A stretch of 44,334 bases of DNA from Lachnospiraceae bacterium (lineage in GTDB: Bacteria; Bacillota; Clostridia; Lachnospirales; Lachnospiraceae), in the NCBI GenBank assembly GCA_017513625.1, contig JAFXEW010000094.1, positions 1-44,334 of the forward strand, written 5' to 3'. The notes below the pieces were generated by a model that was not told where the DNA came from, did no database searches, and saw only the letters and a program-made list of their open reading frames with translations. The translations under genes were made by a program, and so were the position numbers. This document shows positions 1 to 44,334 of the stretch, piece after piece; within the stretch, counting starts at the first letter, position 1; each line of letters starts with the position of its first letter.

Positions 1-471
1 GAAAACGAATCGCCAAATGTGGTGTTTCTCGGAAGGCAGCCTTTCCAAGGGGATTTGTGTCTTTTCAGGCAAGAACACCTGCCACGGCTTTGTCCGCAGG
101 GGATGTACATGGATCATTGTTTTGGAAGCAAATGCGAGAATTTCTTAATGTGCGGGGCTTTGGAATCGGGTTCCTGTTTTTATGGTCTTGAACAAAAAAA
201 GTGCCCTGTTCGCAGTAGACGGAAGATAGAGGTTTAACTCTAGATTCCGTTCGGTTGCGAACAGGGCGCTTATTTTTGTCCCAGCTCATAAAAACAGGGA
301 CTAATCATAAATTCCAAAGCCGCACATTTAGTAATTCCGCATTTGCTTACCACAATGATCCATGTACATCCCCTGCGGACAAAGCCGTGGCAGGTGTTCT
401 TGCCTGAAAAGACACAAATCCCCTTGGAAAGGCTGCCTTCTGAGAAACACCACATTTGGCGATTCGTTTTC
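1..471. repeat. Large imperfect inverted repeat, left end cut by window
   Basis: Position i pairs with position 472-i. Bases 1-119 are the reverse complement of 353-471 with a single mismatch (position 31). Nearer the centre the arms diverge with small indels, but pairing resumes at 201-269. The left arm probably extends beyond the window. Open frames inside the arms have no ribosome binding site and simply mirror each other, so I do not call genes. It may be two head-to-head copies of a dispersed repeat or one palindromic element; its function is unknown. From 472 to 566 I see only a weak 7-bp hairpin (cgtaatg/cattacg) and no gene. Confidence 0.85.
201..269. other. Hairpin at the centre of the palindrome
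   Basis: gtgccctgttcgc (201-213) pairs with gcgaacagggcgc (257-269), and short inner pairings (cggaa/ttccg, agag/ctct) continue towards the centre. A run of A precedes it and ttatttttgt follows it, so on either strand it could act as a transcription terminator. That function is inferred from the shape only. Confidence 0.55.
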
Positions 472-566
472 CGGGGCCCAAGACTGTGCTGCAAGGTACG
501 GGACAAGACAAAGGCGCTAACGTAATGACATTGCAGGTCGCATTACGGGACTTTTATTTCGGGGCT

Positions 567-1439
567 TTATTCCGTAGTAAGGTACTTCCTGTAATCACTG
601 GGAGAGCAGCCTCTGATTTGGCGGAACGCCCGGTTAAAGGAAGAAATACTTTTAAAGCCTGACTGAAACGCGATTTCTGTAATATTCAGGTCGGATTCGG
701 CCAAAAGAGTCTGCGCTTTTTTGACACGTTGAATTGTCAGGTACTCCGTGAAATTATATCCTGTAGCCAGTTTAAATACTCTTGAAAAATAGTAGATACT
801 AAATCCGAACAGGTTGGCAATGGAGTCCAGGCTTAAGGGCCTGTCACAATTTTCATTAATGTGGATACAAGCCTGATTCATTTTATCAATGGTCTGATAT
901 GAACAATTGGACATGCCGCCGGAAACGGACTGACGGTTCAGCTGTTTTACATATAAGCCCAGTTGAATAAACATCTGATACAGACAGATGCGCATCTCTA
1001 CATTTTTAAATATAAGAGTAGAGGAAGAAAATTCTCGGAGCTTTATTAAATGCTCCATCATATTTTTGGAAAGCTCGGGCAATTCAAAATGATTAATATG
1101 ATGGATGGAACGGAAGCTGTTCAGATAAGGAACAAATTCCTGCAATTCATTGATGGTAGCACCGGGAAACTGAATGGCTATCAGTTGCCTGTCCTTGTTG
1201 CTGACAATCTCATGTAATTCTCCCGTCCAGGTAAAAAGAATATCACCGGGAGTAAGGGAAAAGGGTGTGTGGTTGATTCTGACCACGGGTGGTTCCGTAA
1301 TAACGGCATCATTCGGCAGAGCAATGATTTCCACGTACTGATGCCAGTGAAGGGGAAAGTCTTCCGGATAATTGGGAGCTGCAATATAGTTTATTCCCGT
1401 GTATAACTGCAGTTTCTCGAAATGCTCATTTTTTGTCAT
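567..1439 (-). CDS. AraC family transcriptional regulator
   Basis: A 290-residue protein with an N-terminal cupin-like sensing half (about residues 15-150) and a C-terminal pair of helix-turn-helix motifs (about 190-288). The second motif contains the family signature around FQSGFKSISSFNRAFR and ends in SPSDYRK. The start has a good ribosome binding site (gagaggtg) just upstream. It is divergent from the GH10 xylanase gene, with a 224-bp shared intergenic region. The layout suggests it senses a sugar and activates the xylanase and transporter genes. That role is inferred; the regulator family is clear from sequence. Confidence 0.9.
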   Translation of the reverse strand: MTKNEHFEKLQLYTGINYIAAPNYPEDFPLHWHQYVEIIALPNDAVITEPPVVRINHTPFSLTPGDILFTWTGELHEIVSNKDRQLIAIQFPGATINELQEFVPYLNSFRSIHHINHFELPELSKNMMEHLIKLREFSSSTLIFKNVEMRICLYQMFIQLGLYVKQLNRQSVSGGMSNCSYQTIDKMNQACIHINENCDRPLSLDSIANLFGFSIYYFSRVFKLATGYNFTEYLTIQRVKKAQTLLAESDLNITEIAFQSGFKSISSFNRAFRQIRGCSPSDYRKYLTTE

Positions 1440-1607
1440 AAAAATTCACCTCTCAACAGTTACAGACAATATAGTTACTTCCTTACAATGTAGCGTACAC
1501 TATATATAGGTTGATGTCAAGAAAAGAGAATGGGTGTTTAGTTGAAAAATGACAAAATATGACCAGTATAAGGCAATGAATTATGAGAACAGCAAGACAA
1601 ATAAGAT

Positions 1608-1613
1608 TATAAT
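1608..1613 (+). promoter_or_regulatory. Candidate -10 element of the xylanase promoter
   Basis: TATAAT lies about 50 bases before the xylanase start. The sequence 17 bases upstream (gagaac) does not resemble TTGACA, which fits a promoter needing an activator such as the adjacent AraC protein. The rest of 1440-1663 is AT-rich, with a short palindrome ctatatatag near 1500 that could be an operator. Confidence 0.4.
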
Positions 1614-1663
1614 TCAGACTGTAAAGGTAGTTAAACTGATTAGAAGAGAGAGAGGTATACATA

Positions 1664-2905
1664 ATGGGTAATTACGAGAAATTGGCACATCGCAGGGCAA
1701 AAAAGAGTATCCGGGTTACAGATGGAGCAGGTAATCCCCTGGCTAATACCACATTTAGATTAAAGCAGACCAGACATGCGTTCCTGTTTGGTTGCGGAGC
1801 ATTTGATATCAATGACTACTTTGCCACCCAGGATCCCGAGAGAAAGAAAGTGCTGGAAGAAAGACTTGCTTTGTGGACGGATTTGTTTAATTACGGTACA
1901 CTTCCTTTTTACTGGGGCGGTTATGAGCCGGTAGAAGGTCAGCCTAAGTGGGAAAGCAGAATGGCAGCCGCAAAGTATATGAAGGAGCGTAACATTGAAG
2001 TAAAAGGTCATCCTTTGTGCTGGCACACTGCTTGTGCAAACTGGCTGATGGAGTATGATAATACTACTATTTTGGATAAACAGTTAAAGAGAATAGAAAG
2101 AGATGTCACCCAATTCAAGGGCACCATTGATATTTGGGATGTTATCAATGAAGTAGTAATTATGCCCGATTATGACAGATATGATAATGCCATTACCAGA
2201 ATATGTCTGGAGCACGGCAGAGTAAATCTGATCAAGAAGGTATTTGATGAGGCAAAATCAGCGAATCCGGATTCAGTACTGCTTTTAAATGATTTTAATA
2301 CCTCCGTGGCATATGAAATCCTGATTGACGGTGCATTACAGGCCGGAGCACCCATTGATGTAATCGGTATCCAGTCCCATCAGCATCAGGGCTTCTGGGG
2401 AAAAGAGAAGCTTAATAAGGTGTTAGAGCGTTACGAGAGATTTAAAAAGCCCATCCATTTTACAGAGAATACTTTTGTGTCAGGAGATTTACTTCCTGCA
2501 CATATTGTGGATTTAAATGATTTTCAGCCGGAAGTATGGCCTTCTACCCCTGAGGGAGAAGAACGTCAGACGCGGGAGTGGGAAGAAATGTACCGAATCC
2601 TGTTTGAGCATCCCTATGTGGAAGCTGTAACCGGATGGGATTTTGCGGACGGTATGTGGTTAAATGCACCCAGTGGAGTGATAACTAAGGATAATCAGGT
2701 AAAACCCGTATATAGGAGGTTAAAAGAATTATTTAAGGGTGAATGGTGGACGGATGTTGAAGTGCATACGGATGAAAACGGATGCATGGAAGTAGAAGGA
2801 TTTAAGGGAGATTATGTACTTGAATGTGAAGGGATGAGTGCGTCCCTTGACCTTCGGGTATCCGTTGCAGACCTGCAGACGGTGGTTATGAACCTTACTG
2901 TGTAA
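1664..2905 (+). CDS. GH10 endo-1,4-beta-xylanase, probably intracellular
   Basis: A 413-residue glycoside hydrolase of family 10, which cleaves beta-1,4-xylan or xylo-oligosaccharides by a retaining mechanism. GH10 landmarks are present: GHPLCWHT (about 115-122), the acid/base Glu163 in DVINEVV, IGIQSHQH (about 234-241) and the nucleophile Glu268 in IHFTEN. A GWDFADG block lies near 340. A short N-terminal beta segment (RVTDAG-like, about 16-40) and a C-terminal tail after about 350 flank the barrel. There is no signal peptide, so the enzyme most likely acts on imported oligosaccharides. The MATE gene follows 25 bp later, probably in the same transcript, and AraC diverges upstream. Confidence 0.92.
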   Translation: MGNYEKLAHRRAKKSIRVTDGAGNPLANTTFRLKQTRHAFLFGCGAFDINDYFATQDPERKKVLEERLALWTDLFNYGTLPFYWGGYEPVEGQPKWESRMAAAKYMKERNIEVKGHPLCWHTACANWLMEYDNTTILDKQLKRIERDVTQFKGTIDIWDVINEVVIMPDYDRYDNAITRICLEHGRVNLIKKVFDEAKSANPDSVLLLNDFNTSVAYEILIDGALQAGAPIDVIGIQSHQHQGFWGKEKLNKVLERYERFKKPIHFTENTFVSGDLLPAHIVDLNDFQPEVWPSTPEGEERQTREWEEMYRILFEHPYVEAVTGWDFADGMWLNAPSGVITKDNQVKPVYRRLKELFKGEWWTDVEVHTDENGCMEVEGFKGDYVLECEGMSASLDLRVSVADLQTVVMNLTV

Positions 2906-2929
2906 GGATGAAACGAGGAAGTATGAAAG

Positions 2930-4291
2930 ATGAATAACAAAAATGTAACAGATATGACTGTGGGAAGTCCCGTGGGACATATTATTAAGTTTGCATTGCC
3001 TTTATTGCTGGGGAATCTGTTCCAGCAATTGTACAACATGGTGGATTCCATTGTAGTAGGTAACTTTGAGGGGGCAGATGCGTTGGCATCCGTGGGAACC
3101 TGTGGCTCCATGAACTTTTTGTTCTTTTCCTTAAGTTCGGGTCTGGCAATCGGTATCGGAATTATCGTGGCTCAGTTTTTTGGAGCCGGTGATGAAAAGA
3201 ACGTGCGTAATACCATAGCAAACTCCATTTATGTACTGGCAGGAGCAGCTATTACGGTAAGTTTTATCGGTATATTATTTACGCCGGCCATATTGAGGCT
3301 GCTTGGAACACCGGACCATCTCATAGGCAATTCCATTATTTACATGCGAACTACCTGTGCAGGCATTATTTTTATTGCTAGCTATAACGGAGTGGCGGCA
3401 TTGCTTAGGGCATTGGGAGATTCCAGGACGCCTTTGTACTTTTTGATTCTGTCCAGCATTATTAATGTGGTGCTGGATCTGGCCTTTGTATTGGTGTTGG
3501 GTCTGGGAGTATTCGGTGTGGCACTGGCAACCATTATTGCACAGGCAGTATCGGCCATATGTTGTATTATATACGCATATCGCAAGATAGAATATTTCAG
3601 ACTGACCAGGGAGCAGTTAAGACCCAATCCCCAGATTATTGTGAATTCTTTTAAACTGGGCGTACCCATTGCTTTACAGAATTCCATGATTGCCGTGTCC
3701 TGTATGGTATTACAGGGAGTGGTAAACTCCTTTGGCGGAACTGTTATGGCAGCTTATACGATTATAGGCAGAATTGAACAGATTGTACAGCAACCCTATG
3801 GTTCCTTGGGAATGGCACTGACTACTTACAGTGGACAGAATATGGGCGCAGGCAAGGTGGACCGTGTAAAGAAAGGTTTCCGGCAGGCTACTCTGATTGC
3901 GTTGGTTTTCAGCCTGACGCTGGTTCCCGTTGCATATATTTTCGGTGAACAGATCGTCGGGATTTTTGTAAAGGAGCCGGAGGTAATCGCTATCGCGGCA
4001 AAAGCTTTACGCATCAACAGTCTCTGTTATTTCGGACTGGGAATGATTTATGTACCCCGGGCAGTGCTTAACGGTTGCGGTGATACAGGGTTTGCTATGT
4101 TAAACGGTATCACGGAAGTGGCCTGCAGAGTGATTTATTCAGAAGTGCTGACCAAGATTCCTTTTTTAGGATATTGGGGTATCTGGATTACCACAGGTGC
4201 TACCTGGGTGACTACCGCAGCAGTATGTGTGGGCAGGTATTTTAAGGGCAAATGGATGCACAAATCCGTGGTAGAGCGTAAACAGAGTTAA
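2930..4291 (+). CDS. MATE family multidrug/sodium-type transporter
   Basis: A 453-residue membrane protein with about 12 hydrophobic helices in two similar halves, typical length for MATE exporters. The N-terminus carries the family pattern PLLLGNLFQQLYNMVDSIVVG, and the second half repeats an equivalent block (QNSMIAVSCMVLQGVVNSFG). MATE proteins usually export cationic drugs or metabolites using sodium or proton gradients. It starts 25 bp after the xylanase stop, so it is probably cotranscribed. Whether the substrate is sugar-related or a drug cannot be read from sequence. Confidence 0.92.
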   Translation: MNNKNVTDMTVGSPVGHIIKFALPLLLGNLFQQLYNMVDSIVVGNFEGADALASVGTCGSMNFLFFSLSSGLAIGIGIIVAQFFGAGDEKNVRNTIANSIYVLAGAAITVSFIGILFTPAILRLLGTPDHLIGNSIIYMRTTCAGIIFIASYNGVAALLRALGDSRTPLYFLILSSIINVVLDLAFVLVLGLGVFGVALATIIAQAVSAICCIIYAYRKIEYFRLTREQLRPNPQIIVNSFKLGVPIALQNSMIAVSCMVLQGVVNSFGGTVMAAYTIIGRIEQIVQQPYGSLGMALTTYSGQNMGAGKVDRVKKGFRQATLIALVFSLTLVPVAYIFGEQIVGIFVKEPEVIAIAAKALRINSLCYFGLGMIYVPRAVLNGCGDTGFAMLNGITEVACRVIYSEVLTKIPFLGYWGIWITTGATWVTTAAVCVGRYFKGKWMHKSVVERKQS

Positions 4292-4359
4292 AATAATGCT
4301 TTACTTTTGATAAGATTAGAGTTATATTATTGTTTAATAAAAGTTCATGCAATAAAACG

Positions 4360-4600
4360 TTGAAGAGAAGAGTAGTGCAGGAGATATTCCCAGAGAGAAC
4401 CGCCGTGGTGACACGAGCTGAAAGTGGTTTGTTTAGAACTTGTATGAAGACCGGCTCTGAGTGGCTTTAATACAGCCCGGCAGCTCCCGTTACGAGCAAA
4501 TGAAGTGGCAGCGTATGACTTAAGTCATGGTTGCAACAAGGGTGGAACCGCGTTTATTACGTCCCTTGCAATAGTTATTATTGCAAGGGACTTTTTTTAC
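4360..4600 (+). promoter_or_regulatory. T-box riboswitch, threonine-specific
   Basis: This is the untranslated leader of thrS. The conserved T-box sequence aagggtggaaccgcg is at 4538-4552. Stem I starts near 4362 with the agag-agta element, and the 3' side reads gaagACCggctct, giving an ACC (Thr) specifier at 4450-4452 followed by a purine. An intrinsic terminator follows. Uncharged tRNA-Thr would bind and favour the antiterminator, raising thrS expression when threonine is short. Confidence 0.93.
4561..4598 (+). terminator. T-box-controlled intrinsic terminator
   Basis: gtcccttgcaat (from 4561) pairs with attgcaagggac (to 4591), followed by seven T. This is the conditional terminator of the thrS leader. 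Confidence 0.93.
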
Positions 4601-4632
4601 TTTATAAGAATTGGTTTAAGGAGGAGAAGAGT

Positions 4633-6594
4633 ATGAAGATTACGTTAAAAGACGGTTCTGTAAAGGAATATGCAGAGAAAAAAAGTGTATATGAGATTGC
4701 TTTGGACATCAGTGAAGGTCTGGCACGTGTAGCCTGCTGCGGCAGTGTAAACGGCAAAGTGGTTGACTTAAGAGAAGAGATTGATTATGACTGTGAATTA
4801 AGTATTTTGACAGCAAATGATAAGGAAGGTCTGGCAACACTGCGCCATACCACTTCCCATGTTATGGCAGAAGCTGTTCAGAGACTGTTCCCCGATGCAA
4901 AGGTAACCATCGGTCCAAGCATTGAGAACGGTTTCTATTATGACTTTGACCATGCACCTTTTTCCAGAGAAGATTTGGATGCCATTGAAGCTGAGATGAA
5001 AAAAATCATTAAGGCCGGAGCCAAGCTTGAGAAATTTACCATGCCCAGAGAAGAAGCCATTAAATTCATGGAAGAGAAGGGTGAGCCTTATAAGGTGGAA
5101 TTGATCCGTGATCTTCCCGAGGATGCTGTGATTTCCTTTTACAGTCAGGGCGACTTCGTGGATTTGTGTGCAGGCCCTCATCTGATGAGTACCAAGGGAA
5201 TTAAAGCATTTAAGCTTATTTCATCTTCCGGTGCTTACTGGAGAGGTAAGTCTGAAAATGCGATGTTGCAGCGTATTTACGGTACTGCATTTAATAAAAA
5301 AGAAGAGCTTGAAGAGTATTTGGCATATCTTGAAAATATCAAAACCCGTGACCATAACCGTTTGGGGCGTGAGATGGAACTGTTTACCACAGTGGATGTG
5401 ATTGGTCAGGGTCTGCCTCTTCTGATGCCTAAGGGTGCCAAGATGATTCAGACCATGCAAAGATGGATTGAAGATGAAGAGGAAAAGCGCGGATATGTAC
5501 GTACGAAGACTCCTTTGATGGCAAAGAGTGATTTGTACAGGATTTCCGGTCACTGGGATCATTACAAAGAGGGTATGTTTGTGCTTGGTGACGAAGAAAA
5601 GGATAAAGAAGTGTTTGCACTTCGGCCCATGACCTGTCCTTTCCAGTACTATGTATATAAGGCAAGTCAGAAGTCTTATCGTGATTTGCCTATCCGCTAC
5701 GGCGAGACCTCTACATTATTCCGTAATGAGGACTCCGGTGAAATGCACGGTCTTACCAGAGTGCGGCAGTTTACCATTTCCGAAGGACATCTGGTGGTGC
5801 GTCCCGATCAGATGGTTGAGGAGTTCAAGGGCTGTCTGGCATTGGCTAAGTATTGCCTGGATACACTGGGTGTGGGTGATGATGTAACCTATCGTCTTTC
5901 CAAATGGGATCCAAACAATAAAGAAAAGTATGTGGGAAGCGAAGAAGTATGGGAAGAGACCCAGCAGAACATCCGTAATGTGTTAAATGAACTGGAAATA
6001 CCGTTCTATGAAGGCGAAGGCGAGGCTGCTTTCTATGGACCCAAGGTAGATATTCAGGCTAAAAATGTATATGGTAAGGAAGACACCATGATTACCATCC
6101 AGTGGGATGCAGTTTTGGCAGAACAGTTTGATATGTACTATATTGACCAGAACGGTGATAAGGTACGTCCTTACATTATTCACAGAACATCCATGGGATG
6201 TTATGAGAGAACCCTGGCATGGCTCATTGAGAAGTACGAAGGTAAGTTTCCTACATGGCTTTGTCCTGAGCAAGTACGTGTACTACCTATTTCCGAGAAA
6301 TATTCCGATTATGCAAAGCAGGTGGAAGCACAGTTAAAGGATAACGGTATTCTGGCAACCATGGATAACCGTTCCGAAAAAATCGGCTTTAAAATCCGTG
6401 AAGCCAGACTGCATAAAGTTCCTTACATGCTGGTTGTGGGACAGAAGGAAGAAGAGGACGGTCTGGTATCCGTAAGAAGCAGATTTGCGGGAGATGAAGG
6501 ACAGAAGACGCTGGATGAGTTCATAGACCAGATTTCCAAAGAAATAAGGACAAAAGAAATTCGTAAAGAAGTTGAAAATTTGTCTGAAAAATAG
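4633..6594 (+). CDS. thrS: Threonyl-tRNA synthetase
   Basis: A 653-residue cytoplasmic class II aminoacyl-tRNA synthetase that charges tRNA-Thr and edits mischarged serine. Domain order is TGS (1-60), the editing domain with HTTSHVMAEAV and the later DLCAGPH, the catalytic core with RPMTCPFQYY and a final GCYERTLAWLIE, then the anticodon-binding domain (from about 540). I chose the ATG at 4633 because aggaggagaag precedes it and MKITLKDGS is the usual TGS beginning. An upstream in-frame ATG at 4531 lies inside the T-box and is not used. Expression is controlled by the T-box. Confidence 0.97.
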   Translation: MKITLKDGSVKEYAEKKSVYEIALDISEGLARVACCGSVNGKVVDLREEIDYDCELSILTANDKEGLATLRHTTSHVMAEAVQRLFPDAKVTIGPSIENGFYYDFDHAPFSREDLDAIEAEMKKIIKAGAKLEKFTMPREEAIKFMEEKGEPYKVELIRDLPEDAVISFYSQGDFVDLCAGPHLMSTKGIKAFKLISSSGAYWRGKSENAMLQRIYGTAFNKKEELEEYLAYLENIKTRDHNRLGREMELFTTVDVIGQGLPLLMPKGAKMIQTMQRWIEDEEEKRGYVRTKTPLMAKSDLYRISGHWDHYKEGMFVLGDEEKDKEVFALRPMTCPFQYYVYKASQKSYRDLPIRYGETSTLFRNEDSGEMHGLTRVRQFTISEGHLVVRPDQMVEEFKGCLALAKYCLDTLGVGDDVTYRLSKWDPNNKEKYVGSEEVWEETQQNIRNVLNELEIPFYEGEGEAAFYGPKVDIQAKNVYGKEDTMITIQWDAVLAEQFDMYYIDQNGDKVRPYIIHRTSMGCYERTLAWLIEKYEGKFPTWLCPEQVRVLPISEKYSDYAKQVEAQLKDNGILATMDNRSEKIGFKIREARLHKVPYMLVVGQKEEEDGLVSVRSRFAGDEGQKTLDEFIDQISKEIRTKEIRKEVENLSEK

Positions 6595-6600
6595 TATAAT
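6572..6600 (+). promoter_or_regulatory. Promoter at the 3' end of thrS
   Basis: TTGAAA (6572-6577), 17-base spacer, TATAAT (6595-6600). The thrS stop TAG is the three bases directly before the -10. A second extended -10, TGnTATAAT, is at 6629-6637 without a good -35. Both read towards the DUF1540 gene. Confidence 0.6.
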
Positions 6601-6699
6601 ATTTCCAAAATAGTGTATTAATTCCAAGTGTTATAATTTTGCGAACCACTGGGCACACTGAAAATGCATGAAATCATTTAATGCAGAAGGAGGTTTGCT

Positions 6700-7014
6700 A
6701 TGGCAGAGTTAAAATGTGGAGCAAAGAATTGCACTTATAATGAAAACAGTTTGTGCTGTAAGGGAGATATTATGGTAGGCGGTAAGCACGCCTGCAAAAT
6801 GGATGAAACCTGTTGTGAAAGTTTCGTTCAGAGAAAAAGTGATAAAGTAACCAGTTCCATTTCTCATCCCAGTAAAATGATCAGCATTGATTGTGAAGCC
6901 GAGAAATGTATGTACAACAAAAATTATAAGTGTGTAGCCGAACACGTGGATATCAGAGGTTGTAACGCATGTGACTGCAGAGAAACCGCATGTGCAACAT
7001 TTACTGAGAAGTAG
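6700..7014 (+). CDS. Protein with two DUF1540 cysteine-rich repeats
   Basis: A 104-residue protein made of two similar cysteine-rich units. The first runs from about 5-45 (CGAKNCTYN ... CKMDETCCESF) and the second from about 63-103 (CEAEKCMYN ... CDCRETACATF). The spacing matches DUF1540, a small family common in Clostridia and thought to bind metal or form disulfides; its role is not established. It has a strong ribosome binding site (gaaggagg). It has its own promoter at the end of thrS and is followed by a perfect 14-bp hairpin. Confidence 0.85.
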   Translation: MAELKCGAKNCTYNENSLCCKGDIMVGGKHACKMDETCCESFVQRKSDKVTSSISHPSKMISIDCEAEKCMYNKNYKCVAEHVDIRGCNACDCRETACATFTEK

Positions 7015-7025
7015 TCAGATATGTG

Positions 7026-7059
7026 CAGGTCCATACATGGTACAACATGTATGGACCTG
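7026..7059. other. Perfect 14-bp hairpin after the DUF1540 gene
   Basis: caggtccatacatg (7026-7039) pairs perfectly with catgtatggacctg (7046-7059) over a 6-base loop. Only tattgta follows, so there is no proper U-tract. It may be a weak terminator or an mRNA 3'-end stabiliser between DUF1540 and the HD-GYP gene. Confidence 0.6.
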
Positions 7060-7127
7060 TATTGTAGAAAGCAGAATCCGGGGCCTGTTGATGCAATGGA
7101 GTGCTGGCAGATGGGAAGGAGCTGAAC

Positions 7128-8333
7128 GTGTTGAAGAAGTACAGAGGAATTATTTTTTTTCATGTAGTTTTTTTGGGAATTTCCCTTGTAATGCTGTTTA
7201 GTTGTCTGGGATATGTTAATTACGTAAAGACACATGGTTATACATATAAGATGGGGGATTTTTCCACCAAATATGACATAACGCTGTCCCGTGCCAAAGA
7301 ATGGAGTGAGGTTTCCCACGGTTTTGTACACGGTATGCAGTATGACGGTGTAATTTATAACAACACGGATGAGGTATTGTCTGACTGGAAGGTAGAGATT
7401 AAGTTTATTAAGAATTGTAAGGTGGACAGTTACTGGAACGGAACAGTTACTTACGAAGATGATGTGATGACACTGGAGTGTCTGGATTATAATAAAAATG
7501 TGGATCCCCACAACTATCAACCATTTGGTTTTGTATTGCATGCAAATAAGCTGGATAATGTGGAGGAATGCTCCGTTACCTTCTATAAGCCGGTGTATAT
7601 TACAGACTTCTGGCAGTTCTGGTGTTCGGTTATTGGATTATTCATTCTGGTAATTGTAGACATTACCCTGTTGGTTGTTTACATCAGAAACAGGGAAATG
7701 AGAGCCAGACAGAAGATTGCCCAGGATATCATTACCCAGAGCTTCACTACTTTTGCAAATATCATTGATGCAAAGGACCCGTACACCAGAGGTCATTCCG
7801 TAAGAGTGGCTATCTATTCCCAGGAAATTGCCCGTAAGATGGGACTTACCGAGCAGGAACAGGAGCATATTTTCATGGTAGGAAGTGTGCACGATATCGG
7901 AAAAGTGGGTATATCCAATTCTATACTGCAAAAGAAAGGAAAGCTTACCGGGGATGAGCGTGAGGAGATGAAGCACCATGTAGATATCGGTGCAGATATG
8001 TTGCGTGATTTTACAGCCGTAAAAGATATCCAAAGCGGAGCCATGTACCATCATGAGTGGTATGACGGCAGCGGATATACCAGAGGAATAAAGGGAGAGG
8101 ATATTCCTTTGTTTGCCCGGATTATCGGAGTGGCAGATTCCTTTGACGCCATGAGCAGCGACAGATGTTACAGACCCCGTCTGGATATGGATGTGATTAT
8201 AAATGAGTTACATCGTTGCAGCGGTACGCAGTTTGATCCGGAAGTGGTGAAAGCGGTGTTGGAATTGATTGAGGAAGGCAAGATTCCGGTTCAGTTACCC
8301 AATGATCCGGTATTTACCGCGGATTATACATAA
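7128..8333 (+). CDS. Membrane HD-GYP phosphodiesterase with CBM2-like outside domain
   Basis: A 401-residue sensor protein. TM1 is about 7-28, an outside domain spans about 30-158, TM2 is about 160-186, and a cytoplasmic HD-GYP domain covers about 195-385. HD-GYP proteins hydrolyse cyclic di-GMP. Ligand residues are visible: H223, H255-D256 (HDIGK), H283/H284, H308-H309-E310 and D337. The GYP motif reads DGSGYT. The outside domain has the order of a family 2 carbohydrate-binding module: NNT, LSDWKVEIKF, YWNG, YN (121-122), FGF (133-135), with Trp87 and Trp103. I chose GTG 7128 because aaggag lies six bases upstream; TTG 7131 or GTG 7101 remain possible. Confidence 0.82.
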   Translation: MLKKYRGIIFFHVVFLGISLVMLFSCLGYVNYVKTHGYTYKMGDFSTKYDITLSRAKEWSEVSHGFVHGMQYDGVIYNNTDEVLSDWKVEIKFIKNCKVDSYWNGTVTYEDDVMTLECLDYNKNVDPHNYQPFGFVLHANKLDNVEECSVTFYKPVYITDFWQFWCSVIGLFILVIVDITLLVVYIRNREMRARQKIAQDIITQSFTTFANIIDAKDPYTRGHSVRVAIYSQEIARKMGLTEQEQEHIFMVGSVHDIGKVGISNSILQKKGKLTGDEREEMKHHVDIGADMLRDFTAVKDIQSGAMYHHEWYDGSGYTRGIKGEDIPLFARIIGVADSFDAMSSDRCYRPRLDMDVIINELHRCSGTQFDPEVVKAVLELIEEGKIPVQLPNDPVFTADYT

Positions 8334-8348
8334 TCTTTAAAGAAAGTG

Positions 8349-8377
8349 TTGACACATAAAGAACTGTGTGATAGTAT
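8349..8377 (+). promoter_or_regulatory. Promoter of infC-rpmI-rplT
   Basis: TTGACA (8349-8354), 17-base spacer, TAGTAT (8372-8377). It lies just after the HD-GYP stop and immediately before the structured leader. Confidence 0.75.
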
Positions 8378-8383
8378 ATGTTT

Positions 8384-8540
8384 TGTGTGTAAGCACGTTA
8401 ATAATTGTAGCAAGCAGAGTATCCACTCTCACCTTACAACAATCAGGTTCGTAAGTGTTCAGATTTTCTACATCGGGATATTGTTCCGATGCGTGTTGAT
8501 TGTGATTTCAGTGGATAGTTATGCTATCCACTTTTTTTAT
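8384..8540 (+). promoter_or_regulatory. L20-type ribosomal protein leader of infC operon
   Basis: About 155 untranslated bases before infC. An early segment tatccact (8420-8427) is identical to the 3' arm of the terminator (8525-8532) and can pair with agtggata (8510-8517), giving an antiterminator. A hairpin catcgg/ccgatg lies at 8471-8491. In Firmicutes, ribosomal protein L20 binds such a leader to favour termination. The position, the alternating pairings and the operon match that system; L20 binding itself is inferred. Confidence 0.8.
8511..8538 (+). terminator. Leader terminator upstream of infC
   Basis: gtggatag (8511-8518) pairs with ctatccac (8524-8531) over a 5-base loop, followed by seven T. 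It competes with pairing of 8510-8517 to 8420-8427. Confidence 0.85.
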
Positions 8541-8553
8541 GGAGGGTAAAACC

Positions 8554-9060
8554 ATTAGCGATTATATCATTAACGAACAGATTAAAGACAAAGAAGTGCG
8601 TGTAATCGGTGAAAACGGTGAACAGCTTGGAGTTATGCCTACTAAGGAGGCTTTAAAACTTGCAGAAGAAGCAGAACTGGATTTAGTAAAGGTTGCACCT
8701 ACCGCAAAGCCTCCCGTATGCAGAATTGTTGATTACGGTAAGTTCAAGTATGAACAGCTCAGAAAAGAGAAAGAGGCAAAGAAAAAGCAGAAGGTTATTG
8801 AAGTAAAGGAGATTCGTCTTTCTCCCAACATTGATACCAATGACTTGAACACCAAGATTAATGCAGCCAGAAAGTTTTTAACTAAGGGAGATAAGGTAAA
8901 GATTACCTTACGTTTCCGTGGCCGTGAGATGGCACACATGAATAACAGTAAGCACATTCTGGATGATTTTGCTGAGAGTCTTAAGGATGTAGCTGTAGTT
9001 GAAAAAGCCCCTAAGGTTGAGGGCAGAAGTATGACAATGTTTTTAACTGAGAAGCGATAA
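8554..9060 (+). CDS. infC: Translation initiation factor IF-3
   Basis: A 168-residue IF-3, which binds the 30S subunit and checks the start codon. N-domain ([25 protein letters not shown]), lysine-rich linker (about 75-90) and C-domain are complete. The best start is ATT at 8554: GGAGGG (8541-8546) lies seven bases before it, and the protein then begins like other Gram-positive IF-3 proteins. ATG codons at 8521 and 8539 lie in the terminator or overlap the ribosome binding site. An AUU start lets IF-3 repress its own translation, as known in E. coli. Confidence 0.93.
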
Positions 9061-9105
9061 TGCACACAGTTAGAATAGATTAATGAAATTTAGGAGGAAT
9101 TCGTT

Positions 9106-9303
9106 ATGCCCAAAATGAAGACAAGCAGAGCGGCAGCTAAGCGTTTTAAAGTGACAGGAACAGGTAAATTAAAGAGAAGCAAAGCTTACAAGAGCCATAT
9201 CTTGACCAAGAAATCTACTAAGAGAAAACGTAATCTTAGAAAAGCTGCAATGACAGATGCAACCAATGTAAAGAATATGAAGAAGATTTTACCTTATTTA
9301 TAA
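9106..9303 (+). CDS. rpmI: 50S ribosomal protein L35
   Basis: A 65-residue, very basic protein starting [20 protein letters not shown], the classic L35 beginning. It is a structural part of the large ribosomal subunit. It is the middle gene of infC-rpmI-rplT with a taggagg ribosome binding site. Confidence 0.97.
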
Positions 9304-9326
9304 TTAGGTTAGGAGGAAAGTAGACA

Positions 9327-9683
9327 ATGGCAAGAATTAAAGGTGGCTTAAATGCCAGAAAGAAACATAACAGAGTTTTAAAGCTTGCAAAAGGTTACAG
9401 AGGTGCCAGAAGCAAGCAGTATAGAATTGCAAAGCAGTCCGTAATGAGAGCATTAACCAGCTCTTATGCAGGCAGAAAAGAGAGAAAGCGTCAGTTCAGA
9501 CAGCTGTGGATCGCTCGTATCAATGCAGCAGCAAGACTGAATGGTCTTTCTTACAGCAAGTTTATGTACGGCTTAAAGTTGGCAGGTATTGAAATGAACA
9601 GAAAGATGCTTGCTGAGATGGCTGTAAATGATGCAGACGGTTTTAAGACCCTTGCAGAACTTGCAAAGAGCAAACTGGCTTAA
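9327..9683 (+). CDS. rplT: 50S ribosomal protein L20
   Basis: A 118-residue L20 of normal length, rich in Arg and Lys at the N-terminus ([21 protein letters not shown]) and ending ELAKSKLA. It is an early assembly protein of the large subunit and the likely regulator that binds the leader at 8384-8540. It lies 23 bp after rpmI with an aggaggaaag ribosome binding site and ends the operon. Confidence 0.97.
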
Positions 9684-9701
9684 TAAAGAATTCAGGAGAT
9701 G

Positions 9702-9731
9702 TGCCCGGCAGGATTATGCCGGGCATTTTTT
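9702..9731 (+). terminator. Terminator of infC-rpmI-rplT
   Basis: tgcccggca (9702-9710) pairs with tgccgggca (9717-9725) over a 6-base loop, followed by six T. Confidence 0.92.
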
Positions 9732-9736
9732 GAAAC

Positions 9737-10519
9737 ATGGTTATTTTTTTTGATATTGATGGTACATTAATAGATGAATCAGAACAAATGCCTCATAGCG
9801 CAAGGGAGGCAATTAGGGAAGCAAAAGAAAACGGGCATATATGTATGATTAACACGGGCAGGGCCGCAAATATGGTAAGTGAAGACTTGCGGAAGATGGC
9901 CGGGATGGATGGCTATCTCTTTGGCTGTGGTACAATGATTGAGTATCGCGGAGAAATTCTTTTCCACAAGACTTTCACTGTATCCGAGGCTGAAAATATT
10001 ATAGAAGGACTGCGTCGTTATCAGATTGATGCGGTCTTAGAAGGGGCATCCCGTACATTTTGTCCCTATCCGGAGGAAACTTTTTCCGTAGAGTTTCGCA
10101 GGTTTTCCGAAAAATGGTTAAGGGACGGATATCGGTGCTATGCATGGGACAATGCAGCCGGATATTTTGATAAATTTTATTCTTATATGGGAGATAAAAA
10201 GAATCGGGAAGGTTTCATGGAGGAGTTCGGAGACCGCCTTGACTTTATAGATAGAGAAAAAGGGTATTACGAAGTGACGCCCAAGGGATTTTCCAAGGCA
10301 TCCGGTATGGAGCGTATGGCAGGTATTATGCAATTTTCCATGGATGATACAGTGGCAATCGGAGACAGTAACAATGACTTGTCTATGCTTAAACGTGCAG
10401 GCAGGGCGGTTGCAATGGCAAAATCCTCTGCGGAGGTATTAAAGACGGCTGATTTTATAACCACAGATGTGAACGACGAAGGCATACGGAATGCTCTCAA
10501 GTGGTTGGGGGCTATATAG
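9737..10519 (+). CDS. HAD-superfamily Cof-type phosphatase
   Basis: A 260-residue HAD hydrolase of the Cof/YbiV type, which dephosphorylates sugar phosphates or similar small molecules. Motif I is FFDIDGTL (Asp6 and Asp8), motif II is the Thr in MINTGR, and motif IV is GDSNNDLSML near 213-222. The C2-type cap lies between. The start is odd: ATG 9737 comes six bases after the rplT terminator T-run and has no ribosome binding site, yet the motif begins two residues later, so no later start is possible. The substrate cannot be told from sequence. Confidence 0.88.
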   Translation: MVIFFDIDGTLIDESEQMPHSAREAIREAKENGHICMINTGRAANMVSEDLRKMAGMDGYLFGCGTMIEYRGEILFHKTFTVSEAENIIEGLRRYQIDAVLEGASRTFCPYPEETFSVEFRRFSEKWLRDGYRCYAWDNAAGYFDKFYSYMGDKKNREGFMEEFGDRLDFIDREKGYYEVTPKGFSKASGMERMAGIMQFSMDDTVAIGDSNNDLSMLKRAGRAVAMAKSSAEVLKTADFITTDVNDEGIRNALKWLGAI

Positions 10520-10545
10520 ACAAGTATATAAAAATAAGGTATGAT
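10517..10545 (+). promoter_or_regulatory. Promoter of the pepD gene
   Basis: TAGACA (10517-10522), 17-base spacer, TATGAT (10540-10545). The first three bases of the -35 are the stop codon TAG of the HAD gene. Confidence 0.6.
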
Positions 10546-10578
10546 GGATAGGAAATGTAAGCAGAAAGGATCTATCAG

Positions 10579-12030
10579 ATGAGGATATTAGGAGATTTAC
10601 AGCCTGCAAAGGTATTTTACTATTTTGAAGAAATCAGCAGGATTCCCCATGGTTCAGGCAATACGAAAAAAATTAGTGCATATCTGACTGATTTTGCCAG
10701 GGAGAGGGGACTGGAACATATACAGGATGAGGCAGGCAATGTGATTATCATGAAAGCGGCTACGCCGGGATATGAAACAGAGCCGGCCCTGATATTACAG
10801 GGACACATGGACATGGTGGCGGTGCAGACACCGGACAGTACCAAGGATATGACTATAGAAGGGCTTGAACTTTCAATAGACGGAGACTATGTATATGCCA
10901 AAGAGACTTCTCTGGGCGGAGATGACGGTATTGCCATAGCGTATGCCCTTGCTATATTAGACGCAGATGATTTAAAGCACCCTGCTTTGGAAGTGGTGAT
11001 TACCGTGGATGAAGAAATCGGGCTGTTAGGAGCAGGTGTGATAGACTTATCCATGCTTAAAGGAAGCAGAATGATTAACCTGGATTCGGAAGAGGAAGGG
11101 ATATTCTGGACCAGCTGTGCAGGTGGTGCTACGGCAGACTGTAAAATAGAAGTAAAAAGAGAGAAAATAGAAGGAATAAAGCTCCATGTGCTTTTGCATG
11201 GCTTACAGGGAGGGCACTCAGGTTGCGAAATCCATAAAGAACATGGCAATTCCAATGCCATGGCAGGAAGAATGCTCTATGCCCTTGCAGGTAAGTACGA
11301 GCCGGCACTGATGTTTGTAAATGGTGGACTGGCTGACAATGCCATTCCCAGACAGACGGAGATGGTACTGGTAGTTCCTGAAGAGAATGTCGATGCAGTG
11401 CAGGCTGACATACAGCACATGGCAGTGGCATTAAGAGAGGAAATGGGAGTTAAAGACCCGGAATTTGCTGTTACGGTCTGTGTACGGGAGTCAGGATGCT
11501 TTGAGGCAGTAACAGTGGAAGATACCCGCAGAGCAGCAGCTTTTGTCCATGGTATGCCTGCCGGCGTGCAGGCCATGAGTGCGGATATTCCCGGCTTGGT
11601 GGAAACTTCATTGAATATGGGTATTCTGTGCATGGAAGAGAACTGTCTGCATGGTAAGTTCTCTGTAAGGAGCAGCGTAGAAAGTGCTAAAGAAGCGCTG
11701 TTGCGGAAGCTGGAGGCAATCTGTGTTCTTGCTGGAGGCAGCATGGTAGTGACCGGAGAATATCCCGGTTGGAAATATCGTACAGATTCCCCTCTGCGCG
11801 ACAAAATGGTGCGTGTTTATCAGGAAATGTATGGAAGCATGCCCCGCGTGGAAGCGATTCATGCAGGTCTGGAATGCGGTATTTTGGGAAGTAAGATTCA
11901 GGATTTGGATTGTGTATCCATGGGACCTGATATGTACAATGTGCATACTACAGAAGAGAAACTCAGTATTTCCTCCACTGCTAAGGTGTGGGAATATCTG
12001 GTGCGTTTATTGGAGGAAAAGGATAAATGA
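10579..12030 (+). CDS. pepD: Aminoacyl-histidine dipeptidase (PepD, M20 family)
   Basis: A 483-residue cytosolic metallopeptidase of family M20C that cleaves dipeptides such as Xaa-His. Zinc-site landmarks are present: QGHMDMVAVQ (His and Asp), the GGDDG bridging Asp, the catalytic VDEEIGLLGA, and HTTEEKLSI near the end with the last His ligand. GLQGGHSGCEIHKEHGN marks the dimerisation lid. Length is normal. The next gene overlaps it by four bases (ATGA), so the two are translationally coupled. Confidence 0.94.
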   Translation: MRILGDLQPAKVFYYFEEISRIPHGSGNTKKISAYLTDFARERGLEHIQDEAGNVIIMKAATPGYETEPALILQGHMDMVAVQTPDSTKDMTIEGLELSIDGDYVYAKETSLGGDDGIAIAYALAILDADDLKHPALEVVITVDEEIGLLGAGVIDLSMLKGSRMINLDSEEEGIFWTSCAGGATADCKIEVKREKIEGIKLHVLLHGLQGGHSGCEIHKEHGNSNAMAGRMLYALAGKYEPALMFVNGGLADNAIPRQTEMVLVVPEENVDAVQADIQHMAVALREEMGVKDPEFAVTVCVRESGCFEAVTVEDTRRAAAFVHGMPAGVQAMSADIPGLVETSLNMGILCMEENCLHGKFSVRSSVESAKEALLRKLEAICVLAGGSMVVTGEYPGWKYRTDSPLRDKMVRVYQEMYGSMPRVEAIHAGLECGILGSKIQDLDCVSMGPDMYNVHTTEEKLSISSTAKVWEYLVRLLEEKDK

Positions 12031-13061
12031 TACTTTTTCAAAGTGACTACCTGGAAGGAGCACATCCGTTGATTTTGGAACGCCTGATGCAGACCAATAT
12101 GGAGCAGACTCCCGGGTATGGAGCAGACGATTATTGTAAAATTGCGGCAGACAAAATCCGAAGCTTATGTGAAGCAGATAAGGCAGAGGTTCATTTCATG
12201 GTAGGTGGAACCCAATCCAATCTGACAGTTATCGGAGCGTTGCTTCGCAGTTATCAGGGAGTAATTTGCGCCGATACCGGGCATATCAATGTACATGAAA
12301 CAGGTGCAATAGAGGCTACGGGGCACAAGGTACTGGGACTTCCCTGCGAGGACGGCAAACTTACTGCGGCTCAGGTGAAAGAATATTATTATAATCATAT
12401 GAATGATTCAAACAGGGAGCATATTGTACAGCCGGGAATGGTGTATATCTCTAATCCTACGGAATTAGGGACTATTTACACCAGGATGGAACTGGAAGCT
12501 CTTTATAAGGTGTGTAGTCAGTGCGGACTGTATTTGTTTATGGACGGTGCCAGACTGGGATACGGACTTAAGGCACCCGATAATGACCTGACTATGGTTG
12601 ATATAGCCCGGAATTGTGATGTTTTTTATATTGGCGGCACCAAGGTGGGCGCGTTGTTCGGAGAAGCCATAGTGATTAGCAATCCGGCACTTCAAAAGGA
12701 TTTCAGGTATTATATGAAGCAGCGTGGCGGAATGTTGGCCAAGGGAAGGCTCCTGGGACTACAGTTTGACACTTTGTTTACAGATGATTTGTATTTCAGG
12801 ATTGCAGGACATGCAATTGAACTGGCAGAAGAACTCAGAGGCGCTTTTAAGCGCAAAGGCATTGCCTTTTTAGTGGAAAATCATACCAATCAGTTATTTC
12901 CCGTGCTTCATGATGAGCAGATAGCATATCTTGGGGAAAGGTTTGGTTTTTCTTACGAGAGAAGGGTGGATGAATGTCATAGTGCGGTCCGTTTTTGCAC
13001 CAGCTGGGCTACAAAAGCTGAGGATGTACAAACATTAATAGAAGCTATAGAGAATTTATAG
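12027..13061 (+). CDS. Low-specificity threonine aldolase family enzyme
   Basis: A 344-residue PLP enzyme of the threonine aldolase/beta-eliminating lyase family, which splits L-threonine or allo-threonine to glycine and acetaldehyde. Visible motifs are FMVGGTQSNL near the start, DTGHINVHETGA, FMDGARLGYGL with the cofactor Asp, and YIGGTKVGALFGEA with the Schiff-base Lys. It overlaps pepD by four bases. The context suggests dipeptide and amino-acid breakdown. Exact substrate preference is not readable, so I leave the symbol blank. Confidence 0.9.
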   Translation: MILFQSDYLEGAHPLILERLMQTNMEQTPGYGADDYCKIAADKIRSLCEADKAEVHFMVGGTQSNLTVIGALLRSYQGVICADTGHINVHETGAIEATGHKVLGLPCEDGKLTAAQVKEYYYNHMNDSNREHIVQPGMVYISNPTELGTIYTRMELEALYKVCSQCGLYLFMDGARLGYGLKAPDNDLTMVDIARNCDVFYIGGTKVGALFGEAIVISNPALQKDFRYYMKQRGGMLAKGRLLGLQFDTLFTDDLYFRIAGHAIELAEELRGAFKRKGIAFLVENHTNQLFPVLHDEQIAYLGERFGFSYERRVDECHSAVRFCTSWATKAEDVQTLIEAIENL

Positions 13062-13080
13062 GGAAGAAAAAAGGAGTAGG

Positions 13081-14346
13081 ATGATGAAGGATAAAAAAGA
13101 CAGAATAAGTCAAATCAGAAATCTCATGATTTTTGGTGCGTTTCTGGTCCTTGTACTTATTTACAGTAAATATGTTTTTAAAGGAATCGGACTTGCATTC
13201 AGTATTATAAAACCCTTTGCCATCGGCGGCGTAATTGCTTTTATTATTAATATTCCAATGAACGGAATAGAGAAGCGTATGCTGAAAAAGTGGCAGGGGA
13301 AATCCGCTGACACGTTAAAAAGACCAATAAGTATGATTTTAGCATTGCTTTTTCTGGCCTTAATTCTTACGGCAGTGGTGCTTGTGGTGGTGCCCCAATT
13401 AACAGTTACTTTTGCAGAATTGGGTAAAAAGATTCCGGTATTCATCAATAATATGTGGGAAGAGCTTTTGGATTTTTCCAGACAATATCCCCAACTGCAA
13501 CAGGAGCTTGCCCGTATAGATATCAAAGAGTTTAACTGGGAAAATATTCTGGCAGCAGTTTTTGCGTTTCTGAAGAATGGTGTGGGGAGCATTATGACAT
13601 CCACCATAGGTGTGGCTTCCAGTATTATCGGCGGTATTATAAATGGTGTGATTTCTTTTATTTTTGCATTATACATTCTTACTCAGAAAGAGAGGCTGGC
13701 AGACCAGGGAACACGTGTGATAGAAGCCTATGCATCCGAAACTGTGGCAGAACGCATATTGTATGTGTTCCGAATGTTGAATAAGAATTTTACCAATTTT
13801 GTTACCGGACAATGTTTGGAGGCAATTGTACTGGGGGTATTGTTCTTTGCGGCGATGTCTGTGCTTGGCATGCCTTATGCACTTCTTATCGGTGTATTAA
13901 TTGCATTTACGGCATTGATTCCTGTAGTGGGAGCTTTTATCGGTTGCGGCGTGGGGGCATTCCTGATTTTGATTGATGATCCCATGCAGGCATTATGGTT
14001 TGTGATTATGTTTTTGATTATCCAGCAGTTGGAGGGGAATCTGATTTATCCCAAAGTAGTAGGCAATTCAGTGGGATTACCTGCTATCTGGATACTGATG
14101 GCTGTCAGTGTGGGCGGCAGTCTATTTGGTGTCGCAGGTATGTTGTTCTTTATTCCTCTGCTTTCTACCTGTTATGCCTTACTGCGTGATGATGTGAATA
14201 AGCGTAATGCTGTAAGACGAAGGGAGACTCCGCCGGCAAAGGATGAAGAATGTGAAGAAATAAATGAAGAATTACCGGAAATAAATGATTCGGATGTGGA
14301 AAAGGAAGAAGATGTACCGGTTCCTGCTACAGAAAATCATGGCTAA
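13081..14346 (+). CDS. AI-2E family transporter
   Basis: A 421-residue membrane protein with about eight hydrophobic helices and the family pattern (residues about 290-340: QQLEGNLIYPKVVG and WILMAVSVGGSLFGVAGMLFFIPL). The last about 55 residues form an acidic, Glu-rich cytoplasmic tail. Members of the family export autoinducer-2 (TqsA) or act as sodium/proton antiporters; the substrate here is unknown. ATG 13081 and 13084 are both possible after aaaggagtagg. It lies 20 bp after the aldolase gene and probably ends that operon. Confidence 0.9.
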   Translation: MMKDKKDRISQIRNLMIFGAFLVLVLIYSKYVFKGIGLAFSIIKPFAIGGVIAFIINIPMNGIEKRMLKKWQGKSADTLKRPISMILALLFLALILTAVVLVVVPQLTVTFAELGKKIPVFINNMWEELLDFSRQYPQLQQELARIDIKEFNWENILAAVFAFLKNGVGSIMTSTIGVASSIIGGIINGVISFIFALYILTQKERLADQGTRVIEAYASETVAERILYVFRMLNKNFTNFVTGQCLEAIVLGVLFFAAMSVLGMPYALLIGVLIAFTALIPVVGAFIGCGVGAFLILIDDPMQALWFVIMFLIIQQLEGNLIYPKVVGNSVGLPAIWILMAVSVGGSLFGVAGMLFFIPLLSTCYALLRDDVNKRNAVRRRETPPAKDEECEEINEELPEINDSDVEKEEDVPVPATENHG

Positions 14347-14421
14347 AATGACTATAGAAAGTCCCTTTTAAGTGGACAAATGTGTATATTGTTACAAAAA
14401 CAAAAAAAATAAAAAAAACTA

Positions 14422-14450
14422 TTGCTTTTTAGAAATGCATATGCTAATAT
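14422..14450 (+). promoter_or_regulatory. Promoter of tRNA-Pro
   Basis: TTGCTT (14422-14427), 17-base spacer, TAATAT (14445-14450), 12 bases before the tRNA. An A-tract precedes the -35. Confidence 0.65.
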
Positions 14451-14462
14451 ACTATTTGTTCA

Positions 14463-14537
14463 CGGGGTGTGGCTCAGTTTGGTTAGAGCGCCGTCTTAGG
14501 GAGGCGGAGGTCGCGAGTTCGAATCCCGCCACTCCGA
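14463..14537 (+). tRNA. tRNA-Pro, anticodon AGG
   Basis: A full cloverleaf folds by hand: acceptor cggggtg/cactccg, D-stem gctc/gagc, anticodon stem ccgtc/ggcgg with loop ttaggga (anticodon AGG at 14498-14500), variable loop aggtc, T-stem gcgag/cccgc with loop ttcgaat. No CCA is encoded. The G after the anticodon and the CGGGGUG acceptor are typical of bacterial proline tRNAs. Two oddities are A at wobble position 34 and an A-C mismatch in the T-stem (14516 with 14526). Confidence 0.92.
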
Positions 14538-14540
14538 CGA

Positions 14541-14571
14541 GAGATCAGCAGACGCGCTGGTCTCTTTTTTT
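14541..14571 (+). terminator. Terminator of tRNA-Pro
   Basis: gagatcag (14541-14548) pairs with ctggtctc (14557-14564), followed by seven T. Confidence 0.88.
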
Positions 14572-14603
14572 ACAGATTTACGATAGAGATTGCAAAAATT
14601 GTA

Positions 14604-14632
14604 TATACAAATACGAAACATTGTGATAGAAT
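14604..14632 (+). promoter_or_regulatory. Possible promoter of the EAL gene
   Basis: TATACA (14604-14609), 17-base spacer, TAGAAT (14627-14632) preceded by TGn, an extended -10. The -35 matches four of six consensus bases. Confidence 0.35.
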
Positions 14633-14714
14633 TAAGAAAAATGTACAATTGATGCTGATTATGTACAAATGACGAACCGGATATTACGTGGGTCGATGGA
14701 TAGCAGGTGATAGC

Positions 14715-15911
14715 ATGAGTAAAATAACAGAACAGGAAGTACTGGAAGCATTAAAAAACAAAGAAATGCAAGTATATTATCAGCCGCAGTATGACACCTT
14801 GAGCAAGAAGCTGAAAGGTGCGGAAGCATTGGTACGCTGGTTTAGACCTGATGGTACTTTAGTAATGCCCGGTGCATTTATTCCGCTTTTGGAAGAAACC
14901 TCGGCAATATTGCAACTGGACTGGTACATGACAGAGCGCGTCTGTGAATTTTTAAATAGGCAGAAAGCGGAGGGTTTGACACCTGTTCCTATTTCTATTA
15001 ATTATTCCAGAAGGCATGTACAGGAAGAGGACTTTGTGGACAAACTGAGTCAGATTGCGGACAATTATGGGGTGCCCCGTAAGTTGCTTATTGTAGAAAT
15101 TACAGAATCCATGCTTGAAGAGAAGACTGTCAGTGTGATAGATTTGATTCGAAAAGTTCGTGCGGCAGGTTTTTGTGTTGCTATTGATGATTTCGGAAGC
15201 GGTCTGTCCTCACTTAGTTTTGTAAAAGATATTTCCGTGGATATACTTAAGATTGACCGTTCCCTTTTCAGCGGTAACTGTGAAGATGAAAAGGAACGTA
15301 TCGTATTGGAAAGTATTTTCATGTTTGCACACCGTTTGAAGTGGACTACGGTTGCGGAAGGTGTTGAAACAGCGGAGCAGCTTAATTTCTTAAAGACCTG
15401 TGATTGTAAGATGATACAGGGTTATTTGTTCGCAAAACCCATGCCGGAAGCAGATTTTGTAAATATATGCAGGGAATGTGATGCAGAAGAATCAGGTGAT
15501 TATTTTGAGCAGTTGCAGGATACTTACGGTGCATTGAATCTCTTGTTGGATGCGATAATGATGTGTTATCCCCTGATCATTATGGTGAATCTGAGCAGGG
15601 ACAGCTATTATATGATGGCCTATGATAATTTTACCACCCATACCTGTGCTTCCAGCGGCGTATTCCATGAATTGATTGAAAATGCCGTGCCCAGCATGCA
15701 TCCCGATGACAGGGAGTTGTTTGCTCGTGTTTTCAGTGCCGAGAACCAGCTGCGTGCAATAGCGGACGGACAGAAGTACGTACGTGCCATTACCAGACAG
15801 CTGGGAGATGATGGATTGTACCGCAAGGTGGAAACCACGAATTTCTTTGTAAAGAGTCCCTATTCGGAGGACGCATTGGCTATTACATTAAGCCACAGTC
15901 TGGAGGATTAG
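14715..15911 (+). CDS. EAL-domain cyclic-di-GMP phosphodiesterase with C-terminal PAS-like domain
   Basis: A 398-residue cytosolic protein. The EAL domain (about 10-250) hydrolyses cyclic di-GMP to pGpG. Catalytic motifs look complete: the EAL triplet at 37-39 (AEALVRW), SINYSR, EITES, DDFGSG, LKIDRS, EGVE and QGYLFAKP. The last about 130 residues resemble the PAS-like domain seen in Lachnospiraceae GGDEF/EAL proteins, with the pattern SMHPDDRELF. No membrane segment or GGDEF domain is present. I chose ATG 14715, with caggtga just upstream, over the ATG at 14688. It is a single-gene unit between terminators. Confidence 0.88.
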   Translation: MSKITEQEVLEALKNKEMQVYYQPQYDTLSKKLKGAEALVRWFRPDGTLVMPGAFIPLLEETSAILQLDWYMTERVCEFLNRQKAEGLTPVPISINYSRRHVQEEDFVDKLSQIADNYGVPRKLLIVEITESMLEEKTVSVIDLIRKVRAAGFCVAIDDFGSGLSSLSFVKDISVDILKIDRSLFSGNCEDEKERIVLESIFMFAHRLKWTTVAEGVETAEQLNFLKTCDCKMIQGYLFAKPMPEADFVNICRECDAEESGDYFEQLQDTYGALNLLLDAIMMCYPLIIMVNLSRDSYYMMAYDNFTTHTCASSGVFHELIENAVPSMHPDDRELFARVFSAENQLRAIADGQKYVRAITRQLGDDGLYRKVETTNFFVKSPYSEDALAITLSHSLED

Positions 15912-15930
15912 GATCGCATATTTGCATATT

Positions 15931-15957
15931 AAGAGACTGGGCAACCGGTCTCTTTTA
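15931..15957 (+). terminator. Terminator of the EAL gene
   Basis: aagagactgg (15931-15940) pairs with ccggtctctt (15945-15954) over gcaa-like loop bases, followed by a short T-run. Confidence 0.8.
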
Positions 15958-15988
15958 TTGAGTATGAATATTGGGCAGGAGAATAAAG

Positions 15989-17140
15989 ATGAGTAATGTA
16001 AAAGTGCAATGCCCCCATGTGAAAAAGTGTGGCGGCTGTAAATGGATTAATCAGGATTACAATGTGCAGTTACTGGAAAAGGAGAAGCATCTCAGCATGA
16101 TGATGCGCCCTTTTTGCAAGGTTGAACCCATTATCGGTATGGAGGAACCCTACCACTATCGTAATAAGGTACATGCGGTATTCGGTGAGGACAGAAAGCA
16201 CAATCCTATTTCCGGAATTTACGAAGAAAAGTCCCACCGTATCGTGCCGGTGGACAATTGTCTTATTGAAAACGAAAATGCGGACAGAATCATTGTGTCC
16301 GTTAGGGGTCTTTTAAAATCCTTTAAAATCAGGCCTTACAATGAAGATACAGGATATGGACTTTTGCGTCATGTTTTGGTGCGTACGGGCCATGTAACAG
16401 GGCAGGTAATGGTGGTATTGGTGCTTGCGTCCCCCATAATGCCTTCTAAAAATAATTTTGTGAAGGCTCTGCGTAAGCTTCATCCCGAAATCACTACCAT
16501 TGTGATTAATGTAAATAATAGAGGTACCAGTATGGTACTGGGTGAGAAGGAACAGGTGATTTACGGAAAGGGGTACATTGAGGATGTACTGTGCGGAAAA
16601 AGCTTCAGGATATCCCCTAAGTCCTTTTATCAGGTCAATCCCGTCCAGACGGAGAAATTATATGCCAAGGCAATGGAATTCGCTGCTCTGAATGGCAGTG
16701 AAACCGTAATAGATGCCTACTGCGGCACCGGAACCATCGGAATGATTGCATCCGACAAGGCGGGACAGGTCATAGGTGTGGAACTTAATAAGGACGCAGT
16801 GAGGGACGCCATTGCCAATGCCAAGCAAAACGGCATCACTAATATCCGGTTCTATAATAATGATGCCGGTAAATTTTTGGTGGATATGGCGTCGCAAAGA
16901 GGCAAGGCGGATGTGATTATCATGGACCCACCCCGCAGCGGCAGTGATGAAGCTTTTCTCAATTCCGTAGCGGCAGTCAAGCCGGAAAAGGTGGTGTATA
17001 TATCCTGCAATCCGGATACTTTGGTAAGGGATTTAAAATATCTGACCAAGAAGGGATATGAAGTAAAAAAGGCAGTGGGCGTGGATCTATTCCCTTTTAC
17101 TGAGCATGTGGAGACGGTATGTTTACTCTCAAAGCAATAG
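15989..17140 (+). CDS. 23S rRNA (uracil-5-)-methyltransferase, RlmC/RlmD type
   Basis: A 383-residue SAM-dependent enzyme that makes 5-methyluridine in RNA. The iron-sulfur ligands are Cys8, Cys14, Cys17 and Cys43 (CPHVKKCGGCKW ... FC). The Rossmann domain has DAYCGTGTIGM, IMDPPRSG and YISCNPDTLVRDL, whose Cys is the catalytic nucleophile. No N-terminal TRAM domain is present, so it resembles E. coli RlmC in layout. In Firmicutes one such protein (RlmCD) can modify both U747 and U1939, so the exact site is open. I chose ATG 15989 after caggaga. After 17140, 17141-17346 holds only a weak hairpin near 17226. Confidence 0.9.
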   Translation: MSNVKVQCPHVKKCGGCKWINQDYNVQLLEKEKHLSMMMRPFCKVEPIIGMEEPYHYRNKVHAVFGEDRKHNPISGIYEEKSHRIVPVDNCLIENENADRIIVSVRGLLKSFKIRPYNEDTGYGLLRHVLVRTGHVTGQVMVVLVLASPIMPSKNNFVKALRKLHPEITTIVINVNNRGTSMVLGEKEQVIYGKGYIEDVLCGKSFRISPKSFYQVNPVQTEKLYAKAMEFAALNGSETVIDAYCGTGTIGMIASDKAGQVIGVELNKDAVRDAIANAKQNGITNIRFYNNDAGKFLVDMASQRGKADVIIMDPPRSGSDEAFLNSVAAVKPEKVVYISCNPDTLVRDLKYLTKKGYEVKKAVGVDLFPFTEHVETVCLLSKQ

Positions 17141-17346
17141 CCATTTTATATGGGTTTGATGAAAGGGCTGCTTCTTGATATAGTTGCAGATGGAATGGCG
17201 AAAATACTATCGGAGAAGGCATTTCCCTGATTATGATTTTTCGGGAGAAAAAATTTTGTTATAAGAATTTAACTATGGACAGGAGTGTTCATTACCCGGC
17301 GCTTTTTGTATCAGGATTATGGCAGCCACCTGTATTTAGGAGAAAT

Positions 17347-17375
17347 TTGACAATTTTCTACAATTAGGATATTAT
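17347..17375 (+). promoter_or_regulatory. Promoter of the zinc-ribbon membrane protein gene
   Basis: TTGACA (17347-17352), 17-base spacer, TATTAT (17370-17375), 26 bases before the start codon. Confidence 0.75.
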
Positions 17376-17401
17376 TAAAGAAAAACGGGGGAGATAAGAA
17401 T

Positions 17402-17959
17402 ATGGTTTGTGAACATTGTGGTAATCCGATTCCTTACGGAATAACAGCTTGTGAATTTTGCGGAAAGGAAGTGTCGCAGGAGACACAGCAGGCTCCGCAG
17501 CAGCAACAGTTTCAGACTCAAGCAGCTCCGATTATACAGAAACGCGAAAATGTAGCTGCAGGTGTTGTGGGTGCTCTTTTTGGCGCTGTCATAGGTGCGG
17601 CTGTTATTATTCTGCTGAGTCGCTTGGGATTTGTAGCATCTGTTTCAGGGTTGATTCTGGCTATTTGTACATTAAAAGGTTATGAACTTTTGGGTGGAGA
17701 GCTTAGTAAAAAGGGCATCATTATCTGCCTTATACTTATCATCATCACGCCTTACATGGCAGACCGCCTTGATTGGGCTATTTTGATTAAAGAGAGCTAC
17801 GCAGAGTATGATCTTACTTTAGGAGATGCTTTTTCTGTTGTCCCCGATTTTGTTAAAGAGGGTATCATTGAAAAAGGTACATATTTAAAGAGCCTTTTAA
17901 TGATTTATGCGTTTGCTGCATTGGGTGCATTCAGTACATTGAAAAGTCTGTTTGAGTAG
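17402..17959 (+). CDS. Zinc-ribbon membrane protein of unknown function
   Basis: A 185-residue protein. Residues 1-22 form a zinc ribbon (CEHCGNPIPYG ... CEFCG). A Gln-rich linker (about 25-48) follows, then about four hydrophobic segments (about 55-75, 78-92, 105-122 and 163-178). Such proteins are common in Firmicutes and have no assigned role. It has its own strong promoter, a gggggag ribosome binding site and a terminator, so it is monocistronic. Confidence 0.8.
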   Translation: MVCEHCGNPIPYGITACEFCGKEVSQETQQAPQQQQFQTQAAPIIQKRENVAAGVVGALFGAVIGAAVIILLSRLGFVASVSGLILAICTLKGYELLGGELSKKGIIICLILIIITPYMADRLDWAILIKESYAEYDLTLGDAFSVVPDFVKEGIIEKGTYLKSLLMIYAFAALGAFSTLKSLFE

Positions 17960-17981
17960 TATGAAAATAAATAGGAACAGC

Positions 17982-18015
17982 AAAGGCCTGAACCTTGAGG
18001 GTTTGGGTCCTTTTT
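17982..18015 (+). terminator. Terminator of the zinc-ribbon gene
   Basis: aaagg-cctgaacc pairs with ggtttggg-t-ccttt with one bulged T, followed by a T-run. Confidence 0.75.
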
Positions 18016-18037
18016 AATATGAAAGGAGATATTAACC

Positions 18038-18607
18038 ATGAAAAAAGTTGCGGTTATATGGTCAAGTCCAAATGCAGACGGTTTGACGGCTACTGCCAAA
18101 AATCAATTTGTAAAGGGATTGATTGGTGCAGGGGCTGATGTGGAAGAAATTCACTTGAATAAGAAAGTGTTGGAACACTGCAAGGCATGTGGTAACGGAT
18201 GGGGAACTTGCAATAAGAACGGTACCTGCCTTATTCAGGATGATTTTGAAGATATTTATAAGGTAATTGCGGATGCGGACGGAATCGTGTGGATAAGTGC
18301 AGTTTACTGGTCCGATATGACGGAGTGTTTCAAGGCTTTCTTTGACAGATTGCGCAGATGCGATGCGACAAGAAACCATTTTCTGGCGGATAAACGATGT
18401 GTACTTATGGCATGTGCGGGAGGAACCGGACGCGGTTCATTGGAATGTCTGACGCAATTGGAAAGAGGACTTAACCATATGGGCATGAGGGTGTATGACA
18501 GGATTTCGGTGGTCCGTTACAATAAGGATTACATTTTACCGGCATTGGAAAGTGCAGGAGCAACATACGCTAAAACACTGGATGCCGGGTTTGATATGTA
18601 TTATTAA
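18038..18607 (+). CDS. Flavodoxin-fold NAD(P)H-dependent oxidoreductase
   Basis: A 189-residue FMN-binding protein. The N-terminal VAVIWSSPNADGLTATA is the phosphate-binding loop of the flavodoxin-like reductases. CKACGNGWGTCNKNGTCLIQDD matches the cysteine segment common in this family of Clostridia. The middle VWISAVYWSDMTECFKAFFDR matches the second flavin contact. It probably reduces quinones or other small substrates with NAD(P)H. It follows a terminator and has a strong ribosome binding site (aaaggaga). The substrate is unknown. Confidence 0.85.
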   Translation: MKKVAVIWSSPNADGLTATAKNQFVKGLIGAGADVEEIHLNKKVLEHCKACGNGWGTCNKNGTCLIQDDFEDIYKVIADADGIVWISAVYWSDMTECFKAFFDRLRRCDATRNHFLADKRCVLMACAGGTGRGSLECLTQLERGLNHMGMRVYDRISVVRYNKDYILPALESAGATYAKTLDAGFDMYY

Positions 18608-18681
18608 GACGGTGTGGAATATATAAAGCAGGTAAAGGAGAAAAGTTATGCAGGATGTTTGGTATTGAATATCCGTTTAAA

Positions 18682-18715
18682 ATGCCGCTTACAGGGAACT
18701 GTAGGCGGTATTTTT
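18682..18715 (+). terminator. Terminator of the reductase gene
   Basis: atgccgcttacag (18682-18694) pairs with ctgtaggcggtat (18699-18711) over ggaa, followed by T. The rest of the 300-base gap to the esterase holds the promoter at 18775. Confidence 0.85.
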
Positions 18716-18774
18716 GTATAGAATAATCTGTTTATATAAATAATTGAAAAGGGGCGGAATATTCTGAAAAAACA

Positions 18775-18803
18775 TTGGAAAATGCAAAATAATATGATAT
18801 AAT
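18775..18803 (+). promoter_or_regulatory. Promoter of the esterase-chemoreceptor cluster
   Basis: TTGGAA (18775-18780), 17-base spacer, TATAAT (18798-18803). Confidence 0.72.
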
Positions 18804-18908
18804 TTGTCCATGAAATATGTACGGTGAAAGAGGCGGTACAAGGTTTAGATATGCATGTATGAAGTAGAAGGTATGCATACAAAAGATTAAGTTACATGGA
18901 GGTTTGAC

Positions 18909-19703
18909 ATGGCAGTTAAAAAAGTAAATTTCTTTTCAGGGTGTTTGCACAGAAGGGCAGAGTACCAGATAGTTTTTCCTTCTGCATTTGATGGAATAAA
19001 GGAAGGCGAAGCTATTGATGCAAGTGGGCTTAAGGTTTTGATTCTGTTGCACGGATTGTGCGAGATGAGTGATGATTATCTGGAAAAAACCAGTATTGTG
19101 GAATTGGCGGATAAATATAACCTGTGTGTGATTTTGCCTAATGGCGAGAACAGCTTCTATCTGGATGGCGCCGCTACTGGCAGAAAATACGGTACATATG
19201 TGGGCCAGGAAATCCTGATGAATGCCAGGGAGCAGTTCAAATTGACAGATAAGAGAGAAAATACTTTTATTGGCGGCAGTTCAATGGGCGGTTTTGGTGC
19301 GATTCATACGGGACTGTTTTTCCATGAGACCTTTGGTGGATTTTTTGGAATGTCTTCTGCCTTGATAATGGATGCTGTGGCCAGTCGTCAGGCTGCTCCT
19401 TCGCATGGTATTGCTAATCAGGAATACTATGATTTGATGTTTGGCCCCAGTGACGAATACCTGACCAGTGATAATGATCCCAGAGTACTTGTGAGAAAAA
19501 TGGTTGCAAATGGTGTTGATATGCCCATTATCCATCTTGCATGTGGCACATCTGATTTTATGTTACAGGAAAGCAGAGCATTTGATGCATTCTTAAAAGA
19601 ACAAGGTGTTGCACATACATATGTAGAAGGTGAAGGCGGACATGATTTTGGTTTTTGGAGCGTTCAGTTAGAACCTGCTATTAAAGCTATGTTGTGTGTA
19701 TAG
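18909..19703 (+). CDS. Esterase D/tributyrin-type alpha/beta hydrolase
   Basis: A 264-residue serine hydrolase of the esterase D-like family, which includes S-formylglutathione hydrolases, tributyrin esterases and CE1 acetyl/feruloyl esterases. The nucleophile is the central Ser of GGSSMGG (about 123). The acid is probably Asp in CGTSDF and the base His in EGGHDFGFW. LLHGLCEMSDD gives the oxyanion region. No signal peptide is seen, so it is cytosolic and could remove ester groups from imported oligosaccharides; that role is inferred. It has a good ribosome binding site (tggagg) and a soluble chemoreceptor gene 17 bp downstream. Confidence 0.85.
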   Translation: MAVKKVNFFSGCLHRRAEYQIVFPSAFDGIKEGEAIDASGLKVLILLHGLCEMSDDYLEKTSIVELADKYNLCVILPNGENSFYLDGAATGRKYGTYVGQEILMNAREQFKLTDKRENTFIGGSSMGGFGAIHTGLFFHETFGGFFGMSSALIMDAVASRQAAPSHGIANQEYYDLMFGPSDEYLTSDNDPRVLVRKMVANGVDMPIIHLACGTSDFMLQESRAFDAFLKEQGVAHTYVEGEGGHDFGFWSVQLEPAIKAMLCV

Positions 19704-19720
19704 TATAAAGGAGGAAAAGG

Positions 19721-20551
19721 ATGGACATATCGACACAGAAACGTATTTTGCAGGATTTTGTTAATATAGCTCCCTATATTCCGCTTTTTATTGATGAACC
19801 GGTGTCTGTGGCAGTTACGAATACGGAAACCTTTATTTATAATCAGCCTTGTAAGGAAATCCCTGTAGATTGTCATATAGGAGAGCCTTTTCCGCCCGGC
19901 AGTACACCGGGGATGGTGATGCAGTCTATGGAGAGAACACGCAGACCGGTTCCGGCACATGTATATGGTGTGCCTTTTATGTCCTATGCAATTCCCATAT
20001 GGGAGGATAGGAAAGTAGTGGGGTGTCTGATGATTGCCAAGAGTATTGAGAAGATTAATAGCGTAAAGGATGCTATTTCTACTTTGGCAGATGAAATCAG
20101 TCAGGTGTCTGATGCAGTAGGCAACATTACTGCGGAAATTCAGACTGTATCCGAGAATAATCAGGAGATTTATGGTTTGATGACCAGGCTGCTTGATGAA
20201 ACGGCTAAGATGAACAGTATTTTGGGCGTAATTAATAAGCTGAGTAATTCCTCCAAGATGTTGGGTCTGAATGCGTCCATTGAAGCGGCACGTGCCGGCG
20301 TAGCAGGTAAGGGATTTGCAGTGGTTGCGAAAGAAATAGAGCGTATGTCCAATGATACCACCCACTCTGCAAAAGAAATCAGTACCATGCTAAGTGGTGT
20401 GGACAAGCAGGTAAATGATGTAAGCGGTAAGTCCAGAGAAACGGCGGATTCCGTAAGCCAGCAGGCGGCAGCCTTGCAGGAGATAGCAGCAACCATGGAG
20501 AATCTAAGCACCAACGTAAAAGTTATTGAAGCATATATTCAAAAATTATAA
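19721..20551 (+). CDS. Soluble methyl-accepting chemotaxis-type receptor
   Basis: A 276-residue protein without membrane segments. Residues 1-115 form a sensor region (IAPYIPLFIDEPVSVAVTN and YAIPIWEDRKVVG). The rest is a short coiled-coil signalling module with the receptor tip LGLNASIEAARAGVAGKGFAVVA. It would bind CheW/CheA in the cytoplasm. The layout resembles short cytosolic receptors such as B. subtilis YfmS. It lies 17 bp after the esterase gene with a strong ribosome binding site (aaaggagg). The ligand is unknown. Confidence 0.87.
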   Translation: MDISTQKRILQDFVNIAPYIPLFIDEPVSVAVTNTETFIYNQPCKEIPVDCHIGEPFPPGSTPGMVMQSMERTRRPVPAHVYGVPFMSYAIPIWEDRKVVGCLMIAKSIEKINSVKDAISTLADEISQVSDAVGNITAEIQTVSENNQEIYGLMTRLLDETAKMNSILGVINKLSNSSKMLGLNASIEAARAGVAGKGFAVVAKEIERMSNDTTHSAKEISTMLSGVDKQVNDVSGKSRETADSVSQQAAALQEIAATMENLSTNVKVIEAYIQKL

Positions 20552-20598
20552 AGTATTGATATACATTAAATGTATAGTGTTGAGTATGTGGAGGGGTC

Positions 20599-22107
20599 AT
20601 GAAGGAGCAAGTAAAGGGTAATTTCCTGTATAATGATGTAAGGGAACGTAATAAAAGGATGAACCGGTTTTATATTCCGGTATCTAATGTTCTTTTGGCG
20701 TTATTTCTTTTCTATCTGTGGTTAAAGGTAACCGTGCAGTCTACGCAGGATATTACCTACGGGTATGTTTTTTTTAATACGGTATTGATTGTATTGTTTG
20801 CAATTGCAAATTTTATCCTGTACGTCCGTCATAAGGAAGATAGGACGCTGTGTTATGCGGTGCTGATAGAAACGGTTGTTGTGGTGTTGATAATAGGCTT
20901 AAAAACAGATGCCGATTTTATCTTTTTTGCCATGATTGCGGTGCTGGCATTACAGATTCCCTATTACATACCACGTACATTTAAGATATTTACTATTATT
21001 TATAGTATTGTAGCAGCAGTTATTGTTTACGGACGTATGGTTATCGCTCCCGAAACAGCAAGAGTGGATGACCAGTTACAGCTCTTGTTTGTGATTACCA
21101 CTTTTGTTGTCTTATATAAAATCAGTTCCATGGTAAAGCAGTTCAGTGACCATGCGTTAGGGGCTGTGGAGGCACAAAATACCAAGCAGCAGAAGATGCT
21201 GGACGGTATCATGGACATTTCGAAAACAGTAGCAAATGAAACGGATAAGAGTACAGAGCTGATAGAGCAGTTGGTAGCTATTACCGATACTGTAGCAGTC
21301 AGTATGTCAGAGATTACTGAAGCAACAGGTATGACTGCAGAGAATATTGAAGAACAGAACACCATGACCCAGAGTATACAGTCTGCTATTGAGGATACTG
21401 AGGCTCTCTCCAAAAAGATGGTTCTGGTGGCCCAGGAGTCCAATGACAGCATTAAAGCTAATGTAGTGACCATGAGTGAGCTGACAGAGCAGTCTGAAGT
21501 ACTTGCAAATACCAATCGGATTGTGGCAGAGGCCATGAGCAGATTAAATGAAAATGTAAGTAAGGTGTCTGATATTGTAAATATTATCCTGGAGATATCC
21601 AATCAGACCAATCTGCTGGCATTAAATGCATCCATAGAAAGTGCAAGAGCCGGTGAAGCGGGACGTGGTTTTGCAGTAGTTGCGGATCAGATCAGGCAAT
21701 TGGCTGAACAGACCAAGGCATCTATTGGTGAGATTACCAAGATTATTAATCAGCTGGGTGGTAATGCTTCAGATGTTATGAAGTCTGTGAACAGTTCTGT
21801 TTCAGCTACGGAAAAACAGCGGACTATGATTCATACTGCAGCATCCAGTTTTGAACAATTGGACGGTAATATAGTACAATTAATTATCAATGTGGAGAAT
21901 ATTGATGCCAGGATATCTGAGCTTACTGTTTCCAACAATAAGATTGTGGATAATATTATTCAGTTGTCCGCTCTTACCCAGGAAGTAACTGCCAGTGCGG
22001 AGCAGATGGGCGGACTGGCACAAAACAGCAAGGTAATGGCAGAAGAGGTGAAGGATGCAGTAGGTGTTATTAAGAAAAAGACGGATGTGCTAAAGGGATA
22101 TTTGTAA
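20599..22107 (+). CDS. Membrane chemoreceptor with multi-helix N-terminus
   Basis: A 502-residue methyl-accepting chemotaxis-type protein. Residues about 25-175 hold five or six hydrophobic helices with little outside sequence. The signalling coiled coil covers about 200-500 with the tip [32 protein letters not shown] near 330. There is no periplasmic-type ligand domain, so it may sense the membrane, redox state or a cytoplasmic signal. It is 47 bp from the soluble receptor gene and may share its transcript. Start chosen at ATG 20599 after ggagggg. Confidence 0.88.
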
Positions 22108-22124
22108 ATATAATTCTATAAGTT

Positions 22125-22160
22125 AAAAATAACCATGTAGTAATTGCATGGTTATTTTTT
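22125..22160 (+). terminator. Terminator after the chemoreceptor genes
   Basis: aaaaataaccatg (22125-22137) pairs with catggttattttt, running into a T-tract to 22160. From 22161 to 22290 I see no further clear element and no obvious consensus promoter for the PTS operon. Confidence 0.85.
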
Positions 22161-22290
22161 GCGTTTTAATAAATATTCATGAAGTCCAAAACGCTCCGCA
22201 GGGATGAGCAGCATGAACGAAAAAACTTTGTGAGAATGTATATGACGTACTTTTTTTGCCACAATAGAAATAAAGGAGTGGTAAAAGAAG

Positions 22291-24459
22291 ATGAAAGATA
22301 AAGTGTTTGGTATTTTACAACGGGTAGGACGAAGTTTTATGTTACCCATTGCTATATTGCCGGTGGCAGGGCTGCTGCTTGGCGTAGGAAGTTCTTTTAC
22401 AAATGCAACAACAATTGAAACCTACGGATTGGGCCGGGTACTTGGCGAAGGAACCGTTCTTCATGGTTTGCTGATAGTAATGGCTAAGGTGGGCGGAATT
22501 GTCTTTGATAATCTGCCCTTGCTTTTTGCAGTAGGTGTGGCTATCGGTATGGCTAAAAAGGAGAAGGAAGTGGCGGCACTTTCTTCTGTGATAGCATACT
22601 ATGTGATGCATGCTGCCATAAATGCAATGCTCACCCTTACAGGACAGATTACGGCAGAGGGAGGGATTGCAGCTGATGTATTGGAGGGAACTATAGCGTC
22701 CACAAGCGGTATTTTGTCCCTGCAGATGGGTGTATTTGGCGGTGTGATTGTAGGGTTGGGAGTAGCGGCGCTGCATAACCGTTTTTATCGGATACAATTG
22801 CCACGGGCGCTTTCCTTCTTCGGCGGCACCAGATTTGTGCCGATTATATCCACATTGGTGTATATGTTGGTGGGCATTCTAATGTTTTATCTGTGGCCCC
22901 CTGTACAGAATGCTATTTTTGCACTGGGAGGTCTGGTGACAGGTTCGGGTTACGGAGGAACCTTGATTTTCGGTTTAATCAAACGTTCTCTGATTCCTTT
23001 CGGACTTCATCATGTATTTTATATGCCCTTCTGGCATACGGCAGTGGGCGGTAGTATGGAAGTGGCTGATAAACTGGTACAGGGCGGACAGAATATATTT
23101 TTTGCCCAATTAGCAGATGCTTCCAATGTGGTTCATTTTAGTGCGGATGCCACCAGATTTTTCTCCGGTGAATTTATTTTTATGATATTCGGTTTGCCCG
23201 GAGCAGCACTGGCCATGTATCATTGTGCCAAGCCGGAAAAAAAGAAAGCGGCAGGCGGTCTCCTTTTATCTGCGGCCCTTACCTGTATAGCCACAGGGAT
23301 TACGGAGCCTATAGAGTTTTCTTTTCTGTTCGTGGCACCGGTTTTATTTGTGGTACAGGTGATTCTGGCGGGCAGTGCTTATATGATAGCGCATATGCTG
23401 AATGTTGCCGTTGGTCTGACTTTCTCCGGTGGTTTGCTGGATTTCATTTTGTTTGGTGTGTTGCAGGGAAATGAAAAGACGGACTGGATCCGTGTGATTC
23501 CGGTGGGTATTATTTACTTTGGACTGTATTATTTCATTTTCAGGTTCTTAATAAAGAAACTGGATTTGAAAACGCCGGGAAGAGAAGATGATGAGGAAGA
23601 AACCAGACTTTATACCAGGGCTGATGTGAATGCCAGAAAGGAAAAACAGAAACTTTCTGATGAAGGATATGCATTAAGTGAGTCCATTACCAACGGTTTG
23701 GGCGGTAAACACAATATTATGGAGGTGGATTGCTGTGCTACCAGGCTGCGATGCAGGGTAAGGGAGGGAGAACGTGTGAATGTACCGCTTCTGAAGGGCA
23801 CCGGGGCTTCGGGAGTATTGCATAAGGGGAATAACGTCCAAATCATTTACGGCCCCAATGTTACCGTCATCAAGTCTGCTCTGGAGGACTATTTAAAGGA
23901 TGCACCGGATATATTTAGTGAAACCTTGGAAACAATCATTGATGAAGAGAGAAAAGTACAGTATGATAGGGGTGAGGGAAGTGAAATGATGCTCCGTAAA
24001 ACTGTGATAATTGCCGCGCCTGTTACCGGTACTGCAGGAGAACTGGATACTGCGCCGGACCCCGCTTTTGCAGAAGGAATGCTTGGAGAAGGAGCGGTAA
24101 TCATGCCGGAGGAACCTTTGGTTTGTGCGCCTGAAGACGGCAAGGTGGTGTTTGTGGCTGAAACAGGGCATGCCATCGGATTTGAGACGGATACAGGTGT
24201 GAGCCTGCTTATTCACATAGGAATAGATACGGTGAAACTGGAAGGGAATGGTTTTAACGTGCGGACGGAAGCAGGGAGCAGGGTAAAGAAGGGCACGCCT
24301 CTTCTCGAACTGGATTTGGAGTATCTGAAACAGCATGCAACTTCCATGATTTCTCCCATATTGTGTACGGAAACAGATAAGAAGTATAAGGTGCGTATGC
24401 TCCGCAGCGGTAAAATCAGTGCGGGGGAGCCTTTTCTTGAAGTAGACATGACAGAATAA
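22291..24459 (+). CDS. PTS EIICBA of the glucose/N-acetylglucosamine family
   Basis: A 722-residue sugar permease that phosphorylates its substrate during uptake. EIIC covers about 1-425 with about ten helices and the start typical of the glucose superfamily (RSFMLPIAILPVAGLLLGVG). EIIB covers about 460-540 with the phospho-Cys482 in DCCATRLR. EIIA covers about 570-720 with His627 (GHAIG) and the phospho-His642 in LIHIGIDTVKL. It is the first gene of an operon with HPr and EI. Glucose, maltose and GlcNAc permeases look alike here, so no substrate is assigned. A ribosome binding site (aaaggag) lies about 13 bases from the start, a little far. Confidence 0.92.
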   Translation: MKDKVFGILQRVGRSFMLPIAILPVAGLLLGVGSSFTNATTIETYGLGRVLGEGTVLHGLLIVMAKVGGIVFDNLPLLFAVGVAIGMAKKEKEVAALSSVIAYYVMHAAINAMLTLTGQITAEGGIAADVLEGTIASTSGILSLQMGVFGGVIVGLGVAALHNRFYRIQLPRALSFFGGTRFVPIISTLVYMLVGILMFYLWPPVQNAIFALGGLVTGSGYGGTLIFGLIKRSLIPFGLHHVFYMPFWHTAVGGSMEVADKLVQGGQNIFFAQLADASNVVHFSADATRFFSGEFIFMIFGLPGAALAMYHCAKPEKKKAAGGLLLSAALTCIATGITEPIEFSFLFVAPVLFVVQVILAGSAYMIAHMLNVAVGLTFSGGLLDFILFGVLQGNEKTDWIRVIPVGIIYFGLYYFIFRFLIKKLDLKTPGREDDEEETRLYTRADVNARKEKQKLSDEGYALSESITNGLGGKHNIMEVDCCATRLRCRVREGERVNVPLLKGTGASGVLHKGNNVQIIYGPNVTVIKSALEDYLKDAPDIFSETLETIIDEERKVQYDRGEGSEMMLRKTVIIAAPVTGTAGELDTAPDPAFAEGMLGEGAVIMPEEPLVCAPEDGKVVFVAETGHAIGFETDTGVSLLIHIGIDTVKLEGNGFNVRTEAGSRVKKGTPLLELDLEYLKQHATSMISPILCTETDKKYKVRMLRSGKISAGEPFLEVDMTE

Positions 24460-24470
24460 CAGGGGGGGAT

Positions 24471-24728
24471 ATGAAAGTATTTGTTTACGAAATAAAGGAT
24501 TCTGTAGGAGTGCATGCCAGACCGGCGGGTATGCTGGTAAAGGAAGCCATGAAGTATGACAGCAGGATATCGATAAAGACTGAGAATAAAAGCGTAGAAG
24601 CTACAAAGCTTATGGCACTGATGGCCCTTGGTATTAAGCAGGGACAAAGGATTGAAGTAGAAATAGAGGGAGCAGATGAAGAAAAGGCCTATGAAGGTAT
24701 AAAGGCTTTTTTTGAACAAAATCTGTAG
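24471..24728 (+). CDS. ptsH: HPr phosphocarrier protein without Ser46
   Basis: An 85-residue HPr with the active His15 in GVHARPAG, which takes phosphate from EI and passes it to EIIA. Firmicute HPr normally has Ser46, the site for HPr kinase in carbon catabolite repression. Here the matching segment reads VEATKLMALMALGIKQG, placing Lys at 46 and Thr at 45. The protein should therefore work in sugar transport but not in Ser46 signalling. It lies between the EIICBA and EI genes, 11 bp after the first, with gggggg before the start. Confidence 0.94.
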   Translation: MKVFVYEIKDSVGVHARPAGMLVKEAMKYDSRISIKTENKSVEATKLMALMALGIKQGQRIEVEIEGADEEKAYEGIKAFFEQNL

Positions 24729-24743
24729 AAACGGAGAGAGAAT

Positions 24744-26381
24744 ATGCAGTGTTTCAAAGGAAAGTCTGTTTATGAAGGAACAGCAATGGGCCCCATAAAG
24801 ATATTAAAGAAAAAGGAGGGGCCGGTGGATCGGGTGGTGGCAGAGAATGTATCTGCTGAAATGGAACGCCTGGAAAAGGCTTTGCAATATGCCGGGGAAC
24901 AACTGCAGATTTTACACCGGAAGGCGTTGGATGAAGTAGGCAGGCAGGGGGCTGATATATTTGAGGTCCATGGCATGCTGTTACAGGACGAGGACTATCT
25001 GGAGTCTGTCCGGGAGATGATCCGTAGGGAAAATGTCAAGGCAGAGTATGCAGTACAAGAGACAGGCAGGAAGTTTGCCGGACTTTTTGAAGAGATGGAA
25101 GATGCTTATATGCAGGCCAGAGCCGCAGATATCATAGATGTCTCAGGACGTGTTATCCGGTGCCTTCAAGGGAAAGAGACATCCTATGAGTGGAATGAGC
25201 CGGCGGTAGTGCTGGCTGAGGAATTGAGTCCCGGGGAAACTATGCAGCTGGATAAGACTAAACTGCTGGGTATTGTAACTAAAAGGGGCTCGGTTAATTC
25301 CCATGCCGCCATTCTGGCCGGAATGATGAATATACCGGCGCTCACGGATGTTGCGGTGCAGACAGATGAATTACAGGATGGCATGATGGCCATTGTAGAT
25401 TCCGTTAACAACAGGCTGATTACAGAGCCTGATGAGGAGACCATGCGGGCAACAGAGATTGCGATACAAAAGCAACGTGAAAGCAGGGCTCATTTGCAGG
25501 AGCTTATAGGTAAAGATAATATTACAACGGATGGTACAAGGATAAATATATTTGCTAATATCGGAAGCGTGGAGGACATTCCGGCAGTGCTGGAAAATGA
25601 TGCGGGGGGAATCGGATTGTTCCGCAGTGAGTTTCTATTCATGGGACGGGATACTGCACCTTCGGAGGAAGAACAGTTTCATGTTTATAAACAGATTGCC
25701 CGGCAGATGAAGGACAAAAAGGTAATCATCCGTACATTGGATATCGGCGCGGACAAGCAGGCGGATTATATGATACAGGGTAAGGAAGAAAATCCTGCCA
25801 TGGGATACAGGGCCATCCGGATATGCCTGAAGAAACCGGAGTTTTTTATGCCCCAGATAAAAGCAATCCTGCGTGCTGCGGTATACGGCAATATAGCCGT
25901 AATGTATCCCATGATTATCTCCTGTGAAGAAATCACTGCTGTCAAAGACTGCATAATTAAGGCAGAAAAAGAACTGCAGGACATGAACATTCCCTACAGG
26001 ATACCTGAGCAGGGTATTATGATAGAGACTCCGGCTGCGGCATTAATAAGTGATGAATTGGCTGAGATGATAGACTTCTTCTGTATCGGCACCAATGATC
26101 TGACTCAGTATACTCTGGCTATAGACAGGCAGAATGACAAGCTGGATGATTTTTATGATGCCCATCATAAAGCAGTTTTCAGGCTGATAGAGATGGTAGT
26201 GCAAAACGGGCACAATAAAGGTATCTGGGTAGGAATATGCGGTGAATTGGCTGCGGATATTTCCCTTACGGAATATTTTTTGCGGATAGGTGTGGATGAA
26301 TTGTCTGTAGCACCTTCTGCGGTGTTAAAGCTTAGGGCAGCTGTGAGGACTACAGATTTACATGGTAGCCGCGGATATTGA
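24744..26381 (+). CDS. ptsI: PTS enzyme I
   Basis: A 545-residue phosphoenolpyruvate-protein phosphotransferase. The phospho-His is His187 in GSVNSHAAILAG. The PEP-binding barrel has GGIGLFRSEFLFM, AMGYRAIRICL, and DFFCIGTNDLTQYTLAIDR, followed by the Cys of GICGELAAD. It phosphorylates HPr in the cytoplasm. The length is slightly below the usual 570. It ends the EIICBA-HPr-EI operon; its stop codon lies inside the -35 box of the next promoter. Confidence 0.95.
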   Translation: MQCFKGKSVYEGTAMGPIKILKKKEGPVDRVVAENVSAEMERLEKALQYAGEQLQILHRKALDEVGRQGADIFEVHGMLLQDEDYLESVREMIRRENVKAEYAVQETGRKFAGLFEEMEDAYMQARAADIIDVSGRVIRCLQGKETSYEWNEPAVVLAEELSPGETMQLDKTKLLGIVTKRGSVNSHAAILAGMMNIPALTDVAVQTDELQDGMMAIVDSVNNRLITEPDEETMRATEIAIQKQRESRAHLQELIGKDNITTDGTRINIFANIGSVEDIPAVLENDAGGIGLFRSEFLFMGRDTAPSEEEQFHVYKQIARQMKDKKVIIRTLDIGADKQADYMIQGKEENPAMGYRAIRICLKKPEFFMPQIKAILRAAVYGNIAVMYPMIISCEEITAVKDCIIKAEKELQDMNIPYRIPEQGIMIETPAAALISDELAEMIDFFCIGTNDLTQYTLAIDRQNDKLDDFYDAHHKAVFRLIEMVVQNGHNKGIWVGICGELAADISLTEYFLRIGVDELSVAPSAVLKLRAAVRTTDLHGSRGY

Positions 26382-26406
26382 CAGTGACGGGGTGCGTGGA
26401 TATAAT
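26378..26406 (+). promoter_or_regulatory. Consensus sigma-70-type promoter at the end of ptsI
   Basis: TTGACA (26378-26383), 17-base spacer, TATAAT (26401-26406), a full match to both boxes. The ptsI stop TGA is inside TTGACA. It drives the zinc-ribbon/toxin-like gene 38 bases further on. Confidence 0.8.
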
Positions 26407-26443
26407 GGTGGCAGACAGATACGGAAATCGGAGGTAACACAGG

Positions 26444-27271
26444 ATGAAATGTACATGCAAGCAATGTGGGAAGGAATTTGAGCTGACACAGTCAGAAATA
26501 GATTTTTATAACAGCAAGAATTTAAGTATTCCCAAACGTTGTAAAGAGTGCAGAAACAGCAACAAGAAACAGAAAAGGCAAAAGGCGGCCGCAAAAAAAG
26601 CAGCACAAAATGGAGCATCGCAGAATGTAAAGCCCCAGGGAAATATACAGAATAACCGGGTTGAAGCGGTAACAAAGCCCGGAGGGAAAAAGTCCGGTAA
26701 GGCTATGCAGATATTAAAGCTGGTATTGGCACTTTTGATTATTGGTCTGGTTATATACAGTGCAGTAAAGAATAGTGTGGATGATGCGCAGGTAAATGGT
26801 GACCTTGCTGATGGCGTGGAAACAGTTGCGACTGATACCGGATATCAGGAGTCGGGAAACAGCTTTTCTTCTGAAATTGCAGAACTCGGTGAGCAATCGG
26901 AGAGTCTTTCATCAGAAGAAGAGGAATCAGCAGCTACGCAGGAATCGGATGTGTCAGTTGCAGAAGAAGAGAGTACGGCTGAGGACAGCCTCGCATCTGC
27001 ACCGGAATTATACTTCCGCAATGATAGTCTGCTGGAGTCCCATTATGAAAAACATGGTATTGAAATGGGTTTTGATTCTGCTAAGGAGTATGAAAAAGCA
27101 GCGGCAGCAGTCACTGCAGACCCGGATGTATTGCATAAGCTGGAGGCAGAAGACGGAGATGATGTGTATTATCTGGAGCGTACCAATGAATTTGTAGTGG
27201 TATCCAAGGATGGGCATATCAGGACTTATTTCCACCCCAGTGCGGGACTGGATTACTATAACAGACAGTAA
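26444..27271 (+). CDS. Zinc-ribbon, membrane-anchored protein with nuclease-toxin-like C-terminus
   Basis: A 275-residue protein with an unusual layout. Residues 1-36 hold Cys3, Cys5, Cys8, Cys33 and Cys36, a zinc-ribbon pattern. A basic linker follows (about 40-85), then one TM helix (88-107) and an acidic Ser/Glu-rich stretch (about 110-188). The C-terminal 85 residues (190-275) have HYEKHGIEMGF, EYEKAA, TNEFVVVSKDG, RTYFHP and a terminal YYNRQ. I know this pattern from C-termini of phage head-morphogenesis and polymorphic-toxin proteins, where it is taken as an RNase-like domain; this link is from memory. Topology would place it outside the cell. No partner immunity gene is recognised. Ribosome binding site cggagg. 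Confidence 0.7.
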   Translation: MKCTCKQCGKEFELTQSEIDFYNSKNLSIPKRCKECRNSNKKQKRQKAAAKKAAQNGASQNVKPQGNIQNNRVEAVTKPGGKKSGKAMQILKLVLALLIIGLVIYSAVKNSVDDAQVNGDLADGVETVATDTGYQESGNSFSSEIAELGEQSESLSSEEEESAATQESDVSVAEEESTAEDSLASAPELYFRNDSLLESHYEKHGIEMGFDSAKEYEKAAAAVTADPDVLHKLEAEDGDDVYYLERTNEFVVVSKDGHIRTYFHPSAGLDYYNRQ

Positions 27272-27305
27272 TGATTAGGCAGCAGATAAAGGAGTGGCGG
27301 CATTC

Positions 27306-28046
27306 ATGACAAAGCAGGATGTACTCTATAAATACGAGACCCATCTGCATACCCGGGAAAGCAGTGCGTGTGCTACCGGAAGCGGATATGATATGGCTTA
27401 CGCAGCAAAGGAGGCCGGATATACAGGGATTATCGTAACAGATCATAACTGGGGCGGCAATACCCGGATAGACAGGGACTTGCCCTGGGAGGATTTTGTA
27501 GAGGCTTTTTGCAAGGGATATGAGAATGCGCTGAGAGCAGGACAGGAGATTGGCCTTGACGTGTTTTACGGATGGGAAGCAGGATATCAGGGGACAGAGT
27601 TTTTAATATACGGGCCCGATAAGAACTGGATGCTTCAACATCCCGAAATAAAGGACGCAAGTGTAGAAGAGCAGTTTGGTTTGATTGACGACGTGGGGGG
27701 ATTGGTGATTCACGCGCATCCCTTTAGGGAGGAATGGTATATTCCCCAAGTGAGATTATATCCTGATTATGTGCATGGCGTAGAAGTAATTAATGCTACC
27801 CATTCCAATTCGCACAGTATGTCTCATAATGACCCTGCATACAATACGCTTGCACTTGCATATGCAAAAGAACATGATTTTACCATGACTGCAGGTTCGG
27901 ATATACATGGAGTAAATATGTTTGGCGGAGGAATGCTTTTTGACCGGAGACTGAAAGATATTCATGATTTTGTAAAGGCAGTCAAAAACAGGGAATGTGT
28001 TATTCTCACGGATGGTGAGGAGGATTTTGAATATAAACTATTGTAA
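27306..28046 (+). CDS. PHP-domain phosphoesterase
   Basis: A 246-residue PHP-domain protein, a trinuclear-metal phosphoesterase fold. Metal ligands are visible in ETHLHTRES (HxH), VTDHNWGG, GWEAGYQG, VIHAHPFREE and AGSDIHG. Members hydrolyse histidinol phosphate, nucleotides or other small phosphates; this one looks like the stand-alone type without a known substrate. I chose ATG 27306; the ribosome binding site aaaggag sits about 12 bases upstream, and GTG 27294 is too close to it. It follows the zinc-ribbon gene by 34 bp and probably shares its transcript. Confidence 0.86.
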   Translation: MTKQDVLYKYETHLHTRESSACATGSGYDMAYAAKEAGYTGIIVTDHNWGGNTRIDRDLPWEDFVEAFCKGYENALRAGQEIGLDVFYGWEAGYQGTEFLIYGPDKNWMLQHPEIKDASVEEQFGLIDDVGGLVIHAHPFREEWYIPQVRLYPDYVHGVEVINATHSNSHSMSHNDPAYNTLALAYAKEHDFTMTAGSDIHGVNMFGGGMLFDRRLKDIHDFVKAVKNRECVILTDGEEDFEYKLL

Positions 28047-28084
28047 AAAAGCCGTACTGAAGATTATTCTTCAGCACGGCTTTT
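28045..28084. terminator. Bidirectional terminator between PHP and UMF1 genes
   Basis: aaaaagccgtactgaag pairs with cttcagcacggctttt (one mismatch), flanked by A-run and T-run, so it can stop both strands. The minus-strand gene ends inside the hairpin. Confidence 0.88.
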
Positions 28085-29314
28085 ATGATATTCAGAAACC
28101 GATAACCGGAAAAGAATCAAACCGAGTAACATCAATACGGATATGGTGCTGACACCTTTACTGGCGCTTCTGGTTAATTGGGTAACCACACTCACTATGG
28201 TAGTGCCCACAAATGCGGCTCCTTTGCCGCAAATATCCAGAATACCAAAATATTCGCCGCTTTTTTCTGCGGGAATAATCTTGGTAAAGTAGGAACGGGA
28301 CAGGGCCTGTATACCGCCTTGGAACATACCTACGCAAACGGCAAGAAGCCAGAACTCCCACTGCTGGTCCAAAAAGATTGCAAAAACCGCAATGCCCAGA
28401 TAAGCAATGATGCATACGGTGATTAAGTCTTCGGTACGGTACTTTTGAGCCAGACGTCCAAACAACAGGGCAAAAGGAAAGGCTACAATCTGCGTCACCA
28501 ATAGTGCCAGCAAAAGGCCTGTGGTATCCAGCCCCACGGCTTCACCGTAAGCGGTAGCCATGTCAATAATAGTATACACACCGTCTATGTAGAAGAAGAA
28601 ACTGATAACAAAAAGTAATATATATCTCTTGTTCTTCATATCCTTTAGGGTTCGGCCGATATTGCGGAATCCTGAGAGAACCAGGTGTTTGCCGCGCTCA
28701 GCGTAATGGGACTGCTTGTAGGAACGGTACAGTGGCATGGCCATGGCAAACCACCATACGGCTGTCAATAGGAATGCAAGAACCATAGCGGTGGAAAAAC
28801 TGATTCCTATGGAATCATAACACAGTACGATGACTAAACTTGCTATAAAAGGAATACAACTGCCGATATAACCCCAGGCATAACCGCTTGAAGATACATG
28901 GTCCATACGGCTGTCGTCGGTGATATCCGTAAGCATGGAATCGTAGAAAATAACACTCAGGGAATATCCTGCTTTGGATAGGATGAACAGAAGAAGGAAC
29001 CCAATCCAGCTGCCGGGGATGCCCAGACATGCACATCCGATGGTACCAATCAGCAGTGTGACTGCAAAAAGTTTTTTCTTCATATCTTTCAGATCCGAAA
29101 GTCCGCCCAGGAAAGGGCCGCATAATACAACTATCAGGGTGACAATGGATGCGGCATAGCCCCAATAAGCCAGATAATCGGTAGATGATATACCGGCGCT
29201 TTCAGCAAGATGATTGAAATAAATAGGAACAATGGTACTTATGAGCATGACAAAGGCAGAATTACCCACATCATAAAGTACCCAGTTAAGCTCCTGTCTG
29301 GTTAGTTTTTTCAT
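28064..29314 (-). CDS. UMF1-type (Atg22-like) MFS permease
   Basis: A 416-residue permease with about 12 helices. The N-terminal LNWVLYDVGNSAFVMLISTIVPIYF is the signature of the UMF1/Atg22-like branch of the major facilitator superfamily, and GGLSDLKDMKKK is the loop 2-3 motif. Yeast Atg22 exports amino acids from the vacuole; bacterial substrates are unknown. It is the second gene of a minus-strand pair and overlaps the upstream phospholipase-like gene by 29 bp, which suggests coupling. Ribosome binding site ggagg before ATG. Confidence 0.88.
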   Translation of the reverse strand: MKKLTRQELNWVLYDVGNSAFVMLISTIVPIYFNHLAESAGISSTDYLAYWGYAASIVTLIVVLCGPFLGGLSDLKDMKKKLFAVTLLIGTIGCACLGIPGSWIGFLLLFILSKAGYSLSVIFYDSMLTDITDDSRMDHVSSSGYAWGYIGSCIPFIASLVIVLCYDSIGISFSTAMVLAFLLTAVWWFAMAMPLYRSYKQSHYAERGKHLVLSGFRNIGRTLKDMKNKRYILLFVISFFFYIDGVYTIIDMATAYGEAVGLDTTGLLLALLVTQIVAFPFALLFGRLAQKYRTEDLITVCIIAYLGIAVFAIFLDQQWEFWLLAVCVGMFQGGIQALSRSYFTKIIPAEKSGEYFGILDICGKGAAFVGTTIVSVVTQLTRSASKGVSTISVLMLLGLILFRLSVSEYHKSRAEE

Positions 29315-30149
29315 AAGAGTCTTCCTCCGTATATTGCGCCATCAGCTCTTCGTAAAAGCTAAAGTGTTTATCAAAACGTGCATCTAATTCGCCTTGGAAT
29401 TGACGATATAAGTCGTATTGGGTAATCATATCGGCAGCCACCGGAACGGCTTCTTCCAACAGACTCTGCAGTTTGTTGACCATCCTGTCTGTGGCAGCAT
29501 TGGATGAATGCCTCATAATCAGACCGCTTAGGCTGTCATATTTGCCCAAAATCTTCATGCCCAGTCGTACGATACCTTCCTTTAACGGATTAGAGGGAAG
29601 GAAAAGGCCGTTGTACATGCGCATGCCTTTTAATGATTGGGTAAGCTGCAGGGGAGTTACGTCCGTGAAAAAGGGTGCAATGATCCTGCCGGCGTAATCA
29701 GTGGCAGCAATGTGACTTGCTACATTGTGTTTCAGGGGATTGCGGCCGTCCTTCAACAAATAGCTTCTGTCCAAATAGGTCTCTATCTCTGTGTGTCCCA
29801 TGCCGGATACCTGAATACAGTGCTCCACATAACTGTGACAGGCGTAATCCAGAGCCAGATGACAGATGAAACCGTAAATATATGCCAGAGCGGCGTCTGT
29901 ATCAGATGCATTATTTACCACATCCCTGCTTTTAACAAAAAAAGGAAGGGCGGAAACAAAGTGCATGGAATTGCCCTGTTTATTAACCGGATTTTGTCCA
30001 AGTGCCTTATAATAAAAGAGAATATCGGGACCATGGAGACCGATCAGATATAACTCTCGATGTTGTTTAATAATCTGTGCAATCGGAGTGCCGGCAAATG
30101 TTTTTTCAACGGCCAGACCAAAGGTTAAATGTGTATATGCAGCAGGCAT
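29286..30149 (-). CDS. Zinc-dependent phospholipase C family protein
   Basis: A 287-residue protein of the zinc-dependent phospholipase C superfamily (PF00882 type). Likely metal-binding positions are YTHLTFG near the start, LHGPDILFYY near 40-50 and FICHLALDYACHSYVEH near 95-112. There is no signal peptide, unlike secreted phospholipases, so the real substrate is doubtful. I chose ATG 30149, which has aaaggag seven bases upstream; a longer frame from 30182 lacks one. It precedes and overlaps the UMF1 permease gene. Confidence 0.82.
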   Translation of the reverse strand: MPAAYTHLTFGLAVEKTFAGTPIAQIIKQHRELYLIGLHGPDILFYYKALGQNPVNKQGNSMHFVSALPFFVKSRDVVNNASDTDAALAYIYGFICHLALDYACHSYVEHCIQVSGMGHTEIETYLDRSYLLKDGRNPLKHNVASHIAATDYAGRIIAPFFTDVTPLQLTQSLKGMRMYNGLFLPSNPLKEGIVRLGMKILGKYDSLSGLIMRHSSNAATDRMVNKLQSLLEEAVPVAADMITQYDLYRQFQGELDARFDKHFSFYEELMAQYTEEDSYEKTNQTGA

Positions 30150-30246
30150 AAGATCTCCTTTCAGGGCATAAAAACCCACCATTCATATTATACGGGATTT
30201 AGGGATTTTATACAAGGGGATTACCTGCTAAAATCAATGGTTTATG

Positions 30247-30275
30247 TTGTGACGGAGAGGATAATATGGTATAGT
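30247..30275 (+). promoter_or_regulatory. Promoter of the tcdA gene
   Basis: TTGTGA (30247-30252), 17-base spacer, TATAGT (30270-30275). Confidence 0.55.
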
Positions 30276-30329
30276 AAAGTGGTAATGCGGAAATAGTATC
30301 CGTAGTATTAGACGGAGCAGGAGACAGAG

Positions 30330-31034
30330 ATGAAGAAGGCGTTCAGCAGAACGGAAAATTTAATTGGCGCAGAAGCTGTGGATAAGTTAGTAAACTCCTG
30401 TGTGGCAATATTCGGTATCGGCGGAGTGGGCGGCTATGTGGCAGAGGCTCTTGCCAGGTCCGGTGTGGGTAAACTGGTGCTGGTGGACAGGGATGTGGTC
30501 AGTCCCTCTAATCTGAACAGACAGATAATAGCCACACTCAGTAATATGGGACGTCCTAAAACGGAGCTTATGAAGGAACGGATAGCAAATATTAATCCTG
30601 CATGTACCGTTGAGACACATCAATGCTTTTATCTGCCTGAAAACAGCGGAAAGTTTGATTTTACCGGATATGATTATGTGGTTGATGCCGTGGATACGGT
30701 TACAGCCAAGATACAATTGATTATGCAGGCTGAGGAAGCAGGAGTGTCTGTAATCAGCTGCATGGGGACGGGGAACAAAATGAATCCGGCTATGTTGCGG
30801 GTAGAGGATATTTACAGGACTTCTGTTTGTCCCCTTGCCAAGGTAATGAGGCGTGAGTTGAAAAAGCGGGGGATTACCGCCTGTAAGGTGGTATATTCGA
30901 AGGAATTGCCCCATAAATCGGGACTGATTGATGAAGAGACCGGTAAGTCTGTGCCCGGTTCCATGGTGTTTGTGCCGGGGGCAGCAGGATTACTTATTGC
31001 ATCGGAAGTAGTAAAAGATTTAACCGGTGTATAG
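30330..31034 (+). CDS. tcdA: tRNA threonylcarbamoyladenosine dehydratase
   Basis: A 234-residue E1-like (MoeB/ThiF/HesA) enzyme. The nucleotide loop is GIGGVGGYVAEALARSGVGKL, followed by DRDVVSPSNLNRQ and GRPKTELM. DYVVDAVDTV and SCMGTGNKMNP match TcdA (YgdL), which cyclises t6A37 in tRNA to ct6A using ATP. There is no C-terminal rhodanese or THIF extension. Length is a little under the E. coli protein. It has its own promoter, and a second promoter follows for gltA. Confidence 0.9.
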   Translation: MKKAFSRTENLIGAEAVDKLVNSCVAIFGIGGVGGYVAEALARSGVGKLVLVDRDVVSPSNLNRQIIATLSNMGRPKTELMKERIANINPACTVETHQCFYLPENSGKFDFTGYDYVVDAVDTVTAKIQLIMQAEEAGVSVISCMGTGNKMNPAMLRVEDIYRTSVCPLAKVMRRELKKRGITACKVVYSKELPHKSGLIDEETGKSVPGSMVFVPGAAGLLIASEVVKDLTGV

Positions 31035-31057
31035 CAGATTGGCCGCAGAATTGCAGT

Positions 31058-31087
31058 TTGACAACCATGTGTCGAATAGAATACAAT
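31058..31087 (+). promoter_or_regulatory. Promoter of gltA-argC
   Basis: TTGACA (31058-31063), 18-base spacer, TACAAT (31082-31087). Confidence 0.68.
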
Positions 31088-31137
31088 GGAGTGTAAGAAA
31101 TTCGACGGGGAAGAATGTGTTTATAAGGAGGAAATAG

Positions 31138-32493
31138 ATGACAAATAACGAAATCTACCTGAATCAACTTGCAGACAAATGTCGTGTGAATGATAGGATT
31201 GACCTTGAACTCTTTGATGCGCACGGTGTGCTTAGAGGACTGAGAGATAAGAACGGTAACGGTGTTGTGGCCGGTCTTACCAATATTTCACGTATTGAAT
31301 CGTTTAAGATGGAAAACGGTCAGAAGGTGCCCTGTGACGGAAGACTGTGGTATCGGGGATATGATTGTATTGAACTGGTGAATGGTTTTAAGGGTAAGCG
31401 CTTCGGCTTTGAAGAGATAGCATATCTGTTATTGTTGGGGGAACTTCCCACGGAAGAGAAACTGACGGAGTTTCGTGAGGTGCTGGGTAAGCGCATGACA
31501 TTGCCCAGAAACTTTACAAGGGATGTTATTATGAAGGCACCCAGCAACGACATCATGAATTCATTGGTGCGCAGCGTACTGACACTTGCATCCTATGATA
31601 AGAACTGCATGGATACTTCAGTTGAAAACGTTTTGCGTCAGTGCCTGGGATTAATCGGTGTATTTCCTATGTTGTCCGTATATGCTTATCATGCATATAA
31701 TCATTATGTAAACGATGAAAGTATGTACATACACAGACCTCAAAAGAATCTTTCTACAGCAGAAAATCTTCTGATGATGCTCAGACCGGACAAAAAATAC
31801 ACGGAGCTTGAGGCCAGAGTGCTGGATATAGCATTGGTACTTCATATGGAACACGGCGGCGGTAACAATTCCACTTTTACCACCCGTGTGGTAACATCTT
31901 CCGGCTCTGATACCTATTCCGTAATGGCTGCGGCACTGTCATCCCTGAAGGGTCCCAAACACGGCGGTGCTAATATCAAAGTGGCAGAGATGATGCGTGA
32001 TATTCGAAAGAATGTAAAGCATTGGGATGATGAAGAGGAAGTTCGCGCATATCTGAAGAAGATACTGAATAAAGAAGCTTTTGATAAAAAGGGACTTATT
32101 TACGGTATGGGACATGCGGTTTACTCCCTGTCCGACCCCAGAGCTCAGGTATTTAAAGGTTTTGTAAAGCAACTGGCTACAGAAAAAGGCAGAGAAAAGG
32201 ATTTTGCCCTGTATTCCATGATCGAAAGGATTGCGCCGGAGGTAATAGCGGAAAAGTCCCGTATTTACAAGGGTGTCAGCGCCAATGTGGACTTCTACAG
32301 CGGTTTTGTTTACAGTATGCTGGAGATACCTCTGGAATTGTATACTCCTATATTTGCGATTGCCAGAATCGTAGGATGGAGTGCACATCGTATAGAAGAA
32401 TTAATCAATATGGATAAGATTATCCGTCCTGCTTACAAGAGTGTGATGGAAGAGCGTCCGTATATTGATATGGAAGAACGAAAAGGAGAATAA
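31138..32493 (+). CDS. gltA: Citrate synthase
   Basis: A 451-residue citrate/2-methylcitrate synthase family enzyme that condenses oxaloacetate with acetyl-CoA. Active-site blocks are HMEHGGGNNSTF (His), GMGHAVYSLSDPRA (His) and ANVDFYSGFVYSML (catalytic Asp). It is longer than most bacterial citrate synthases because of an N-terminal extension of about 60 residues. argC starts five bases after its stop codon, so the pair probably supplies 2-oxoglutarate, glutamate and arginine carbon; that link is inferred. Ribosome binding site aaggaggaaat. Confidence 0.93.
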   Translation: MTNNEIYLNQLADKCRVNDRIDLELFDAHGVLRGLRDKNGNGVVAGLTNISRIESFKMENGQKVPCDGRLWYRGYDCIELVNGFKGKRFGFEEIAYLLLLGELPTEEKLTEFREVLGKRMTLPRNFTRDVIMKAPSNDIMNSLVRSVLTLASYDKNCMDTSVENVLRQCLGLIGVFPMLSVYAYHAYNHYVNDESMYIHRPQKNLSTAENLLMMLRPDKKYTELEARVLDIALVLHMEHGGGNNSTFTTRVVTSSGSDTYSVMAAALSSLKGPKHGGANIKVAEMMRDIRKNVKHWDDEEEVRAYLKKILNKEAFDKKGLIYGMGHAVYSLSDPRAQVFKGFVKQLATEKGREKDFALYSMIERIAPEVIAEKSRIYKGVSANVDFYSGFVYSMLEIPLELYTPIFAIARIVGWSAHRIEELINMDKIIRPAYKSVMEERPYIDMEERKGE

Positions 32494-32498
32494 TTTTT

Positions 32499-33446
32499 AT
32501 GAAAACCAAGGTGTTTATCGACGGAAGTGAAGGAACTACGGGACTTCGGATTTATGAACGCTTTCAGAAACGTAATGATATAGAAATACTGTACATTAAT
32601 CCGGAACTTCGTAAGGACCCGGAAGAGCGTAAAAAGATGATAAATGCATCGGACATTACGTTTCTCTGTCTGCCTGACGAGGCTGCCAGGGAGTCTGTTT
32701 CATTAGTGGAAAATGAAAACGTGGTTATCATTGATGCTTCTACCGCACACCGTACGCAGAGCGGATGGGCTTACGGTTTTGCAGAGCTTTCCGGTGCACA
32801 TCGTGAGGCTATTAAAAAGGGTAAGAGAATCGCAGTGCCCGGTTGTTATGCCACGGGCTTTATATCCTTGGTGTATCCTCTGGTAGCAGGAGGCATTCTC
32901 CCTAAGGATTATCCTGTGAGTAGTTTTGCATTATCCGGCTATAGCGGAGCAGGTAAAAAGACCATTGCGGCTTATGAGGCTGAAGACAGGCCGGCTCAGC
33001 TTTCTTCCGGTAGGGAATATGCATTGACCCAGCAGCATAAGCATTTGAAAGAAATGAAGGCCATAACAGGAATTGAGAGAACGCCTCTCTTTTCTCCCAT
33101 TATAGATGATTACTACAGCGGTATGGTCGTATCCGTACCTTTGTATGCAGATATGTTGGCAAATAGGGAGACACCGGAATCTCTGCGGAATTATTATGAA
33201 GAGTATTACAAAGGACAGCAGTTCGTTCAGGTGGCAAAGGCAGATGATGAGACGGCAGGAAGCGGTTTTCTGGCAGGTAACGGATTGTCCGGATGGGATG
33301 GTCTGAAGATATATGTAACAGGAAATGAAGAGCGTATCGTGGTATCAGCCCAATTTGATAATCTGGGTAAAGGTGCTTCCGGAGCGGCGATTCAGTGTAT
33401 GAATATAGTACTGGGCTGCGAAGAGTCCAAAGGACTTGACCTGTAA
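32499..33446 (+). CDS. argC: N-acetyl-gamma-glutamyl-phosphate reductase
   Basis: A 315-residue enzyme of arginine synthesis that reduces N-acetylglutamyl phosphate to the semialdehyde with NADPH. It is the short type 2 form. The Rossmann start is KVFIDGSEGTTGLRI, the catalytic Cys is in VPGCYATGF, and YSGAGKK follows. The rest of the arginine genes (argJBDF) are not nearby. It starts five bases after gltA, with the ribosome binding site aggag inside the end of gltA. Confidence 0.94.
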   Translation: MKTKVFIDGSEGTTGLRIYERFQKRNDIEILYINPELRKDPEERKKMINASDITFLCLPDEAARESVSLVENENVVIIDASTAHRTQSGWAYGFAELSGAHREAIKKGKRIAVPGCYATGFISLVYPLVAGGILPKDYPVSSFALSGYSGAGKKTIAAYEAEDRPAQLSSGREYALTQQHKHLKEMKAITGIERTPLFSPIIDDYYSGMVVSVPLYADMLANRETPESLRNYYEEYYKGQQFVQVAKADDETAGSGFLAGNGLSGWDGLKIYVTGNEERIVVSAQFDNLGKGASGAAIQCMNIVLGCEESKGLDL

Positions 33447-33482
33447 GCAGATACTGCCCGGTTTAATTAATTTTCAAAAATT

Positions 33483-33538
33483 AAGACTGTGTTTCAACGA
33501 ACCCAAGGGAGGATTTCAGATGAAACACAGTCTTTTTA
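33483..33538. terminator. Bidirectional terminator between argC and degV
   Basis: aagactgtgtttca (33483-33496) pairs perfectly with tgaaacacagtctt (33521-33534) over a 24-base loop, with T-run after it and A-rich sequence before it. Confidence 0.85.
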
Positions 33539-34381
33539 TTTGCTGTAAAACAGTACGCCCAGAGTGCCGGGACCGCAATGGCTTGAGATGACACCGCCGG
33601 CACGGGTTATGTATATATGTCCGAAATAGTTCAGGCCCTGCAAAAATGTGTAAACTGCGTCAATGATTTCGGCGTCACAGCCGGAGTGTGTGATAAAAAC
33701 GCAGGCAGGATCTGCGGTGAGCAGATTAGCTTCCAAATCATAAGCATATTTTGAAATGGCGGAAGAGGCTTTGCCGCGGTATTTTTTACCCACCTTCATT
33801 TCACCGTTTTCCACGATAATCTGAGGTTTCAGCCTTAGTGTGTTGCCAAGCAGGGCTGTTGCACCGCTGCAGCGGCCGCCCCTTGCCAGATAAGTCAGAC
33901 TGTCCACCACAAAACTGGAACGGACCTTGCCACGGCGTTCTTCCAGAGAAGCAATGATTTCATGGACGTTATATCCGTCCTGAATCATTTGAGCTGCGTG
34001 GATTAACTGTAGACCGATTCCGGTGGACAGATTCATGGAATCCACCACATACAACCGCTCATAATTCATATCGTCGGCCAGAAGCCGTATCACATTGCAG
34101 GTGGTGCTCATATGCTGGGAGATACCTAAAAAGAGTATATCATCACCCGCATCCATAAAGGGTTTTAGGACTTCCAATGCCTTTTCGTAGGATGCGGCAG
34201 CAGTTTTAGGCGTGGTGCGGTTAGCATCTGCCCATTCGTATATTTCATCAGGGGTAACTTCCTCGCCGTCAAAATAGCTATTGTCGTCCATGACAATGCA
34301 CAGGGGAATGGTAGTTATCGAAAATTCTTCTTTCAATTCCGGTGACAAATCACAGGTAGAATCAGCAACCAGACGAATCAT
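33536..34381 (-). CDS. DegV family fatty-acid-binding protein
   Basis: A 281-residue DegV protein. The N-terminus IRLVADSTCDLSPEL and LFLGISQHMSTTCN (contacts for the fatty-acid carboxylate) are typical, and SLTYLARGGRCSGATA lies near 160-180. DegV/FakB proteins present bound fatty acids to the FakA kinase for phospholipid synthesis. fakA is not in this window. I chose ATG 34381 after ggagg; the longer frame from 34405 lacks a ribosome binding site. The AT-rich gap 34406-34634 probably holds divergent promoters but none is convincing. Confidence 0.9.
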   Translation of the reverse strand: MIRLVADSTCDLSPELKEEFSITTIPLCIVMDDNSYFDGEEVTPDEIYEWADANRTTPKTAAASYEKALEVLKPFMDAGDDILFLGISQHMSTTCNVIRLLADDMNYERLYVVDSMNLSTGIGLQLIHAAQMIQDGYNVHEIIASLEERRGKVRSSFVVDSLTYLARGGRCSGATALLGNTLRLKPQIIVENGEMKVGKKYRGKASSAISKYAYDLEANLLTADPACVFITHSGCDAEIIDAVYTFLQGLNYFGHIYITRAGGVISSHCGPGTLGVLFYSK

Positions 34382-34634
34382 TTTGTTTCCTCCAAATACT
34401 TCCATAAAATTAGTTAAATTTACTTATGTATAAAAATAACACAAAACTGAATAATAGACAATAACGTATATATATTATAAAAATATAAAAAATATTAATT
34501 ATTTATTCTTTGGTGATTTTTAGTGGAAAAATATAGTAAAGAGTGTTAAATATATAAGGGGAAGTAAAGTGTTTTATCATAAAAAGAAACAGGGAAGAAA
34601 AGTATTCCGTTTACGAAAGGAAGTAATATTTCAT

Positions 34635-35762
34635 ATGAAAGGAACAATGTTAGAATATCTAAAAGAATTTGGAAATGTTCCGTTTGCGCAGAAGCCTGTA
34701 TCAGAAGTGGATTTCATGATCATATGCCAGCTTGCCTATCTGAAATTTGCCGGAATGGTGCCGGATGCTAGGGAAGACAGTGCTTCCGTGGGATTACTTG
34801 ATATTGCCCGCACAGGAGATGAAAAGGTGCTTTTTGCAGATGAGCGGTTCGAAAAGCAGAACCGTGTGCTGTGGAGTGCAGTGTTACAGAGCAAACGTTT
34901 TAATACCATGAAGTTAAACAGCTATATTGATATAGTTGAAAAGGAATGGGAGGCCCAGTTTTCGGCATTTACCTGTTCCCTGGAGGACGGTACCGTGATG
35001 GTAATATTCCGGGGAACCGATGAGAATATCGTGGGCTGGAAAGAGGATTTTAACATGGTGTATCAATCCCCTATTCCCAGTCAGGCATATGCTGTAAAGT
35101 ACCTGAATATGATAGGGGACCGTGTCCGTTGTCCTCTTTATCTGGCCGGACATTCCAAGGGAGGGAATCTGGCTGTATACGGTGCCATGAACTGTCGCGC
35201 GGACATTCAGGACAGGATTATTAAAATTTATAACCTGGATGGCCCCGGTTTCAAAAAAGAAGTATTGGAAAAGTGCGGTTATGAAAGAATTGTGGACAGA
35301 GTGGTAAAGATTCTGCCCCACTCCTCTGTAGTGGGTATGATATTTGAATGGGATGCCCGCTATAAAGTAGTAGAAAGTAATAATTTCGGCATTTTGCAGC
35401 ATGATTTGTTCAGCTGGCAGGTGGTGGACGGGGCATTGGTGCCCGTACCCCAGGTCTATGACAGTCTGCAGCAGATGGAACATACGCTGGCAGACTGGAT
35501 GATGAGCCTGGAAGAGGACAGGGCCAAGAGATTTGTGGACACACTCTTTGATATTATCAGTGCTTCGGAAACTGATGATTTCGTGGAATTTGCCGCAAAC
35601 GGAATGGGAACCGTAAAAAAGGTATTTGAGGCATATAAAGATATGGATGAAGATACGAAGAAAATGCTAAAGGAGACCATTCAGTCCTTTACGAAGCTGG
35701 CGGGAGACCGTTGGATGGAAGGTGCTAAAGTATCACTTAACAATCTGCTCGGGATAAAGTAA
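34635..35762 (+). CDS. DUF2974 alpha/beta hydrolase (Mbeg1-like)
   Basis: A 375-residue protein of the DUF2974/Mbeg1-like family, lipase-like alpha/beta hydrolases common in Firmicutes. The likely nucleophile is Ser in LAGHSKGGNLAVYGA near 175. An earlier block is MVIFRGTDENIVGWKEDFNM near 120-135. No signal peptide is present. The natural substrate is unknown. I chose ATG 34635, with aaaggaag about 11 bases upstream; GTG 34569 and ATG 34647 are alternatives. The yfhO gene follows 37 bp later, perhaps in the same unit. Confidence 0.86.
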   Translation: MKGTMLEYLKEFGNVPFAQKPVSEVDFMIICQLAYLKFAGMVPDAREDSASVGLLDIARTGDEKVLFADERFEKQNRVLWSAVLQSKRFNTMKLNSYIDIVEKEWEAQFSAFTCSLEDGTVMVIFRGTDENIVGWKEDFNMVYQSPIPSQAYAVKYLNMIGDRVRCPLYLAGHSKGGNLAVYGAMNCRADIQDRIIKIYNLDGPGFKKEVLEKCGYERIVDRVVKILPHSSVVGMIFEWDARYKVVESNNFGILQHDLFSWQVVDGALVPVPQVYDSLQQMEHTLADWMMSLEEDRAKRFVDTLFDIISASETDDFVEFAANGMGTVKKVFEAYKDMDEDTKKMLKETIQSFTKLAGDRWMEGAKVSLNNLLGIK

Positions 35763-35799
35763 AATAAGGGTGTAATGTTTGGGAAAGAGGATAATTAAT

Positions 35800-38358
35800 A
35801 TGTTTAAAAAGATAAAAGCATCAGTGGGTAAAATGGTGACCATGCCCCGTGTAATGCCGGTTCTGGCATTTTTACTTCCTGTAGGTATGATGATCTTTTT
35901 GTTTATTGTACAGGAGATATATCCCTTCGGTGGCAGAAGTTTTGTGGTATCGGATATGTACCATCAGTATGTTCCGTTTTTTAAGGAATTTGTCAGGATG
36001 GTGAAAGAAGGGGAAAGCCTGACTTTTACTTATAATATCGGTATCGGTTCCAGTTTTCTGGCGTTATATGTGTATTATCTGGCCAGTCCCGTACACTGGC
36101 TGGCGTTTCTGTTTCCGGTGGATCATTTAGTGGAGTTTATGACCTATCTGACTGTGATTAAGATGGGCTTATGCGGCCTGACTGCGTACATATATATGCA
36201 GAAGCATTACAGTGACAAAGGGGAGGCTATTGTAAATGATCATAGGGTAATGGCCCTTATATGCTCTGCTTTTTATGCGATTTCAGGCTATATGATGGCC
36301 TATGACTGGAATATTATGTGGATAGACTGCGTGATATTGCTACCTCTGATTTTACTGGGACTGGAGAGAATGGTAAGGAATAATAAGCCATGGCTTTACT
36401 ATATCATGCTGTCGCTTTGTATCTTTACCAATTACTATATTTCCATTATGGTCTGCATCTTTGTGGTGCTGTATTTTTTGTTCCTTTTTATGACAGAAAA
36501 GATGAACTGGAAGGCATTGGGGCAGTTTGTGCTTTTTTCCCTTCTGGCAGGAGGAACAGCAGGAGTACTTCTGGTGCCGGAGGTTTGTTATATTTTACAG
36601 ACAGACTTTGGTAATATGGATTTTCCCAAGACCTTGGAATCCTACTTTTCCGTACTTGACATGCTGGCCAGACATTGTGTATGCGTGACTACGGAAAGAG
36701 GTCTGGACCACTGGCCCAATATTTACTGCGGAAGTGCGGTTTTTGTATTGATTCCCCTTTATATAACCAATGCAAAGATACCCATGAAGAAGCGTTTTGG
36801 TATGGCAGCGCTGGCTTCTGCGATGTTGGTTGGCTTTAGTACCAATATGCTTAATTTTATCTGGCACGGATTGAATTATCCGGATTCTCTTCCTGCCAGA
36901 CAGTCTTTTATTTATATTTTTCTGATTCTGGTGATGTGTTTTGAGGCACTGCGTTATGTGAAGGACATGGAGCCGGGACATATTTTAAGAAGTTTTTTGG
37001 CAGGAGCCTTTTTCCTTTTGTTTTGTGAGAAGTTTGTGGAGCATGAGGACTTTGCTACAGGTGTGATTTTGCTTACATTGCTCTTTACCACGCTGTATGC
37101 CGTACTGCTGTATTTGTATCGTACCCATACGGAGGAATGGAAACATTGTATTCTGGGCATTATGGCAGTAGGACTTGTGATTGTGGAGTTGGGAGCCAAT
37201 ATGGTAAACACGAAGGTGGGTTCTACCATAAGAGAGAATTATTTGGGACCGCTGGATGATTACAGTGACCTGTATCAGTTGACACAGGTTATGGATAATG
37301 ATTTCTACAGAATGGAGAAATTTACCAGAAAGACCAAGAATGACGGCACTCTGGCAGGCTATCCTACTGCGTCCGTATTTTCGTCCACACTGAATTCTAA
37401 TGTAATGGATATGTACAAGCGTCTGGGTATGAGACACAGCAAGGTTTATTATGGATTTGACGGAGCTACGGCTCTTACTTCAGCTATGCTGAATGTAAAG
37501 TATATGTTGGGGGAAAAGGACTCCTATGGCAATTCCCTGTATACCCTGTTAGAGAAAAAAGGTGATGTATATCTGTACAGGGCAGAAAAGACACTTCCCT
37601 TCGGTTATGTGGCACCTTCCGGCTGGGACATGAACGGAGGAACCACTACCGACGGTATCAGATTGCAGAATAAAATGGTGCAGAGGCTGGGAATATCAGG
37701 TAAACTGTTTACCTCCGTGGACAAGCAAAGTAAGAAGGAAACCATAGAATTTACAGCATCACAGGACGGTGTGTACTACGGATTGGTAACCGCTTCCGGA
37801 ACTAAAAAGATTGATGTCAAAGGCGACAGTATGAACGGCCATACCTTCACGGATTTAAAGGTGGACAGGATATTGTATCTGGGAGAACTGGCAGCAGGAG
37901 AAAGCATAAGCCTGACCAATGGTGATGATACGGATAAATCACCCGAGATATCAGTAGAGTTTTTCCGTATGGACGGACAGGTACTGGATCAGGCCCTTGA
38001 ATTGCTTTCATCCCGTCATATGGAAAATGTGGTATATGATAACGAGAGTTTATCGGGAACCATACATCTGGATGAGCCGGGCAAATTAATCTTGTCACTT
38101 CCTAATGAAGATAGTTTTAAGGTGAAGGTAAACGGTGAAGAAATCACGCCGGACAGCTTTGGAAATGCTCTTATGGCATTTGAACTGGAGGCAGGAGATT
38201 ATGATATCGAAATGGAATATTATCCGGTGGGAGCAACGGAGGGCATTCTGGTGAGCTGTTTTAGCATTGCCATTGCGGTAATCCTGGCATTGTTAGCATT
38301 TTTTACCCGTAAAACAGCAAAAAATACAATTGGAAGCCGGGAAGAGGCTATGGTATAA
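35800..38358 (+). CDS. YfhO family membrane protein
   Basis: An 852-residue integral membrane protein of the YfhO family. About 12 helices span residues 20-480. The first outside loop has SDMYHQYVPFFKEF and NIGIGSSFLALYVYYLASP, typical of the family. Residues about 490-815 form a large outside domain rich in beta structure, followed by a last helix (about 815-840). YfhO proteins are GT-C-like and act in glycosylation of lipoteichoic acid in some Firmicutes; that function is inferred here. ATG 35800 was chosen over TTG 35779. Its stop codon lies inside the -10 box of the next promoter. Confidence 0.88.
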   Translation: MFKKIKASVGKMVTMPRVMPVLAFLLPVGMMIFLFIVQEIYPFGGRSFVVSDMYHQYVPFFKEFVRMVKEGESLTFTYNIGIGSSFLALYVYYLASPVHWLAFLFPVDHLVEFMTYLTVIKMGLCGLTAYIYMQKHYSDKGEAIVNDHRVMALICSAFYAISGYMMAYDWNIMWIDCVILLPLILLGLERMVRNNKPWLYYIMLSLCIFTNYYISIMVCIFVVLYFLFLFMTEKMNWKALGQFVLFSLLAGGTAGVLLVPEVCYILQTDFGNMDFPKTLESYFSVLDMLARHCVCVTTERGLDHWPNIYCGSAVFVLIPLYITNAKIPMKKRFGMAALASAMLVGFSTNMLNFIWHGLNYPDSLPARQSFIYIFLILVMCFEALRYVKDMEPGHILRSFLAGAFFLLFCEKFVEHEDFATGVILLTLLFTTLYAVLLYLYRTHTEEWKHCILGIMAVGLVIVELGANMVNTKVGSTIRENYLGPLDDYSDLYQLTQVMDNDFYRMEKFTRKTKNDGTLAGYPTASVFSSTLNSNVMDMYKRLGMRHSKVYYGFDGATALTSAMLNVKYMLGEKDSYGNSLYTLLEKKGDVYLYRAEKTLPFGYVAPSGWDMNGGTTTDGIRLQNKMVQRLGISGKLFTSVDKQSKKETIEFTASQDGVYYGLVTASGTKKIDVKGDSMNGHTFTDLKVDRILYLGELAAGESISLTNGDDTDKSPEISVEFFRMDGQVLDQALELLSSRHMENVVYDNESLSGTIHLDEPGKLILSLPNEDSFKVKVNGEEITPDSFGNALMAFELEAGDYDIEMEYYPVGATEGILVSCFSIAIAVILALLAFFTRKTAKNTIGSREEAMV

Positions 38359-38359
38359 T
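38330..38359 (+). promoter_or_regulatory. Promoter of the KDPG aldolase-KDG kinase pair
   Basis: TTGGAA (38330-38335), 18-base spacer, TATAAT (38354-38359) preceded by TGn, an extended -10. The yfhO stop TAA is inside the -10. Confidence 0.68.
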
Positions 38360-38417
38360 TTCATCGAAATGTAACTGTTTATTTGGCGACGAAATCGTTG
38401 CAGAAATGAGAGGAAGT

Positions 38418-39383
38418 ATGAATCCTGTATTAGAGCAAATCAGAAAAATCGGTATAGTACCCGTGGTAAAGATTGACAGAGTGGAGGATGCAATTCCTTT
38501 GGCAAAAGCATTATGTGCAGGAGGACTGCCTTGTGCAGAGGTGACTTTCCGTACGGATGCGGCAGCAGGTGCCATTAAGGCGATGAAGGAGCATTTCCCT
38601 CAGATGTGTGTAGGTGCCGGTACGGTGCTGAATGCACAGCAGGTGGATGCTGCGGTAGATGCGGGAGCACAGTTTATTGTAAGTCCGGGACTGAATCCCA
38701 GAACAGTGAAGTATTGCCTGGAAAAGGGAGTGCCCATTACACCCGGTACTTCAAGCCCCAGTGATATTGAACAGGCCATTGAATTAGGGCTGGATGTGGT
38801 AAAGTTTTTCCCAGCGGAACAGTCAGGAGGACTTGCCAAGATTAAAGCCATGGCAGCGCCCTATGTGAATATGAAATTCATGCCTACGGGAGGCATCAGT
38901 GCCAAGAATCTGAACTCCTATCTGGATTTTGACAGAATCATTGCATGCGGCGGCTCCTGGATGGTGCCCGGCGATTTGATTAACGCAGGTGAGTGGGACA
39001 GGATTGAGCAGCTTACCAGAGAGGCAGTGCAGACCATGCTGGGATTTGAACTGGCACATGTAGGTATCAATGCTGCTAATGAGACACAGGCCATGCAGGC
39101 TGCAAACCGTTTCGGTTTTATCTTTGGTATGCCGGTAAAAAGCGGTAACAGTTCCGTATTTGCAGGTGAGGCTGTAGAAGTGTTGAATAGTCCGGGGCGC
39201 GGCCAAAGCGGTCACATTGCCATCCGTACCAATTATATAGACAGAGCAGTGAATTATCTGGGCAGTGTGCTGGGAGTTACCTTTGATGAGGAATCCGCAA
39301 AGCGTGATGCCAAAGGTGCATTAAAGGCTATTTATCTGCAGGAAGAAATTGCAGGTTTTGCAGTTCATCTGGTGCAGAAGTAA
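38418..39383 (+). CDS. KDPG/KHG aldolase fused to a glyoxalase-like domain
   Basis: A 321-residue fusion. Residues about 1-210 are a complete KDPG/KHG aldolase (Eda), with Glu in AEVTFRTD, GAGTVLN and the Schiff-base Lys in VVKFFPAE; GGISAKNLNSYL contacts phosphate. It splits 2-keto-3-deoxy-6-phosphogluconate to pyruvate and glyceraldehyde-3-phosphate. Residues about 213-321 resemble a VOC (glyoxalase/bleomycin-resistance) domain, with FELAHVGINAANE and GHIAIRTNYIDRAVNYL. The kinase that makes its substrate follows 42 bp later. ATG 38418 is preferred because agagg precedes it; ATG 38406 lacks a ribosome binding site. Confidence 0.9.
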   Translation: MNPVLEQIRKIGIVPVVKIDRVEDAIPLAKALCAGGLPCAEVTFRTDAAAGAIKAMKEHFPQMCVGAGTVLNAQQVDAAVDAGAQFIVSPGLNPRTVKYCLEKGVPITPGTSSPSDIEQAIELGLDVVKFFPAEQSGGLAKIKAMAAPYVNMKFMPTGGISAKNLNSYLDFDRIIACGGSWMVPGDLINAGEWDRIEQLTREAVQTMLGFELAHVGINAANETQAMQAANRFGFIFGMPVKSGNSSVFAGEAVEVLNSPGRGQSGHIAIRTNYIDRAVNYLGSVLGVTFDEESAKRDAKGALKAIYLQEEIAGFAVHLVQK

Positions 39384-39425
39384 GAGATTAGCAGAGAGAT
39401 ATTGTAAACGGAAAGGAATATAAAC

Positions 39426-40457
39426 ATGGCAAAAGTGATTACCATGGGCGAAATCATGTTGAGATTGTCCACACCTAATAATGAGAAGTTTATTCAGGCA
39501 GATGAATTTGATGTGAACTACGGCGGCGGCGAAGCCAATGTAGCGGTTTCACTGGCAAATTACGGTCATGATGCAGAGTTTGTAACCGCTGTTCCCGATA
39601 ATGAAATCGGTGAATGCGCAGTTGCCGCACTGAGAAAATATAATGTGGGCACAAAGCATATTGCCAGATGTGGTGAGAGACTGGGTATTTATTTCCTGGA
39701 GACAGGCTCTTCCATGAGACCCTCCAAGGTAGTATATGACAGAGCACATTCCTCTATCTCTACGGCTACTGAGGAGGATTATGACTTTGATGCCATATTT
39801 GAAGGGGCTGACTGGTTCCATTTTACAGGTATTACCCCTGCTGTGTCCGACAGCGCAGCTGAGCTTACAGAGAAAGCACTGATTGCAGCTAAAAAGCATG
39901 GTGTAAAGGTATCTGTGGATTTGAATTTCCGAAAAAAGCTCTGGAGTTCTGAAAAAGCACAGAAGGTAATGACCAATCTGATGCAGTATGTGGATGTATG
40001 TATCGGAAACGAAGAAGATGCGGAGCTGGTGCTTGGATTTAAACCGGGAGATACTGATGTAACAAGCGGTGAGTTGGAATTGGCCGGTTATAAATCCATA
40101 TTTGAACAGATGGTGGCTAAATTTAACTTCAGCCACTGTGTATCCTCCCTGCGTGTGAGCCGTTCGGCTTCCGACAATGGTTGGTCCGCATGTATTTATT
40201 CCGGAGAAACAGGTGAATTTTACCATTCTAAGGAATACATCATTCATCCCATCGTTGATCGTGTGGGCGGCGGTGATTCCTTTGCAGCCGGCGTGATTTG
40301 CGGTTTGCTGGATGGTAAAGACTTTAAGGAAGCGCTGGAGTTTGGTGTGGCAGCTTCTGCGTTAAAGCATACCATTCCCGGAGACTTTAATCTGGTTACC
40401 AGAAAAGAAGTGGAGACATTAGCAGGCGGCGATGCATCCGGAAGAGTGCAGAGATAA
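39426..40457 (+). CDS. kdgK: 2-dehydro-3-deoxygluconokinase (PfkB family)
   Basis: A 343-residue sugar kinase of the PfkB family. The substrate-binding N-terminus has MGEIMLRLS and VNYGGGEANVAVSLANYG. The catalytic block is DRVGGGDSFAAGVICGLL, with the active Asp in GGGDS. KDG kinases phosphorylate 2-keto-3-deoxygluconate, which fits the KDPG aldolase gene upstream. Together they form the last two steps of hexuronate (pectin, glucuronoxylan) breakdown. The enzymes of the earlier steps are not in the window. Ribosome binding site aaagga. Confidence 0.9.
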   Translation: MAKVITMGEIMLRLSTPNNEKFIQADEFDVNYGGGEANVAVSLANYGHDAEFVTAVPDNEIGECAVAALRKYNVGTKHIARCGERLGIYFLETGSSMRPSKVVYDRAHSSISTATEEDYDFDAIFEGADWFHFTGITPAVSDSAAELTEKALIAAKKHGVKVSVDLNFRKKLWSSEKAQKVMTNLMQYVDVCIGNEEDAELVLGFKPGDTDVTSGELELAGYKSIFEQMVAKFNFSHCVSSLRVSRSASDNGWSACIYSGETGEFYHSKEYIIHPIVDRVGGGDSFAAGVICGLLDGKDFKEALEFGVAASALKHTIPGDFNLVTRKEVETLAGGDASGRVQR

Positions 40458-40487
40458 AGAACGTATAATAAAGTATAGATGAATGAA

Positions 40488-40521
40488 ATGACCCCGGTCT
40501 TGGTGAACCGGGGTCATTGCT
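40488..40521. terminator. Bidirectional terminator between kdgK and pfk
   Basis: atgaccccggt (40488-40498) pairs with accggggtcat (40507-40517), with a short T-run following. Confidence 0.82.
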
Positions 40522-40538
40522 TTACTTATTGCTTTGAA

Positions 40539-41786
40539 TTATTTTTTGTAGAGCTCCTTGGGGGTGTAGAGATGTCTGGGAATACCGTCCACCATAACGG
40601 GAGATACATCACCCTGGATAAGGGGCTTAACATATGCTACGAACTCATCTGTAACATAAGTGCCGTCCTTGGTAATCCACTCTCTGGGTACACATTTTTC
40701 ATCGTTGGCAATCTTGTGTACATTTTTAACTGCAGTCTGGCACTGATAAGGATCTTCAGAGGTTCTCTGCAGGGTAACCATCATGCCGGAGTCGCCTTCA
40801 TCAGCAGCCTTAACAGCAGCACCGCCAACGGAATAAGCTTCCAGAATATCTACACGGGAAGCAATATGGGAGCCTGCACGCTGCAGGGTACTGAATTCGA
40901 TGGCACGGGTCTTGGCGCCCAGTTCTTTGGAAATAAAGCTTGCCAGATAGGAAGCGGTTCCTGTCAGCTGCTTGTGACCGAATGCATCCACGAAATCAGA
41001 GGTGTTGCCAAGTTCACATACATACCGTCCGTCTGCGGTACGGATACCTTCGGATACAGCTACTACTACGGAAGGTTTCTTGGTCAGGAGCTGTTTCACC
41101 TTTTTCTTAAAGTCTTCGGGATCAAATACTACCTCGGGCAGATAAATCATATCAGGACCGTCGCAGTCTTCACACTTGGAAAGTGCAGCAGCGCCGGTCA
41201 GCCATCCTGCATTACGTCCCATAACTTCTACGATGGTAACCAGACCCTGGGGATATTCCAGACAGAAGCTGTCACGGATGATTTCTTTCATGGAAGTACC
41301 GATATATTTAGCGGCACTGCCGTAGCCGGGCGTATGGTCGGTTAAAGCCAGGTCGTTATCTATGGTCTTGGGACATCCGATAAAACGGGTGCTGTGACCT
41401 GTGAGAATCGCATAATCGGATAATTTCTTAATGGTATCCATGGAATCATTACCACCGATATAGATGAAAGCTTCAATATCCAGCTTGTCCAAAATGGCAA
41501 ATAGCTTTTCGTATACAGCCTTGTCCTCATGGATGCCGGGAAGCTTGAAACGGCAGGAACCCAGGAATGCAGCAGGAGTTCTTTTCAAAAGTTCAACATC
41601 AAGGTCTGTCTTGATATAATCGGATAAATCCAGATAGTGCTCATTTAACAAACCCTGTACACCATGAAGCATACCATATACTTTTTTTGCTCCACGGTCG
41701 ATAGCGGTACGATACACACCTGCCAGGCTGGAATTAATCGCAGCTGTAGGGCCGCCGGATTGTCCCACAATAATGTTACGTTTCAT
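40539..41786 (-). CDS. 6-phosphofructokinase, probably PPi-dependent
   Basis: A 415-residue phosphofructokinase of the PfkA family. Motifs are GQSGGPTAAIN at the start, YIGGNDSMDTI, CPKTIDNDL, and MGRNAGWLTGA for fructose-6-phosphate. PPi-dependent enzymes have Lys in PKTIDND where ATP enzymes have Gly, and Asp after GG(D/N), as here. The first Asp of the usual GGDD is Asn in this protein. It probably makes fructose-1,6-bisphosphate from fructose-6-phosphate and pyrophosphate. It is a single gene with a strong ribosome binding site (aggaggt), convergent to kdgK. Confidence 0.88.
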   Translation of the reverse strand: MKRNIIVGQSGGPTAAINSSLAGVYRTAIDRGAKKVYGMLHGVQGLLNEHYLDLSDYIKTDLDVELLKRTPAAFLGSCRFKLPGIHEDKAVYEKLFAILDKLDIEAFIYIGGNDSMDTIKKLSDYAILTGHSTRFIGCPKTIDNDLALTDHTPGYGSAAKYIGTSMKEIIRDSFCLEYPQGLVTIVEVMGRNAGWLTGAAALSKCEDCDGPDMIYLPEVVFDPEDFKKKVKQLLTKKPSVVVAVSEGIRTADGRYVCELGNTSDFVDAFGHKQLTGTASYLASFISKELGAKTRAIEFSTLQRAGSHIASRVDILEAYSVGGAAVKAADEGDSGMMVTLQRTSEDPYQCQTAVKNVHKIANDEKCVPREWITKDGTYVTDEFVAYVKPLIQGDVSPVMVDGIPRHLYTPKELYKK

Positions 41787-42026
41787 GTGAATACCTCCTA
41801 AAATATAGTTTTTCAGTAATTATATTATATTTTACTTATTTGCTATTTTACTATATTTTTCAGAAAATTTCTACATTTATTTGCAATGTGAAAGAAAAAA
41901 GTTTGGTAAAATATGGAAAGTGTGATATTTAAACAACCGGTCCGAAGAATTTCGTATATGTACAATTCCGGTAATGTGATAAAATAGAGAATATAGTCAG
42001 AAGAAAAAAGATGGAGAAATGATAAT

Positions 42027-42524
42027 ATGTCACTTATTGGATTTGTAAAAGAATTGTGGGGCGGAGCAGAACAGCTGTCAGAAAAGAAGTACGGAATAAT
42101 CAGAATCAATATGACAATAAGATTGTTGGCAGCAATTTTACTTGTTGGCATATGGTTGAATGACAGGTGGGGATTAGGCATTCGTTTATTAGAAGTTACG
42201 TGGAACTTATGGGAAGAATCTCTTCGGAAAGGTCTTAATCAAAATATATATGGTGCATGTATATTTTGGGTGCTTTATGACTTAATAGGATCCCGGCTAT
42301 TGGAACTGGGATGTGTTATATGGGAAGTGGAGAAAAACAAAAAAACAAAGTTATCCCCCCTAAAATATACATTGGATGACCTGATTGATTTTGGATGTTC
42401 TGTTTTCTTTTTGATGTATGCGATAAATCAGCTGATTGAGTACAATATAACAAAAGAATCCCAAAGGAAGCCAATGTCATTTACCGTGGAAAGCGTTACC
42501 GCCTGTATTGGACCGGTAATGTGA
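42027..42524 (+). CDS. Small membrane protein of unknown function
   Basis: A 165-residue protein I do not recognise. Two clear hydrophobic segments are about residues 30-45 and 125-140, with a third weaker one at 75-90. The start has a tggag ribosome binding site. The upstream 240 bases are AT-rich with a possible -10 (taaaat) near 41980. The last about 20 residues overlap another open frame that encodes a plausible protein tail (see next entry), so a frameshift near 42445-42470 may have altered the true C-terminus. Confidence 0.6.
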   Translation: MSLIGFVKELWGGAEQLSEKKYGIIRINMTIRLLAAILLVGIWLNDRWGLGIRLLEVTWNLWEESLRKGLNQNIYGACIFWVLYDLIGSRLLELGCVIWEVEKNKKTKLSPLKYTLDDLIDFGCSVFFLMYAINQLIEYNITKESQRKPMSFTVESVTACIGPVM

Positions 42525-42667
42525 TTGGATTAGATTCCCATGCAGAAAAGCCTGAATGGCGATTAGATGCATGGGGAGGCGGTGAAACGTTTTCCCTTGA
42601 AGATGCAGTAAAAGACAAGGAAGGAAATCTGACTGTAGAAAGCAATGTATATGATGCGGGAGAGTAG
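42440..42667 (+). pseudogene. Open frame without start, possible frameshifted tail
   Basis: A frame different from the preceding gene is open for 75 codons with coding-like composition: NVIYRGKRYRLYWTGNVIG ... WRLDAWGGGETFSLEDAV ... VESNVYDAGE, then TAG at 42665. No ATG, GTG or TTG with a ribosome binding site precedes the conserved-looking part. It may be the original C-terminus of the 42027 gene or a leftover of another gene. I do not recognise the family. Confidence 0.4.
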
Positions 42668-42673
42668 TGCTCC

Positions 42674-42853
42674 TCAAGATAATATTTCAAAATCCGGGAA
42701 CACACCATTTTGTACACAGTTAATGATGTTCAGAGCTTCGTTTCGGGCTCTTTGAATGCCCTCACAGGTGTCCACCAGGCCGGCATATAGCAATCTGTCA
42801 ATAATATCATCTGTCAATTCGGCTTCTGTTAATTGAGATACCAGCATTTTCAT
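42674..42853 (-). CDS. Small protein of unknown function (59 residues)
   Basis: The frame reads MKMLVSQLTEAELTDDIIDR at the start and ends NGVFPDFEILS. A good ribosome binding site (aaaggaa) lies directly before ATG, and it starts 28 bases downstream of the GNAT stop on the same strand, so it is probably cotranscribed. The sequence is acidic and likely helical, with two Cys. No function is assigned. It is too short for common gene-length cut-offs. Confidence 0.6.
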   Translation of the reverse strand: MKMLVSQLTEAELTDDIIDRLLYAGLVDTCEGIQRARNEALNIINCVQNGVFPDFEILS

Positions 42854-42880
42854 TTCCTTTCATAAGATCAATCAAGAAAA

Positions 42881-43324
42881 TCAGTTTATTTCCTTCATAT
42901 ATATTTTTTCTTCTGTTCCCCATGGTGCCATCTTACGGTCTATAATATGGAATCCATACCTTTCATACAGATTTATATGGTCACTGACCAAATACACTCT
43001 ATTAAAACCAACAGACTTTAAATATTCCATGGCACATTGAATCAGTTTCCCGCTCAATCGATTCCCCCTATAATTTTCTCCGACAAAGAGATATCCGATA
43101 TAAGGTGTGTAAGCAACATTTGGAATACAGTCTGTTTTTGAAACAGTGCAAAAGCCACATATATTTGCGTTATCTGACAAGGCGATAACTCTTTCCCAGT
43201 CACTAAATCCATTGTTGTCCATATGGTATGCTAATGCTTTCCCGGCTCTCCAGGAACAATTCTCAGCATAGTTTTTCAGTGATTCCCACATTTCATCAGA
43301 TGGGGTAATGGTGTGGATATTCAT
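42881..43324 (-). CDS. GNAT family N-acetyltransferase
   Basis: A 147-residue acetyltransferase of the GNAT fold. The acetyl-CoA loop is VGENYRGNRLSGKLI (about 75-90), preceded by YIGYLFV. The end has VYLVSDHINLYERYGF, the typical last helix-strand unit. The substrate is unknown. I chose ATG 43324, six bases from aaggag; ATG 43330 is directly adjacent to it and less likely. It precedes the 59-residue small gene. Confidence 0.87.
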   Translation of the reverse strand: MNIHTITPSDEMWESLKNYAENCSWRAGKALAYHMDNNGFSDWERVIALSDNANICGFCTVSKTDCIPNVAYTPYIGYLFVGENYRGNRLSGKLIQCAMEYLKSVGFNRVYLVSDHINLYERYGFHIIDRKMAPWGTEEKIYMKEIN

Positions 43325-43340
43325 ATGCATCTCCTTAGGT

Positions 43341-43369
43341 AGTATATAAGTTGAGACTTGTTACTCCAA
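43341..43369 (-). promoter_or_regulatory. Promoter of the GNAT gene with inverted repeat
   Basis: On the minus strand TTGGAG (43369-43364), 17-base spacer, TATACT (43346-43341). actcc at 43363 and ggagt at 43376 form an inverted repeat at the -35, and aaaatggagttt occurs twice (43371-43382 and 43396-43407). Confidence 0.45.
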
Positions 43370-43420
43370 CAAAATGGAGTTTCTATTGATTTATAAAAAT
43401 GGAGTTTGAAATTGTTCTTC

Positions 43421-43942
43421 CTAAATGCTATGAATTTCCTTGCCGGTTACACCTTTAATGAACTCACGAAATTCTTCGATAGTGCCACCTGTAATACTTT
43501 TTTTGTTATAAATCTGGGCATGGCTTTGGCTAAACACAAATACAAAGTATTCCGCCGTTTCTGCAAGTAACATAATAGTGTTATACTTGAATTCCGAACT
43601 ACCAATTTCTGTTTCTGAATGATAGCCTTCTGCGTTGAATGTTACCGTTGCCGTATTTAATCCCGGCAACATTCGTTTGCGGGCAATATATCCGTTAATT
43701 TGATCTTCAAAAATCAAGAAAATAAAGAGAATTGCAACAACAAGCCATGTGATAATCGTTTTGAAATTAAGAACAAATTCTTTGTCCCCAAGAGGTAACG
43801 TAAGCAAAACTGCAAGTATAATGACAATAATTCCGAAAATATGGGAGCGCTTACTTCTTTTTTTTCGTGCGGTCTTTCTGATTGCTTTTGCCATAATGGT
43901 TATTGCTTCTTGGTTATATGCTGTTTCAAACTTAAATTCCAT
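43421..43942 (-). CDS. YcxB-like membrane protein
   Basis: A 173-residue protein with two TM helices (about 35-53 and 60-80) and a C-terminal soluble domain. The domain reads VTFNAEGYHSETEIGSSEFKYNTI ... YFVFVFSQSHAQIYNKKSITGG, which matches the YcxB-like family. Its function is unknown. A strong ribosome binding site (gggaggt) precedes the start. The GNAT gene lies 96 bases downstream with its own promoter. Confidence 0.82.
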   Translation of the reverse strand: MEFKFETAYNQEAITIMAKAIRKTARKKRSKRSHIFGIIVIILAVLLTLPLGDKEFVLNFKTIITWLVVAILFIFLIFEDQINGYIARKRMLPGLNTATVTFNAEGYHSETEIGSSEFKYNTIMLLAETAEYFVFVFSQSHAQIYNKKSITGGTIEEFREFIKGVTGKEIHSI

Positions 43943-44261
43943 TTGTGTACCTCCCTAAGTTAGTAGATTTATATACAGTTGCATGCACTGTCAAATGCTT
44001 ATTTATCTTTATCCATCATTATAGCACTTTTTCAAATAGGAACAAACAGGATTTATTATCTGTTCTGCAGTACATTGAGCAACCGAAAGTAGCGGCACTG
44101 TTCTCTCAACTTTCGCCACATAAAAAGCGGAAGATGGGACTTGAATGAATTTGTACCTAAAAAAACACGATAGAAAGGGGCTTTTCAGCACATCATCTGC
44201 AAGTGTAACAAAAGTGTAACAAAACTTCCGCTGACCTTTACAAACTGAAAGTTTCGTGTTC
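43943..44261. other. Intergenic region with an 11-base tandem repeat
   Basis: About 320 bases without a convincing gene. aagtgtaacaa is repeated twice in tandem at 44201-44222, possibly a regulator site. A plus-strand frame ending at 44148 (QYIEQPKVAALFSQLSPHKK) could be a gene remnant, but it has no proper start. Confidence 0.45.
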
Positions 44262-44334
44262 TCAAGAGAATAATCTCATTACAGCACTCATAATAAGTGC
44301 AATTATAACAACCAATGCCGCTGAACCAGCTGCC
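44262..44334 (-). CDS. 3' end of a membrane-protein gene, cut by window
   Basis: The minus-strand frame entering from the right edge encodes 23 residues, AAGSAALVVIIALIMSAVMR followed by LFS and TGA at 44264-44262. This looks like a C-terminal transmembrane helix with a short basic tail. The rest of the gene lies outside the window, so no family can be given. Confidence 0.45.
   Translation of the reverse strand, partial: AAGSAALVVIIALIMSAVMRLFS

Follow-up and report, generated by a model that had tools for sequence, protein, structure and literature searches.

The gene analysed here, from a Lachnospiraceae bacterium, raises the question of what could be perceived by a membrane protein with a putative cellulose-binding module outside the cell and an HD-GYP domain inside it, and on which process such a signal could act. 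The window, that is, the whole stretch of DNA analysed, comprises 44,334 nucleotides. In an earlier note on this DNA, the protein was proposed to read plant polysaccharide at the cell surface and to lower cyclic di-GMP (c-di-GMP), linking contact with fibre to motility or adhesion. The open reading frame is real, and a Shine-Dalgarno sequence (AAGGAG, 7116-7121) can be read directly ahead of its GTG start. The encoded parts follow each other in the order first transmembrane helix (TM1), outside domain of about 140 residues, second transmembrane helix (TM2) and HD-GYP domain (Table 1). A net positive charge was found on both TM flanks expected in the cytoplasm, which would place the CBM2 segment outside the cell and the HD-GYP domain within it. 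Judged by its sequence, the receptor is composed of a predicted CBM2-type module between two TM helices and, after TM2, an HD-GYP domain in which the metal-ligand residues are present. In the interval that separates the receptor gene from the DUF1540 gene, window positions 7026-7059 form an inverted repeat of 14 bp without mismatches and with a loop of 6 bases (CAGGTCCATACATG); there is no clear T run.

Table 1. Features of the receptor gene and of the protein that it encodes, in window coordinates.
Feature	Position	Strand	Description
CBM2-HD-GYP transmembrane receptor	7128..8333	+	401 aa, GTG start at 7128, stop at 8333
TM1	7149..7205	+	residues ~8-26, hydropathy maximum at residue 8
CBM2-like outside domain	7278..7577	+	residues ~51-150; Pfam match 68-150, W59 added by family alignment
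W59	7302..7304	+	aligned with the W17-equivalent of EngD CBM2 (profile alignment); W in 50/53 members
W103 (YWNG)	7434..7436	+	aligned with CBM2a W54; W in 53/54 members
Y121 (DYN)	7488..7490	+	aligned with CBM2a W72; aromatic in 34/54 members
TM2	7629..7685	+	residues ~168-186, hydropathy maximum at residue 168
HD-GYP domain	7752..8246	+	residues 209-373

A Pfam search with the whole protein revealed a match to CBM_2 (PF00553) over residues 68-150 with 37.6 bits and an E-value of 2.9e-9, and the ectodomain alone matched the same model at 3.3e-10. The PF00553 search had been proposed as a check in the earlier note and was passed, the cut-off being 24 bits; together with the HD_5 match in the cytoplasmic part (8.6e-35), this bears out the resemblance to a CBM2 on an HD-GYP protein. 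When the ectodomain was compared with PDB sequences by phmmer, the top matches were the CBM2-type chains 6f7e (6.4e-4) and 2rtt (7.2e-4), and a profile of 20 members, this receptor included, matched the CBM2 of EngD (3ndy) at 2.3e-9, as well as other CBM2 chains. A CBM_2 match at E <=0.01 was obtained in 36 of the 39 aligned ectodomains; the ectodomains of relatives are 15-37% identical to that of this receptor. NCBIfam gave no match with the isolated ectodomain, and with the complete protein none of its models scored above cut-off. A chance resemblance is ruled out by the Pfam and PDB E-values, and the assignment of the outside domain to CBM2 is supported at the level of sequence similarity.

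The binding face of CBM2a is formed by three positions that we take to be W17, W54 and W72, and all three are aromatic in this receptor by sequence position (W59 by the EngD alignment, W103 and Y121 by that of 1exg), with the residue numbers of both comparisons counted from the profile alignment. Conservation was followed in a profile-aligned set of 66 rows, from which 7 short rows were dropped; a limit of 90% identity left 54 of the other 59, this receptor among them. Two of the three Trp positions are kept across these 54 divergent non-redundant members, the exceptions at W59 including L019, with Trp one position later, and L094, which is ended by the contig edge; the third aromatic is absent in 20 of the 54. 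The earlier note had listed Trp residues of exposed type in the YWNG and SDW motifs. The former (W103) holds, but the SDW residue (W87, Trp in 53/54 members) aligns with W38 of 1exg, presumably a core residue of CBM2, and should therefore be a core residue as well, while W59 had been overlooked. Absence of an aromatic binding face had been named as evidence against the CBM2 reading; by alignment, the three aromatic positions are present, and W59, W103 and Y121 may be exposed together on one face.

The receptor is not an oddity of one genome, a possibility ruled out by its presence in 20 of 299 genomes of the same family and at 39 of the best 80 of 580 confirmed loci. The 20 carriers (frames of 400-470 aa, E <=3.3e-27) are those found first with the receptor sequence and used for the profile, and the profile search added none at that threshold. 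The 39 loci, in which the ectodomain aligned over at least 100 residues, come from a scan of named genomes; 29 of them are labelled as Lachnospiraceae or genera placed there (L073, Merdinaster, being counted here), five as Treponema/Spirochaetes (L077, L079, L115, L117, L128), two as Oscillospiraceae (L072, L092) and one each as Selenomonadaceae (L090), Fusibacter (L071) and Clostridia (L070). Likewise, the 54 non-redundant members are mostly from Lachnospiraceae, with a few labelled Treponema, Oscillospiraceae or Fusibacter. Contamination of metagenome-assembled genomes is possible, above all for L090, because its ectodomain groups with those of Lachnospiraceae. Recurrence in dozens of genomes, many of them labelled as rumen or hindgut, suggests a general device.

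No conserved gene neighbourhood was seen when 11 window proteins (AraC, GH10, MATE, thrS, DUF1540, infC, rplT, HAD, peptidase, aldolase and AI2E) were compared with the 80 loci at E 1e-10, a weak test in that several loci are short; AraC and MATE matches of 29-34% identity occurred at L098 and L107, and the other nine proteins had no match. Within the window, the GH10 protein (1664-2905) has no signal peptide evident by eye and adjoins the AraC-like regulator and the MATE-like transporter. In the region upstream of infC (8349-8560), TTGACA and TAGTAT at a spacing of 17 nt, with TG, resemble a promoter. A hairpin at 8510-8532 looks like a terminator; a stretch near 8419-8428 recurs in its 3' half, an arrangement resembling an attenuator. 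The likely infC start is an ATT at 8554 after GGAGGG, by eye, and Rfam gave no match at gathering threshold in 8349-8560.

Among known proteins, the membrane- or lipid-anchored GH5-type cellulases of Lachnospiraceae share with the receptor, by profile score, the subgroup of their CBM2, including a lengthened loop behind the Trp equivalent to W17 and the W/W/Y set of aromatics. In 11 such modules, the equivalents of W59, W87 and W103 are Trp in 10/10, 11/11 and 11/11, and the equivalent of position 121 is Tyr in 11/11; Pfam confirmed GH5 in L056, the other ten being assigned by reading of the sequences. Bit scores against the sensor profile were 62-93 for the GH5-type modules (10 of the 11 having been chosen because this profile found them), 38 for EngD and 19-27 for the secreted CBM2s of the own genome. 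In a tree of 53 receptor CBM2s, 11 GH5-type modules and 5 classical ones, receptors and GH5 modules were intermixed with low support (0.36). The GH5-type CBM2s are joined to the enzyme through linkers, whereas that of the receptor lies between TM helices. Two of the loci labelled Treponema/Spirochaetes, L077 and L079, come from separate assemblies and are collinear over 9.4 kb with 80.7% identity; each has, some 3.4 kb upstream of its CBM2-HD-GYP gene, a GH5-like gene with a lipoprotein-like start (371-1414 and 388-1440, respectively). The own genome also has a pair of frames that look secreted (L001 and L003, on contigs C4 and C131; 345 and 394 aa). Each contains two CBM2 matches and an acidic tail, and no catalytic domain could be made out by eye.

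Lower-scoring matches of the profile include membrane proteins whose ectodomain is related but carries a long insert behind WNG; this ectodomain is called here type II, as opposed to type I of the receptor. The two types were aligned by hhalign with a probability of 98.9 (E 2.7e-17), and the two Trp positions are invariant in 13 type II rows; CBM2 chains of the PDB were matched weakly (0.049 and 0.088), and a Pfam scan of five type II receptors (L035, L154, L155, L158, L159) gave no CBM_2 call. Strong type II matches (E <=2.6e-33) were found in 21 of 299 genomes, 17 in frames of 441-493 aa (15 also in the HD-GYP list) and 4 in frames of 631-993 aa. Other architectures were sampled from 14 stretches chosen among the rows of the profile search; among them are the four frames of 631-993 aa (L154, L155, L158, L159), each with a two-TM type II ectodomain. 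Two of these are hybrid histidine kinases, in which HisKA, HATPase_c and a receiver scored above cut-off, and the other two have kinase matches below cut-off only. Further receptor classes beyond HD-GYP and histidine kinase may exist. Somewhat short of an even case can be made for a CBM2-derived glycan-binding scaffold having been recruited from membrane-anchored cellulases into a two-type family of receptors in bacteria of fibre-fed guts, type I on HD-GYP proteins and type II on HD-GYP proteins and histidine kinases. If true, one fold would both help to cut plant fibre and report it to c-di-GMP and two-component signalling.

Concerning the ligand, the preferred proposal, to which we give about as much credit as doubt, is that the receptor reads soluble beta-1,4-glycan fragments near the membrane and acts on swimming through its HD-GYP domain, c-di-GMP and a PilZ protein of YcgR type. 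The CBM2 module, of the same subgroup as those of the membrane-anchored GH5 cellulases, would bind cello- or xylo-oligosaccharides and short chains that are released from plant fibre and reach the membrane. The best-known targets of CBM2 modules are insoluble polymers, which counts against this proposal.

The CBM2 fold could instead have been kept for another ligand, such as the own cell wall, an exopolysaccharide or a partner lipoprotein holding a glycan, as the loss of the third aromatic in part of the family and the type II ectodomains with their long insert on HD-GYP proteins and histidine kinases would allow. No other CBM2 was found in 10 of the 20 carriers (three of them, G199, G206 and G267, by assumption), which points the same way. 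The two strongly conserved Trp positions shared with cellulase modules speak against it, as does the enrichment of carriers among genomes with other CBM2 genes. Another CBM2 gene was found in 10/20 carriers and 56/279 non-carriers (p 0.004), and, within flagellated genomes, in 9/19 and 36/136 (p 0.10, not significant); both tests ignore shared ancestry, and in eight carriers a single CBM2 match was counted as the receptor itself, which was read from the matches for five and assumed for the three genomes named above. On balance, a ligand of this other kind seems unlikely, though it keeps some claim.

Contact with insoluble fibre, as envisaged in the earlier note, is the part of that reading that does not find support, and it is its weakest step, although the biological reading as such is plausible. 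The stretch between the TM helices measures 132-188 residues (median 142; 57 of 59 rows, two starting too near a contig end), of which the CBM2 fills about 100, which places the module close to the membrane with no long spacer. The Gram-positive wall is tens of nanometres thick, and 132-188 residues are short for reaching through it; Treponema is a genus with two membranes, and in the relatives labelled as such the domain would face the periplasm. A surface module in contact with cellulose or xylan, with a lowering of c-di-GMP as the response, would agree with the CBM2 identity, with the binding-face positions and with the anchored GH5-type cellulases that carry the same type of module, but it appears distinctly unlikely in view of these two points. 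Given the short stretch without spacer and the carriers in contigs labelled Treponema, soluble fragments of plant glycans are preferred to contact with fibre as the proposed signal.

The cytoplasmic part matched HD_5 (residues 209-373) and also HD in Pfam. An alignment of eight members shows no variation at eight residues (H223, H255, D256, K259, H284, H308, H309 and D337), and all of them except K259 are taken here as metal ligands of HD-GYP. The GYP tripeptide itself is not present, as the receptor has GYT (GSGYTRG); five of the other seven aligned members have GYP, one GYN and one GYS, so the third letter is variable within the family. Homology extends over most of the length of the HD-GYP domains of PmGH (4mcw, 4.1e-34) and V-cGAP3 (5z7c, 2.4e-45), with which the His and Asp residues align; both proteins, unlike the receptor, presumably lack an outside domain of CBM type.

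The own genome (82% complete) has 10 GGDEF matches, flhA and an EAL protein, the latter encoded in the window (14688-15911), where a tRNA-Pro gene with anticodon AGG lies just ahead (14463-14538). A PilZNR-PilZ gene (YcgR type) has an flhG-like gene on one side and a cheB-like gene on the other; flhA, cheA and cheW belong to the same cluster, the names other than PilZ and flhA being given by reading of the sequences. The PilZ protein contains, by eye, R-xxx-R and D-x-S-xx-G, which we take to be the motifs of PilZ. A protein of YcgR type slows flagella at high c-di-GMP. A very unlikely reading is that 3'3'-cGAMP is the substrate of the HD-GYP domain, or that the domain binds its ligand without catalysis, given that the eight invariant residues, the 10 GGDEF matches and the PilZ motifs stand against the signs in its favour, namely a 3'3'-cGAMP phosphodiesterase (5z7c) as best PDB match, GYT in place of GYP, and a Tyr that the receptor shares with 5z7c where PmGH has a Glu, presumably its third-metal ligand.

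Under the proposal that soluble glycan fragments are the signal, binding of the ligand would move TM2 and change the activity of the HD-GYP domain, and the change in c-di-GMP would be passed on to swimming by the PilZ protein of YcgR type that is encoded in the flagellar operon. Two directions are allowed, since the ligand could either start hydrolysis, so that the cell goes on swimming, or shut it down, so that the cell stops and stays. The gene flhA was found in 19 of 20 carriers, as compared to 136 of 279 non-carriers (Fisher p 2.9e-5) or 134 of the 223 non-carriers that match the receptor protein at all (p 0.0012), shared ancestry being ignored in both tests; the remaining carrier (G120) has no flhA match. 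This co-occurrence and the YcgR-type PilZ gene in the flagellar operon make the link to motility of the earlier note more plausible. The receptor provides one concrete and testable gene for the choice between swimming and staying that fibre-digesting gut bacteria face on plant particles.

No description of a CBM2-HD-GYP protein was found among the open PMC papers listed in literature searches, and the Pfam and InterPro tables may well list the combination. In the main text of a 2022 review on c-di-GMP sensing, the terms 'cellulose-binding' and 'CBM' are absent, and the predicted carbohydrate-sensing 7TMR-DISMED2 and sugar inputs are mentioned (PMC8846402). In the receptor, known parts are combined in a new way, and its distribution is wide enough to make it relevant.

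The ectodomains of the RsgI anti-sigma factors of Clostridium thermocellum are CBM3, CBM42, PA14 or GH10, and two studies cited in PMC6056542 (Kahel-Raifer 2010, Yaniv 2014) are, by their titles, in line with polysaccharide sensing by RsgI. These factors resemble the receptor in outline, as membrane proteins that report plant polysaccharide inward, and sensing of this type is outlined in the abstract of PMC12203970. The receptor itself is ruled out as an anti-sigma protein of RsgI type, because Pfam finds HD_5 and HD in its cytoplasmic part and no RsgI domain. The two systems differ at both ends: RsgI has a CBM3 and gives a sigma factor as output after proteolysis, whereas the receptor has a CBM2 and an HD-GYP domain as its output domain.
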